Assembly: GCA_950295325.1 (NCBI GenBank) | Contig: OX485807.1 | Coordinates: forward strand, 34,316,440-34,380,439 | DNA from: Polytrichum commune | Taxonomy: Eukaryota; Streptophyta; Polytrichopsida; Polytrichales; Polytrichaceae | Reading direction: 5' to 3' | DNA length: 64,000 nucleotides | In this document: piece by piece, positions 1 through 64,000 of the stretch | Position numbering within the stretch: position 1 is the stretch's first letter | Layout of the letters: every line of letters begins with the position of its first letter | Made by a program: the position numbers and the translations under genes | Notes under the pieces: model-generated | What the model was told of the DNA's origin: nothing | Seen by the model: the letters and a program-made list of their open reading frames with translations, nothing else | The model's database searches: none

Positions 1-592
1 GGATGGACACTTCGTCCACTGCTGGGACTCCAGCATCGATCTCACTCCCCGTTGGCAGCAGGCTGCCTCGACACAAGGGGCAAGTGGAGTGCGAGAGGAA
101 CCACACATCGATGCAGTCGGTGTGAAACACATGACTGCATTTCGGCAGCAACCTCAGATTCTCATCCTCTTCGAACCTCTCCAAACACACCGCACACTCC
201 TGGGCGTCTTTGCCTTCCTTGAGATTCCTCACCACGGCGTAACTCACTATGGGCAGCGACTCCACCACCAATTTGCCTAACCCCTCGCTCCCGGATGAGT
301 CCTGTTGAATTACCACTGGGTGCTGGTGAATGGGGCGGCGGCCATCGGTGTCGTCGTTGGCCATTTTGCATCTTCGGAGGTAAAGCGACAGGAAGCCTAC
401 CATGAATAATGCGCTGATCAGCACCACGATGGTGATGGCCATGCTCGGGTTGAATTGGCCCTTGACATCGAATTGCGGAGGAGGTCCCCAGGAGTTGATA
501 ACAACTCCTGTGTCATTTAGTGCGGAGTCATTTAGTGGAGAAGGGGGTGGTGCGGCGAATCCCATCATGGGAGGATTTGCTGAGGAGTTCAT
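1..592 (-). CDS. ATL-family RING-H2 E3 ubiquitin ligase, C-terminus cut by window edge
   Basis: The minus-strand frame is open from an ATG at 592 to the window edge and gives 197 residues. The N-terminus is Pro/Ser/Asn-rich. Residues about 51-71 form one hydrophobic membrane segment, followed by basic YLRRCK. A GLD-type motif lies at about 105-114 (GLGKLVVESLP). The RING-H2 finger has C133, C136, C152, H154, H157, C160, C171 and C174, with spacing C-X2-C-X15-C-X-H-X2-H-X2-C-X10-C-X2-C and the conserved Trp164, exactly as in plant ATL proteins. The family consists of membrane-anchored E3 ligases that pass ubiquitin from an E2 to substrates, often in defence or stress signalling; the substrate cannot be inferred here. 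I chose the ATG at 592 because an in-frame stop lies about 70 bases upstream and the protein then begins in the usual short lead before the membrane segment. There is no intron in the visible part, which is usual for ATL genes. The tail beyond residue 197 is missing. Confidence 0.93.
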   Translation of the reverse strand, partial: MNSSANPPMMGFAAPPPSPLNDSALNDTGVVINSWGPPPQFDVKGQFNPSMAITIVVLISALFMVGFLSLYLRRCKMANDDTDGRRPIHQHPVVIQQDSSGSEGLGKLVVESLPIVSYAVVRNLKEGKDAQECAVCLERFEEDENLRLLPKCSHVFHTDCIDVWFLSHSTCPLCRGSLLPTGSEIDAGVPAVDEVSI

Positions 593-662
593 TCTTGTGA
601 TGTTTCTTGTGACTCGCTCCTTCCTTCCTCCAGGGAGGAGATTCTTCGTTGATCCTTGCTTT

Positions 663-1545
663 GCTCAATCTTCGTTCCCTTGACCGGCTCTTCCACTTGA
701 TGAATCTGGTTTGAATTCAGCGGAGATGTGTTCACTTCGGAGGACTTGATGAGTTTCCTTCAGATTAGCCACTGGATGCTGCAGGATCTCTAACCTTCCT
801 CCAAATTTCAAACCATGAGGATCGAACGTGCCTGCTTATAGGGTTTGTTCGACCATTCGCTCAATCTTCGTTCCCTTGACCGGCTATTCCCACTTGATGA
901 ATCTGCTTTGGATTCAGTTGCGATGTTTTCACTTCGGAGGACTTGATGAGTTAGCTAGCTCCTCCGGATGCTGCTGGACCTCTAAGCCTCTCTGCAAATT
1001 TCAAACCATGAGGAGTTATCCTGCCTGCTTACAGGGTTTGTTCCACCAATTGCTCAATCTTCGATCACTTGACCGGCTCTTCTACTTGATGAAATCTGCT
1101 TTGAAATCAGCTGCGATGTTTTCACTTCGGGGTTTTGACGAGGTTCCTTCGGATTAGCCTGCGCCTCCGGATGCAGTAGAACTTCTAAACCTTCCTGCAA
1201 ATTTTCAACTTTGATCGTGCCTGCGTACAGTGTCTGTTCCATTTCAAGTCTCGCTACCTTGCTTCCTTCTTGCAATCTCACCATGCTGTTCTAAACGGAA
1301 AATTCCCCAAAACCGACCATTTGCAGAAATCATTCTTGTGCTTGGATCATCCACTGAGTAGATGACCATTTCAATCTAAGTGGATTTCCCTCGACCCCTT
1401 CCACTCTAACCTACTTTGAATTCAGCTGTGATATTATTGTGTTCACTTCGGAGGACTCGATGAAATTCCCTTCCGGACCTCTAATCCCTTCCGGAAAATT
1501 ACAAACCTTGAGGAAAATTGCTTACAGGGTCTGTTCCATTTCAAC
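663..1545. repeat. Diverged tandem repeat, unit about 193-197 bp, upstream of the ATL gene
   Basis: The phrase GCTCAATCTTCG recurs at 663, 859 and 1052. TTCACTTCGGAGG or a close variant recurs at 731, 928, 1121 and 1442. Three copies have periods of 196 and 193 bp. A fourth, more diverged copy (about 1380-1545) is displaced by about 128 bp of extra sequence. All copies share blocks such as CTTGACCGGCTCTTCCACTTGATGA-like text and a final CTTAYAGGGTYTGTTCC. The array begins about 70 bases upstream of the ATL start codon, so it would occupy the 5' leader or proximal promoter of that gene. No coding potential is convincing. Confidence 0.85.
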
Positions 1546-2220
1546 TCTCCAGCTTCTGCACATGGATGAGATTCTCAAACAACCTCAACATGTTTTCGGA
1601 AACCCTCGACAACCGACCTGCAATTGATTCGTAAAGCATGGAAATTCACCCAATCGACAACCAACCTTCGTCGACTACCCATCATCCACCTATCCTATAA
1701 ATTTCCTCCACCGGTCGTGACTCTAGCTCCAAAAACACCAACATCATCCACAACGTGCGCATCACTTCCATCATTTTCAATGCTCAGTTTCGAAGGTCAA
1801 TCTTCCTCCATCCATCAACACCCTACCCATCAAAATTGCGTCATGAAATTATTTGCTTGAGATGTGCATTGACCGCTCGCACGCTCCTTCATCCTGCAGA
1901 TCCGAAGCAGATCGTCCAAACCACTTCTGATACCTTGAAACTCACGCCTCCTGCCGGCAGCTCAAATTTCAATCGGTCGTGGCGTAACATGCAGCGGGCC
2001 AACTGCTCTCCTCTTGAATTCTCGCTTCCATCTCCAAAACCCACAAACTTTCGCACCGCCTGTACTCTAGTACGAAATCACTCACTCACTCACTCACTCA
2101 CTCGTCACCGTCGTCACCGTCGTACCCACCACCTCCGCCATCTCCCTTTGCTCTGCTACAAAGGTATGTGGGCCTGCTTGATCTGTACTGGTCACTCTTC
2201 ATTTGGGGGCACCTCCATTT
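1546..2220. other. Gene-free, pyrimidine-rich flank with CACT and GTCACC microrepeats
   Basis: No gene is recognised. The plus strand is rich in C and T. It carries a (TCAC)n run at 2078-2103 followed by a doubled GTCACCGTC at 2104-2123. Read from the minus strand this is a purine-rich GAGT repeat lying 1.5 kb upstream of the ATL gene; it could belong to a distal leader or promoter, but nothing shows that. A 155-codon open frame here has low complexity and no recognisable domain. Confidence 0.5.
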
Positions 2221-3195
2221 GAATGGTAGATGGCAAGGCTAACTTTGTTGTAGTTCTGAACAGACACCAAAAAGGCATCATCATGTGATACGGTGGGATT
2301 TATAGACCATGATATGCTCAAACTATATCCATCAACTATTGTAGGTTTCATTGAGTTTAGACCATATCCTCATTGAACTGTATCTATCAACCACTCTAGT
2401 CTCAAGTGGTAATTTAGCCGCCTGTGTGATCACGCTGAGAGAAAGAGAATAATGTCAACTTTGACCCCCTGTGACTTGTAAGTAACATCTCAACTCCGGT
2501 CAGAACTTCAACTTGAAACGAATGATGCTCTTGTTGTGACGATTTGCAATTTTGCTAAAGAACGACGGCAGGGCGGGGCGAGGCGAGGCGAGACGAGATG
2601 TTTCCCGATCCGATCTTACGGCCAAATTGTGTGTACGTGGGCCATCTATCTCATAGCTGAAGGTAAAACCACCAGGAACTCCCCAAAATTTGTTGGTAGG
2701 TCCATGTAGATCACTTGCCCCGAGGGGTTAGCACAGTGGTCTGCCCAAGGACCCAGATTTTGTTTAAGAATCTTTCTTCCTGGCTGTGCCCCACAGGGAG
2801 AATTTCACATCAATTGGTTCGAGGACGCGGTGCAGGTCGGGTAGGATGGGAGCGTGAGGTGCTTTAACTGAGCCCTTCCTGCAGCCATGTGGGCCGCCCT
2901 GCCTTGACTCTGTAGGACGAGGATTGCAGCTCCTCCCATGCAATTTTCCCCTCCTCCCTTCCCTGCCAGGTCAATCGCTCCTCTCTCTGCCTAATTCCTA
3001 TGGCCATCTTGATGATGAATCTTCTCCTCGCTTGTCCAACAGGCGTAAGATGCAAGTACACATAAGTCAGTCCATCTTTCTTTCCGCAGGAATGGCGCAC
3101 GACTTGTTCGTTCGTTCCTTCTCTTTCTTTCTTTCCTTCTTCCTTCCTTGCTTGCTCCCTTTCCTGGCATTGATGAGTCTTCGTCGTTAGGACTT
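2221..3195. other. Gene-free stretch with short internal duplications
   Basis: No gene is seen. Two related segments with the phrase AACTRTATCYATCAAC follow each other at about 2310-2400. A GCGAGGCGAGGCGAGACGAGA-like purine microrepeat lies at about 2575-2597. A plus-strand stretch at about 3100-3160 is a C/T-rich low-complexity run. The short open frames on both strands show no domain. Confidence 0.4.
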
Positions 3196-3870
3196 AGGGT
3201 CCACTTCTGCTGTCCCAGCTGGCTGTCCTGGCTGACAGACACGTAGGGTTAGTTTCCATGTAGGCCGCTCGCCCACCAGATTCTAGTGGAAATGGCTGAC
3301 AGATACTTAGGGTTAGTTTTCATGTAGGTCGCTTGTCCATCAGATTCTAGTGGAAATTGTTGTTTTGGTTGACAACTACATAGGATTAGTTTCCATGTAG
3401 GCCGCTTGTCCAACGGATTCTAGTGGAAATGGTTATCCTGGCTGACGAATACTTAGGGTGAGTTTCCATGTAGGCCGCTTGTCCATCACATTCTAGTGGA
3501 AATGGTTGTTTTGGCTGACAGATAAGTAGGATTGGTTTCCATGTAGGTTGCTCGCCCACTAGATTCTAGTGGAAATGACCGTCTTTGGCTGACAGATACC
3601 TAGGGTTGGTTTCCATGTAGGCAGCTTGCCCACCAAATTCTAGTGGAAATGGTTGTCCTAGCTGACAAATACTTGGGATTAGTTTCCATGTAGGCCGCTC
3701 ACCCACTATATTCTAGCAGAAATGGCTATCCTGGCTGACATGCAACTACTTAGGGTCAGTTTCCAAGTAGGCTGCTCGCCCATCAGATTCTAGTGGAAGT
3801 GGCTATTCTGACTTACAAATACTTCAAATTAGTTTGCATGTAGGCTATTCGTCCATCATAATTTAGTTGT
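3196..3870. repeat. Tandem array, about 9-10 copies of a 73-bp unit
   Basis: TTTCCATGTAGG or a close variant recurs at 3253, 3317, 3390, 3463, 3536, 3610, 3683, 3760 and 3833. The spacings are 64, 73, 73, 73, 74, 73, 77 and 73 bp. Each unit also carries GATTCTAGTGGAAATGG and GGCTGACAGATACTTAGGG. The first unit is shortened and the last decays towards 3870. The order is head-to-tail on the plus strand. There is no coding frame across the units. The copies differ by several substitutions each, so the array is not freshly expanded. Confidence 0.92.
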
Positions 3871-4377
3871 CGACATTTTCTTTTTTGTCCTTACCAAGTC
3901 ATATCATGTTCTTTGATGTGCATTTTGGGTTTCGACCAAAAAGGGACTTTTATACTACTAACTCTTTATCCATGCTCGAGTAAAAAACCATGCACTCAGT
4001 AAAATATTGTAGGAATGCGTAACCCCAAATAGGACAATTCAATGTAGTGGACGTTTCTCCCCCCGATCATTGACCACAACCCTTTTTTACACAGTAAAAT
4101 TAATACTACCCATGAATCCTTTCGGTGACCGGCCTTCCCTATCAACATCTTTGCTTAAAACATGGGATCCCGACAACCTTCTAGGAGATTAGATTAGCAC
4201 TACATAAGGTGAATGCACAAATAATGAACTTTGACATGTTTATGGGTTTAAATATAGATGCTATGGATTTTGGAGACGTTCAACGGTGAACGCATAGGCG
4301 GTGATGCCATTGCCGTTCCAAATGGTTATATGGTCCAAATGGTGGCATTTGGACCGGGATAGCACATGCCCATACTA
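3871..4377. other. Gene-free AT-rich stretch
   Basis: I see nothing identifiable here: no sizeable open frame, no clear terminal inverted repeat and no RNA gene. It separates the 73-bp array from the first palindromic miniature element. Confidence 0.4.
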
Positions 4378-4588
4378 CACTAAATATTGTATTTAGTGTT
4401 ACTTACGATTTGGAATTACGCAACGCTGTAATTATTTACTGTATTTTTTCATTCCTTCGCCAACAAAGGTCAAATTTGTTGTTTGGACATCATAGAACGT
4501 TAACATCTTTACTTGGTTAAAGAATACATTAAATGTGAGAATGTATAGCATTGTGCAACTCCGAATAGTAAGTGACACTAGTTAGTGT
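4378..4588. mobile_element. Palindromic miniature element, CACTAAATA family, copy 1
   Basis: About 210 bp begins with CACTAAATATTGTATTTAG and ends with an inverted form (GTGACACTAGTTAGTG). Inside the ends, TTTGGAATTACGCAACGC on the left pairs with the complement of GCATTGTGCAACTCCGAA on the right, so the whole element is an imperfect inverted repeat. The middle phrase GTTGTTTGGACATCATAGAACG is shared with the copies near 9702, 27022 and 36510. The element has no coding capacity. The superfamily is uncertain because flanking duplications are not clear. Confidence 0.75.
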
Positions 4589-7196
4589 AGTATACTATAT
4601 ACCATTGACCGGTGGCCAGTGGTCACATGGGTGATCACCATTGCAAAAGTCCAAACAGATGGGCGTCGACAACGGCCTGTTGAGAAAACGGTGCGGGGTG
4701 GCTTGGGACATTGATTCATATGCTTGGGCCCATTCTATAACTTAGTATAGGTAAATATCCAAGTCTAAAATGTACATATCCGGAAGAAAATCATTATAGA
4801 TGATCTACAACATGCACGTCAAGAATTCAAAAAAAAAATTCACCTTGATATCATAATTAATTAGCTCAACTCTCATGTTCCTTAGCTAGATTTGCTAATG
4901 TGATCATGTACTTCAATTTTGTTATCAAACCTCTACATGTGCTAGAATCCAAATAGTGTCCATATTAGATGTACTCACTTTGGGTAGTAGCCCTCCCAAG
5001 AATATATAGCAAAAGGAAGTAAAAGAAGGGGTCCACGTCACAACAAAAGTAAGTATTCCTCGGCCACATGGCTCAAGTGCAAACTCGTATGGAACAAGTG
5101 TAAAGAAGAAATCCCTTTGGAGAAGGTCGCTCTCTTGACTATGTCCACGCAAATTACAAGCCCATTTTTTGAAGCATCTAATTGTTGTGGTCACTAAACC
5201 TAAGGTGGACGGGTCTTAAGTGGCTCGTTTTCTTAATCAATCGGCCCCTATATTTGATTGGTGTGTGGTTCGGTGAGGATGAAAGAGCAAACATCGTAAA
5301 GACACATGTTTAGAAGAGATTGGACTATGTCTTCAAATATTGATAACTTCTCTACACTCAATCATGAACACAATTTGAGAGGACCTATGTATTCAGTATA
5401 GAAATTAACAAACATGCACTTCCGATAACCATAACTAAAGCATGGGAGGTCCAATTTTTTATCCGGTTTTTTTTTGTAGATGTTTCATCGTAGATTTGCT
5501 AATGCAACACGAGTTTTGTTGTGTGAATCTAATCGGCAGAAGTTGGAGAACATGAAAATGGAACCAAATTACCTCAAGTACATTGCTTCGGGGTCTTTAA
5601 AGTTGATTCCAATGTCAAATCAACTGAAAAAAATAACCTCTGAATTGCATACTAATTCATGGGTTTTGTGTTGGGTGGATGAGAGGTATATGTGTACATG
5701 GTAATTCCCTTTCTCCAACTTACCACTACGTTCCACCCTTCTCAATTTGGAAATTGCAGCTACAAAGTTATAAGGTACACAACCCTTAATTTATATATAT
5801 ATATATATAATTTTCTTGACTAGCCCACTTCTCATAGGATATGAAAAGACACAGTTAGTACAAGATGGTCAAAAATCTAAATCAAGGCTACAACCACTAT
5901 TTCCATAATTTTTGGAGCTCACATGATTATCTTATTCATTATGAAGTTGCTCATTAGGTTCCTTTCATTGAGTTGATTATTGAGCTTGGAATGGTTATCA
6001 TATTTTGAGCATGTGGTTTAATCTCTTTTTAGACACATTTTTTTTTTGGTATTTGTTCTTGAAGGCACACCTAATCACATACCACTCAAATGTCATAATA
6101 ATAAAAGTAATTGAGTAAGGGTTGTCTACCCTAATGAGTTGCAACATGGCATCACTACTACAAGAAATATCTAATTTAGTGTGGCAATCAAATTTGTATG
6201 CCATATTGATAAAGTGGTCTTCATGACTTGTCATGTAGCACTGAGTGACATGCTCTTTATTATCCGTTTGATGGTAGTGCTACAACCTTCAACTCCAAAG
6301 AAAGTCATCAAGAATTAGATCCACCTTGGTTTCTCGATATCATATATTGGATGAAATTGACACTGCAATTACGATACATATGAGGTTTAGCAAGTAGGAT
6401 GTGCGTAAACATCTATCGTAGATGCACCTAAGATATGAGCACCTTAAACTGAGCAGTTAAGATATTTGGCATTCATTTGGCATTCGTATGAAAAAAAATC
6501 TAGGTGTATTGCGAAAAAAATCTCCCCAATATTGAATCAATACAAATATTTGAAGTGAGAATTGTGTTGGCACCCAAAACCCAAAATTGTGTTATACATC
6601 AATCGATTATTGATGTTCACATGATGAACATTCTCAAAAGCGACATGTACTTAATATGCAAGATGTCGAGGGTGTTGGTTTTGGGGTTGTCTTGGTTTAA
6701 GGCGCTTCTAAATTAATTATGGCTCTTTATGAAAATCGACCGTCTACAATCGATCCAATTAATTGATTATGCGCCTCTACCAACATAAGAGTCCTCGGCA
6801 TTCATATTGTGTCATTGGTGGATATAGGCAAATCTACCATTATAATAGATTTACAAGTTTTATTAGTGATGTAGGACGATTTTCTGCAAGTCAATTACCC
6901 ATGACTCATATGCTTGTATTGAATATAAGTAAACTTAATCAAACCGGAAGGTTTCCATTATGAAAATGAGGAGAAATTGTACATTTCATGATAAGACTTG
7001 CAAATGAAAGGGGATTGTGCTAGTTTGTTGTCCATCCAAGGCAATGCCATCTCCAAATCCATCGCCTTAAATCAAGAGTCTAGAATATGCAAGTGGTGTC
7101 ACAAGTTGATTGCTTGATTTTAACTTGTAGGTGACATATTCAGAATTCGCATTGTGTTTACAATAGCGAGGGCTAGACACCCATCTCTTTGAGTTG
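4589..7196. other. Gene-free stretch with remnants of a dispersed repeat family
   Basis: No protein or RNA gene is recognised. About 5260-5400 carries the phrase AGAGATTGGACTATGT seen in many other places in the window. About 5870-6240 carries the reverse complement of the same family (CATACCACTCAAATGTCAT and a run to TAAAGTGGTCTTC). A (TA)n run lies at about 5795-5809. The rest is AT-rich with only short, domain-free open frames. Confidence 0.5.
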
Positions 7197-7213
7197 CCCC
7201 CCCCCCCCCCCCC
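7197..7213. repeat. Pure C17 mononucleotide tract
   Basis: Seventeen uninterrupted C on the plus strand in AT-rich surroundings. It is one of thirteen G or C runs of 11 or more bases in the window. It is not at the end of any element I could define. Confidence 0.95.
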
Positions 7214-7740
7214 GCCAATGCTAAGTTACTCAAGGTCAAAATGCAATCCATTACATTATAGCATGAAGACTTCTATTTAAGATAATTTGACATGAGAGAG
7301 AGAGATGTGATGATTCATATGTTACTTTTACATTTGATCCTATCATAAACTTTGGCATCCTTTGAGCATTCATTCGTATGTTACTTCTAATTTTTGTTTT
7401 GCAACGTCCACCTTTTGAAAGAGCCCTATGTTTTTCATTAAACCTAGTATGGTGTATACCAAAGGCTATGGTAGAACTAATAATATTGTAATTTCTACTT
7501 CAAACGTTTTATACGGACCCTTTACTTTTCCTCATATAACTTTGAAAAACTATGAGGTGCCTTCCCAAAGATTAAGTTATTGAGAGCCTCTCTTTGGAGA
7601 ACTTTGCCGAGTAAATGTTCTCATATATGTCCGGCCAACATCATGTTCTTCAAGTAGATGTTCAAGGCTTCCTTGAGAATCATGAGAGATAGATGTTGGG
7701 ATCTTGACGACTTTCATTTTGAATCTCGGCTTTGCAAGGA

Positions 7741-7753
7741 GGGGGGGGGGGGG
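7741..7753. repeat. Pure G13 mononucleotide tract
   Basis: Thirteen uninterrupted G followed by CATGTGTAAC. The same junction (G-run then CATGTATAACC) occurs near 30068 inside a dispersed repeat, which suggests that this tract grew from a G-rich position in a repeat. Confidence 0.95.
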
Positions 7754-8284
7754 CATGTGTAACTGAAGATAGAAAGAGAACATGTGAACATGGCTAAAGA
7801 ATTATGGAAATAATTCAAAAGTTGGTAATGTAGGTGCACTTGTTTTGGCTTGTGACCTATTATGGACACCTAAAAGTAAGGGTGTAATGAACACGAAGCG
7901 TGTGTTAAATGGTCCCCCAAGAAATGAAAACCAAGTGGAGGCATAGCATGACCTACGTGCACACCCAACAAGTCCATTGTGCAGTAGACCGTGACATATA
8001 TAAGTCAAGGGAAGCTCCAACATAGGTAAAGGCCATGAAATTGTTAATTCTCCACTTCAATGGAACAATATATAAAGCATAAGAAACAAGAGTAGCATGT
8101 AAATTGTTGTCCCACATTCTCACAATCATGAGGGTATTTAAGAAGCACTTTATCCCATGCAAAAAGGTGGGGCATCACCAAGATGGATAGCACAAATGGA
8201 TGCCTCTATGTGACCTGGCATAATGAATCATGCAACTTACAACTCATAACCTTTATAAAAATTGGAGATATGATTCAAATATTT

Positions 8285-8890
8285 GAGTTGTATGGCTTCC
8301 AAATCCAATTCAAATTGGTACTCCAACGACACAATCGGCATATAAAATTGGATCCCTCTAAGGACCCAAACTCGCCAAAGTATCCAAAGTACGCACAGTT
8401 ACATTATTAGCCAAAAGGTGTGGCCACTCCCACGTGCCGCTCTAACACTCATAAATTACTTGACTAGAGTGGAAAGATTCCACTATGAACATGTAGCTAA
8501 AGAAACCACACATTTCATGTGCAATTCAAGGAACTTGTACTCGTTGATGTTGTCCATCCAGGCTAGCATCCAAGACATGTCTCATATATTTTATGCTGCA
8601 TGGCTTCTGAACCCACTTTTGATTGGATTTAGATTGCTACTCCAATGAAACAATTGGCATATACATTGAATCACTCTAAGTACCCAAACTCGCCAATATT
8701 AGAGTATCCAAAATAGGTACAACTCTCTTAGTAGTGATAACATTTAGCCGCTCCCATGGGGTCACTCTAACACTCAAAAACGTGACCCAAGTGGAAAGAT
8801 TCCAATTATTCGATCATGTAGCTAGAGAAACCACACATTTCGTGTGCAATTGTAAAGGAGGTTGTACTAAGTTGATGTCGTCCATCCAAG
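8285..8890. repeat. Imperfect tandem duplication, unit about 310-330 bp
   Basis: The block with TGGCTTCCAAATCCA (8291), ACCCAAACTCGCCAA, GCCGCTCTAACACTC and GAAACCACACATTTCATGTGC recurs about 310-330 bp later as TGGCTTCTGAACCCA (about 8601), the same ACCCAAACTCGCCAA, GGTCACTCTAACACTC and GAAACCACACATTTCGTGTGC. The copies are in direct orientation and clearly diverged. A related fragment with the phrase TTGTCCATCCAAGGC lies near 7030. No coding function is seen. Confidence 0.75.
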
Positions 8891-9409
8891 ACACACCTCC
8901 TCACTAGAGTACAATGCCCAAGCAAATTAGCTTGAAGCTCATGCATGCCTAGTCATCCCCTCGCAAAGTACCGTGCTTCTTTTTCTCTATTATTTTACCA
9001 TATGTCCCATATATGCCGGATGCAATAATACCAATGGGATAAGAGAACCCATCCATACATTTTGATTTGTGGCCTTGTTGCTAGAAACCCGTACTTGGTC
9101 TAGACGTACAAGCTTGTTGTTCATAAAATAGTGGCTTTGGTCATCTCGATTCTTCAAGTTGTTGTGAGGTTTGTTTCGAGAAATCCGTACTTTGTCTAAC
9201 CATCATATTATATGGTAATCACTTACACCTATGAATAATCGTCCTTTCAAGCATAGGAGCACAATTCATATGATAGTTTACCTTGAATTGTTATGGGTCT
9301 TGTTGGAAATTCAACATATGTTAGCATGTCATTTTTGTACATCGTATGAATAAAATATCAATTTTAAAGTGTTGATTATAGGCGTGTTCAAAATTGGACC
9401 TGGGTTCTC

Positions 9410-9453
9410 TCATGTTCAAATCATGTTCAAATCATGTTCAAATCATGTTCATT
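9410..9453. repeat. 11-bp tandem repeat TCATGTTCAAA, four copies
   Basis: Three perfect units and a fourth ending TCATGTTCATT stand head-to-tail. It is a short minisatellite in gene-free DNA. Confidence 0.95.
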
Positions 9454-9701
9454 TTGGGTAGGAATCTACAAGTGTCGTTTTGGGTAAGGGGACATAATTA
9501 CATCTGGTTATCATAAGAGTCCATTTAGAAATGTAAAGGTTGGTTATCAAAACTTGGAATGTGTAATCGTGGAAAATAAATTCATATGATCAATCAAGGA
9601 CATAAATCCACAAAGGTGAGTTGCTTGTTCACATCTCCTATATTTTGATGGTATCCATAAGGGTTTTATTGTATATAGATCTTAGTGCATGCTAACAACT
9701 T

Positions 9702-9918
9702 CACTAAATATGATATTTAGTGTCACTTACTATTTGGAATTACAGAACGCTATAATTGTTTGATATACATCTCATTATTTACCAACAAAGATCGAAGTGG
9801 TTGTTTAGACATTACAAAACATAACATCTTTACTCGGTAAGAAAATTACACCAATAGTCAAATGATATAAGAATGTGTAACTTTGAATAGTAAGTGACAC
9901 TAAATATAATATTTAGTG
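9702..9918. mobile_element. Palindromic miniature element, CACTAAATA family, copy 2
   Basis: 217 bp runs from CACTAAATATGATATTTAG to TAAATATAATATTTAGTG. The outer 40 bases on the left (through ACTATTTGGAATTACAGAACGC) are complementary to the right end (GAATGTGTAACTTTGAATAGTAAGTGACACTAAATA). This is the best-preserved copy of the family and its two ends define the family limits. Confidence 0.8.
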
Positions 9919-10016
9919 TCATTTGGCATGTGTGGGTAAATTACAAATTGGCAAGATTTGTAGGCTAATGTGTGGTCATAATTTATTAATAACTTTGTAA
10001 TGTGGCCCACGTCTTC

Positions 10017-10656
10017 GGGCCACTTCACACATGAGACTGAGAGCCCTTGACCAAGACACTTCAAGCACTCTCATTGGTGGAAAAGGCGGAGCAAGTCCAA
10101 GCTCGCTTCACACTATGCTTGAGGGATCAACGTAGTATGTGAATGCAAGATGGATGTAAAGTCTACATGGATTCCTACATGGCATCAAATGGATCATATT
10201 TCATGGTCACTTGGATTATTTTCAAAAACCACCTCTTGGAAGTAGGCCTAACACAAAAACATGAGACCATGGCACTCTGAATGCTCACAACCATAGATTT
10301 ATTTTATTTTATCATATGTGAGGACCCGCATGAATAGGAATTCATTGAAATAGCATTTGGTTGAAGGCCATGTCCCATATTGTTTCGCACTACACTTGAG
10401 GGTCCGTGACCACAATACATGATTTTGCAGGTGCGTTAAGATGGCCTTTAGACACTTTCTTTTGGGCTCTCACAATTTCATGGTCATGGCTCTTGGCTCG
10501 TGTGTGAAGTATTTGCACAAATAATGTTAACCCCACATTATTTGCACAAATAATGTGTATTGTGAAGGGACCTTGGACCGGCTCCGCCTTTTCCACCAAT
10601 GAGAGTGCTTGAAGTGTACTAGACACGGGCTCTCAGTCTCGTATGTGAAGTGGCCC
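10017..10656. mobile_element. PIF/Harbinger-like MITE, GGGCCACTT family, composite of two copies
   Basis: The left part (10017 to about 10510) is a full copy: GGGCCACTTCACACATGAG at the start and GGCTCGTGTGTGAAGT near 10510. After a doubled ATTTGCACAAATAATGT stretch (10511-10557), a second, inverted and internally deleted copy runs from AGGGACCTTGGACC to GTGAAGTGGCCC at 10656. The outer ends are both of the same end type (GAGACTGAGAGCC), which a single insertion would not give. The flanking triplets differ (TTC and TAA), as expected for a composite. The element has no transposase and depends on one encoded elsewhere. Confidence 0.8.
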
Positions 10657-10959
10657 TAAGCCCCCTAAGACCCACTGCCCGTGTGGCCGCCACTTAGGGA
10701 TGAACTTTAGCGATTGCTTGTTGCTTATTGTGATGATTTTAAACTAAATTTAGGAAATATAAATCTTCTAGGAGTTATCAATCTAAGAGATAATAATCTT
10801 ATAAGGAGATCAATCATGCAAAATCAAATGAATGTCATTTTTCATTTAATTTTACATCTTTTACTTTTTAATAAGGAAATTTAAGTAGGGTTAGGAGGTG
10901 CCATTCTTCAACTAGGTTGGCTTAAATCACAAAGTCTCATATAAAGTCACAAGAATTTA

Positions 10960-11330
10960 TTTAAGACACTGATACTTGAGTGGTGTGTATTTAGGTGTGT
11001 ATCGCAAAATGGACACCAAGAAGACACGTGTTTAGAAGAGATTGGATTACGTGTTCAAAAATTGCTAACGTTTTTGGGTTCAATAGTCAACATGGTTGGG
11101 GGGGGGGGGCATATATGATCACTTGTTGAGCACGAGAATCTTTCACTTTGATAATCAATGAGATATTCGTATGAGCACCAAAAAATTATGAGGCAAATGG
11201 CTACAGGCACAATTTGGATTTGCTAATCATCTCGTACTAATTGCGTGTTTCATATCCTATGCAAAGAGAGAAAGCATCCATCTAAGGCCCGTCTACCTTA
11301 GAAAAGGTACAATCTCACACTACCAAATAA
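10960..11330 (+). repeat. Dispersed repeat, AGATTGGACTAT family, long form
   Basis: It starts near GAGTGGTGTGTATTTAGG, includes GACACGTGTTTAGAAGAG and AGATTGGATTACGTG, then a G12 tract (11098-11109). It continues through TATGAGGCAAATGGCTAC, ACTAATTGCGTGTTTCAT and TCTACCTTAGAA. The segment at about 37425-37750 matches it block by block, so both are copies of one element of at least 330 bp. The ends are not defined and no coding frame is supported. Confidence 0.65.
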
Positions 11331-11534
11331 ATAAATAAACAATCCATGGGAGGCCACATAAACAATGCTCATCATCAAAGTGAACATAAAATTTTCCACC
11401 CATGACATTTTCTTGATGTTTGTGTTTTTTGGAGTGGTATAGTTGGCCACATATCTCATGAACTTAGGCCCACTTTACACTAGAGGTTTTGCAAGTTCAA
11501 TGACTGGTGGGGAGTCTCTTACTCATGCTTGCTC

Positions 11535-11944
11535 CACGGGTAGATCACTCCATTGTCAAGTTGAACACCACGTGCGACCAAAAAAAATCTTCTTTTGGTA
11601 AGTTGCACCACCAAAATAGGTCAAAATTTTATCAAACTTTTTTCATGAGTAGATATACACAGTACCTATGACATAGTCAAAAGTGGTAACTAAATTTGAT
11701 GATTTGTTTTTTTCATAAAACATACCATTTCTAACTAGAATGACACAGAATTGAACTAAAACAATTACTAAAAACAATAAAGATGACTAAAAATTTCAAA
11801 AAAGTATACAAAAGATACTATCAATGATTATGTATATGTAGAAAAAATATCATAAAATTTATAATTATATATAACATGTAATATAGGGGTAGCAAACTTT
11901 GTCCTCACGTGGTGTCAACTTGACAATGAAGTGACCTCCCCGTG
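11535..11944. mobile_element. hAT-like MITE, 410 bp, copy 1, with 8-bp TSD
   Basis: The ends are CACGGGTAGATCACTCC and the complement of GTGACCTCCCCGTG; the inverted repeat extends about 40 bp, through CATTGTCAAGTTG and CACCACGTG. The 8-bp direct repeat GCTTGCTC sits immediately outside both ends (11527-11534 and 11945-11952). An 8-bp TSD is the hallmark of the hAT superfamily. The interior is AT-rich and non-coding. A second copy of identical length lies at 50669-51078 in inverted orientation. Confidence 0.93.
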
Positions 11945-11952
11945 GCTTGCTC

Positions 11953-12053
11953 ACGTGACTCCACTTTATCCCTTAAAGGACATAGGGTCTCAATATACGG
12001 CCAAAATACACAAATTATATGGCCCTTGTCAAGATCATAAATCATGTGTTTCG

Positions 12054-12087
<34 letters not shown>

Positions 12088-13311
12088 CATACACATATAT
12101 GGATTTGAAATCTTTATAGTACACATTGGCTTATATCAAAGAGAAGATACTATTATATTCATACTTGACACCATTGATTGAAATACAATGAATATATTTG
12201 CATCCAAGGGCACCATGGATGCATATTTATAACTTAAATCTTCAAAAACACCAAGGATTCAACCGATTTGAAAAGTGTACTTGAAGAATAAGGTGATTTT
12301 AGATGGGGTTGCTTTTGACACAATTAGATAAACTTGTAAGCATTTAGCTAAAATATGCTATTTTGTGCATGGACATGCCTTACTATGGGTCTTTGAGACG
12401 CCTAAGAATTATACTAGAGCTTTCAACTAAGGTAGTCAACCCTTATTCAATTACTGTTCTCATTAGGAAACTTACGTTTGAGTGGTATGCGGTCCGGTGT
12501 GGTTTTAAGAACATATACCATAAAGAAATTTTTTTTAAAGAGATTGGGTTGTATGCACCTTGGATTTTGAGTTTTTATTTGGTTTACAACACTTAAATGA
12601 TTCTTTGATGGATCTCATGTGGAACAACTATGACAAACTCCTGGTCACTTATGAAAGTTTATGGGGCAAAAAATCTAAGCTTCGTCATGGAGGTTGCTTA
12701 GGAATGTCAAGCGTTCAATCTTTTGTTTTGTGGAGCCCAAATGATTGACTTAAGTAAATCTAGAAATATTTTCAAAATATGGACTTTTTGGTGGCTTTGA
12801 TTCTATTGACAGATCCATCAATACACTTCTAATATACCAAACTTTTATGAAAGACATGTGCATACCATTATTCAGATTCATAACAATGTTTTGTGGGATT
12901 GACAATATTCTATAGAATATTCAGCAAAACATTGTCAGTTTCACATAACATTGTTATTTATCGATCTGAATAATGTTATGCAAGTCCTTAATGATTGCTT
13001 GAATGTTATGCTCTTAAGATATGATGGAAAAATCAAACAATGACTTTCCCTCCCTCTCCCTCTCCCATCGTACTTTGACTCATATCTCACTTTGAGAATG
13101 GCCTTTTTATTCATGCTCAAATTACTTAGAATTTGAGGGTTGGTCAAAGATTCCAAGCTTTTGGCTTTGGATAGGAAAGTTTTCAAATCCAAATATTAAA
13201 CTCCCAAAATTTTCCGAGTTTGAGCTCCCAACTTTTTGAGATCTAGTGACCAGTCTCCATAGTTGCTTAAATAGGGAGACCTTTAGTCAAGGATACTAGG
13301 TACGCTAGTTA
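11953..13311. other. Gene-free stretch with TA/GA microsatellite and repeat remnants
   Basis: A (TA)n-(GA)n compound microsatellite lies at about 12053-12088. About 12405-12600 is related to the dispersed family remnant at about 5998-6240: both share the frame with NPYSIT and TFEWY-like text. That similarity reflects common repeat descent and not a protein gene. An imperfect palindrome around ACAATGTTTTGTGGGATTG and ACATTGTCAG lies at about 12889-12955. Confidence 0.45.
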
Positions 13312-13319
13312 TGGACAAC

Positions 13320-13667
13320 CTCGGGGGGGGGGGGGGGGGCAGTGTGTTAAAAAGTTAAGGATATAGGTGCGAACAACCACTATTTTATAGGGGGGTATTA
13401 CTTTCAATTCTCTTCTTTTTTTCACATGCTATCATTATGTAAATTTCTACTTTGGGTTAATAAAAAAATGGCTTGCATTACTTATAATTCCAAATTACCT
13501 ATTATTCCATACCCTATAGTACTTTAAAGAGGTCCAGTGCCATTTTTGATACCCTATATTACTCTTAAGTCCATTTATAATTTTTTGCCCCCATGTTTTT
13601 AAAATACCCTATCATTTGTTCGCACGTATATTGCTACTCCAACCAATGACTACCCCCCCCCCCCGAG
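13320..13667. mobile_element. hAT-like MITE with G-tract ends, 348 bp, 8-bp TSD
   Basis: The left end is CTC followed by 17 G (13323-13339); the right end is 12 C (13653-13664) followed by GAG. Further in, GTGCGAACAA on the left pairs with TTGTTCGCAC on the right. The 8-bp direct repeat TGGACAAC flanks the element exactly (13312-13319 and 13668-13675). The two G/C runs are therefore the terminal inverted repeats. No protein is encoded. A related element with a perfect 8-bp TSD lies at 15593-15884. Confidence 0.88.
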
Positions 13668-13675
13668 TGGACAAC

Positions 13676-15584
13676 AGTGTGGGCCAATGTCAATTGTGTA
13701 ACTCTACTTATACTTTTCATGCCCCTTATGATATACCCATCTCCTTCCCCTAGGTTGGATGTGTTTCAAATCCACACTATTTTAAATGCAACAATGAAAG
13801 AATTTAACTTACAATGGGGACCTTCGATGTTGAATACTATGGGTTGGTAAGTAGTGTGCACCCACAATGTATCCCCAAATTATTATTTTTAGTGGAATTT
13901 TGCTTAATAGTGTGCCCACACAATAATTTATGAAAGAATGTAGTCAAAAAAATGTATGATTTGCTTTTGAACCAATCTACAGAAGGTTGTAAAAAATTAA
14001 AAAATTAAAAAAAAATAAACGCAAACCAAAGTAATCCAATTTACTCCAAGAACTGTAGTACACACAAAGGTGTTGCTCCCAACTTCGAAAAGTGTCGTTT
14101 GTTGAGATTCAAATAGATGGGTTACCCTTTGTTGAACTAGTACTTTGTTGATTCCGGACCTGCCGCAAGTTTTGGACAAAACTTTACCGCCAGACACCCA
14201 CTTAAATAAAATCCACTATGATGCCAAATGTTTGCACACATTATGTCCATAGTCTTTGAATATACAACCACCTACATAATGGCGACATGGCAAGTACAAA
14301 TAACATAATTGAAGCTCAAGTGTTCACGTTTAAGGAAATTGCTTACGTATTCCTAAACTAACCGAAAGTCCAGACTCACCTCAATCCATGTTCACATGAG
14401 TCTATTTCCATATGGTCAACCATAACATGTGTCCTCAATTTCACCACTAATTGTAAGAATTGTTTTCGGGCTCCATGGTTTTTTTGATAGCTTATTAATA
14501 AGCATATTAATAATATACTTAAACATTTAATTTTGATAGATATAAAATACAATGAATACAAAACATGAAATAATAGATCAAACCGTTTAAATCATGAAAC
14601 AAACTCAAAAGCCGCATAAATTTTACAAACTATGTAACATGTGTATCAATCACGGGGAGGTCACTATCAAAAGCTACTTAAACCACGTGAGAAAAATACA
14701 TGGTACTATTGATTCAAGGAGAAAAAATATATACAAATTTTGGAATTATTGTAGCTTGAATGAAATGACCCATACAATATTATATCTAAAATAAGCCCAA
14801 AAAAATATAGGTAGTATTTCATTTTTATCAAGAAAGGAGGGTCTGTTATATTTGAAGGAACAAAGAATTATGTGAAGTTCAATGAATGTCCTTGGATTGG
14901 ATGAGAAGTTACCTCAATTGACTAGAAGTCATTAAATTTAGATGTGGTCACTGAGAGTTCAAGATAGTTCTAGATTGTTTCAAGATAGTGATGCAACCAT
15001 GTTCTAGATTCATTTTTATTTGCATGTACCATTAATGCAATGTTGTTGTTTTATTATGGATCAATGTCATTTTATGTCAAAATTCAATATTTTAATAATG
15101 ATATAATTTACAAACAAAATTGCAAAGTCTATGAAAGAAGTTTATGGTGTAAATTATATTTACCTATAGGGTCTTGAAAAATACCTCAGAGCATCATTTA
15201 ATTTACTAAAAAGGTGCCAATTGTTCAAGAAACTTAGATAAATAGCCCATTTGCACGTAACCTTTGACTGCACGTGGATTACAAAGCTATATAGCTTGTG
15301 ATCTCCTCGGGATATTAATATATTGTGGGAAGGTCAAATTTAAATGGTGCAACACTTATCATCTCTAGGATGAAAGTAAATTTGGACATTGGAATTTGGG
15401 GTGTTTCGCCTACCAAGGTAGAATTGTGATTTGTGAACCTCAACTTTGAAGTCAATTTAGGGAAATTTAATACACGTGACCAAGGGTCATGAGAAATTTG
15501 ATTTAGGATTTCTCATGGTTATGGTCGGCAGTTTGAAGTCATGATCATGGGAAATCCTAAATTGTTCTTCAAAAGTCTTGGTCA
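13676..15584. other. Gene-free AT-rich stretch
   Basis: No gene is recognised. The region is low in GC with short domain-free open frames. An imperfect hairpin lies at about 15480-15580, where GAAATTTGATTTAGGATTTC and GGGAAATCCTAAATTG face each other. Confidence 0.4.
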
Positions 15585-15592
15585 CATGACAT

Positions 15593-15884
15593 CTCAAGGG
15601 GTTCACTGGCGAAAATCGTAGAACAACGAGCGATAAAAAATAGGGTCCAATATATTCATTGTAGATAAATTTTGTAAAAAAATGTACATGTAAACATGGG
15701 ATTTTAAAATAGTGAAACATGTTTACATGTAAAATACCATCACATATAATATTTTCAGGCTTTTTACATGTAAAATACCATCACCTTATAATCTTTTCTG
15801 CAAGGTAAATAACCCCCCCCCCCCCAATAAATAGGTCCCGAACGCACGTGTATGCAAAATATAAGAGGGAGTGAACCCCCCGAG
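15593..15884. mobile_element. hAT-like MITE, CTCGGGG-end family, 292 bp, 8-bp TSD
   Basis: The left end CTCAAGGGGTTCAC and the right end GTGAACCCCCCGAG are inverted repeats, and CATGACAT stands immediately outside both (15585-15592 and 15885-15892). The right interior GAACGCACGTGTATGC resembles the right interior of the 13320 element (GTTCGCACGTATATTGC), so they are relatives. Inside lie a C13 tract (15813-15825) and a doubled segment starting TTTACATGTAAAATACC (about 15722 and 15760). The element is non-coding. Confidence 0.85.
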
Positions 15885-15892
15885 CATGACAT

Positions 15893-16596
15893 AGATGATA
15901 GTGTAAAATGGACTCAACTGTGTAGTGTTTTTAGCATAAATCTAAAATAAATAGAATAGAGATGTTCTCAAACAAGTCTAGCTAAAATTTTATTTTTGAC
16001 ATGGTCACCTCCATTTTCTGCCGAGACCACATGTTTGTATTTTCATGTTGCAAACTTTGGGTGGGCACCAAACATGATCCGATTCTGAACATGTAGGATT
16101 TCTTATTACTTCCATGTCACTTTCTCATTCATCTACTGGCATGATCACTCCTACTTCCGAGTAGCTTATGTAAAACGAAGTGGGACCATCACTCAATTCT
16201 CGACCAATGAGAGAATTTCAAAAACAATGGTCATGGTTCATGGTCAGTAATGTAGACATGCCCTCAATTCACCCTAAACAACTTTGTAAAGGGTGTGTGA
16301 AGATCAAGAAGCGGGAGAAAATAAAAAAAATAAAAACGATGATGCCACCAAATACCACCTTCTCCAAGTAAGCAATGTGGTTTTAAAAAGTCATTTGGCC
16401 AACCATCAATTTTCCACTTCAAAATTCCACTTTACGAAGCAAAGATGGGTGGAAAAAGTCTATCCATATGAAGGAGAAGAAAAATGTGTTATAGATTCTT
16501 GATGACAACAACGTTTTGTTTTCTCTCCTCAATGTCAAAGCAGTGCTTTTAAAGGCATGTTTCCATTGAGACACGAAACGGAACGTCAATGTCACC
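15893..16596. other. Gene-free stretch
   Basis: I see no gene, element end or RNA. Two overlapping open frames of 63 and 69 codons at about 16180-16500 are Lys/Thr-rich low-complexity text without a domain. Confidence 0.4.
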
Positions 16597-16599
16597 TTA

Positions 16600-17093
16600 G
16601 GGTCACTTCACACACGAGCCAAGAGCCGTGACCATGAAATTGTGAGAGCCCAAAAGAAAGTGTCCAAAGGCCATCCCAACACACCTCCGAAATCATGCAG
16701 TGTGGTCATGGCCCCTCAAGTGTAGTGTGAAGTCATATGTGACCGGGCCCTCAACCAAATGCTATTTCAATGAATTTCTATTCATGCGGGTTCTCAATCA
16801 TGGTAAAATAGAATAAATCAACGGTTGTGAGTGTTCGGAGAACCATGGTCTCCTAGTTTTGTGTTAGGGCTCCAAGAGGTGGTTTTTGAAACAGTCCAAG
16901 TGACCATGAAACATGATCCAATTGATGCCATGTACGAATCCATGTAGACTTTACATCCATCTTGCATTCACATACTACATTGGTCCCTCAAGCGTAGTGT
17001 GAAGCGAACTTGGACCCGCCCCACCTTTTCCACCAATGAGAGTGCTTGAAGTGTAATGGTCACGGGCTCTCAGTCTCGTGTGTGAAGTGGCCC
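16600..17093. mobile_element. PIF/Harbinger-like MITE, GGGCCACTT family, 494 bp, TSD TTA
   Basis: The ends are GGGTCACTTCACACACGAG and CTCGTGTGTGAAGTGGCCC, flanked on both sides by TTA (16597-16599 and 17094-17096). A 3-bp TTA/TAA duplication together with GGGCC-type ends is diagnostic of PIF/Harbinger derivatives. It is inverted relative to the copy at 45379. The interior is shared with the other full-length copies (for example CACCTCTTGGAGGTAGGCC in the opposite strand sense). There is no transposase. Confidence 0.92.
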
Positions 17094-17096
17094 TTA

Positions 17097-20000
17097 GTAG
17101 TATAGTACCACCTTTTCCGAGAAATGTTTTTCTCCTTTTCCAAAAACCTCCAAATACATCTAAACTTGCCGAGCAATATTTGGAGGTGTTTCTTTTTTTC
17201 TTTTTTCTTTTCCTCTTTCAACTAAACTCTTGGCAACATTTGACCCCTATGCATCCGAGTCTCTTCATGCACTACAACATCTATATGACCTATGTATTCC
17301 CATTCTAAGACAAGAATGTGAAAAACTAACTAAATCTAACATGTGACCAATTCAATGTAATTGAATATTTGGATAACGGGTGCAAAAATATAGTCACATA
17401 GGTGCCCTTGGATGCAAATACATTGACTGTGCTTATTAATCATAATTGTTGCATATGACCGGTTTTTTAATTTCTCCTTGATATTACATAAAATTTTGGA
17501 CCCAATTTTTTTTATAGAAAATCGAGACTTGGTGAGAATTGGTATAAACTGTGCACACATATTGTATGTTGAGCCTCTTAGAGGTTTAAGGGTACACCTC
17601 TAGAGGTTAAAGTAAGAATAAATAAATCAAACAAAAACATCGACATGACTTTGTACACAAGAAAAACAAATAAATTTTTTTCTTCTCAATAACTAAGTCA
17701 TCTTAAGTCATTTCCTATTGAAGAAATAGCTTTCTTCCTCTAACAAGCCTAACATCCAATCGAAGAAATAGACCGAAATCAAGATGCAAATACAATCAAG
17801 CACATGAAGGAGTTTGACATACAAATCTATGCAAATTATAGTATATTCAACCACCAATCCTAAACTTGATTGTATTTCCTCTATCTTTCATATTGTGTTG
17901 TACGCTAGTTGATTTTTGAACATTTGAAATACAATTTCAGTAAACAATACCTTGCTAGTCGCTAGTTATTGTTTATGAGTAGTTACAATCAAAACCTTAT
18001 AACACATGATATTTTGGCATCTCTTGATAGTTGTATTCATTTTTCATTTAAATGGATGAAACCTTTCAAGTAAATTGTGACAACTTTTCTATCAACATAA
18101 GCAACCTAACCCCAAAGCCTAAAACCTATCCTTATTGTGCATCGAAGAAAGTCTTTCGTGTTATATAAGTCATAGCAATGATTTTCCAAGGAACACCCTT
18201 TGACCTTTAACATTTAAGTCGGATAAGGTGTTGTCCATGCGATTCTTTTTGGGTAACTTACGGGATGAAATAACTTTAAAGAATCTCATCATCTTGATCA
18301 TCAGATTCTTCATTATATTCCTGTTTTTCCTATGAGGTTTGACATTGACCCTCTTACACATATTTCGGTCTTGCGCTTTAAAATTTGTGTTGACTTGGGC
18401 TTTAAAATTTGTATTGACTTGGGATCTGGTCATTGTTGAAATTTGTGCTCTCTTTTCATGTTGTTAGTCTTCAAATTTCATGCAGTAAGTTAAGGTAATT
18501 AAGCAGGCCCAAAACCGACACTTTAATTTTAAGCTCTGCACCCACTTCTCCTAGCAAACGAAACATGCGATTGGTGCAAGATAGTTAGCAATATAATCCT
18601 AATTGAGGTCATAGCCACTTTCTTCATGTTTTTTAGAGTTCATAGTAACGAATGCGTATTCTGCAATGGACATCGTGATGGTGGTGATGTTGGCGTCCCA
18701 CTGTTCCCAACCATTCCAAGAACGGTGAACCTATATTTGAATGGTATGTGATCAGGTGTGGCTCCAAGAAAGGATACCAAAAAAACATCATATTGTTTAA
18801 AAGAAATTAGACTACTTGCTCAAAATCCAGTAACCAGTTTAGGCTCAATAGTCAACATAATTGGGGGAGGTAATAGGCTAGTCGGAAAAGGTAGCATTCA
18901 AGACCCATCTACCTTATGAACCCATAAGATAGAGAAAAATGGTTGAGAGTAACAACCTCAAGATTACATGGAAGTAAGCTTATGCTAGAGATAAAAAAAG
19001 TTTAAGATCAACTGGGATGATTGGCCTCCCTGATATTCATGTAAGTGAGCTGTGAGGCTCTTCCAAAGCTTCATGCCTCGATCATCTTCTAGTTGTCAAA
19101 GTACTCCATGGGTGGGTGTTTATGTAATACGGTCCCTCGATTTCCACAAACATGCATGTGACTCAGAATATACACTTCCAGTACAATACCCAGTCTGAAC
19201 AGAATTGGAAAGCTAGACTCGAACATTACTGATATAAAGCAGTGTGCATTATCCTTATTCAATAAATAAAAAAAATCATTTGAAGATTGTAGATACCTAC
19301 TCTGATGTGCATAACATGAATACGAAGTTCCCATAACTTCAATCCAGACTTCCAAACCTTGAGGGATGAGAAATCTTATGTTCTTACACATCCAGGTTGT
19401 TAAACACTGTCGTGTTTCATAGAAAATGCTCGATGTTGCAGTTGAAGCTTCTATGATTCAATCTAGATTCTGATGTTTTAGCTAAAACATACTTTTTCAA
19501 TCCAATTGAAAATGGGTTGAATAAACTATACAACCTATCAAAAACAAGATTTATTATTCCTATGATTCAATCTAGATTTTGTATCAGTGTGTCACAAGAT
19601 GATGTCTGGGCTTCATTGCGAGGGCAGTTTTTAATGAGAAAATTGACACATTTGCTGCCCACACAACCAATCTCGATTTCACAGCTCTCCTCTCATGAGT
19701 ATACCCATCTTTCAAGTCTACAATGAACAACTCCATCTCAAAATGCAAGTGGCCAGCATTTAATGTTGAGTCAGTGTCATTACGTGCCCTTCAGGGTTTA
19801 GTAATTGGTACGATGCTTATTCCACATTTAGCCAAGAATTCATTCAACATCGTTTCAAACACACAATTCAAGCTTTTAGATCTTGCAGTACCAAAGATAC
19901 TAGGTTCACCAAAAGATGAAAACTGCAACCCCTATGGTTTCGTAGGCATGGATCCCACGTTGTAGTTTGATGTCAATATTGAATCAATGTGAGACTCACG

Positions 20001-20604
20001 AGTGAGATCATTAGCATATCAGTGACGATACACGTGATGACAGTCACTCCTATGTCAATGTTTTTTCTCCGAGTCACATTAATTTTATGACACATCTCAT
20101 GTTGGTCAAATACAACAAACATGCAACATCAAAATGTCTTCTGGAAGTCATGCAACAAAATCGCAGACACTCTAGAGTCTAGAAAGAATATTGAGGTACT
20201 TGTAAAGAATGTTTGGGTGACCATCGACATGCTCCAGGACTTGTTTGTCAAGAACCAGAATTCTGGTTGATTAAGAGACAAGTGATTCATTTTTTTTTCC
20301 ATAGGCAAATGTGCACCATATGTTGTCGTTCCTAAAAATGAGATGTAATGCAAAACTTCAAACTCATATATAACTTGCACTGCAGGGAACATGTGGTCTT
20401 AACACCGGTTCTCTTCCACTATATGATTTTATGGTCTATTATGTTAGTAGATTTCCAATCCGTATTCGAGAATTTCAAAAACAACACAATTCCTGTAGTA
20501 CTCAATGTGTAGCTGCATCTTAAACATATATTAGACTTGACCCATGATTTTATTTACTCACTCGTTTCTTGGAATAACATGTGCATTGGCTGTGAACCTA
20601 AGCT
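17097..20604. other. Gene-free stretch with repeat remnants
   Basis: No gene is recognised. About 18710-18920 carries the AGATTGGACTAT dispersed family (TTTGAATGGTATGTGATC, AAAGAAATTAGACTACTTGCTC). A 22-bp unit ending TTGACTTGGG is doubled at about 18375-18422. The phrase TATGATTCAATCTAGATTYTG is repeated at about 19451 and 19560. The other open frames, up to 100 codons, have no domain. Confidence 0.45.
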
Positions 20605-20775
20605 CGTGCCAGTGAACAGGGAGAAATAACCGGTTGAAGCTCAAGACTTCAGAGAGATAACTGATCAGTTTAGAGGAATCTATAGAATGTGTTTCAAATA
20701 AAAATAAAAATAAATCCGAAAGATTTCAACATGTGATCGGTTGGACTTGGAAACACTAGGAATCTTGCCGGATAG
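20605..20775 (-). repeat. Dispersed repeat, GGTCAAGATCCTAG family, copy 1
   Basis: It is the reverse complement of the segment at 22610-22830. Shared blocks include ACACTAGGAATCTTGCCGG, TAGAGGAATCTATAGAATG and CATGTGATCGGTTGGAC. A third copy lies at 45893-46090. No ends are defined and it is non-coding. Confidence 0.65.
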
Positions 20776-20884
20776 CCTTGAAATTAGGGTTAGCGATTGG
20801 GAATCCCCCAGAACGTCGTATCAGCTCTCAGAATCAGAGTTGAGATGCCCAAGTTATAAGAGGCCAGAGTGGAGGTCTATTTGA

Positions 20885-21172
20885 ATTTCTACTCTGATTT
20901 TGAAACTTGAAATGACACGCGCGTGATTCACAATTGTTAATGGGATGAGACGATTCCATATCCATTACAACGGCCAAGATTGTCTTTGGAGTTGGAAGTG
21001 CCTGCAATAGGGTCATGTACCATTATGCACTTTCTTATGTACATGTGAACATTATTATGGGCACTTCCAACTACACAGACAATTTTGGCCATTGGAATCG
21101 GCTCAATAATTGTCTCACATATTTGACAATAGCAAATCACAAGAATCAACATCTCAAGTTTCAAAATTGTAA
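20885..21172. repeat. Head-to-head inverted repeat of a dispersed element
   Basis: The left arm runs from TTTTGAAACTTGAAATGAC to GTTGGAAGTGCC (about 20898-21002). The right arm is the reverse complement of the same text (about 21061-21170), with a spacer of about 60 bp. The same arm sequence occurs singly at about 21785-21900, 29300-29440 and 38000-38125. It could be a fold-back element or two adjacent inverted insertions. Confidence 0.75.
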
Positions 21173-21479
21173 TACATGAGATGCAAAAGCTATAAGAGAG
21201 TCAAGGTGAAGATTTCATTTCTCTTGAAGTCCTCACATGGACCCGACCCTCCCAATCCTGTTAAATACTGAACCTAAAATGGCGTCTAAATTCAAGCAGA
21301 GTCCAATCTCACCGTGACGCATGCCTTTTTGGTGTCTGTTCTGAATTATGAGCACTGCCATATACTAGTTGAAATATAGGTGTCCAATTATTCCGTAGAG
21401 TGACAACATGCGCCCATGTATCTTACTCACAATCCTTCTGAAATCATTTGTGAAACTTGTTCATTGTCACATTGATTCT

Positions 21480-21905
21480 AGCAGGCCTGTAGCATATGCC
21501 AAGTCTTGTGAAATAAATGCACCGTCCAAGAATAAGGTCTCATGTGTATGTGTTCAATCTTCACAATCGGATATCTCCGTTTGAGTGGTCTATGGCAAGC
21601 TTGTAGTTATAAATTATCACCAAAAATAAAATTTCTTATGATGAGATTGGACTATGCGATTAACATATGTCAACTGTTCTACATTCGTTAGTGAACACAA
21701 TCGGAATGGCCTATGTGACCCTGTGTATAGGAAGAGAATCTTCATTTTGACTTCATATCACTTTTGCGTCTCGATCAACTCCGATTCCGAAACTTGAAAT
21801 GAATCTCTGTGATATGCAACTGCTAACTGGACAACACAATTCGTACTCCACTCAAACGGCCAATATTGTTGTGGAGTTGGAAGTGCCCTCAATAGGGCCA
21901 CATAG
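21480..21905 (+). repeat. Dispersed repeat, AGATTGGACTAT family, copy with AAGTGCCC end
   Basis: It contains GAGATTGGACTATGCG, AGTGAACACAATCGGAATGG, AACTCCGATTCCGAAACTTG, then AACGGCCAATATTG and GGAGTTGGAAGTGCCC. The same order of blocks is found at about 29090-29450 and 37790-38145. It has no coding frame and no clear TSD. Confidence 0.65.
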
Positions 21906-22348
21906 AATCTTTTAAATTTTGTCCTAAAACGTTTTTTTCCAATGCAGTCTGTTCAGGCAAGCTTATCTCAGGAGTTAATTACCTGATGTATTCCCTTGCC
22001 CTTGAAACCATCTGACTTAGGTATCGGATTGTTTACTGTACATAAATACATATGTTTCTTCTCTATGAAATCTCCAAGACGAAGATATAATGAGACCAAT
22101 GACCTTTACACGTCAGAATTGTGCGTTTCTAAACCCCCTCATCTGCTGACAGAGGCAATTTCTGAGAGTAGATCCATCAACTTCTGGATGAAGTTTAGGC
22201 GATCATATTGCACTTGAGGGAAATCGGTTGTTGGAAATGCAATCTACAGGTAGACCTCAGAGATACATATTTTCGATGGAAGCTATGAAACTTTGTGGAT
22301 AGCCTTGAAGTGACGAGGGCCATCAAAGGGAAGGATCAACTGCCACCC

Positions 22349-22399
22349 GCAAATCGAAAACACTGATCTCATTTATTAAGACCCGTGTTTTCGATTTGC
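22349..22399. repeat. Perfect 15-bp inverted repeat
   Basis: GCAAATCGAAAACAC (22349-22363) and its exact complement GTGTTTTCGATTTGC (22385-22399) are separated by 21 bases. A weaker echo, ATAATCGAAAAACATTG, lies at about 22459. It could fold as a hairpin in RNA; no gene is attached to it. Confidence 0.7.
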
Positions 22400-22609
22400 A
22401 ACCACCAAATTGAAATGGTGTTATTTCTCTGCAGCGACATTGTCATTTGCACAACATAATCGAAAAACATTGATCTCACCTGTGATGTTTCTTTACTGCA
22501 CAACCACCAAACTAAATGCCGCTGCAGAGAGAGAATGCCAACCAAGAGTTGACGTGGCTCAGAGATGCTTTTGCTGATCAAACAATTTGGGCACGAATTA
22601 GTGTCTGAG

Positions 22610-22830
22610 GAGAATTTTTGGGCATAATCGGTCAAGATCCTAGTGTTTCCCAGTCCAACCGGTCACATGTTATGATCTTTCGGTGTTTTCCTTTGATTAG
22701 TTTGAGGTGAACTCCATGGATTCCTCTAAAATGATCCGTAGTTTTCCTGCAGTCTCGAACTTCAACTGGGTATTTCTCAAACTCAATCAGTTCATCTGCA
22801 ATTAGCAGTCACTTCTCCCCATTCATTGCT
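22610..22830 (+). repeat. Dispersed repeat, GGTCAAGATCCTAG family, copy 2
   Basis: It begins GGGCATAATCGGTCAAGATC and includes ATTCCTCTAAAATGATC and the phrase CAATCAGTTCATCTGCA. It aligns with 45893-46090 in the same orientation and with 20605-20775 inverted. It is non-coding. Confidence 0.65.
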
Positions 22831-23238
22831 CTCAGTAATCTTTCTGTCAGAAGATTGAATGGAGGGAGGGGGATTTTATTTCTGTCAAAACCTTTTTTAT
22901 TCATAAGTCAGTAAATTACAGCGAAGTCTCTTGACACTTCATGTAAAGAATTTAGAATATCAAAACACTTGGTTGTTTATTTACTGTTGTTAGGTTTTAA
23001 GTTCCCCATCTAGAATGCATAAGGTCAAATAAGACCGTTTGGTAGTTGAGCTAGCTTAGACTCTTCAAATTCCAACCACTTTTAGGTACCATCTAGTATA
23101 TGTGAGACATGGGTAAGATGTCATGCAACGATGAAAAGGTCACATATCTACCACATTGATAGATTTACAAATACTTCAATGACGTAAGACGAGTTGCTTA
23201 GGTCTCTCTTGCTAACAACATATATATGAGTCCCAGAG

Positions 23239-26147
23239 TAAACCTAATAAATGTCCACTTCGCTATAGAACAACAACGTGATACAAGATATGTTACCCCC
23301 GCTACAATTATACCAATGACACATATCTCTATCTACGAATGCAACCCCGAGAGTGATATAGAAACCAACGCCAACACTATACAAACACATTTTGATGTCG
23401 CCCACATATATGAAGATAATGGGCGACACCTCATCACCATCCCCAAAACCAAACTACATTGATTATGGAAACAATACCAACTCGTAAAAAACACCCCACA
23501 TGGACTAGAACCACCCACATAATCATTTGAAACTGAAATTGTATGGCTATACCAACGATACAAATACCGCATCCCAAAGAATGATTCTTTGAAACTAGCC
23601 CAATACACACTACCAACACCAACATTAAACTTCCTCACCACATCATTTAATGTTAACCACTCATACTTTTCATCTCCAGTCACATGCCCTATACACCTCA
23701 ACCAATTCTACTCACCATTTCCAAGAGACAAGATATTTGGATCCATAGGGAAAGCCTTCGACCATAAATGGAAAGGAATAAGATACGCCCACCCAAATAA
23801 TGCAACAGACCTACTACAGGCCATACATTGGGCTCGTCTTGCCGCCAAAATAGACCCATATACCATCACAATAATCATATCACTAGATACCAACTGGTAC
23901 CAAAACTCTGACCCACATTCCAATCCATACCTAGACACACATATCATCGCCCACTTTGCCGCATATACCATTACATACGAAGAACCCACTATACCACGAG
24001 AATTAAACATACCTAGAAAAGAACCTTCCTCAATACAAATATTCTGCATACACCACCAAATTAACACCATAGGAACCCACGACCAATTAAACCAACTCAC
24101 CTATATAGCAAACAATCTCTCAATACAACAACTACACACCCAAATTGCCACACATACTCCCCCAAGCACCCCTGTCAATGCTAGTAAAAAATGATCCAAA
24201 CTCAATTACCCAAATACCCCTTAATTCAATGTAACACCTATACCTCAACTACCTAACTATCAAACTAATTTACCACTAAAATTCCACCCACAATTTAGCT
24301 ACTACACCGATGGCTCATTCAAAAAACCTAAAGAAATCCTCCCAGGAACATGGAGAAGAGAAAAAGCAGGATATGGCATCTATAGTCCTAAAGGGCTTAG
24401 CATCTCCAAAAGACTACATGGTCATCAAAATATCCTACGTGCAAAAATGATTGTTATCCATGAAACACTACGAATTATTAATAACCAATACCCAAACGAA
24501 CCCGCATACATATTTACTGATAGTCTAAACGTACTATATCTACTAAACACACAAATTAAACACCCCACTCTACATAATAGTCACCCCGACCAAGTCACAC
24601 TCGCCTCCATGGTCCGACTGCTTCAAAACCGATCCCAACCTATCACACTCTACAAAATAAGGGCACATATCAACATAGACGGTAATGAACAAGCGGATAA
24701 ACTAGCAAAAGAAGGCCTAGGCCTACCTCACGAAAACGCTATACATCCATTCGAACATGCCAATGCTATACCATACTACTATCAAAAAGACGAATGGCCC
24801 TCTATGATAGACACACCAGACAAAGGCCCCGTTAGATTCCTAGAAAAATAAATTATAAAATACGATAGAATAAAAAACCTAGAACTTATGGCCACATACA
24901 CCCCTAATATCTATAAATGGACAGGAAATGCAAACATCGACAAAGAACTCTCCGATGAATTCTGGAACAACCATAATATTACAGACAAACAAAAATCATG
25001 CCTCATCAAATTTCGTACGGGAACTTACATGGGCCACGCCAGAAAACAACTCTTCTTTGGCAGGCAAAGATACCCTACCATTACTTGTCCTATCTGCAAC
25101 TCATATGAACCAGACATGTGGCTACACGTACTACTTACATGTAGACAACAACATATACACTCACTTCATGTTAAAAGACATAACAAAGCTGTATGGGAAA
25201 TAAGAAAAATGCTAATATTGTCCGAAAAATCCAGATGTTGCACTCTCATGAACGTTGGTACATTCAATAACAACCCCCAAGAAAACACCGTCCCTAACTG
25301 GCTATTACCATGTACATGTGGAACCCAAAGATGCCATTGTAACGCCCGATTTAGACCCGACATCCTCTGCGTTAAAGGGTTGCCATACCAAAACGAACCA
25401 CCCACAAATATTGACCAAAATCTTATCATACAATTCATTGAATTCACATACTATAACGACAAATTCTCACCGGAAACACTCGAAGCTAAAGCTAACAAAT
25501 ATAGACCCTTAATAGAAAACATAGCCGCTAGAGGCTCGAAAATTGACCCGATCATCGTTATTACGGCAGGCGCTAGAGCTGCAACACACACCCCATCAAT
25601 GAAAATACTTGAAGACAAATTCAAACTACCTATGTCAGCCATTCGAAACACCTTTAAAAACATACACACCATTGCCATACAATATGCCATGTCCATCCTC
25701 CTCCACAAAAGAAGATTAGAAAATAATCAACCTCTACCTCAATTACAAGACCCCCCTAGTCAACAAATAAATAATTAAATACTAAAAATATAATAATTAA
25801 AACCACATTAGTATATATCGGCAACGGGCACAATTCCCCTTGCCACGCAAAAGACGGACTGCTAGGTGACATAAACATCACACTCCCAATACTTACGCAA
25901 ACACACTCACCAGAATCTAAAACACCAAGAGTTAAAACCTTGCACCAAACAAATCCAAGACTAACCAGTCCTTATTGGGTACTGGTTCTATCTGTTACTG
26001 GTTACTTGTGACTATAGTGTCTACTCTCGAAAGGGGGAAGTAGTTCTATACCTCTATTCCTTTGTCCAGTGGACATAGGTCTAGGGGTGGAACGAACAAA
26101 CACTTCATTCACATCGGCCTCCTAACGGAGACCGGAGTTTCTCTTCT
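23239..26147 (+). mobile_element. 5'-truncated non-LTR retrotransposon with RNase H and restriction-like endonuclease
   Basis: A 2909-bp insertion is bounded by a 12-bp direct repeat TGAGTCCCAGAG (23227-23238 and 26148-26159), the TSD. One reading frame fills it from 23241 to 25778, then a roughly 370-bp 3' UTR ends ...GGAGTTTCTCTTCT without a poly(A) tail. The coding strand is very poor in G and T. The encoded RNase H, CCHC knuckle and restriction-like endonuclease place it among retrotransposons that use a C-terminal restriction-like endonuclease; RNase H combined with such an endonuclease is known from the Dualen/RandI group. No reverse transcriptase motif is present, which fits 5' truncation during target-primed insertion. 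The 3' flank is a hairpin (GAGTCCCAGAGCACAC with GTGTGCTCTGGGATTC at 26149-26217), so the insertion lies at the edge of an inverted repeat. A diverged relative is at 32937-33665. Confidence 0.9.
23241..25778 (+). pseudogene. Retrotransposon polyprotein C-terminal part: unknown domain, RNase H, CCHC, endonuclease
   Basis: 845 codons in one frame have no frameshift but five stops: TGA 23460, TAA 23520, TGA 24192, TAA 24222 and TAA 24849. Residues about 50-310 form an unrecognised domain with blocks PFPRDKIFGSIGKAF, GIRYAHP, AIHWARLAAK, DTNWYQN and HIIAHFAAYTITYEEP. RNase H follows: YTDGS (Asp at 24309), TDSLN (Asp at 24519) and GNEQAD (Asp at 24696). The second catalytic position, normally Glu, is Lys (AAA at 24444). 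The zinc knuckle is C-X2-C-X9-H-X4-C (25086-25142). The endonuclease has CTC...CHC, RPD (Asp at 25359), IEFTY (Glu at 25440) and EAKANKY, the order seen in R2-type restriction-like endonucleases. Several stops look like single changes from Trp or Gln codons. It is inactive in this copy. Confidence 0.88.
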
Positions 26148-26204
26148 TGAGTCCCAGAGCACACAAAGTATGGGTTTGCAAAAAATTGAGTTGTGTTGAA
26201 CGTG

Positions 26205-26490
26205 TGCTCTGGGATTCGTATCCTAGTAGGGTTTCCATGTAAAGGTTGTTTGAACTTATTAAGTGTTTGCCTTAAATGAGTCTTTCGCAAAATGTATAGA
26301 GAAGAGGCACATGTACAAGAGATGTTCCAATGGATTCAAGGACAAGTGAAAAAAGCCCATGAGTATCACCCAGTTAATGTCGTGGGCAAATCTATCACCA
26401 GGATAGATTTGCAATATTATTGGTTGTGTTGGGACTCATATGTTGGTAGTGATTTACATGTAAAGGTCGTTTAAACTATTTAAGCGTTTG
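26205..26490 (+). repeat. Direct duplication, period about 223 bp, in the retrotransposon 3' flank
   Basis: GGGATTCGTATCCTAGTAGG followed by CATGTAAAGGTTGTTTGAAC (from 26208) recurs as GGGACTCATATGTTGGTAG followed by CATGTAAAGGTCGTTTAAAC (from 26431). The retrotransposon TSD is part of the same repeat read on the other strand, so the insertion hit a pre-existing repeat. Confidence 0.7.
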
Positions 26491-27021
26491 AAGTTAAATT
26501 ATAAAGTCACCTAAAGTGGGAACCAACTCAAGTTTTTGAAAGGCATCTGCCATGTTTGCCACTTCTGACACTTGTGTCAATGACCTAAGAATAAAACTGA
26601 GGGACACCATGCTACTTTATTTCAGGCAAAAAATTTGAGAAAATTTTCAACTTTTTTAATTCTTTTTGGGGAGTACACAAATGATGAGAGGAGCAAAGAG
26701 ATGTACGTGCACATAGGGAGCACAAAAAATATTCTTAGCTATATAAAGACAAAAAAATGACGAACCCTATAACTCAAGCACTTAACACACTCGTCACATG
26801 CATGCGGGATAGAATCAAGGCGACTATGGACACGTTTCACATAGAGGTGATAATCAAGTTACTTATAAGATGATACATTAGAGTTATTTGTACAGTAAAG
26901 CACATGAATCCATGGGTTTAGTTCCCAAACCTTGAGTATGAGAATCAGCACATAGTCACCCAATTTTTCCTCGTGCTTAAATCACCATACACAAAGATTG
27001 ATGTCAGACTATTAGAAACTA
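26491..27021. other. Gene-free stretch
   Basis: I see no gene or defined element in this AT-rich interval. Confidence 0.4.
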
Positions 27022-27240
27022 CACCAAATGTGATATTTAGTGTCACTCACTATTTGGAGTTACACAATGCTATATATTTTGACTATTGATGTAACTTTTT
27101 ACGAAGTAAAGTTGTTAATGTTCTATAATGTTCAAACAACCAGTTTGACATTTGTTGGCAATATATGAGATACACAATCGACAGACATAGCATTGCGTAA
27201 TTCCAAATAGTCAATGCAATGACACTAAATACAATACTTA
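27022..27240. mobile_element. Palindromic miniature element, CACTAAATA family, copy 3, split by insertion
   Basis: It begins CACCAAATGTGATATTTAG and ends CACTAAATACAATACTTA, where the element at 27241 has inserted. The expected final bases (GTATAG) continue after 28561. The internal text TTTGGAGTTACACAATGC and its complement near 27200 match copies 1 and 2. This is the outermost layer of a three-level nest. Confidence 0.75.
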
Positions 27241-27504
27241 TGCCCCCTCCCCACTTGACATTAGCTAAGCCTAAAAGTGGATTCTTAAAAATGAGCGTTC
27301 ACACTATTGACATTATCTAATGCCGAGACTAGTTGGCAAATGATGTGGCATGGCTTAAAAGTGGAGGTTTTAAGCTTAAAACTACCGATCCTCCCATCGG
27401 TACCTAGACATGAGGCAAGAACGTAGGACCTCTAAAAGTGTTGCCTCCCGCTCTTGTGATTGGTTGCTTTTAGTCTTAGCTATGAGGGCACGAGGAGCTT
27501 ATTA

Positions 27505-28309
27505 CAGTCTACCCTCTATAAATGTTAACCCTCGGGAGTGGATCAAAGTTAACATTTATAGAGGTGTTAACAGTTAACAATTATAAAATTACTTTTTTGA
27601 GCAATATACAAATCTTAACATTTATAAATATAAGCAATTGTGAAGAATCCTTGTGAGAGAATACCATTCATAAAATTGCAATCCCAATCAAAAACTTTAC
27701 TCAATATCAAGTTTACAAATCACAGGTGAAGTATGAATCAATGGTTCTTTGGTGAGATTCATCTGCATGCACAACTTGCAAATATTTCTCAATCTGCACC
27801 AACAAACCCACATACTTGGACACATCACATGAACGTGATTCCATGTACCTTCTAATGGTACCAAAACTAGATTGCAAGTCACTATAAGATGGAATGGGTT
27901 CCACATCACACTCCTCTCCCTCACAATCATCATCTGAGACATTAGAAGTCCCACCAATAGAGCCTAAAACATCCCATACATCCTCTTCGGTGACCTCATA
28001 TGGATTGTTCAAATCAAAGTCTGATTCGTATTGCACATACTCTTGTGCCTCCATTCTTGAACTTCCATCACTAGAACTATTAGTAGCCAAACTTGGTCTT
28101 TCCAAAAGACTAGTTAACTCCTGCAATTCCACTTGAGGATTTGGAATGGAAAGTATAATATAGAGTCAAATTTACAAAGAAGGGAGTACCATTTTGTTAA
28201 CAGTTAACACATTTAACATTTATAGTGTGCAATATGTGGGGAGTAGAAGAAAGTTAACATTTAGAGAGGGTTAACACTTATAGGTGTAACATTTATAGAG
28301 GGTGGACTG
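27505..28309 (-). mobile_element. Internally deleted pogo/Emigrant-like element, 805 bp, TSD TA
   Basis: The ends are CAGTCTACCCTCTATAAATG and, inverted, CAGTCCACCCTCTATAAATG, with a TA dinucleotide outside each (27503-27504 and 28310-28311). CAGT...CTCTATAAAT ends with a TA target are characteristic of plant pogo-type elements (Emigrant/Lemi). Subterminal copies of TTAACATTTATAG-type motifs lie on both sides and may be transposase-binding repeats. The only coding part left is the transposase C-terminus on the minus strand. It sits inside the MITE at 27241-28558. Confidence 0.92.
27713..28132 (-). pseudogene. Pogo/Tigger-type transposase, C-terminal fragment
   Basis: 139 codons are open from ATG to stop. 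The fragment has the acidic C-terminal layout of pogo/Tigger/jerky-like DDE transposases: MEAQEYVQYESDFD, then VTEEDVWDVL, an acidic DDDCEGEE patch, a PSYSDLQSSFGTIRRYM helix and a final SHQRTIDSYF, which resembles the usual terminal Gln-Ser-hydrophobic-Phe-Phe ending of this family. The CENP-B-like DNA-binding half and the DDE catalytic core are missing: only about 180 bp separate the start of this frame from the element end. It therefore cannot catalyse transposition. That the remnant frame is intact suggests a fairly recent deletion; retention for a function is possible but has no support. Confidence 0.8.
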
Positions 28310-28561
28310 TAACAAAAACCGATGCTAAGTATTAAGGCATTTGGGGATGGGACAAAAACTATCCAACATTCATTGGTTGGTAGATTAAACAATGAACATG
28401 TGTGAAAGCTACTTAACTAAAACCTACTTGGAAATCTCCGGAGCAAGTTCTTGTAGGTGCATTGGGATAGCCGGACGTGTCCTCTATAACCAAGGGAGCT
28501 TTACCCGGGTTTTAGGGAAGTCTTTGGTTATTTGCTAATGTCAAGTGGGGAGGGGGCATTA

Positions 28562-29089
28562 GTATAGCATTCTAGTTTGTCCCACTAGGTTGAGTGGGCC
28601 AAGCTAGCCTTGCACAAGCCAATCCAAAATTTAGGACAGCAAGTCCAATGCGCACACCCTATTCTCTCAAATCCTGAAACTCACTCAAAAAAATTGAGGT
28701 GAAAAACAAAGGTCCCCAAAAGTTTCACCCAACTCTCAAAACAGGCTCCAATACACAACGAACTCATGAACTCATAATGAAAAAAGCTCTCAAAGAAGGA
28801 TCAAACCCACGGTTTTGTCCCTCTTTGAGAAACTTTAGGGTTACCTCTATTGAAGAAGGAATCGTGTGACTGCTTAAAGCAAACACAAGGAAGAGAAGAG
28901 AAGAGTTGATTGATAGAATCAACCCAACAAAGAGGTTGAAAATTGGGTGAGAGAGAGGAATTAAAGTTGTAGAATAATTAAGGAAGTATGCAATTGTTGA
29001 GGTACACCGAAACAGATGCAACAACACATCCAACAACATTAATAAGGTGCATGTGTATGTGGGCCGTCTCTGGTCCCTCTTGTAAATCA
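28562..29089. other. Gene-free stretch
   Basis: No gene is recognised. A 151-codon minus-strand frame begins in the next repeat and runs through this interval; it has no domain and crosses repeat boundaries, so I treat it as chance. Confidence 0.45.
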
Positions 29090-29450
29090 ACGACCCATTT
29101 GTGAGTGTTATATGGCACGTGTTGTAGTGAAGAACGGACACCAATAAGACACGTGTCACAAAGAGATTGGACCATGTGCTCAAATTGCCGACATTGTTGT
29201 AAGGTTCAGTAGTTAACAATATTGGAAGGTCCTATGCGATCACTGGAAGAGAATGGAAATCATCAATTTCATTTCTTACAACTTTTGCATCTCAACTCCG
29301 AGTCGTCTAGAACTTGAAAAGACAATCTATATGATTCGCAATCGGTAATTGGATGAAAAATTCGCAATTGGTAACTGAATGACAAATTCCTCGTCCGACC
29401 CAACAACCAAAATTGCATGTGGAGTTCAAAGTGCCCACAAAAGTGTTGCA
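29090..29450 (+). repeat. Dispersed repeat, AGATTGGACTAT family, copy with AAGTGCCC end
   Basis: Blocks in order: GACACCAATAAGACACGTG, AGATTGGACCATGTGCTC, CATCTCAACTCCGAG, a doubled AATTCGCAATYGGTAA, and GGAGTTCAAAGTGCCC. It aligns with 21480-21905 and 37790-38145. It is non-coding. Confidence 0.65.
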
Positions 29451-29591
29451 TGCCCTACATGCCTCTCCTACGAAAGTTCTACTAAGGCTATCAATCTATA
29501 GAACAACGTGCCAAAAATCATGTGCCAGACAAATGTGTTCAATCGGACATCTATCTATATTGAGTGATGGGTGGTCTAGGTCTGGGTCTAA

Positions 29592-29967
29592 GGGATGGTT
29601 CACACAAGGTCCCAAGTCTGAAGTCACTCGAGGTCAATCCGTGCAATCTCAGCCGTTGAGAGCATGGAAGTTGGGGCTTACCACTTCACACGGGGTCCCA
29701 AGTATGACATGGGTGCCTACATGGCAACATTGTTTGGAGGTGAGGCTTGGGACTTGTGTTGTGAGTTGGGTCAAGGAAAAAGCTAGGCCAAATCCGTAAC
29801 ACAAGTCCCGCAGATATTTTTGCATTGAATCATCAAGATCCAACTTTAATGATACTTAACCATATTTTCATGGTTTCTTGAGGCTCGAAAGTTGGGACTT
29901 TGCCTCCATGTTGGGAGTTGCCAAATTGAGTGGGACTTGGGACTTGGGACCCCATGTGAACTAGTCC
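29592..29967. mobile_element. PIF/Harbinger-like MITE, GGTTCACA family, 376 bp, TSD TAA
   Basis: The left end GGGATGGTTCACACAAGG and right end CCCCATGTGAACTAGTCC are imperfect inverted repeats continuing into GTCCCAAGTC-type text. TAA flanks both sides (29589-29591 and 29968-29970). The interior contains CTACATGGCAACATTGTTTG, shared with the copy at 38716 and, more loosely, with the element at 47131. It encodes nothing. Confidence 0.85.
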
Positions 29968-29970
29968 TAA

Positions 29971-31385
29971 GTAGAGAAGGTGCGGTTAGTTATGTTTAAC
30001 AAAGATCGTATTATGTGCTCAAAACATGCTGCCCATTTTAGGTTCCATAGTCAACATAATAGCTTAGGGGGCATGTATAACCTCGTCTACCTTTTGCATC
30101 GCAACTCTTACTTTCAAACTTGAAATGGAAATCTTCGTGATTCATAATTGCTAATGGGAGGAGATAAGTCTCGATACCATAATGTGCCTTAAATTCACTT
30201 AAAGTATTTTCAATATCTCCTTTTTCACTAAATCCACGACTAATTCATCCTCACAGTGATCATCTTGGACCGTCCAATTTGCGAGATAAACTGAACATCT
30301 TGATTACGGTCCTTGGTGAAGAATAGGCTTGGCATTTATACTGGAAATTTTATACAATTTGAATCACTAATTTGTGTGAAATTTTGCGCAATCCCACCAT
30401 CCTTAGTGAATTGATGATTAATTAGCACAAAAGTAGCAACGAGTGTTGGGTGGTTAATGCAGTAGCTTAAATCCGAAGTCTTATATTCAAAGTGTTTTGA
30501 TCTCCATCCGCATTTGTCCATCAATCTCACAACATGCAAGTGAGCAACAAGCACTGGGTCATGCCCCAATCACACCAAACTTTCCATCCGGTTTCAGTTG
30601 TGAAATTGTCAAGGATCATGTTGAGAAATAGATGTTGGTCCACCACTTTTCACATTGTTACAGCCGGAGATGCCGACGGATGGTGTCAGACTTGGCCGGT
30701 GTGATCAACCCCTCGTTAATCGACCCTGTGCGTTTGAGGTGCGCTCCAACTCGCTCGTACTATGGGCTTTGGTTTAACCCAACCCCCTGATGGCAGAAGT
30801 GAGATCTTTCTAAAATCATCTAAAATAGTTCAACCTAATCCGGCAGCTTGTTAAAGGAAAACGACACTCCTTATGGTAGATAGAAACGTATGGATGTTAA
30901 GATCTTTGTGGAGTTGAGATGCTGCAACCATTCATGTGCTCAAAATCAAAAGATTATAATGTAAATATGTACCCTAGTATAGTCAAGTAGTTGTGACAAC
31001 CTCAACAAAAATGCTCACCTCGATCTTTAGGGTTTAGGGTTTGTCGAATGGTTTGGTCCACAAGCCGGGCATCCTCTTGACAGTGTCTTGAAGCGTGTCC
31101 TGATGCATCTCCCCAACAATTTAGATGGATGAAATTAAATAGGGGTGGAAGATTTGTAGACATGTTGTGCAAAATCTAGAAAAAAATTGCAAAAAATTAC
31201 CAACATTCGAATTTCTATGTTACCATCACTCAAGTAGAGACGTCTTTGTAGACAAAATTACTAACCTCTCTAACAACCACTTTACAAGATAAAAACGAGT
31301 CATCTTCCACACCAGAAGTTTACGAATAATTGAATAAATAAAGATAAATAGCACATAACTATTCACCCGCTTTGAAAAATGAGTC
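29971..31385. other. Gene-free stretch with two telomere-like units
   Basis: No gene is recognised. About 30000-30170 carries another fragment of the AGATTGGACTAT/AAACTTGAAATGG repeat. About 30655-30790 is noticeably richer in GC than its surroundings (CAGCCGGAGATGCCGACGG) and may be part of an old LTR, without proof. TTTAGGG is repeated about 2.5 times at 31024-31041. Confidence 0.4.
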
Positions 31386-31388
31386 TAA

Positions 31389-31833
31389 GGGGCGGTTTAC
31401 ACTATGGACCATGAAGTCATCCCACGGCCGTCTAAGCGATGTGATTGGACGTTGAAGTCGTCCCGGGACGACTTGGGTTTACACCAAGGAAAAAATGGCA
31501 GAGTGACCACGGAGGTTGAGGTCCACAAAATATTATTTTTTAAGCCTACTCTATCCACTGCCATGGTCCAACGGGTTTTCCGTTGGGACAAGCAAAAGAG
31601 GTGGTCCGGGAAAAAGAGCAAGGGCCCATGTTAGAAAAATGCCGTTTTAAGCCTTTTTGGTGCATGGTCATTCTTCATGGTCCACATTCGGTTTACACCT
31701 AGTGAAGGGCCCATGAACCATGAAAACTAATATTTTAGTAACTCGGACCATGGAAGTCGTCCCATGAAGTCGTCCCACGCAAAATAGGCCTCTTACGTGG
31801 GACGACTTCATGGTCCATAGTGTAAACCGCCCC
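31389..31833. mobile_element. PIF/Harbinger-like MITE, GGGGCGGTTTACAC family, 445 bp, TSD TAA
   Basis: The inverted ends are about 37 bp with one mismatch: GGGGCGGTTTACACTATGG, then ACCATGAAGTC and TCCCAC. TAA flanks both sides (31386-31388 and 31834-31836). The inner text includes GTGACCACGGAGGTTGAGG and GGTCCAACGGGTTTTCCGTTG. An open frame of 76 codons inside has no domain. It is the best-preserved member of the family. Confidence 0.93.
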
Positions 31834-32023
31834 TAAATCTTACAAATAATCACATGCAAATTGGTCACATGAAGTTCAATTATCCACAACCTCCTCCAAG
31901 TAAGTCATATTTAGAGTTTCTATTATATGTAAGGAATTGGATCGGGATAGTCTGGTAGTAGTGGCCTGCCATGTGGTCAAGACCATGCCCAAAGGGTTTG
32001 TGTAAGGAGCAACCCATGAGCCC

Positions 32024-32048
32024 ATAGATAGATAGATAGATAGAGAGA
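32024..32048. repeat. GATA microsatellite
   Basis: About five GATA units followed by GAGAGA. It follows a segment (about 31930-32020) with AATTGGATCGGGATAGTCTG that might be a repeat tail; this is not resolved. Confidence 0.85.
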
Positions 32049-32320
32049 GCAGTCTTCCTTTAAAACTTAAAAAAAACAAAAAAAATGTAGAGGTTCATTT
32101 GCGCTTTTAACCATGTAAGGTCATCATCATGCCTAAAATGTTATGAAGAGTGCATTTGTCTAGCATTGAAGGAGATTTGACCACAATACACAACCCTCCA
32201 ACCTACTTTCTCATGTGTTGAATTTGATTTGTAAAATGTGCACAAGATGTGGATGGCATGCTTCTAAAGAAGTGTGCTTTAAGGTTTAACTTAGCTCATA
32301 GCTCGTAACTACTTGTATAA

Positions 32321-32868
32321 GGATTGGTTTACATTGTGGACCATGAAGTCGGACCATGAAGTCGGACCATGGAAGATGGCCTTTTTCCATGGTCCAATTT
32401 TTTATAAAACTAATTTACAAAGCCTTTGGGCCCTGTACTAAGTCGAAACCAAATGTGGACTAAGAGGAATGACCATGTACCAGATAGTGAATGTGCTGAT
32501 TTTTTTTAACATATGCCCAAGAAGGGCAATTTTGAAAAAAGTTCAACTTTGACCATTCTCGTGTTTTCTCTTGTCTTTGTCTTCTCTTCCCCAAAGAAAT
32601 TTTATTAAAACAACATATGTTCTGCCATGGGCCCATGCCTTTTTCTACTAGAGCACCTCTTTGCCTCTCCCATTGCAAAACATGTTGGACCACGTCAATG
32701 GATAATGTAGACCTTATAATATGTTTTTTTGGGATCTCAAGCTCCGTGGTCACTCTGACATTTTTTTCCTTGATGTAAACGGAATTGGTCCCAAGACACT
32801 CGCATCAACCAATCACATATTTTACAAGGCCTTTGGACGACTTTATAGTCCATGGTGTAAAGAGCCCC
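32321..32868. mobile_element. PIF/Harbinger-like MITE, GGGGCGGTTTACAC family, diverged copy, TSD TAA
   Basis: The ends are GGATTGGTTTACATTGTGG and CCATGGTGTAAAGAGCCCC, with TAA outside both (32318-32320 and 32869-32871). The left end contains a short direct duplication of GACCATGAAGTCG. The interior is the reverse complement of the 31389 element over GTGGTCACTCTGACATTT and nearby blocks, so it is an inverted, older relative of about 548 bp. The 97-codon minus-strand frame inside is a chance frame. Confidence 0.8.
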
Positions 32869-32936
32869 TAACTCTCGAGACTCTAGTGTGGTCCTAACTC
32901 ACATAGTTGGAAATAAATCAAATATAATATAATTAA

Positions 32937-33665
32937 CTTCGGGGTTTCTTTTTACACCAACGTGAATGGACGGCCGTTCCTCTATACGGTGATCATGTTT
33001 GACCAAGTGTCACCGTAAGGGTACTTCCTCCCTCTTGGAAGGTGGGCTCCTTTAGTTTTCAGAAAACGCGCTATACCTAACCTCTTTGGGGGGGGGGGGT
33101 TGTTTGTTGTCTAACTTTCTTTTGTTTGATATAAGGTATGTGAGGTATTTAATGGCAATTTGGTGTAGATGTTTCATAAGCGTTTTGATTTCGCTTTTGG
33201 GTATTTTGAGTTTTTCTAAGTCTTTAATTGGTTGTTCATGAAAAACCCCTCTAATGCTGGCTATGATGGTGATGAGAGGGTTGAGTTGCCATCTGGTTGT
33301 TCAGAGTGTTTTGATGAGTGGGTCGTATTTTCCGGATTTTTTCGTTGCGTGCGGTATTTGGGAATTTGTCGTGGCAATATGTGAATTCAATGAATTGTAT
33401 GACATTTGGTGGGGTTGGCGTTAAGGGGGGGGGGGTGGCTTTCAATGGGGGCGCCTAGTACTCATAGTATGTCTTGTCTAAATATGGCTAAGCATGTGCA
33501 TGGTGTGGTGGGACATGTACATTGGAGTAGCCATGGTGGGACTATGTTGTCTTGTGGTCTAGAGTTTTGGTTGTCTGCATTTATAAGGTGTAGAATCTTG
33601 TATGTTTACTTGATTGTAGTGTGTGTACGATTTGGTGGATTGCTTTATTATGGCGTCATAGTTGG
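32937..33665 (-). mobile_element. Relic of the RNase H/endonuclease non-LTR retrotransposon, 3' end
   Basis: The minus strand translates to text homologous to the C-terminus of the element at 23239. It has a RHHNKAI-like block, PPWLLQCTCPTTPCTC, FRQDIL (where the other copy has RPDI), then VIQFIEFTYCHDKF and a final NKRKLDN. Several frameshifts and stops break it, and both zinc-type CxC pairs persist. The downstream 150 bp (32937-33087) resemble the 3' UTR of the other copy. The coding strand is again C/A-rich, and two C runs (seen as G12 at 33088-33099 and G11 at 33425-33435 on the plus strand) interrupt it. It is an older insertion than 23239-26147. Confidence 0.85.
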
Positions 33666-34359
33666 AAAAAGCATAGTCTAGCTTCTACTTCTAAACTTTA
33701 TTTTCAAATGCTATTTTGAACCTACAGCTGGAATAGACTAGACACATTGTACCTATAATTCAACATCATTATTTGTGAAACATGTCTTAGATGTAGTTGC
33801 TACACTTTTAAATGCAATTGTACATGTAGATTTCAAGAGTTCATTGTAGCCATTTTTACATAATTAGAAGTGAACATAACATTATTCCACTACATGGTTG
33901 TGTTTTTGTATTTTTAGCATATGACAATGGCCTTCACTACTGTACCTTCTTTTCATGGGAAGAAATTTAGAGAATAGGACAAAATTGACACCGGTATGAA
34001 TAATGAATAGTGCCGGTACGAATAATAAGAGTATTGCCTATATGAATAGTAAGAATAGTGTGAGAAGTGTCGGTAATTTACAACAACAATGATCTCATGA
34101 ATAGTATTTTCCATGAACAATAACAAGATGAATGATGTTTACTATGAATAGTATTGGGATGAACAATGATTTTTGTGAATAGTGTTGGATTATAATTTCA
34201 CTCAATTTTCCAAGTGTCAGTTTGAATGTATGAATAGTAAATGATTTTATTTTTTATGTTGTTTGGGGGTCCCATAAAATAATATTGACAAATTACAAGG
34301 GTCATGGAACTAATCCACCTAGTTGAATAATGTTATGAAGTCGTTTTTCTTGAAATATG
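33666..34359. repeat. Gene-free stretch with scattered TGAATAGT motifs
   Basis: Between about 33995 and 34230 the octamer TGAATAGT or a one-base variant occurs about nine times at irregular spacing (for example ATGAATAATGAATAGTG, TATGAATAGTAAGAATAG, CTATGAATAGTATTGG). This is a decayed short-period repeat. No gene is seen in the interval. Confidence 0.6.
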
Positions 34360-34853
34360 TATACACTCTAAACTCCATAGTATCACACCTGCGGCAACCA
34401 AAGTGCATGTGATATTACATGGTTTTGTAGTGTTAACATGGATGGATGATACTGTAGAATTAGTGTAGGATGTGACATTATGGAATAACACAAAGGAGAT
34501 GTGAGGACAATTTGAATTCATTCTCTTGCCGCCTACGTTAGTGTGGTCCACTCCACTTGGCCTTCCCGGGCAATGTGGCAGACGCATGCACCAACATTCA
34601 ACAAGTGACATAAGAAGAAAATTAAGAATAAGAATAAGAAGGTGACACTCCACATGTTGACACATTGCGCAATGCGAAGGTGTGGGTTGACTTCTTTGGT
34701 GGTTTGCATTAATTACAAATATCGTGATATAAGGGAGAGAAATGTGACAATAAGGAGTGAGATTTGAAGTACAAATTTTTGTTCCCAAGGTTTTGGAATA
34801 TTAGAGAATGTGTGACATTATGGAGGTTGATATTACGGAGTTTAGGGTGTATA
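34360..34853. mobile_element. Candidate MITE, about 494 bp, with TATACAC ends
   Basis: The left end TATACACTCTAAACTCC followed by ATAGTATCA is matched, inverted, by the right end TGATATTACGGAGTTTAGG GTGTATA, about 26 of 30 bases. Both ends abut TA-rich sequence, so a TA target duplication is possible but cannot be distinguished from the end itself. A 151-codon minus-strand frame spans almost the whole element but has no domain, so I do not call a gene. Confidence 0.65.
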
Positions 34854-36509
34854 TATATGTATGTTTATATCATATTTTCCCCCCACACATGTTGTGTTTT
34901 CCATTGTTCACACTATGCAACATGTCCAACATCTCGAAACACATTGCAATGTCTTATATTTTGGATTATCTATGATTTCCTCTAGAGGGAGGGGCAACCC
35001 TTGCTCACTTGAAGCTATCTATTCAATTCTCCTCTTTATGAATTAGGCTCCACCGTGCATCAAAGAGAGATGACACCAACTGGAAGATTAACATGCATGA
35101 GAGATAGATAACGTAGAGGGCGCTCTATTCCAACGCAAAAGAATTATTTCCCCCTCAAATTTTGCCATGTGTCATGCTTACATTTGATAAGATCCACATG
35201 TAACGCACATGGAAACTACATTCCAGCACATGTATGAAGTAGGAGCCCTCTTCGGTAGTAATCCCAAAGCATCACATGTAAACCCAATACATGTATACAA
35301 GGTTAAGTAATGTACAAATTGTAATTGATTCGTGCCGTAGGGAGAGAGGAAACTATTGTATATGAGTGTGTCTCTCATTCATCCAACACAAAAGCCCTTG
35401 AAATAGCATGCAACCTAGAGGTAACTTTTTTTAGAGCGGTATGACACCAGAATTAGCTTTGAAAACTCCAAATTAGTGTATTCAAGTTCATTTGAGATGA
35501 ATTGGCAACAAACCTATCGAGGGTCAAGTCTTTCATGTTGGATGGATGAGAGGTACACTCATATACGATAATTCCCTTTCTCCTTGATGAAGGTGGTCAC
35601 TACCTTTGGCGAAATCAAAGGAATGGGATATTAGGTCCTCAAGAATTGACTTGAAAAAAAAAATCCTTCATCCTTAGATTGTTAATGGAATGGGGGCTAC
35701 CACTACATAATTTAATGGATCCTCTAGTGAAAATTAATATATATTTGTAACACACCTCATGAAATGAATATATTTTACAACTTTAGGAAGTCAAAAGACT
35801 TGTGGGACTAAAAATACATCAAGATGGTGTCAGGAAAGCTAATTTCTTAGAGTAACAAAAGTGCATTGGCTGCTATAAGATAAAGGCTATATCAACTTGA
35901 TGGTCTACATGGAGGAAAAAATAAATAAGAGTACCTGATACCACAAGGAAAAAAAAAAACCTCTCTCTAGTGGAGTTGTGGAAGGGATACTCCAACACAA
36001 GATTTGCCTCATTTTTCAACTACATGACAAGACCAAAAACGATGTAGAATCTCTATGAAGAATCCTAGTATGCACAATGCATAATTTATACCAAGAAGTA
36101 AAATTCCCCACACTTCACTACCAAATGTTTATGCTTCCAAAGTGCTCAAGATTCTTGCACTCCAATTGATGTCAAACCTAGATTCCTCGGCTCCATGTTC
36201 TACGGTGCTCTCTCTCCAATCACCATAGTACATCCTTCTAGTTGAGTCGATCTATTAGACAAGCCGCGTCACATGTGCTTGGACAAAAGGCCACACAAGT
36301 GACGTGCTTCTTCACTTTCTAGGGAGACTCTCCCACCCCCTTTTTAGTTAATATCCAAGCCAAGTTAACAACTTGTACCTCCAACGAAGCATCTCCAATG
36401 CCAAGATGCTTTTGTGCTCAAATATTCCGTAGCTTGCTTGTCCTCCCGTCCATGAGTTCCAATTGCTGCAATTTTTGAAGCTTTAAGACATGACTACATT
36501 GATTATCCT
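34854..36509. other. Gene-free AT-rich stretch
   Basis: No gene, RNA or defined mobile element is recognised. The segment at about 35530-35590 (GGATGAGAGGTACACTCATA) resembles 5670-5715 and marks another dispersed repeat remnant. Confidence 0.4.
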
Positions 36510-36700
36510 AATTAGTGTGTGTTATTATTTGGAGTTACACAATGCTATAATTATTGATTGAGAATGCAATAGTTTATCTAGCAAAGTTATTTATGTTTTA
36601 TGATGTCCAAACAACCTATTGAACTTTCATCAGTAGAGTATGAACTCCTAAGTAAGACGTAATTGCATTGCAATTGCATGTCTATGATGAAACATTAGCA
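36510..36700. mobile_element. Decayed palindromic miniature element, CACTAAATA family, copy 4
   Basis: It contains TTTGGAGTTACACAATGCTATAATT split over the left arm and GATGTCCAAACAACC in the middle, as in the copies at 9702 and 27022. The right arm is eroded and the ends are approximate. Confidence 0.5.
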
Positions 36701-37424
36701 ATACTCTCATTTCTCTTTATTTAGTTATGGTTATCATAAGTGCATGTTTGTTGGTTTTCTAATCACACATATAGGTCCTCCCAATGGTGTTCAATACTAA
36801 ATGTGAAGACACAAAATTTTAATCACATTTAAAGACACGGTCCAATCTTGTTTAAACATGTGGTTTGAAGGCGTTTGTTCTTATAAACCTCATGAAGCAC
36901 ACATCATTCAAAAATAGGGGTCTTGTTTTTTTAAAATAATCAAATAACACCCACACAACTGAACAAGAAAGAATGAGAACATCGGTGTAACCGAGATGAA
37001 GTCGGCCCGTGTACCATCATCCGCTATGTACCTGAGGAAATATACGATGAAGCATCAACAAAAATCATGTTGATATAATCGGACTTTCTTCTATTTAATT
37101 ATGATCATTAAAAGTGCATCTATGTTGATTCTTTTAAGTAAACACCTATGTCTCCCCAATTGCGATGATGATTGAGTCTAGAATGGATGGTTGATATACT
37201 ATGACTATAGTCCAATCTCCTTTAAAGACATGTTGTGTTAGCTTGCCTTTTAGCTCTAACCTAGCCACACACCACTCAAATACATGTGCTTGATTAAGAT
37301 AAGTAGTTGAATAAGGCATGCGTACCTTGGATCAACTTGAACTTGGTGTGTGTGTGCGTGTTTGATGTCCACAGCCTAAAGTAAGTGGGACTATTTTGTG
37401 TTTTATTTTAATTAAACAAAAGTA

Positions 37425-37750
37425 TTTGAATGGTGTGTGGATGTGTGTGCATGTAAGAACAAACACCAAGTGGTGTTTAAAAGAGATTGTACTATGTACA
37501 CAAATTTTGTTGAACTATTACGGACTTAATACAATTGGGGAGGGAGACATATGATCATATAATAAGCAGGAGAATATTCAAGTTGATGATGAATAATATA
37601 CTCGTATGAGCTCCAAAAAGTATGAGGAAAGTGACTACGGGCATAGCATGGATTTGCTAATGAGCTTGCACTAATTGCGTGTTTCGTATCCTAGAAGAAG
37701 CACGTGCAAAGCCTAAAGTGAATGTTTAAGGCCCTTTTACCTTATGTGAA
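37425..37750 (+). repeat. Dispersed repeat, AGATTGGACTAT family, long form, copy 2
   Basis: It matches 10960-11330 in the same order: GAATGGTGTGTGGATG, AAGAGATTGTACTATGTAC, AATTGGGGAGGGAGACATA, GGATTTGCTAATGAGC and ACTAATTGCGTGTTTCG. Where the first copy has a G12 tract, this one has GGGGAGGGAG, which shows that the pure G run is an expansion within one copy. Confidence 0.7.
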
Positions 37751-37789
37751 CCTTACAGTAAGTGATCACTCTACGCTATATGATCACTC

Positions 37790-38145
37790 GTATCAATCGG
37801 ATTTAAAACGCATATGACCATGCCTGTAGTTAAGAATGAACATAAAAAGATGTGTATCAAAATGACGTTGGAGTATGTGCTCAAATATCGATACCATTGT
37901 AGACCCACTACCTATATAACTTGATTGGGAGGCCCCATGTCGTGCTTGTTTAAAAAGAAAGAGAATCTTCACTTTGACCTCTTATAACTTTTGCATCTCA
38001 ACTCCAATTAAACAAAACTTGAAATGGCTAGCATGCACGGTTCACAATCGCTAACCATATGAGACAATTCCTTGTTTGATCCAACGGCCCAAATTACATG
38101 TGGAGCTATAAGTGCACCCATAAACTTGGGGCCACATACATCACA
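37790..38145 (+). repeat. Dispersed repeat, AGATTGGACTAT family, copy with AAGTGCACCC end
   Basis: It contains ATGTGCTCAAATATCG, GAGAATCTTCACTTTGACC, GCATCTCAACTCCAATT, CAACGGCCCAAATTACATG and GGAGCTATAAGTGCACCC. It aligns with 21480-21905 and 29090-29450. It is non-coding. Confidence 0.65.
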
Positions 38146-38369
38146 AAGTTCACGTGATGAAAGCGGTCTTGGCCAATTGTGGGTAGCGGTCCACGAGTGC
38201 TCCCGGGTTCTATTCGGCATTCGAGTTTGTGTGGACCATAAAAAATTAATATTGTCACGTTTTTAGGAGGCCTTTTAGCATTCCGAGGTGTAAGGTTCCC
38301 CGCCTTATTCCCGTTAGCGTCAACAAAAGGATTCTAATCTCCTTATTTCATATTACCACCCGTGTCTAA

Positions 38370-38656
38370 AGGCTACTTCACACACGAGCCAAGGGCTTGG
38401 ACCATGCATTTGTGAGGGCCCTTGATTCTCATCCCAAGGTTGTACCGATTGTCTCTAAGGCCATTGACTTTGACATGGTTTGTCATGTAGGAATTCATGT
38501 CGACTTTTCATCTATGATATTGAAAGGAAAAAAAATGGCACGTATGCCTTCACCTTCTAGTGTGAAGTGAACTTGGATGGTCTTGGCATTTTCGATCAAT
38601 AGGAGATCTTAGAATGCAATGGTCACAGGCCTTCAGTGTCGTGTGTGAAGTGGACC
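38370..38656. mobile_element. GGGCCACTT-family MITE, short subtype, 287 bp
   Basis: The ends are GGCTACTTCACACACGAGCC and GTCGTGTGTGAAGTGGACC. The interior (TCAATAGGAGATCTTAGAATG) matches the short element at 53313-53603 in inverted orientation and differs from the 500-bp copies, so the family has at least two subtypes. The flanking triplets are TAA and GAA, so the 3-bp TSD is not perfect. Confidence 0.75.
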
Positions 38657-38715
38657 GAACTTCCTTCTACAAGCGGTTTGCAACTAAAATGTATACATTC
38701 AGTACAAGCATGTGA

Positions 38716-39098
38716 GGGTTGGTTCACAAGGGGTCCCAAGTCTTAAGTCCCAAGGCACTTGAGGTCAATCCATGCAATCTCAATTGTTGAGAGCATGCAA
38801 GTTGGGACTCACCACTTCACACAGGGTCCCACGTCCCAAGTATGACATGGATGCCTACATGACAACATTTTTTGGAGGTGAGGCTTGGGACTTGTGTTGA
38901 GAGTTGGATCGAACAAAAAGCTAGGCCCAACTCTCAACAATTTTGTTGGCATAAAATAATCGAGATATGGCTTTAATGATCATTTAACCATATTTGAATG
39001 GATTCTCAAGGCTCAAAAGTTGGGACTTTGCCTTCAATGTTGGGACTTGCTAACATGAGTGGGACTTGGGAACTTGAGACCCCCATGTGAACCAGCCC
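38716..39098. mobile_element. PIF/Harbinger-like MITE, GGTTCACA family, 383 bp
   Basis: The left end GGGTTGGTTCACAAGGGG and right end CCCCATGTGAACCAGCCC are inverted repeats continuing into GTCCCAAGTC. The flanking triplets are TGA on the left and TAA on the right, so one base of the expected 3-bp TSD has changed. The body is collinear with 29592-29967 in the same orientation. It is non-coding. Confidence 0.82.
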
Positions 39099-39101
39099 TA
39101 A

Positions 39102-42100
39102 GCCTTGGGTATTGACAAACGTCACTGGAAAATATGCAAATATACCACAATGGTAGATTTGTGTACCACTTTCCGTGACACATGTTGATATATATGTTAG
39201 CAATTCACAAGGGATTCCAACACAAGAACTTGATGTGAAGGTGATGGTCTAATGAATATCAACTATGTACTTATTGTGCAATGTTTAGGGGTTGGTTTTG
39301 GGCCCATTTCGGGCGGTGCGTTCGTTTTATCACCATTCACTTACCTCAACCATGGCATTGTGCACCCACCATGTTGATGATTTGACAAGGTTTTATTGAG
39401 GTTCGGTGCTTCCTTTTTCTTAGAATTAGGTAAGTGACATATTTCACGGTAGTTTGATGTGTGGATTTCATTAAATTAAAAATAAAAAATGAAGTGAGAA
39501 TTCAAATTGATTATTTTATTTTATCAAGTGTTTGTGAGTTGCTTTTCATGATAATTGTATTAACCCCATACATACTAACCTTAACTAACAATAATTTGCG
39601 GCCCACCTATTAAAATAAGAACCAAGCCACCCTCGCTCCCAATAGCCACACAAACATGAAAAGTAGGTGGTGAACGGACTTCACACGTTAGTGTATGAAA
39701 ACACTGACGTTTCTTTTATTTAAAACTAATGACTTATGATAGGGTTGTTGCTACTACCTCTATCTTTAATAGTGTGAACTAACATGTTATAAACTATGTG
39801 TGTTTTATTGTCCCTAGTTGCTTTAGAATATTTTTCATGATGTCCAATGGATGTTATATTTATCCACATGTCAATTCAAGAATCATATGTAATTGCAGTT
39901 GTTTTTGTTTTGTTTTTGTGTTTGGGAGGATCAATACGAGCCTATGGAAATCTACCACACTAGTAGAATTGAATATGTTTAGTGACAAAGAACCCATATC
40001 AATCCTATGTGATCCTTGTAGTGTGGATTCCATGGAAAATAAGACTAAAACGTATTGACCTCTAAGATTTGGCAAACCCAAAAGTGGTTCCATTTCTTCG
40101 GATTATGCTCCATGTAAGCACTAGTCTTCATGTATGTATTAGCTTGACAAAGGAAACTAGTGGGCATGAATTCAAGGAGCCTCGTAGATTTAATGATTTT
40201 ATTTTTTTATTTTTTATTTTTTTGGGGGGTAGATATGAAATGTGAATGTGTATACTCATTACAACAACAAAATGTACATTGTGCAAAATGTGCAACCACT
40301 AGGTGGTCATTCCACATGTATTCTATCATGGGATTACATTATCAATGTTGAGTACAAGAGAGATTGGGCGTTACCAACTCAATTGGTCTCAAGGCCATTG
40401 ATCTACTGACCTTCTCTCCTATCCCTTGTTATTGGCCTTACAAATGTAGTAGGTTTGGCTGCATGTTGAGTTCAAAACAATCAAGGTGATGAGTTTTTGT
40501 GGAGTTATGATGGATATATTTAAATGAATCAAAGGGAGTATTTGACAAATGCACATAACCTATTTGTCAATTCGGGTGGCGACTTCTAATTGTACATGGA
40601 AGATATCCAAGGACACATGTATGCTTCGATTAGGTGGACAAGGGCCGCACATATAAAATAACAAGTGACCCTATATTTATATTCATGGTCTACAAGTGGC
40701 CACACATACCTCAAACTAAGGGGGAAGTTGGGCTATGTATTAAAATTGGCTACACCAAAACAAACTTGCACTAGCCCCTTAAACCTGTAGAGGCTTCCAA
40801 GTTCAACTAGTATGCAAATGTATGAGAGGATCAACATGCACATATCATACGTTTAGAGCACCTATCAACACCTTAGGACAAGAAGTGTTGCACCAACCCT
40901 CTAAAATAGTAATGCACACATAAAAGATGATTAGCATTGAAACATTACGCACTTGAAGTACCTAATGCATGTCTACACCCAAAGAGATGGGACTAACCCA
41001 CTTAAATAAGAGAATACGCCCAGAATGAACATTATTGCTTAAAAGACCTCTCTTACCATCACACATACAAGTGCAAATAGGTAGGGAGGGAGGTTAGTGC
41101 CTTCAAGCACCACTAGTGCATTCCATTTTGAAACTTGAAATTAGGTACCAAAATTCTTAAACTCCACTACAATCAAAAGGTGGTGATGTTAATCCCCACT
41201 ACATGAATAAAGAGGCTACAAGGTACAAGCTAAAGGGTGGCAACCATAGGGGTGGGGAATGGAGGAGAAAATGGCAACACCACTCACCCCACCCAACTAA
41301 TCCCTAAACGCCGTGAGCCCTTGGATGGGAAGATGGGCTTGATTCATGGCTCGTATTGGAGCTCATTGGCTACTCCCAATAATGGAGCTTAGAGACAGGT
41401 CTCGATTTCAAGTGACTCCACTCCACCCATGTTAAGCTAGTTGACACCCCCTCTTACCCATCAAGACTAAAGGTGGCACCTTACAAAGAAAAAAACCAAT
41501 TTTTTAAAAAACATGTATGTGTGAATCAATTCACTTCACCATAGCAAAATGATCACTAGTAGCTGAAAAAAAAAATAGTAATTTTAAACAAGGTTGTTCC
41601 CACTTATTGATGAAGGCTGAATGGTAACATCATTCGACCAACTTGTGCAGTAAAAATGCGACAACTAGACATGGAGTAACCATCACTATCTTATGCATGC
41701 CCCAATATTTTGTATCATTGATCTAGCATCCAATTGTAGGATACGTTCACATGTGCTCACACATACTTGGGAGGCAACAATCTTTAATACAACTTAGCGG
41801 TGCGCCTTAATCCCAAAAACGTAAAATCACACATAATTCTTGGACACCATTATCCCCGATGAATGAGCAACCATATACGTGCGTGTGTTCAAGTATAGGC
41901 ATGTAACAACATTGTAGCTCAATTAACACTTGTAAAGGACTCCCAAGGACTACCTATCCAACAAGCCACGTACTAGATATATGGTGTGGTCCTTTAGGGG
42001 TTTAAAATGCACTTGGAATTGGGACCCCGTGAAAAGAGGACTTCTAAAGCCGTGTTCCATGATTTCGACTCATTTCCAACCACTTGTATAGAGTACACCT

Positions 42101-42165
42101 TATATCTTAAAAGCAACATGCATACACCCATGGTTAATCCTCGAAGGTCTATGGGCTCAATGTAC
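39102..42165. other. Gene-free stretch
   Basis: No gene or intact element is recognised in 3 kb of AT-rich DNA. Low-complexity T-rich text lies at about 40196-40225. The longest open frames are under 90 codons and have no domain. Confidence 0.4.
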
Positions 42166-42414
42166 GGGCTAGAGATTCGTGGTGTCTATGTAAACTCATC
42201 CAATGCGAAAGTGAAAACGTAGTGATTTGTATTATAGTCCATTACATGATTGTTTTAAGACAATTTGACTTCGAAAAATAGTATAAGAGACTTTGAATTA
42301 GTCTAGTGGGGTACAGTTGGGATGAATTGGCCCTCAACCTTATAAGGGACGTGTTTTACTAGAGCACCTTCATCCATAATGGACGAGTTTACATAGACAC
42401 CACGAATCCCAAGC
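42166..42414. mobile_element. MITE with GATTCGTGGTGTC ends, about 240 bp
   Basis: GATTCGTGGTGTCTATGTAA followed by ACTCATCCA (from 42174) is matched inverted by TGGACGAGTTTACATAGACA followed by CCACGAATC (to 42408), about 30 bp. A second, more eroded copy lies at about 46835-47066. The TSD is unclear, so I assign no superfamily. It is non-coding. Confidence 0.75.
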
Positions 42415-45378
42415 ATAATGTATGCCCTACATACATAATTTCTACAAGTCCTTGCCACATCTTAAATTACATTTGTTGTGTTTATGGGATTCAAACTATA
42501 TTGGCAATACATCTTAACATTGATATGTTATGATTGTTTTGAAGTAGTTGTATGTAGCTTTGATAAAACCAAACATATTGGTATTCTAAAACATAGTTGG
42601 TGAAAGAGTTAGTTTAAGATGGAATCACTTCCGTTATGTACATAACATCACGAAACAATGTGCGTTTGTTCATGTGGGCACTGAGAATATAACCTTGACT
42701 TAATCTGCACTAGGTTGGGGCATCCCATGGTTATATTCTCAGGGCCCACATGAGCGAATGCACATTGCTTAATAAATGTTACGTACAATTAACTAAGGTG
42801 GAGATATGCATCTCAAGTACATGTTTTGTGCATGTCAAGATCCCGACGATGGCATTTCTCGGACACTTAGTAGTTTGTTTGTTCTCCACTAAAATGTTGT
42901 GAAATTGTGCCAATACGCCACCGGTTTTCAAAGTTCTGAATTCTATGCATTGCACAAGGCATGCTGCAAATACCATGTCCACGTTATTAACAATAATTAT
43001 CACATATGATGTCATGGTGTCGCTATTTGTATGGTTTTAGTTTCCTACTTCTTATTGGCATTCCCACATGTAATCTTATTAGGCCAAGGCCAATATAGTC
43101 ATGGACCACTTAATACAATGAGATGTAACCATGGGAAGCATGGGTCAAAGACAAAATAAATAAATCATAATGGTATTTTGCATGATTTCGGTCTAAAAGT
43201 TTAAACCCGTAAGAGGCCATGGCAAAGGTCCACATCTAAATGTTATATATAGCCGAACAATATGAATCACGACATCATTTAAGAGACTAATTATATGTAA
43301 CTTGTAACATTTAAGTTGCCATGGTCCTCCATAATCGCCATGGGCCTTGTTTCAAAGAGGCGGTCAAGCAAGAATGATCATGATAACCACAAGAGCATTA
43401 TCAACGTTGGCCTTCTAGGGTTTGAAGCCCACTTCTCATCTAGGGAGGATGACATCGGCCTTGGCCTAAGTGTCAACCCAAGTTGAACTAGAGTTTATTC
43501 TCATGTCCCTTACAATTTTAAGAACTTAAGCGGATCGTTAACTTGGTCTTGGTGTTCTTTTAAGGTAGATGAGGTTAATGTGGACACCTCCTCTAACTTT
43601 GTGGAATCATCCAACTAATGGATTTGAGCATGTTATGATTGCGAATGAGGACCAAAGAATGTAAAATTGTTGAAATTGGAGTTGAGAAAGGTGTTGATCT
43701 AGGCACCAGAATCAACGATTCTCTACATTCCAACGTGGTGTTATAGGGGAGGGGGAGGGAACTATTTATGACATGGGACAACTAACCAACTAATTTAACT
43801 ATAAGTCAACTAGTTGCCTTTCATAACTATAGTTGTTCGCGATTTGACATGCCATAAGATGTAGTTAACTATAGTTGTTTTAAATTTGGTCTACCAGAAA
43901 ATATAGTTAACTCTAGTTATATCTAGTTAACCAAATATCTAACCAAAGTTGAGTGCAACCTGTTCACATAATTATGTTGTAGTGTTGTAGTGTCACTAAT
44001 GTGTTATTTGTGTGTTATTTGTGTTGGTGGTGTACATGGAGGTTGTTATAGAGCACAACACTGCGAATGATAGTATAAAGGCGTTTCTTGATGATCCTCA
44101 GTGGCCCGAGCATATCAAAGACCTCAACTGAAGCAAATCAAGAGGTGAATTTCTTCCAATATATAATCATACTTGGACGATATCGTTAGCATATTCTACA
44201 CGGGTCATTTGCCAATGAAAACCAAGTTTGATGCCATTATTGGTTGTGTCATGTCACATGCAAGATAAAATGTTGCCGAATTGGTTTTTTTTATTATAGA
44301 ATACTCACAATGCAAGTTGGTCAGCACCTCATATACGAGGACCGCACCAGGGGGGGTGCACCTGCCAGTTGGGGGCCGGGTGGAACCCCCCGGTGTGGCC
44401 CCCGTAATAACCACATGTCGCCTCCTGATTTGCCCACCTCGGGCACAAAAATCAAGTGTGTTGTAGCTCGGTGGACAGTACTCCTCATTATGGAGGATGG
44501 TGGGTGTAGTTTGACTTTGCGAAAGTGGCTAATTCAAATATCATCAAGGCGGTGGCTAAATCACCATGTATTACTCACCCACTCAATTAAAAAATAGGTG
44601 TCCAATTAAGGAAGCTAACCGAATTAGCCTCATCTACCTTACCCTTTGTTTCACCTCTAATTCCCAATTTTACCACAACTTTTGAAATATGACAGTGACC
44701 GTGGTCCCATGGTTTCTTCAACACTTTGCATGTCAAAGAGTAAAGTATTCATGTGTTACATCAACTTTACTGTGGGTTCAAGTCGTGTATGAAACGCACA
44801 AATGTCTTTCACCAAAAACTTGCTTACAACTTTGAATTTTTATATTAAAGTGACGATTGAACATAAGAACCTTTTTTCCTCAAGGATTTTGTAATTTCAT
44901 CGCATTCAACTAGCTAACGTATTCACCACTTGCATGTAGATTTTCATCATATTTACAATAAAAATGGAACGCGAATAGAATAATAATGCCATTTGTTGCC
45001 CCACACACAATCAAACGAAAATGCATTCATTTGCATCCCCATTAACCCTTCCCAAAATCAATCATTTGGATTTAAAAACGTTCATTTGCAACATTAGATG
45101 AAAGTTCAAAGCCCCTATCAAGTTCTCCAATACAAAGCCTTGAGGCCTTTTTGTTTGGTCCACCTCTTTATCCACCTTCTTAAGTTAACTTATGTCACAC
45201 CATGTCAATAACAACGTCCCAAGCCCCTAGCAACCCAATGCAAGGTCACAAGGGCTTACGTTTTGTTTGTTCAAATAGCGTGATGAATGAATGAATGTTG
45301 GAGCAAGATCAAGCCCCCGGATTCCTTGTGTTGAATGAGAATGAATTCCTCTCGGGTTTTGAGCAGCTCTTGGGGTGA
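42415..45378. other. Gene-free stretch with a short GC-rich islet
   Basis: No gene is recognised. The interval is AT-rich except for 44338-44405, about 70 bases rich in G and C runs (GGGGGGTGCACC, GGGGGCCGGG, CCCCCCGGTG). Open frames of up to 117 codons cross that islet but have no domain. A 31-codon open frame at about 44037-44131 is not recognisable. Confidence 0.4.
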
Positions 45379-45881
45379 GGGCCACTTTACACACGAGACT
45401 GAGAGCCCGTGACCATTACATTTCAAGCACTCTCATTGGTGGAAAAGGCGGAGCCGGTCCAAGTTCGCTACTTCCCACTACGCTTGAGGGACCAATGGAG
45501 TATGTGAATGCAAGATGGATGCAAAGTCTACATGGATTTCTACATGGCATCGAATGGATCATGTTTCATGGTCACTTGGACTGTTTTCAAAAACCACCTC
45601 TTGGAGGTAGGCCTAACACAAAACCCGGAGACCATGGCACTCCGAACGTTCATAACCGTTGATTTATTCTATTTGATCATGTGTGAGGAGCCGCATGAAT
45701 GGAAATTCATTGAAATAGCATTTGGTTGAGGGCCCGGTCACATATGACTTCACACTACACTTAAGGGTCCGTGACCACACTTACATGATTTTGGAGGTGT
45801 CTTGAGACGGCCTTTAGACACTTTCTTTTGGGCTCTCACAATCTCACGGTCACAGCCCTTGGCTCGTGTGTGAAGTGGCCC
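45379..45881. mobile_element. PIF/Harbinger-like MITE, GGGCCACTT family, full length, 503 bp
   Basis: The ends are GGGCCACTTTACACACGAG and CTCGTGTGTGAAGTGGCCC, with second-tier inverted matches GAGCCCGTGACC and GGTCACAGCCCTTGGCTC. It represents the full-length subtype shared with 10017, 16600 and 53641. The flanking triplets are TGA and GCA, so no TSD is readable here. A 95-codon open frame inside has no domain. Confidence 0.85.
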
Positions 45882-45892
45882 GCAATGTCCGG

Positions 45893-46090
45893 GGAAAAGG
45901 GCATAATCGGTCAAGATCCTAGTCTTTCCAAATCCATCCAGTTATTTCATATTGTGATGTTTCGGTTTTTCTTTATTAATCAGAGATACATTCCATAGAT
46001 TCCTCTAAAATGATCGGTAATTTTCCCAAAGTCTTGAATTTCAACCAATCATTTCTCAAAATCTAATCGGTTCATATGTAACTAATTCTC
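45893..46090 (+). repeat. Dispersed repeat, GGTCAAGATCCTAG family, copy 3
   Basis: It begins GGGCATAATCGGTCAAGATC and shares ATTCCTCTAAAATGATCGG with 22610-22830. It is directly adjacent to the MITE at 45379-45881. It is non-coding. Confidence 0.65.
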
Positions 46091-46689
46091 CCTGCACATT
46101 GCTTGGAGTTGCCCATTTTGGCAAACCCAAATATTGTTCACCTAAGTAAGGTAGACGGATCTTAAATGGTTACTTTTTATTCCACCGACTAGCCCACTCC
46201 TCCTATGTTATTGAAACACAAGAGTACATCATTTGTGGTATGTAGTCTCATAAATGCTAGTTGTGAAGGGCTTAAACTAGATGCCTAGCGGTCTCAAAGT
46301 CTCGAGTTCTCTAACTGCCAATACCCTACTATTCATCAACATTGGTAACTATTAAGTGAGATTTTATTTACAATATGACATTTAGCGTAGCATATTAGGA
46401 TACTTGAGATGATAGGTTTGCGTTTCAACATGCAAGGTGAAGATGCTATATGAGGATTCCGATGGCAAGTGTCATTTGTGTACACTTTAATCAACTTGTA
46501 GATGCATATGTTCAACATATGCATACACCTCATGACACTGTTGAACATACTCATGCCAAAATATTAGTAAGCGCACTTGACTGCCAAGTGTCATGAGGTG
46601 ACACTAGTGATGAAGTTAGTGATCATTAGTGTAACCTAGCATCAACACATGGCAAGTGACACTATTACACATACGACACTAAATACCAT

Positions 46690-46830
46690 ACACAATATAG
46701 TACAAGATGGTTAGCAAGTCCAAATTGAAGTGGTAGCCATATTCCTCATAATTTTTGGAGGTTATATGAATTTCTTAATCATTGTGTGGTCATGTAGATC
46801 CCCCCCCCCCCAATAATGTTGACAATTGAG
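46690..46830 (-). repeat. Dispersed repeat fragment, AGATTGGACTAT family, with C12 tract
   Basis: The text from GTACAAGATGGTTAGCAAG through CATAATTTTTGGAGGTTA to GTTGACAATTGAGCC is the reverse complement of the 10960-11330 type. The C12 tract (46800-46811) sits at the position where that copy has G12, on the opposite strand. Confidence 0.6.
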
Positions 46831-46834
46831 CCTA

Positions 46835-47066
46835 AAATGATGTATGTGTAAACTCATCCATTATAAACGAAGGGGCTCTAGTAAAAACAAGTCTCCTGTA
46901 AAAACTAATGATTGATTCATTATAGCTAAACCCCATTGCACTAACTTGGACCTCTTATGCTATCTCTGGAATCAAAACCATTAAAAACAACCATTTACAA
47001 ACTATATTATAATTCATTGTGTTTTCACATAGACAATGAACGAATTTACGTAGACACCACAAACCC
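46835..47066. mobile_element. Eroded MITE with TTTGTGGTGTC ends, second copy
   Basis: The left end TGTATGTGTAAACTCATCC and right end GAATTTACGTAGACACCACA repeat the ends of 42166-42414 with more mismatches. The inner block around GGGCTCTAGTAAAAACA corresponds to GTGTTTTACTAGAGCACC there, inverted. Confidence 0.6.
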
Positions 47067-47130
47067 CTAGGCATTGGACTTGGGAACACTAGAATATGGG
47101 TCCAAAAATCTTCCCCACCCCGGACACTGA

Positions 47131-48085
47131 GGGCCGGTTTACACTACGGTGGAGAAGTCCACCGGTCATGAAAAAAAGGGCGTTTCTCAATTGTGATTGG
47201 TCGAAAATGCAACTCTTGACCGGTGGGTGTTTACACTGGGTGAAGAAAACAATGGTGGTGAACTTTTCTCATGGATGATAAAATGACATGGCCGCCTACA
47301 TGGCGGCACTTTTTGGAGTTGGGCTTCTCCGGCCTCAAGAGGCCGGAGAAGCCCAACTCAATAAGAATTTATATGATCCAAGAAGAAATTGTGACACATA
47401 TCCACTTGGCCGGTCAAATTTCCACACCACCCTCTCCTTGCTCCCAAACAAAAAATATGCCATCATCATAATTGAAGCATTATGGTGATACATGAAACGA
47501 TAAAATACTTCAAAACTATAAAGATCATAAGAGAGCACAAAATCTCTCTTCTTCGATTATCCATGATCGAAGATCAAAGATAAGAAGAGAGAAATTGATG
47601 AGGGTGATTAAGAGGAGTGCATGTCTTAAATAATACCAAAGAGTAGTGCTTTGTCCAACGTGTATGGGTTTTCCCCTCTTCATTCTTAAACACCCAAGGA
47701 GACATTTATTTCCTACATGGGCCAAACTTGACAATTGGCAATTTGGCAATTTTCATTATCTTTTGAATAAAATTGAACATTATATTACACAATTCTTATG
47801 AACACCATTCTTGTTGAAATCTTTTGATACAATGTGAATGTAGAGAATTATGGTTTTTTATCACAAAAAATCTTCACCATTAGGTGAACTTCTCTTCACC
47901 GGTGGACTTCTCCGCTAAACTTCTCCTCTAGGTGTTTAGACTTCAACCGGTCAAGACTCCTTAAGAAATATTTTAGTGCCTTTAATTCTTCTCCGGCACA
48001 TCCACCATTTGCCTCATATAACCATGTCTTGGCCAAGCATTCTTGACCGACCGGAGGCCTTCTCCACCGTAGTGTAAACCGGCCC
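47131..48085. mobile_element. MITE-like element, GGGCCGGTTTACAC ends, 955 bp, with internal hairpin
   Basis: The left end GGGCCGGTTTACACTACGG followed by TGGAGAAG is repeated inverted at the right end (CTTCTCCACCGTAGTGTAAA CCGGCCC), with CCGGTC just inside. The flanks are TGA and TCA. The ends resemble the GGGGCGGTTTACAC family, and inner text (CTACATGGCGGCACTTTTTG) resembles the GGTTCACA family. A perfect hairpin with 20-bp arms lies at 47316-47359. The interior also contains (inverted) ACTTCTCTTCACCGGTGGAC repeats of the end motif. No protein is encoded. Confidence 0.85.
47316..47359. repeat. Perfect hairpin, 20-bp arms, 4-base loop
   Basis: GAGTTGGGCTTCTCCGGCCT, then CAAG, then the exact reverse complement. 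It lies inside the 955-bp MITE-like element and carries its end motif CTTCTCCGGCC. Such a GC-rich perfect stem in an AT-rich element is either recent or maintained. Confidence 0.9.
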
Positions 48086-48944
48086 TCACGGTGTTACTTG
48101 AAGCATTTAAAACCTGCCGTGGAAGCCGAGGCCCCTTGCATTATAAGTTAGTGATGAGCCGTGTGGATTGTTGTGCCAAAGTTGTTCTATGCTAACTTAC
48201 AAACTGTCATCAAGTGTTTTCTCCACTTCTGGCTGCTGACGTAAGTAAGGAAGGAAAGGTACAAAGTGGCCACCTGGGACAGAGAGGGAATTAATATAAT
48301 AGTATTCGTGTGTACTTTCTCATCCATCCAACATCCAAATTCGACTCCCTAACATATACGTTTGTTGCCAAATTTCATCTCAAATGACATCAAATATGAC
48401 TGTACGACTGACATATTTGTAAAGTTAAGATCGTTCACACAAATTTTCGTTTCGTCCATGTGTCTCGAATCATAAGAAAACATTGTGACTGTGTACAATG
48501 GTATCGTTGGGCAACAGTGGTTGTTTAGACAAAAAGAAGTCGAGTTTCTCAGCTTTCAAGGGTTAATTGTTGAGTGTGCAGTTGTTATTATTATATTGAT
48601 GAGGTTTTAGATGGTTTTCGTTAGCAATTCAAAGAAATGACGTACCCAGGTAGAGGTACGTGCCGCACGTGAGGGTATGCTTCCCAACATTGAGCAAGAT
48701 GATATATAATGAAAGAGAAGCGTTGGTTGTGATTCACCGAGAGATTGCAATTAATCAACCTTACGAAGACATCAAAGAACTTCAACCCCACAAATAGAGG
48801 CGTGTGCAACATGCAAGGGTGTGTTTTCCAAACATTGAGTTGGATGACTCTAAAAAAACCGCACATGTTGATTCAACAAAGATTGCAATCAAGTTTGTGA
48901 AGACATGAGAGTTGGAGAGGATAGTAACATCAAAGGATAGGTAG
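48086..48944. other. Gene-free stretch before a copia remnant
   Basis: No gene is recognised. Two related segments (GCAATTAATCAACCTTACGAAGAC at about 48748 and GCAATCAAGTTTGTGAAGAC at about 48886) form a direct repeat with a period of about 138 bp. Confidence 0.4.
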
Positions 48945-49405
48945 ATGTGGGTACCTTTCCGATCCTCATACAAAGTTATGTTTTCCTTAGACAAGGAGCA
49001 ACAATATCTTGCAACCCACATCTTCAAACCATTCATAATTATAGCCTTGTATGAGGTTTCACATGAATGTGTTTTGTTGCATTTGGTTGATGGTTTCATC
49101 AAAGGTTTTTGTGGGTTTCTGAATGTTTTAGCAACTCCAACTGTAATTTACAAAGACAATGCAGTTGCATTGCTTACATAAAGGTGGCTACATCAAAGGA
49201 GACTGAATTGAGATTGAATCAAACATATTTCATGAAAAGTTCTTTTTTCCACTCACGAACAACTAGGGTAAAATATAGATGTGAAGCATATTAGGTATTC
49301 TGATAACCTAGCATACTTATCTACTAAATCATTACCAACCACTGGGCATAGACATATTGTTGAGGGAATAGGGGTGCAAAGGTTCTCATTCATATTTGGC
49401 ATGTA
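48945..49405 (+). pseudogene. Ty1/copia retrotransposon, RNase H C-terminal remnant
   Basis: Broken frames give the typical copia RNase H ending in order: ALYEVSHECVLL, PTVIYKDNAVA, GYIKGD, IDVKHIRYSDNLAYLSTKSL and a final VEGIGVQRF. These correspond to the conserved copia blocks (EAxxECVWL, PTIxYEDNAA, DVxxIRSxDNLADLFTKSL). Several stops and frameshifts break it. The following 300 bp (to about 49740) have the composition expected of the untranslated tail and LTR of such an element (GTTTTTAACGAGAG, a G12 tract at 49545-49556, TATATATACTTGAGTAGAAGG), but no second LTR is visible. Confidence 0.8.
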
Positions 49406-50660
49406 AACAATCATCTCTAGACCCTTCCATTTTATTTTTTTCCCTTCCATGTGAGTTTTTACCTCGATTACAAGGATTTTTATCATGATAAGGTTTTTAA
49501 CGAGAGAAGGTAATGTGGTGTCTAAATAAGACTCGTTGTGTCTAGGGGGGGGGGGGTATCAAGACAACACCATTGACAATGACTAGGTGTCAATGAACAC
49601 AACTTTGTTGTAGAATGTTATCTTGGAACTACAGTTACCAACGAGGCATGTTACCTTGAGAATATCAAACCTTCTATATATACTTGAGTAGAAGGTTAAT
49701 ACATAAGAAATGGGCCTCTCCGTTTCGTGCTCGTAGAGTTTTGCCCATCATTGCTTCCTCTCATAATTTGTCATCATTTTATTGTAACATGTTCTAGGTC
49801 AGGTGTTGGTTTTGGGTGTACATACCTTAAGTTAGTGTTGAGTGAAAACAACACAATTATAAGAACAATCAAGTTAACCCCAACCCATATTGTTAATGCA
49901 ATGTACAGTGACATAAATACGTACGAAGACAATCTCTCTTATGATGTATTAAACAACACATTGCATCGGTCCTAGTGCATTCCAAATGTAAAAAACCTCC
50001 TTATGTTTATGTCCTCGCGTGCTATATCTATTTTGGGTCCATATCATCCTAGCCCAACCAATTGCAACGTGGATATGAAGTAAATCAAGGTCACCTTCAC
50101 AACGTCTGCTCAACATGCCGTTGTCAACATGCAATTGTTTTTGGAACAAAGACTACATGGCAACTGTATATCTACTTGAACGAATTGCATACAAATATTA
50201 GAAACACGGTAGAAAAACGTTAACTATAGCAAGCATGGACAAATCCACCATTTAACCCTTGTCATTCCAAACTAAATACCCTTATCCTATGAGGGTTACT
50301 ACGAGTTACCAATGGCCTGAAATTAAGCTTAGGGTTCATATTAACATCACTATGTGGCGACAATTTGTTACTTTTTCTAAAACAATGTCGTGTACTAACT
50401 TTTCTAGAATTGTGGCCCTTTCCACCCGAATTCATCATGGGTGGACACATGCTATTTGCAATACCGCAAATTAAAGCTCTCAATTCAAACATGAACACGG
50501 GGTATAGAGGAACATGCTCCCATTCACGTCGGTGTACAAACCAAACCTCGACATTACTTTTATTGTATGTTATTTATTAAAGCTCTCAACTCGCATAACA
50601 TTGTTAAGCACCTTACGAAGCCATCCCTAGATGAGGAATCAAAAGCCATTGCAAGAGGAA
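49406..50660. other. Gene-free stretch, possible copia LTR fragment then unidentified DNA
   Basis: The first part may be a decayed copia LTR (see the pseudogene ending at 49405). The remainder is AT-rich, without a recognisable gene or element end. Confidence 0.4.
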
Positions 50661-50668
50661 TGAAGAAC

Positions 50669-51078
50669 CATGGGGAGGTCACTTCATTGTCAAGTTGACA
50701 CCACGTGCGGACAAAGTTTGCTACCCCTATATTACATGCCATATATAATTTTAAAATTTATGATATTTTTTCTACATATACATAACCATTGATAGTATCT
50801 TTTGTATACTTTTTTGAAAATTTTAGTCATCTTTATTTTTCTTAGTAATTGTTTTAGTTCAATTCTGTGTCATTCTAGTTAGAAACGGTATGTTTTATGA
50901 AAAAAACAAATCATCAAATTGAGTTACCACTTTTACCTATGTCATAAGTACTGTGTATATCTACTCATGAAAAAAATTTGATAAAATTTTGACCCATTTT
51001 GGTGGTGCAACTTACCAAAAGAAGATTTTTTTTGGTCGCACGTGGTGTTCAACTTGACAATGGAGTGATCTACCCGTG
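50669..51078. mobile_element. hAT-like MITE, 410 bp, copy 2, inverted, with 8-bp TSD
   Basis: The ends are CATGGGGAGGTCACTTC and GAGTGATCTACCCGTG. TGAAGAAC stands exactly outside both (50661-50668 and 51079-51086). It is the reverse complement of 11535-11944, with the same length and only scattered differences over the part I compared by eye, so both insertions are young or derive from one recent source. Confidence 0.93.
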
Positions 51079-51086
51079 TGAAGAAC

Positions 51087-52197
51087 CGATTCCATATGCG
51101 TAAAGGCTGACACGGATTTCAACTTAGTTATCTAGGTTGCATGTTTAGGCAAAAGGCCCCCAAAAAGGTCAACCTAATTTACATGGGTTTTAACAATGTT
51201 ATGCAAGCTCTAGTGTAGAGGGGCCTTTGGTAGCTTGTGAAATCCAAGGTACATCAAACTCCCGACTAACTTAACTTATTGCAAGTTCGGCGAGCTTGCT
51301 CTCAACTCGAACGCGGACTCCAATGTAAAGTATGAATGTACACTTGTTCTCCCTCTTTAGTATTGGGACACGTTTGGGAAACACAAAAAAAAAGGGTCGT
51401 ATTATTGAGGTGTCGTCTTCTCATTAACATGACAAATGGCATAAAGTTGTCATATTATCGAGGGATTACAAAAACATAAGTAATACGAGCTACACACACA
51501 CACACACATAGTTTAAGCAATATAGACGGTATGAAATAATAATTTATAACTCCAAACAAATATAAATATTCTCAAGAACTCTTGAGAAAGGAGTCTGAAG
51601 ATCTATGGTGTTGACTACTCAGGTTAGCAATTGTCATCTTATCTTAATTCCCTATTAACTTTTGAAAACGAAAAATTTCATTAACACCAAAATATGAGGA
51701 GTTATCTAATAAGACACTAGACAACAATGATGCATGGGGTTTAACAACATACTACTAGGCAGGAGGCCACTTTAACCCTAATCATGCTCATTATGCGCTC
51801 GCTAGTAACCCTAATTCTAATTAATTTTCCAATGATAAGTGACGTTCCCACGTAGTTCCCAAGTGAAAAATGGATGTATTTTAGATGTGCATAACATAGA
51901 CGAATTCTTTTTTAGCATTAACTACCTCTTTAATATGACAAAACGGAGATTCTAAGCGCCACATTATCGAGTGTCATAGTCTTCATTCCATGTGCACGTA
52001 CACTCAAATATTTAGCTCATCCATAGTTCTACTCACCTCAAACATATTACTAGGTTCCCTAGTTTTCCCCTTTGACAAAAGGGTTTGCCAACACTAATCT
52101 CAATAATCATATGCGACCTAAGTTGCTATAAAGGGGCCTCACTAGCTTGTGTAATCCAACCACCATCAAACTCCTTACCATTGCAAGTTTGGCAAAC
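51087..52197. other. Gene-free stretch
   Basis: No gene is recognised. A (CA)n run of about 15 bases lies at about 51494-51508. The text CAACCACCATCAAACTCC near 52157 recurs near 53233 as AAGCATCATCAAACTCC, and TTGCAAGTTTGGCAAACT recurs as well, so a further dispersed repeat spans these places. Confidence 0.4.
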
Positions 52198-52200
52198 TCA

Positions 52201-52402
52201 GGGCCACTTCACACATGAGCCAAGGAGCCGTGACCATGAAATTGTGACAGCCCAAAAGAAAGTGTCCAAAGGCCGTCCCAAGACACCTCCCAAATCATGC
52301 AGTGTGGTCACGGCGAACTTGGACCGGCTCCACCTTTTCCACCAATGAGAATGCTTGAAGTGTAATGGTCACGGGCTCTCAGTCTCGTGTGTGAAGTGGC
52401 CC
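52201..52402. mobile_element. GGGCCACTT-family MITE, 202-bp deletion derivative, TSD TCA
   Basis: The ends are GGGCCACTTCACACATGAG and GTGTGTGAAGTGGCCC, with TCA on both sides (52198-52200 and 52403-52405). The two halves are the outer parts of the 500-bp copy joined directly: ...GTGTGGTCACGGC meets GAACTTGGACCGGC. It therefore arose by internal deletion before or during mobility and still has intact ends. Confidence 0.92.
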
Positions 52403-52405
52403 TCA

Positions 52406-53309
52406 CTCCCGTCTTGAATGCTCGAGCTATAGTCTAAAAAAGGGCAAGGGGCTAAGTATGGACATATATATATATATTTGAATTGCATGAGGAACCTTGA
52501 AAGAAATCTACCCCAAATCCCCACACAAGTCTACCATTTGCTTGAGGACATGAACGACCCAACGACCACTCAACACTCTTACAAGATGAAGAATGGCCCA
52601 ATTCCATACAAGACAATGTTAAATATAGGGCATCCATATTTCTCCTTATCTTAAATACATTGCTAGGTTCCCTTGGTTTCCTAACTTGCAAAATATATAG
52701 TTAGCCAACACAAAATCATTAACAATGTTAAGTGCCCTCTGCTACTAAAGGTAGTGCAAAATATTGTATTTAATGTCACCAATCATGTCCGTCTTGCTCA
52801 ATACTTAGTGTACACTACCCATGTAGTAGTGTCACCAACATTATTTGTCATACTTTGTATAAAAATTTATGGGCGTTATAGGTCCACAATGCTGCACTCG
52901 TTGTCACTTAGAAAGTGAATTTTCATCCGAATTTCAATCATCTGAGACTGAGCATTTTATAATCTAAGAGATCATTTTATAACTCGGATAAAATGTATGT
53001 GGTTAGCATTTTATTCAATGTTAAGATGCATAATATACCAGTATACAAAAGGTTAGGCAGTCAACAGTCCCGTGGGGCAAGTAGGGTTTTGGACAATGGG
53101 TGACCTAAAAGTAAGGTGGGATGACAATATTTGTAAATCTAATTCATGAGAGTTGTCATCAGAAAAAATTACCACTGTGACTTAAAATATCATGTGACAC
53201 TAAATGCAACATTTAGTGTAGCTTGTGAAATCCAAGCATCATCAAACTCCCGACCATTGCAAGTTTGACAAACTTGCTCGCTCTCAACTTGAATGCATGA
53301 GCTCCAGTC
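52406..53309. other. Gene-free stretch
   Basis: No gene is recognised. About 52745-52790 and 53185-53225 carry end-like text of the CACTAAATA palindromic family (AAAATATTGTATTTAATG; GACACTAAATGCAACATTTAGTG), but no complete copy is present. Confidence 0.4.
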
Positions 53310-53312
53310 TAA

Positions 53313-53603
53313 GGGCCACTTCACATACGAGACTGAAGGCCCGTGACCATTGCATTCTTAGATCTCTAATTGATAAGAAAGGTTGAGGTTGTCCAAGTCT
53401 ACATGGATTCCTACACGACAAACTATAAATAGATGTTTCATTGCTTATCGGGATTTGCATCAAGCCCACCTCCAATACGTAGGCATGATGCAAATTCCGA
53501 TAGGCCATGTTACTTAACCAACTCGTACGACATTTGGATAAGAGTCCAAGGCCCTCACGATTACAATGGTCACGACACTTGACTCGTGTGTGAGAGGTGG
53601 GCC
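53313..53603. mobile_element. GGGCCACTT-family MITE, short subtype, 291 bp
   Basis: The ends are GGGCCACTTCACATACGAG and GACTCGTGTGTGAGAGGTGGGCC. The interior (GCATTCTTAGATCTC) matches the 38370 element in inverted orientation. The flanks are TAA and TCA, so no clean TSD. Only 37 bp, including a G12 tract (53615-53626), separates it from the next member of the same family. Confidence 0.8.
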
Positions 53604-53640
53604 TCATGCAATGAGGGGGGGGGGGGTTACATAATAGTAA

Positions 53641-54094
53641 GGGCCACTTCACACACGAGACTGAGAGCATGTGACCATTAAACTTCGAGCATTCTCATTG
53701 TTGGAAAAGGTGGGGCCGGTCCAAGTTCGCTTCACACTACACTCGAGGGACCAACAAAATATGTGAATGCAAGATGGATGTAAAGTCCACATGGATTCCT
53801 ACATGGCATCGAATGGATCACATTTCATGATCACTTGGATTATTTTCAAAAACCACCTCTTGAAGGTAAGCCCAACACAAAACCAAGAGACCATGACGCT
53901 CACAACCCGTTGTTTCATCCTATTTTACCATGCGTGAGCACCCCACATGAATAGAAATTCATGGAAATAGCATTTGGTTGAGAGCCCCGTCACTTGAGGC
54001 CCCGTGACCACACCACACCTTGGGACACTTTCCTTTTGGGCTGTCACGAGTTCACGGTCACACGGCCCTAGGCTCGTGTGTGCAGAAGTGGCCC
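53641..54094. mobile_element. GGGCCACTT-family MITE, 454 bp
   Basis: The ends are GGGCCACTTCACACACGAG and CTCGTGTGTGCAGAAGTGGCCC, the latter with a 3-base insertion. The interior follows the 45379 element with deletions. The outer triplets are TAA and TTA. It lies in tandem with the short-subtype copy at 53313, about 200 bp upstream of the cyclophilin promoter region. Confidence 0.85.
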
Positions 54095-54289
54095 TTAGGG
54101 GGGACATATCTTTGAATTGCATGAAAAATCTTGGAAAGAAGGCTCCAATGGACCTGAACCCCCCACACCAGTCTGCCACTTGCCAAAGGGCAGAGGGCCA
54201 CCAATGGCACGCCAACACCACACACTCAATACCCTAGTTTACTAGTAACCTACAGATTAGGTACCCCTAATCCTAGCCCTACACGTAGA

Positions 54290-54686
54290 CCCCTACGAAC
54301 CCTCCCTACCCTACCCTACCCTACCCTACCCTACGCCTAGGCCCTCCCCGCGGCTTCCGTCGTCTTCCTTCCTTCCTCCTTCTCTTCTCCTCTCTACTCA
54401 CGCTGACACTACCTCCACCCCCCCCCCCCCCAAAGCGCGGCCCTCTTCTTCTTGTACCGCCCCCTCTCGCGTTGCAGAAGAGCTCTACACATTCCTCCTC
54501 TCCCGCAGACGTCTCGCTCCGCCCCGCTCCTTCTCCCGCTCCAGGTCCGGAACTCCGAACGCACTCCTCCTCCCACGCCTCGCAATGTTTTTTTTTTTTT
54601 TTCTTCTGATTTTACGCCGTCCGAAATGGTTGAGTCTTTCGCTCGTCGTGGTTCGATCTTTCGGTGGTTGTGTTTCTCGCGGCTGT
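54290..54686 (+). promoter_or_regulatory. Probable cyclophilin promoter and first leader exon, GC/CT-rich
   Basis: The base composition changes sharply here: a GC- and pyrimidine-rich segment with six perfect CCCTA units (54304-54333), CTTCCTTCCTCCTTCTCTTC text, a C14 tract (54418-54431) and then CTCCTCTCCCGCAGACGTC. It is followed by a good plant 5' splice site, GTAAGT at 54687. I infer a promoter with a CT-rich start region and a short non-coding exon. No TATA box is evident and the start site is not fixed. Confidence 0.55.
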
Positions 54687-56180
54687 GTAAGTATGTTGGT
54701 TTTGTGTGCATGGCTGTACGCACGAACTGTCGGTGTCGCATTTATATGTCGGTTAGATGAGATATAGTTTTCTCAAGGGTTATGTAGTCTTTGGTTTTAT
54801 CGTTCTTTTAGTTTGAACCGTGGTTTTGTTTTTATGTTGCTGTTCCAGTCTCTTTGCTTTAGGTGTTAGTCGTGCTTTATGGTTCATGCATTTTTTTCGC
54901 TCATATAGGCGTGCTTTGGTTCGTGCGTTTTAGAAGGCAAGTCGATATTTTGGTTATGGTCGTTTTATTTTGTAGGCGCGTTTTTATTTTCATTTTGTTG
55001 TTGATGATGTGCTGCGGGAGGTTTGGTCGAGTCGCCGTCCTTTTCAGGATTTTCTCCTATGGCGGTTTCTCGCTTTCATGCGAAGGGATTGGCCCGTTAT
55101 TCGTTCATGGGATGGTTTGTTTGTTTATGATTCGAATATTTTTGAATATTATATATTTTGCGGCGTGTGTGCGGTTTTGTTCCGTCTGTGCTCTCACTCG
55201 AGCTTTTCTCCTTCCAATGTGATGCATTAGTTATTGGTGAAGGTGTCCGTGTTTGGATCTGTTCGACCGTGTTTGCTGGATCTCCGACTTGCGGGATTTG
55301 TGCGCACTCCGCCTGGGCCCTTTTTTCGAATGACTCCAATGGGGAATGTTCCGCGTCTTGTGTGGCGGCGGTCTGTCTGTTGTTGATATCCTTTTTGTCT
55401 ATGATTTTTATTTGTGCTTGGGTTGTTGTCGTGATAAGATCTGAAATAGGTCACAAGGCCATCGTGTTGATGGCGCTGCTTTAATTTGTGTTGTTGTTTT
55501 CGGATGTTCATTGGTTGATGTGTGGGGGTGTGATTTCGATTCTATTCGTGGCTTCTGATGCGATTGGGGACCAGTTTGTTAAGTTTTGCATGTTCGATTA
55601 GGATTTAAGAAAATTCTAGACCTTGATGCATGTCATCGTTTCTAATAGTTGGTGTCTCATAATCGGTCATTGTTGTATATATTGTCTGTTTCCCCTCACG
55701 TGTCCCTAAAGTATGTAATATATGGCCCTTAGTTGTTATTATGACGTCACAGTGAATCTCTTATGTTTGATTCGTGGTTAGTTGTCGGGATGACAACAGC
55801 TACTCAACCTCGTATACCAAATGTGACTAGGCGTATGTCTGTGATGGTTGACCTTGCTTTTGGTGCCTGAAAATTTATTGTATGGTCAGATTTGGAGGAT
55901 TGGAAAAGCCATTGTCGTAGGCAACGTAGAAGAGGCTTGAAGCTGTGTGTGAATGGCAGACCTGTGTATGACCAGTTAACTTCCGATATGATGTCTGATT
56001 GAGTGGTCAGTTACAGCATAGTGGGTATGGTTTTTAAGTACTGGTGTGAACGAGTTAATAACAGTTTTTATGAGGTTGATTGCTGTGCCATCTGCATGGG
56101 ATCTTGACACTAGTGACGGTCGTTTCTGGAATGTTTCTATACCAGTATTTCTCACAAAGGTCTGGCCACTTTGGTACGCA
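54687..56180 (+). other. Probable intron in the cyclophilin 5' leader
   Basis: The donor is GTAAGT at 54687. The likely acceptor is TTTGGTACGCAG ending at 56180, which leaves AAACCGTCAAC before the start codon. Between them the sequence is T- and G-rich on the plus strand with no coding domain, as plant introns are, and unlike the DNA left of 54290. Several open frames of 60-119 codons inside have no domain. The upstream in-frame extension of the cyclophilin frame (56046-56192) would lie in this intron. Confidence 0.55.
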
Positions 56181-56192
56181 GAAACCGTCAAC

Positions 56193-56714
56193 ATGGCTCA
56201 TCAGAATCCCAAGGTTTTCTTCGACATCACCATCGGCGGTAACCCCGCTGGTCGCATTGTGATGGAGTTGTACGCTGACACCAACCCCAGGACCGCAGAG
56301 AACTTCCGTGCTCTGTGCACCGGAGAGAAGGGAAAGGGCAGGGCGAACAAGCCTCTGCACTTTAAGGATTCCAAGTTCCACCGTGTGATCCCCGACTTCA
56401 TGTGCCAGGGAGGTGACTTCACCAAGGGCAACGGTACCGGAGGAGAGTCCATCTACGGAGAGAAGTTTGCTGATGAGAACTTCATCAGGAAGCACACCGG
56501 ACCCGGAGTGTTGTCCATGGCTAACGCCGGACCTAACACCAACGGATCCCAGTTCTTCTTGTGCACAGTGGCCACCCCTTGGTTGGATGGCAAGCACTGC
56601 GTGTTTGGCCAGGTTGTCCAGGGTATGGATGTTGTAAGGGAAATCGAGAAGTTTGGTTCCTCAAGTGGAACCACCAAGAAGGCTGTGGTGATCAAGGACT
56701 GCGGCCAGTTGTAG
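56193..56714 (+). CDS. Cyclophilin, cytosolic peptidyl-prolyl cis-trans isomerase
   Basis: 173 residues, the usual length of single-domain plant cyclophilins. It catalyses cis-trans isomerisation of X-Pro bonds and binds cyclosporin A. All residues of the active pocket known from human cyclophilin A are present, shifted by nine: R64, F69, M70, Q72, A110, N111, Q120, F122, W130, L131 and H135. The shift comes partly from the plant-type divergent loop at about 47-55 (GKGRANKPL). Cys42 and Cys170, conserved in plant members, are present. There is no signal peptide or organelle presequence, so it is cytosolic. I chose ATG 56193 over the upstream ATG 56046 because homologous proteins start MA..NPKVFFD and the extension has no family counterpart. 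The coding region has no intron and is richer in GC than its flanks. Confidence 0.96.
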
Positions 56715-59224
56715 ATATCTTGTATCTTCTTCTCCTTATGATCAAGTTTTGGAAAGATGCCCTTGACCTAGCTTCGACTGACTCTTGTTAAAGCAACTGT
56801 GTGAATATAAGGGATATATCCGAATTTGGATTTCCAACTAAAAGCTTTCTTCCATATTACCGGGTTGTGCATGGCATGGGGTTATGCGTTAGATATCCTG
56901 AAACCCATATGATGTCTGGGTGGTTCTGTTTGAATCTTTTACAGCACACCATTATGCCGACACAAGAACCGTGAATCGTCGTGGAATGTGGATGCAAGTC
57001 GATTACTTTGTTGTCGAAACTTTGTGAGGATTTTATCATTATTGTTACGTCGTAGTGGTCTGTAATATCATACTTAGTAAGAAGAACGAATGATCTAGGA
57101 AATTACCCCGAAGGTGATGCATTTTGAGATTGTTCGTAAATGTCCATGCGATGCATTGAGACTGATGAATTGTAGATGTTGTTATCAGTCCAAGTTATTC
57201 AGCAAAATGTGAATCAAATTTTTAATTTTGTATCTGGTATTTAGTGTCACATACGTCAGTATTTAGTATCGCCCTTGGTTCCATGGCCCACCCAACTCAT
57301 CCTGCATGTTGACTAATATTATTTCTCCAACTTACAATCCTTCAATCATAAAAGAAGAAATGAAGGATATTTCTTCTACATATTGCATTGGGTACGCACC
57401 GAGTGCCAATCACAAAACAGAACACCAACACTCAGTAACATATGTTCCGTTAGTTTTTGGGGGGAAGATAGTTTGTTTGTGTGGGTTCTTGTCTATAAGC
57501 TATAGGAAAGATACTACATTTTTCACATTGGTAGGATGGATATGTGAGGATATTTATGTTCTCCATATCATTCATGTCAATATACCATGCAAGAACCCTT
57601 GTGCTTAGGCAAAACTTTCCACATTATCAATATGTTATTGGGACGGTTCCAACGCAATTAACAAATTAGGTATGCAAAGATGTTTCTCATCTCTCACACA
57701 TGCCAAATATCAATATTTGTTTGATGTTATACTCTTGATAAAGGGTTGGGTAAGTCCCTTGTTCATATCGTGTATCAATACCATACATTTAATTGTGTAC
57801 TCATCTGACATTGGTTGTTGTCGCTTATTTTTATCATTTGGCTAGCTAGGACATGCCCACAAGAGGTACACCAAGTGCAAGGTTATTTTTAATGAGTTGA
57901 AAGGTAAAGCTTCTCCTCCATGCCGTAATTGATGGTCAATAAGGATTTTGATTATATGTGATGAGAGAGGTATTCATATGTTCAAGAGGCTTTATTTCGG
58001 GCATTTGCAATCATATGTTGTGTATATAGTTCATCAACATGACTCCGTAAAATGTGACCCTATTCTAATTGTGCAATCAATTATTTGATTTATCCAAATC
58101 TTTAAAACATCAATCACACGTGTAAATTTTTGCATCGTTTGAAATCACTTGTGTTAAACAAAACATTGGCCACTCGCTAATCCACGAGGCTTTGTCCACT
58201 CCCTATAATGTTTTTGAAAACGTTAGTCAAATGAATTTCATTATTTTTGGATAGTTTGGTCCTTTCATCATCCAAGTTTACACCAACATAGAGTTAACAA
58301 GGCCAAGCACTTTTTGATGACCTACTTTGCAATGATGAAAATTTTGATAAGCTTTCAATTGAGGTGGAATGTAGTATATTTAGTTCCATGGAAAGTTTGT
58401 GACTATGATAAGTATACCCAAAAAAAATTTAAAAAAATCTCAAATTCATCTAAGAAACAAGGAGCCTATCATGTTCGAGAAGCACACAAAAACAATCGAC
58501 CTTTAAGTGTGGAGTCCTAAAACCATACCGACAATTTTACTATGTATTGGACAACCCCCTCATATCATGTTATTGGCCACTTGGACCACACCATGGTAAC
58601 CCTAGAGCCACATTTTAATTGTTGATCACATCATGGATCTAATAATATAAAAGTATTGAGATGCTTACAATTGATAAGGCCCTTTATTCACATAAAACCT
58701 GGGGGGCTTATCTATCATTTAATGGTGATGCTCATAGGTAAGGCCCAAGGGTAGGGTTATTATGAAAATATGGGTTTGTCTAAGGGCTGACATTTATTAT
58801 TCCCACGCATAGCTTTGGAATTTTTTTGGTTTAGTATTGGTAGGCACATTATAACCGATAATAACCTGTTGTGAAAATTTGCATAGGCCTTTACAAAAGG
58901 GAATTCTCCCACCTGACAAGCCTCCGGAACTCTAATGGAGACCAACGGTGAGAAATCAACATCTAAAATTATAATGGTTTTTAAAGCTCCCTGGCACTTT
59001 GTGCGCAATAATGTCTAAGAGCGGGGGGGGGGGGGTTGCGTGAATAAGGGCCCAACCCTCACTCCCTTGGAGCAGACCCTTACTCATGCAAAACCCTTGC
59101 CATTGTAACAATGGAACTCTTGAACATAGTGGAGCCAAAGGGCTCAAATTCACGTTGGTGATAACACAAATGCTAATTATATATATATATATAGTTTGTA
59201 AAACCCCTACTTTCAAGAATTATC
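56715..59224. other. Cyclophilin 3' flank and gene-free stretch
   Basis: The 3' UTR probably occupies the first few hundred bases; no single poly(A) signal stands out. Beyond it no gene is recognised. TATTTAGTGTCACATACG near 57238 is an end fragment of the CACTAAATA family. A G13 tract lies at 59023-59035 and a (TA)n run at about 59178-59193. Confidence 0.45.
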
Positions 59225-59657
59225 TATCAAGAGCCATGACCATGAAAAATAAAAAATGGATTTTTAAGTGGCTTGGTCACTCTTGTAGTGTAAAGTGGAT
59301 TTGGACCGGGACAACTTTGGGCTGATTTTTTTAATATAATATAGTAACGTAAAAAATAATCGGGAAAATAATAATATTAAAAACAAAATTCGGCCAATGG
59401 CTGATTTTCAGCCTTACGGCTCCCTTGATTTCCGTTGAGTCGAGCATTTTGCCTCGCCTCAACGGAAAACCCGTTGGACCATGGCACATTATCCAAATGG
59501 TAGATTTTAGTAGTTTTTGGGGACCTCAAAGTTAGTGGTCATTCTCCTTTTTTCAAGGTGGTATAAAGCCAAATGGGACCAAGAGCACTTTACTCTCCAA
59601 TCACAGATTTTAGAATTTCATGGTCATGGCTCTTGGTCCATAGTGTAAATTGCCCCT
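59225..59657. mobile_element. Decayed element related to the GGGGCGGTTTACAC family
   Basis: The right end TGGTCCATAGTGTAAATTGCCCC followed by TTA matches the family ends. The inner blocks GGAAAACCCGTTGGACCATGG and AGTGGTCATTCTCCTTTTTTC match the 31389 and 32321 elements. The left end is replaced by a copy of GAGCCATGACCATGAAA, which is the complement of text at the right end. Limits are approximate. Confidence 0.55.
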
Positions 59658-60321
59658 TAGTTGTTAGATGAAGAGGCCATTAATGACTATCAAGACGTTA
59701 TGCAAAGAGTCCCATTTAGATCCACGGCGGCCAATTCCATGATATAATAAGTAGCGTTGTCTCTTTTCTTTTCTTTCTTTCTTTTCCTTTTTTGGAACAC
59801 AAGAGGCGTGTGACCACATGATTGGTTTCTCTATTGATCAAGTAGAGTAGATGTATCCATAACTAATCACTTAAGAGACTATGTGCTTGATTTGGAGAAG
59901 TATAAAGCGGTGCAAAATTTTCATGCGTAGGAAGATAAAAATTGGAAGAACTGCAAATTGTTTTTGATAGATTTTCTCCTCAAATTGAAATTACTAGGAG
60001 TTTTTGAAACCAAACATTAACCCGAACATATTACCAATGTCTGGAGTTTGCCATAACCTCTTATTTCTTCTCAATCTGGCACCCAAAACTAGAACATGTG
60101 TCATGACACCATTGATTATGGCCTAATTAAAATTTCAACTTGATCAAAATTCCGATACCCTATAGATTGGCAATAGGGTCTTGATTAGGAATAGAAGCCT
60201 CTCCTATAGAGTGAAAGGTAAGGAGCCTTGTATCTAAGAAAGGAGAATGAGCGTGAGGCCGGCCTTACATAGGGGCTCGTTTGTTATGGGCTCCCGTGAG
60301 GATACCCTTATTACTGTATTA

Positions 60322-60460
60322 TGGTGCAACGAAAGTTTCAACATTATGTCTGATCGGGCAGCGGCCAGAGTTGGAAAAAGGAGGTGCTCTTTTGGTGCAA
60401 TGAAAAGTTTCAGCATTATCGCTGATCGGGCAGCTGGGCAGAAATGAAAAAAAGGGGTGA
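60322..60460. repeat. Tandem duplication, about 70 bp, in the eS10 promoter
   Basis: GGTGCAACGAAAGTTTCAAC, ATTAT and CTGATCGGGCAGC (first unit) recur as GGTGCAATGAAAAGTTTCAG, CATTAT and CTGATCGGGCAGC (second unit). The two copies end about 160 bases upstream of the eS10 start codon. The identical GCTGATCGGGCAGC-type core makes a duplicated regulatory module plausible; there is no direct proof. Confidence 0.8.
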
Positions 60461-60530
60461 GGAATGGGCGAGAGGAGAGAGACGGGGGGGAGAGAGGGGC
60501 GGCCATGGAGGGGGTATAGCGAGGGCGAGC

Positions 60531-60538
60531 AAACCCTA
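60531..60538 (+). promoter_or_regulatory. Telo-box AAACCCTA upstream of eS10
   Basis: AAACCCTA lies 84 bases upstream of the start codon and is followed by GTTTTCTCTTTCACTC, a pyrimidine stretch. In plants the telo-box is typical of promoters of ribosomal protein and translation genes, and transcripts often start in such pyrimidine runs. Just upstream is a purine-rich run (GAGAGGAGAGAGACGGGGGG). The position supports co-regulation with other ribosomal protein genes. Confidence 0.75.
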
Positions 60539-60621
60539 GTTTTCTCTTTCACTCGCGGCACCAGCGCTTCGCTCGCTCCATACTCGCAGCAGCGGCGCTA
60601 TCGCCTCGCGACTTTGGCACC

Positions 60622-61173
60622 ATGTTGATCCCCAAGAAGAATCGCGTTGAGGTTTACAAGTATCTCTTCAAGGAGGGTGTGCTGTACGCCAAGAAGGATT
60701 ACAATGCCCCCAAGCACCCCGAGATTGATGTGCCCAACCTACAGGTCATCAAGCTCATGCAGAGCTTCAAGAGCAAGGAGTACGTCAAGGAGTCCTTCGC
60801 ATGGAGGCACTACTACTGGTACCTCACCAACGACGGCATTGAGCATCTGCGCACGTACTTGAACTTGCCTTCCGAAATTGTGCCCGCCACTTTGAAGAAG
60901 TCGGCACGGCCGCCTACCAGGCCCATGGGCGGAGCTCCAGGAGGCGATCGTCCACCCAGGGGACCCCCCAGGGAAGGAGAGAGGCCACGATTCGGTGACC
61001 GTGAGGGATACCGGAGTGGTGCACCCCGTGGAGCACCGGGTGCCTTTGGAGGTGAGAAGGGCGGAGCCCCTGGAGAATACAGACCCGAGTTCCGTGGACC
61101 CCCCAGGGGAGGGTTTGGCCGTGGAGGAGGTGGCTTCGGAGGAGGCGCTCCCGGTGCTCCTTCCGCCGAGTAG
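60622..61173 (+). CDS. RPS10: 40S ribosomal protein eS10
   Basis: 183 residues, the length usual for plant eS10. Residues about 3-97 form the S10/plectin domain: [19 protein letters not shown], then [18 protein letters not shown] and [12 protein letters not shown], all strongly conserved. The tail (about 98-183) is Arg/Gly/Pro-rich with repeats of GAP and RGG-like units, as in plants. eS10 sits at the head and beak of the small ribosomal subunit. The ATG at 60622 is the standard family start and follows GGCACC. No intron interrupts the coding region, whereas many plant eS10 genes have introns; a retrocopy is possible but the promoter-like telo-box region argues for a working gene. GC-rich codon use matches the cyclophilin gene. 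Confidence 0.96.
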
Positions 61174-63736
61174 GGTTTGAATGTCTCCCTTCATTCACTA
61201 TGGATGGCTAGGGTTTAGGGTTGGAAGTGACAAATGGATGCTGCACCATTTTTAGGGTTCCTGCTGCTGTGAGGTGCTCTGAGCGGGTAAGAGATATTGT
61301 TTTAAAAGATTGAGTAGGATGTGGTGGGGCGGACGTGCTCAAGGGATAATCCACGAGATCGACCCAATTTTTATGCTGTAACGTGAATACATCCTTGACC
61401 TAAATTGCATGCGTATACACATGTTACGACTTCTTACAATTTGTGGCCTCCATGTGCATTATATGTCTTAATTGTATGCCTCCGAAGCCATGCGCGATGT
61501 CCAGATGTTTGTAGCAGACATCCGATCTGTTTTTGACATTGCTATGCATGAAATTTGGCAGAAATTGGTTCAGTAAACTTGATGCTTAATGCATATGATT
61601 GTTTTGTCTTTGATATTGTATTCATAACACTCAGCATCTGTGCATTGGAGGCATATGCAGAAGTTAATTACTCATGTATCTTAGGGACACATAGGATCTT
61701 GGTCTGTATGGACATCTCTTCAGGGAGGTGTGCTCGGGAGGAATGTGTAAAATTACATATTGTGTCCAGGCCTCAGAGAGTAGGTTTTTAATTTATGGGA
61801 TTTTCTTGGCAGTTTTAGGGATTGGTGGGATTACAATTGAGCTTTCAAAAGGTATGCGTAATGTGACCATTGAATAATCGGTGTCCAAGTATGAATGCTT
61901 CAGTTGGGGACAGGGAGTTCTTTTTTTTTAATCTTTGGCCTTTCTCAAATTACTGTCACCTAATTAATTAGGTGATTGTCCTATTAGTACTTGGCTTGGT
62001 GGTGTTTGCTTTCATTGGCATTGAGGTTCATTGTTTCTGCTACTCACGGGGTGTCCTTTTCTTTGTAGTACGTAGTAGTACTCATCAATGACATCTATTT
62101 TTCTACTACAATTTCTGAAGATGAACATTGGGTTTGATGTGCTTTTTAGGTTCAGAATAGTTATGTGCATTGCCAACGGATGACACTGCACAATGACGAA
62201 ATGTATCTCTTTAGTTGTTGGGCTATATCTGAAATAGGTCTTTGAAGAAATGTCTTCTAATGCAAGATATTCAACTACTTGGTATGGGCTAGTGCATCAA
62301 ATGTTGTTGAATCAGCCTTGTGTGTGCGAAAGTCACTGGTTGTAGAGTACGTATGAACTCGTGATGTTTTATACTTTGGTTGTTAGTGAAGCTGAAAGTT
62401 GGTCAGTGAAGAGGAATTATATAAATTGGAAGGTTGTATTTAAGTGAATAGTTTTGTTATCAGAAGTCCTGAGGCATATTTTCCTTGTCATTAATAATTG
62501 GTAAGCAGCTCCAGGAAGGTGTTGTGTTCTTGGAATATGTAATTGCGGAGCCTTCTGGTTCCCTACAAGATAGGGCTATGCGAGTATACTGTCTAATACT
62601 TGCAGAAACTCTTAAATACAGAGTTCTGAAATGTGTGCCTGCACCTCCTGCTTGGCATATTGTGATCTTATTGAAAGTTATTCTTGAAATGTAAGGTCTT
62701 GGAAGTGTCGTGCCTATTAGTTGCCGGAAATTGTATTCTACTATGGAACTAATGTGAGAATTCTAATATTCATACATTTATGTCAGCTTGGCTGACATTG
62801 ACTATGTCAAGGTGATACTAATGCATTTGCAATCCGTGACCATGCTGTCCATCATCCCTTTGTGAAGGTTTGGCCAAGTCAAATTGAAAATCTAATCACA
62901 ATGCAAAGCAATAGAACCACACAAAGATAGGATTGATATAGTATCTGCCTGAGGTGATTCAGACTTTTTATATGAGAACTATGTTCCATTGTGGTCGTCA
63001 TAGTTTGTGACATCGCATGACTAGTGGCACAAACAGGAGTCGGTATTTCATTGATAGCAATATAGCATAGTATGTGCATGGCACAACCCGAGTTATTCTG
63101 GTATTGCCTGTTCTGTCAAGCATGGTTTAGCTTATTTGACGTGGCAAGAGTATTAAATTATGTAGTATCTGTCTCACTTGAGATTACAGATGTTTTACAC
63201 TAACGGAGACAATGTGAGCTCTTTTATGCCCAGATAAGAGTATTTTGATTTGTTTGTGCTCCCAGTTCCTTCATCTGCACATTGTAATGATTTTCAGGCC
63301 TTGGGAACTCAAATATGTAGTTTCAATGAGATGTCTAGTATCATGTGCACTTTTTGCTTCTCAAACAACATAGAGCAAGTGAAGGAATTATGAATGAAGT
63401 GTTCTTTTCCAAGAAACTAACTTACCTCTGGATGTGATCTAAATACCGTAGGTTCATAGCTGGTTCGACACAAAATCATTCTAAAAATAGATGCCAAAAA
63501 TTTAGGAATATTATGGGCATTTTTTTCGAATATAAAATTAATTATTTTTCAAAAATGTCGAAAAGTAAGAAGTTTTTACTTCTCACTAGAGTTTTACTTA
63601 CAGTGGAAGCATATGTGAATTTTGAAAGAGAGAAGGTGCTCCTTTTGTAATCAAGCTCACTTACATTAGTCCACAAAGAATATGGGTTAAGAAGTAGCAA
63701 GACTCTAGGTGAGGCTTTTCAAATGTGTTGTACACA
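61174..63736. other. eS10 3' flank, T-rich gene-free stretch
   Basis: The 3' UTR begins here and includes GGCTAGGGTTTAGGGTTGG at about 61206-61224. The plus strand stays T-rich to about 63450 with few repeats, similar in style to the cyclophilin leader intron, so part of it may be transcribed. No coding exon is recognised on either strand. Confidence 0.45.
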
Positions 63737-64000
63737 AATTTTTGGAGTCCAATTGAGCATAGAAGATGAAGTTTCATAGAATTTTGTCCAACTAACAAAA
63801 GTTGAGAAATCAATCCTTCTTCCACCTCCAACAAGTTTTGTGTCAAAATAAGTCTTTATGCAAAAGATATGGACAAAACATTGCAGCCGTGTAAAGATCA
63901 AAAAATTAAAATGCGTTCATAACAGTTTTTCGGAGCTCATTTGTGCATAGAAGATCAACTTTTTTGGAATTTTGTTGGTCTAAGAAAAGTTTAGAAATCA
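63737..64000. repeat. Start of a possible tandem repeat, period 188 bp, cut by window edge
   Basis: GGAG (63744) and the following GCATAGAAGATGAA, GGAATTTTGT-like and AGAAATCA blocks recur 188 bases later: GGAG at 63932, GCATAGAAGAT at 63945 and AGAAATCA at 63993. About 1.4 units are visible and the second runs off the end. Whether this is a simple duplication or the edge of a satellite array cannot be decided here. Confidence 0.6.

Follow-up and report, generated by a model that had tools for sequence, protein, structure and literature searches.

Positions 23239 to 26147 of the window, i.e., the whole 64,000-nucleotide stretch of DNA of the moss Polytrichum commune analysed here, very probably hold a dead, 5′-truncated remnant of a non-LTR retrotransposon which is abundant in this genome, was mobile recently and is of the Dualen/RandI kind, in which two endonucleases are encoded by one element. 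The features of the window copy are as follows.

23227-23238, + strand: 5′ copy of the 12-bp target-site duplication TGAGTCCCAGAG, exact match
23239-26147, + strand: dual-endonuclease LINE, 5′-truncated and degenerate (ORF2 part covering codon 1787 of the reference copy L009 to the end, plus 3′ UTR)
23526-23819, + strand: PCIF1-like (PCIF1_WW) segment (PF12237, E = 1.2e-10, over the cut-off; alignments), with HPNN at 23790-23801 as the equivalent of NPPF
24294-24716, + strand: RNase H domain (PF00075, E = 1.2e-11), Glu of the relatives changed to Lys
25086-25142, + strand: CCHC zinc knuckle, C-x2-C-x9-H-x4-C (alignment; 26 of 28 readable distinct copies keep all four residues)
25311-25340, + strand: second cysteine cluster, C-x-C-x4-C-x-C (alignment; kept in 29 of 29 readable distinct copies)
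25353-25580, + strand: core of a presumed restriction-like endonuclease (RLE), PD-x26-ExT-x13-K-x2-KY (motif conservation and purifying selection)
25990-26142, + strand: structured 3′ end of the element RNA, common to subfamilies (covariation)
26143-26147, + strand: end of the pyrimidine-rich tail, CTTCT in this copy (tail comparison between copies)
26148-26159, + strand: 3′ copy of the 12-bp target-site duplication TGAGTCCCAGAG, exact match

The window copy and its relatives

A first-pass annotation had described here a single frame with RNase H, a CCHC knuckle and an RPD..EFT..K..KY endonuclease, enclosed by an exact 12-bp target-site duplication. Both observations were confirmed by the Pfam match of the RNase H, by the recurrence of the motifs in the alignment and by the two identical flanks. 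The frame runs from 23241 to its final stop at 25776 without a frameshift, and is broken by five premature stops (codons starting at 23460, 23520, 24192, 24222 and 24849). Alignment to a full-length relative begins at base 23240, directly after the duplication, and the translated product is collinear with that of L009 (77% identity over 839 residues). In the RNase H, the RAE of the relatives reads RAK. Thus, the window copy is dead and 5′-truncated.

The C-terminal protein (308 residues) was searched against the 408-Mb assembly (64 contigs), and all 128 scored relatives reached E ≤ 1.1e-162. As only the best of 5404 first-look candidates were scored, 128 is a lower bound. Relatives are present on all seven large contigs, which speaks against contamination. 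LEAFY genes in the same assembly (four PF01698 matches over the cut-off and six exon matches to PF17538) agree with a streptophyte host; one exon for the LEAFY DNA-binding domain has KMRDYVHC (L019), the moss type, and another has KMRHYVHC (L018). ORF2 is still open over 2,625 codons, with its first Met at codon 50, in three copies, namely on contig C5 (L009 with L013; the window lies on this contig too), on C2 (L010 with L014) and on C1 (L015). The C5 copy is 99.1% identical to the C2 copy over 12.0 kb and, likewise, 99.1% identical to the C1 copy over 9.7 kb; between its duplications, the element measures approx. 12.5 kb in the C5 copy and approx. 12.0 kb in the C2 copy. Two of the three intact copies show ORF1, a frame of 747 codons that runs at its end into the beginning of the open ORF2 frame, and the third, as read, shows the last 461 codons of ORF1. 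No Pfam match over the cut-off was obtained for ORF1, and its best match among solved structures (E = 0.071) was to unrelated proteins. A second family (L037, L038) shares the domain plan, with a reverse transcriptase (RT) 62% identical to that of L009, and a further subfamily was found besides these two.

All 40 scored copies of the 3′ UTR (the best 40 of 1869 candidates) are 97-100% identical. Taken together with the intact frames and the variable tail lengths, this identity leads us to conclude that the L009 family has been mobile recently. Clustering of young copies was not seen (KS p = 0.22; contig counts p = 0.57) in a test of 37 of the 40 copies on six contigs, which left out three copies on C7 and used best-scored copies, i.e., a non-random sample. 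Scans of viral contigs with four profiles (A1, A3, A6, A4) gave no confirmed relatives.

Domain order and constraint in ORF2

ORF2 encodes, in this order, a 2A (StopGo) motif, an apurinic endonuclease (APE), RT, a chromodomain-like segment, a PCIF1-like segment, RNase H, the CCHC knuckle and the presumed RLE. Positions are given as codons of L009 ORF2.

277: 2A motif GDIEPNPGP (landmark)
502-751: APE landmarks
1121-1387: RT (PF00078)
within 1701-1790: likely chromodomain-like segment
1871-1966: PCIF1-like segment (PCIF1_WW, E = 3.6e-10)
2139-2279: RNase H (Pfam, E = 7.3e-13)
from 2402: CCHC knuckle
2489, 2519 and 2538: landmarks RFRPD, IEFTY and NKY

The first-pass annotation had proposed a search for an RT upstream in full-length copies, and had named the lack of an RT in such copies as a refutation; the RT was found there (PF00078; E = 1.1e-29 in L009 and 1.4e-32 in L037). 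RNase H exceeds the Pfam cut-off in the window copy, L009, L010 and L037. Upstream of the RT, and so outside the truncated window copy, the APE is recognized over the cut-off in L037 (Exo_endo_phos_2, PF14529, E = 9.7e-8), and below it as Exo_endo_phos (PF03372) in L038 (4.6e-5), L010 (0.00088) and also L037; the APE of L009 gave no Pfam match up to E = 1. The 2A motif was present in six of seven loci examined (L009, L010, L015, L011, and twice each in L037 and L038), and was not found in L012, a locus broken upstream. 2A motifs reportedly occur in APE-type LINEs (Odon 2013). The motif in ORF2 may be active as 2A. A cysteine protease was not among the Pfam matches of ORF2 of L009, L010, L037 and L038, of three sections of L009 ORF2, of the L037 N-terminus or of ORF1, a search which a divergent protease could escape.

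Selection was assessed by Nei-Gojobori counts. Between L009 and L011, dN/dS lies at 0.063-0.117 in all nine ORF2 sections (APE 0.087, RT 0.063, PCIF1-like 0.073, RNase H 0.091, CCHC-RLE 0.066). The range is 0.057-0.105 for L009 against the window copy (five sections), 0.073-0.228 for L009 against L012 (seven sections) and 0.049-0.171 for L037 against L038 (five sections), all ratios being rough at a dS mostly close to 1 or higher. The comparison of L009 with L037 is saturated: three of nine sections could not be computed, and the others lie at 0.21-0.58. Both nucleases are under purifying selection and have been kept together.

Across an alignment of six copies, namely that of the window and five with 42-81% identity to it, the CCHC knuckle, the second cysteine cluster, PD, E-x-T and K-x2-KY do not vary, while L038 has Lys in place of the Arg that precedes PD. 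In a count over all loci read, with repeat readings of a copy taken once and L042 lacking the region, 23 of the 26 distinct copies that can be read throughout keep all seven residues PD, E, T, K, K and Y. L003, L005 and L047 are without the Asp of PD, and residues of the CCHC knuckle are lost in L004 and L005. Three further loci (L053-L055) are cut short in the RLE region and read PD in two cases and LD in L053. We regard the copies with an altered PD, i.e., those without the Asp and L053 without the Pro, as decayed. Searches of solved structures with the window protein, profile A1 and the two-family profile A3 gave no relevant match for the RLE, and single-sequence AlphaFold models of the window RLE (275 and 151 residues) were both poor, with a mean pLDDT of 34.4 and 41.6. 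RPD..E.T..K..KY behind a CCHC knuckle at the C-terminus resembles, in its motifs, the arrangement in R2. The C-terminal domain may have the fold and activity of a PD-(D/E)XK-type nuclease.

The segment between RT and the PCIF1-like segment is likely chromodomain-like. When 90-residue pieces were compared with Pfam Chromo, L037 (E = 0.0014), L038 (0.0032) and L009 (0.053) matched below the 25.1-bit cut-off, and L011 and L012 gave no match. Within whole proteins, Chromo appears at 0.12 in L037 and L038 and is unlisted in L009 and L010. A profile of five sequences, searched against solved structures up to E = 10, returned 16 matches, of which 15 were chromodomain proteins (best E = 0.0075). All five segments share YLCQW and, further on, a W. 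Judged by the aromatic-cage rule for chromodomains, the cage seems incomplete.

PCIF1_WW is over the cut-off in the window copy, L009 and L010, and below it in the second family (L037 3.0e-6, L038 7.2e-6). In a genome scan with PF12237, all 150 scored matches exceeded the cut-off (best E = 1.1e-12; 150 scored of 697 candidates), and matches were found in none of 14 control genomes. Each of the three matches which were read runs on into the RNase H and knuckle of the same lineage. Among solved structures up to E = 10, PCIF1 alone was matched, by two sequences; E was 0.084 and 0.2 when the L009 segment was the query, and 0.0081 and 0.3 for the profile. These values are weak alone and gain weight from the Pfam result. 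PCIF1 is a cap-specific m6Am methyltransferase, and its NPPF motif is catalytic. This site reads HPHN in L009, L011, L012 and L055, HPNN in the window copy, FPTD in L037, HPKD in L038, and HPPN in L053 and L054, so that the nine sequences read agree in nothing but the second-place Pro. Since NPPF is absent in nine of nine, the segment is probably a pseudo-enzyme, that is, a dead methyltransferase fold which has lost catalysis. No LINE with a chromodomain was among the literature matches listed for chromodomains and non-LTR elements, and none with PCIF1 was among those listed for PCIF1. The 2A motif, the chromodomain-like segment, the identity of the PCIF1-like segment and the 3′ RNA structure do not appear in the earlier description of the window.

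Target-site duplications, tails and the 3′ end of the RNA

Target-site duplications were detected in seven of nine copies examined, the longest exact match being 12 bp long in six of them and 14 bp long in the seventh. They were not found for L011 and L012, and L004 was left out of the count because what looks like its 5′ junction is the point at which the sequence read begins or ends. Those read outside the window are:

C5 copy: TTTGAATTAGGA
C2 copy: TCCATTCTTAAC
L042: TACTTGGTGTTA (last base may be the element's)
L006: TGGATTTAGCAA
second copy in L014: TAGGCCATACAC (end overlaps the alignment start by about six bases)
L003: TCTCGTGGCATTGA (first bases also fit the tail; 12 bp with a possible two-base overlap)

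A fixed stagger of 12 bp is likely. All seven duplications begin with T if that of L003 is read as 12 bp, and they have no other motif in common. Since T or C is likewise the last base of the tail, the first T may reflect pairing between tail and target at priming, a regularity noticed afterwards in seven cases. Site specificity of the R2 or Utopia type was considered and rejected, given seven duplications without a common motif beyond this T.

Tails of the L009 family are (TATC)n repeats that differ in length, and those of the family of the window copy are TTC-rich. The last 150 bases of the element align between subfamilies at 72%; the spacer before them does not align. Eight 3′ ends gave a common fold of 45 pairs, in which 96.4% of cells pair (shuffled: 91.6%). 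Changes on both sides occur in 11 of the 45 pairs (shuffled: 4.3), a count reached in none of 500 shuffles, and sliding the partners lowers pairing to 32-52%. Further pair types are not exceptional (91 of 500 shuffles). Covariation thus demonstrates a conserved RNA structure at the 3′ end. An RNA model searched over 17 sources matched strongly in ten, including the window, which is itself part of the model. No match was obtained in L037 and L038, and the other five sources presumably lack a 3′ end of this lineage. Consequently, the structure is established for the side of the window copy and L009 only.

Placement, possible mechanism and known elements

Dualen/RandI of Chlamydomonas was reportedly described by Kojima and Fujiwara in 2005, with a cysteine protease included. 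According to PMC3636483 and PMC4640811, Dualen is set apart by an APE combined with a PD-(D/E)XK-like nuclease, and also has RNase H. Given the RT upstream in longer copies and the APE over the cut-off in L037, the moss element has this dual-endonuclease plan as far as motifs go. The initial suggestion of a plant element of, or beside, Dualen/RandI is thereby supported, as motifs of APE, RT, RNase H and RLE occur together in longer copies. Membership in Dualen/RandI, judged against published descriptions of Dualen, is likely. We count against it that no cysteine protease was detected, that the L009 APE has no Pfam match and the RLE no match among solved structures, that the structural models are poor, that L011 and L012 lack a duplication, that PD is lost in some copies, and that the chromodomain match is below the cut-off.

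Among solved structures, the best match of the L009 RT is R2 (E = 1.9e-25), and L1 is weaker (3.4e-13 to 1.8e-12); for a control L1-type RT of the same genome the order is reversed (L1 6.9e-36, R2 1.4e-16). In a tree of 16 rows, seven RTs of the lineage group at 100/100 and six L1 RTs (five from the same genome and one human) at 100/99, and R2 lies on the same side of the R2/L1 split as the lineage. R2 does not form one group (28% of bootstraps), and the tree, with R2 and L1 as its only references, carries warnings for long branches, short fragments and odd composition; hence, “R2 side” is the most that can be said. Such a position would also suit a separate, early-branching RLE clade on the side of R2, NeSL and Utopia, which gained APE and RNase H independently of Dualen. 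Dualen was compared by description only, the chromodomain-like and PCIF1-like segments and the 2A motif are not known from Dualen, and the reported cysteine protease was not detected. Nevertheless, we consider this origin unlikely, as APE and RLE, and RNase H too, mark Dualen in PMC3636483 and PMC4640811, and a second independent origin of the combination is less economical.

An element of the Dualen/RandI kind could also have reached the moss horizontally, with a chlorophyte alga or some other protist as donor, instead of descending within the green lineage. Dualen is reported from relatives of Chlamydomonas (PMC8226300) and from cryptophytes (PMC12747079). No land-plant or moss report of Dualen was among the matches listed in the open-access literature, outside of which most subscription papers lie. 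Two families at 62% RT identity and a further subfamily argue for long residence, however, and transfer appears quite unlikely to us. It is extremely improbable that the element is a plant L1 with an archaeal-type RNase H and an unrelated C-terminal domain: plant L1s do carry RNase H (PMC4640811), but the RT is nearer to R2 than to L1 and groups apart from the five L1-type RTs of the same genome, and the L009 RNase H retains, by eye, the His of D-E-D-H-D (KVRAH..GNE.AD), where the archaeal type of plant L1s has Arg (same source).

For the Dualen/RandI reading, the following cycle can be proposed. A long RNA with two frames would be made, and the 2A motif would free an N-terminal leader from the ORF2 product. 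The ORF2 protein would then bind the structured 3′ end of its own RNA, one of the two endonucleases would nick the target, and the RT would prime on the simple-repeat 3′ tail. RNase H would remove the template RNA; the second nick, placed at a constant distance from the first, would produce the duplication of about 12 bp. The captured chromodomain-like and PCIF1-like segments would probably act as non-catalytic binding modules, for chromatin and for capped RNA or the polymerase II tail, respectively. The allocation of nicks to the two nucleases and the ligands of the captured modules are inferred. Tentatively, land plants may hold their own, still mobile branch of dual-endonuclease LINEs that depend on both nucleases, each making one of two nicks at a constant 12-bp offset, and in which a dead PCIF1-type fold grips the element's own capped RNA end or the polymerase II tail beside a chromodomain-like chromatin module; taken as a whole, we hold this proposal to be rather doubtful. 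If true, a tether to RNA end and chromatin is something not found described in a LINE among the literature matches listed.

Dualen has been read as a relic of a step at which LINEs exchanged one endonuclease for another (cf. PMC4640811). With a dual-endonuclease lineage that is abundant and recently mobile in a streptophyte and has both nucleases constrained, this exchange step would become testable in a plant. The probable pseudo-PCIF1 and chromodomain-like segments would be an unusual capture of RNA-modification and chromatin-reader folds by a LINE, and the structured 3′ end and the 12-bp stagger offer defined substrates for tests of priming and cutting.

R2 provides the nearest solved relative of the L009 RT. 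It is site-specific in rDNA and is not known to have an APE or RNase H, in contrast to the seven unrelated targets of the moss lineage. PCIF1 resembles the captured segment through the PCIF1_WW match over the cut-off and as the sole match among solved structures, and differs by the NPPF motif, which is missing in the moss element. Utopia of oomycetes likewise combines RLE and RNase H in one element; according to PMC4640811, its RNase H is upstream of the RT with Arg in place of His, and it targets U2 genes. In the moss element, RNase H is downstream of the RT and has the His, and its seven duplications, unrelated in sequence, do not point to U2 snRNA genes. Dualen/RandI shares with it APE and presumed RLE together with RT and RNase H in one element, as well as simple-repeat 3′ tails: (CTTT)n and (ATT)n of Chlamydomonas SINEs match RandI tails (PMC3747384). 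Compared with Dualen, which is known to us by description, the moss element differs in that the reported cysteine protease was not detected in its family, and in its streptophyte host, its 2A motif and the two extra segments, chromodomain-like and PCIF1-like, that separate RT from RNase H. The dual-endonuclease plan of Dualen/RandI is thus a known one, best known from green algae, which is found here in a streptophyte with extra segments.

Target-site duplications and the insertion target

Read as 12 bp, the duplications begin with the same base, T, in all seven cases, namely the 5'-truncated window copy (23239-26147, + strand) and the copies of its lineage in L009, L010, L042, L006, L014 and L003 of the same genome. 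Base pairing between the RNA tail and the target during priming may lie behind this shared first T.

A diverged local repeat occupies window positions 26167-26490, and the insertion target of the window copy sits within it. The segment 26232-26269 is repeated at 26453-26490 (84%), and inverted partners were found for 26149-26164 (at 26202-26217) and for 23215-23235, on the other side of the copy (at 26430-26450). The target was perhaps an old inverted-repeat element into which the insertion went.

Upstream parts of the elements and the second family

In full-length copies the 5' UTR, which lies in the upstream part covered by L013 and L014, contains repeats, and their number differs between the C5 and the C2 copy. 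In the second family of the lineage, each of the two loci carries two 2A (StopGo) motifs, at 292 and 1093 in L038 and at 672 and 1108 in L037. HGDIELNPGP and SGDIEINPGP share a single open frame in L038; the first motif of L037 lies in a different frame. A tandem repeat of the leader may underlie this arrangement.

Another fragment of the dual-endonuclease lineage, more decayed than the window copy, was observed at 33088-33655 (- strand). It is 60% identical to L037 over 86 residues and nearer to the second family (L037/L038).

Putative genes in the window and LEAFY types

Two open frames of the window were named by eye:

56022-56714, + strand, putative cyclophilin (peptidyl-prolyl isomerase) gene
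60520-61173, + strand, putative ribosomal protein eS10

In the genome, the LEAFY genes (L018, L019) represent two DNA-binding types, with His versus Asp at one position, which we take to be position 312.
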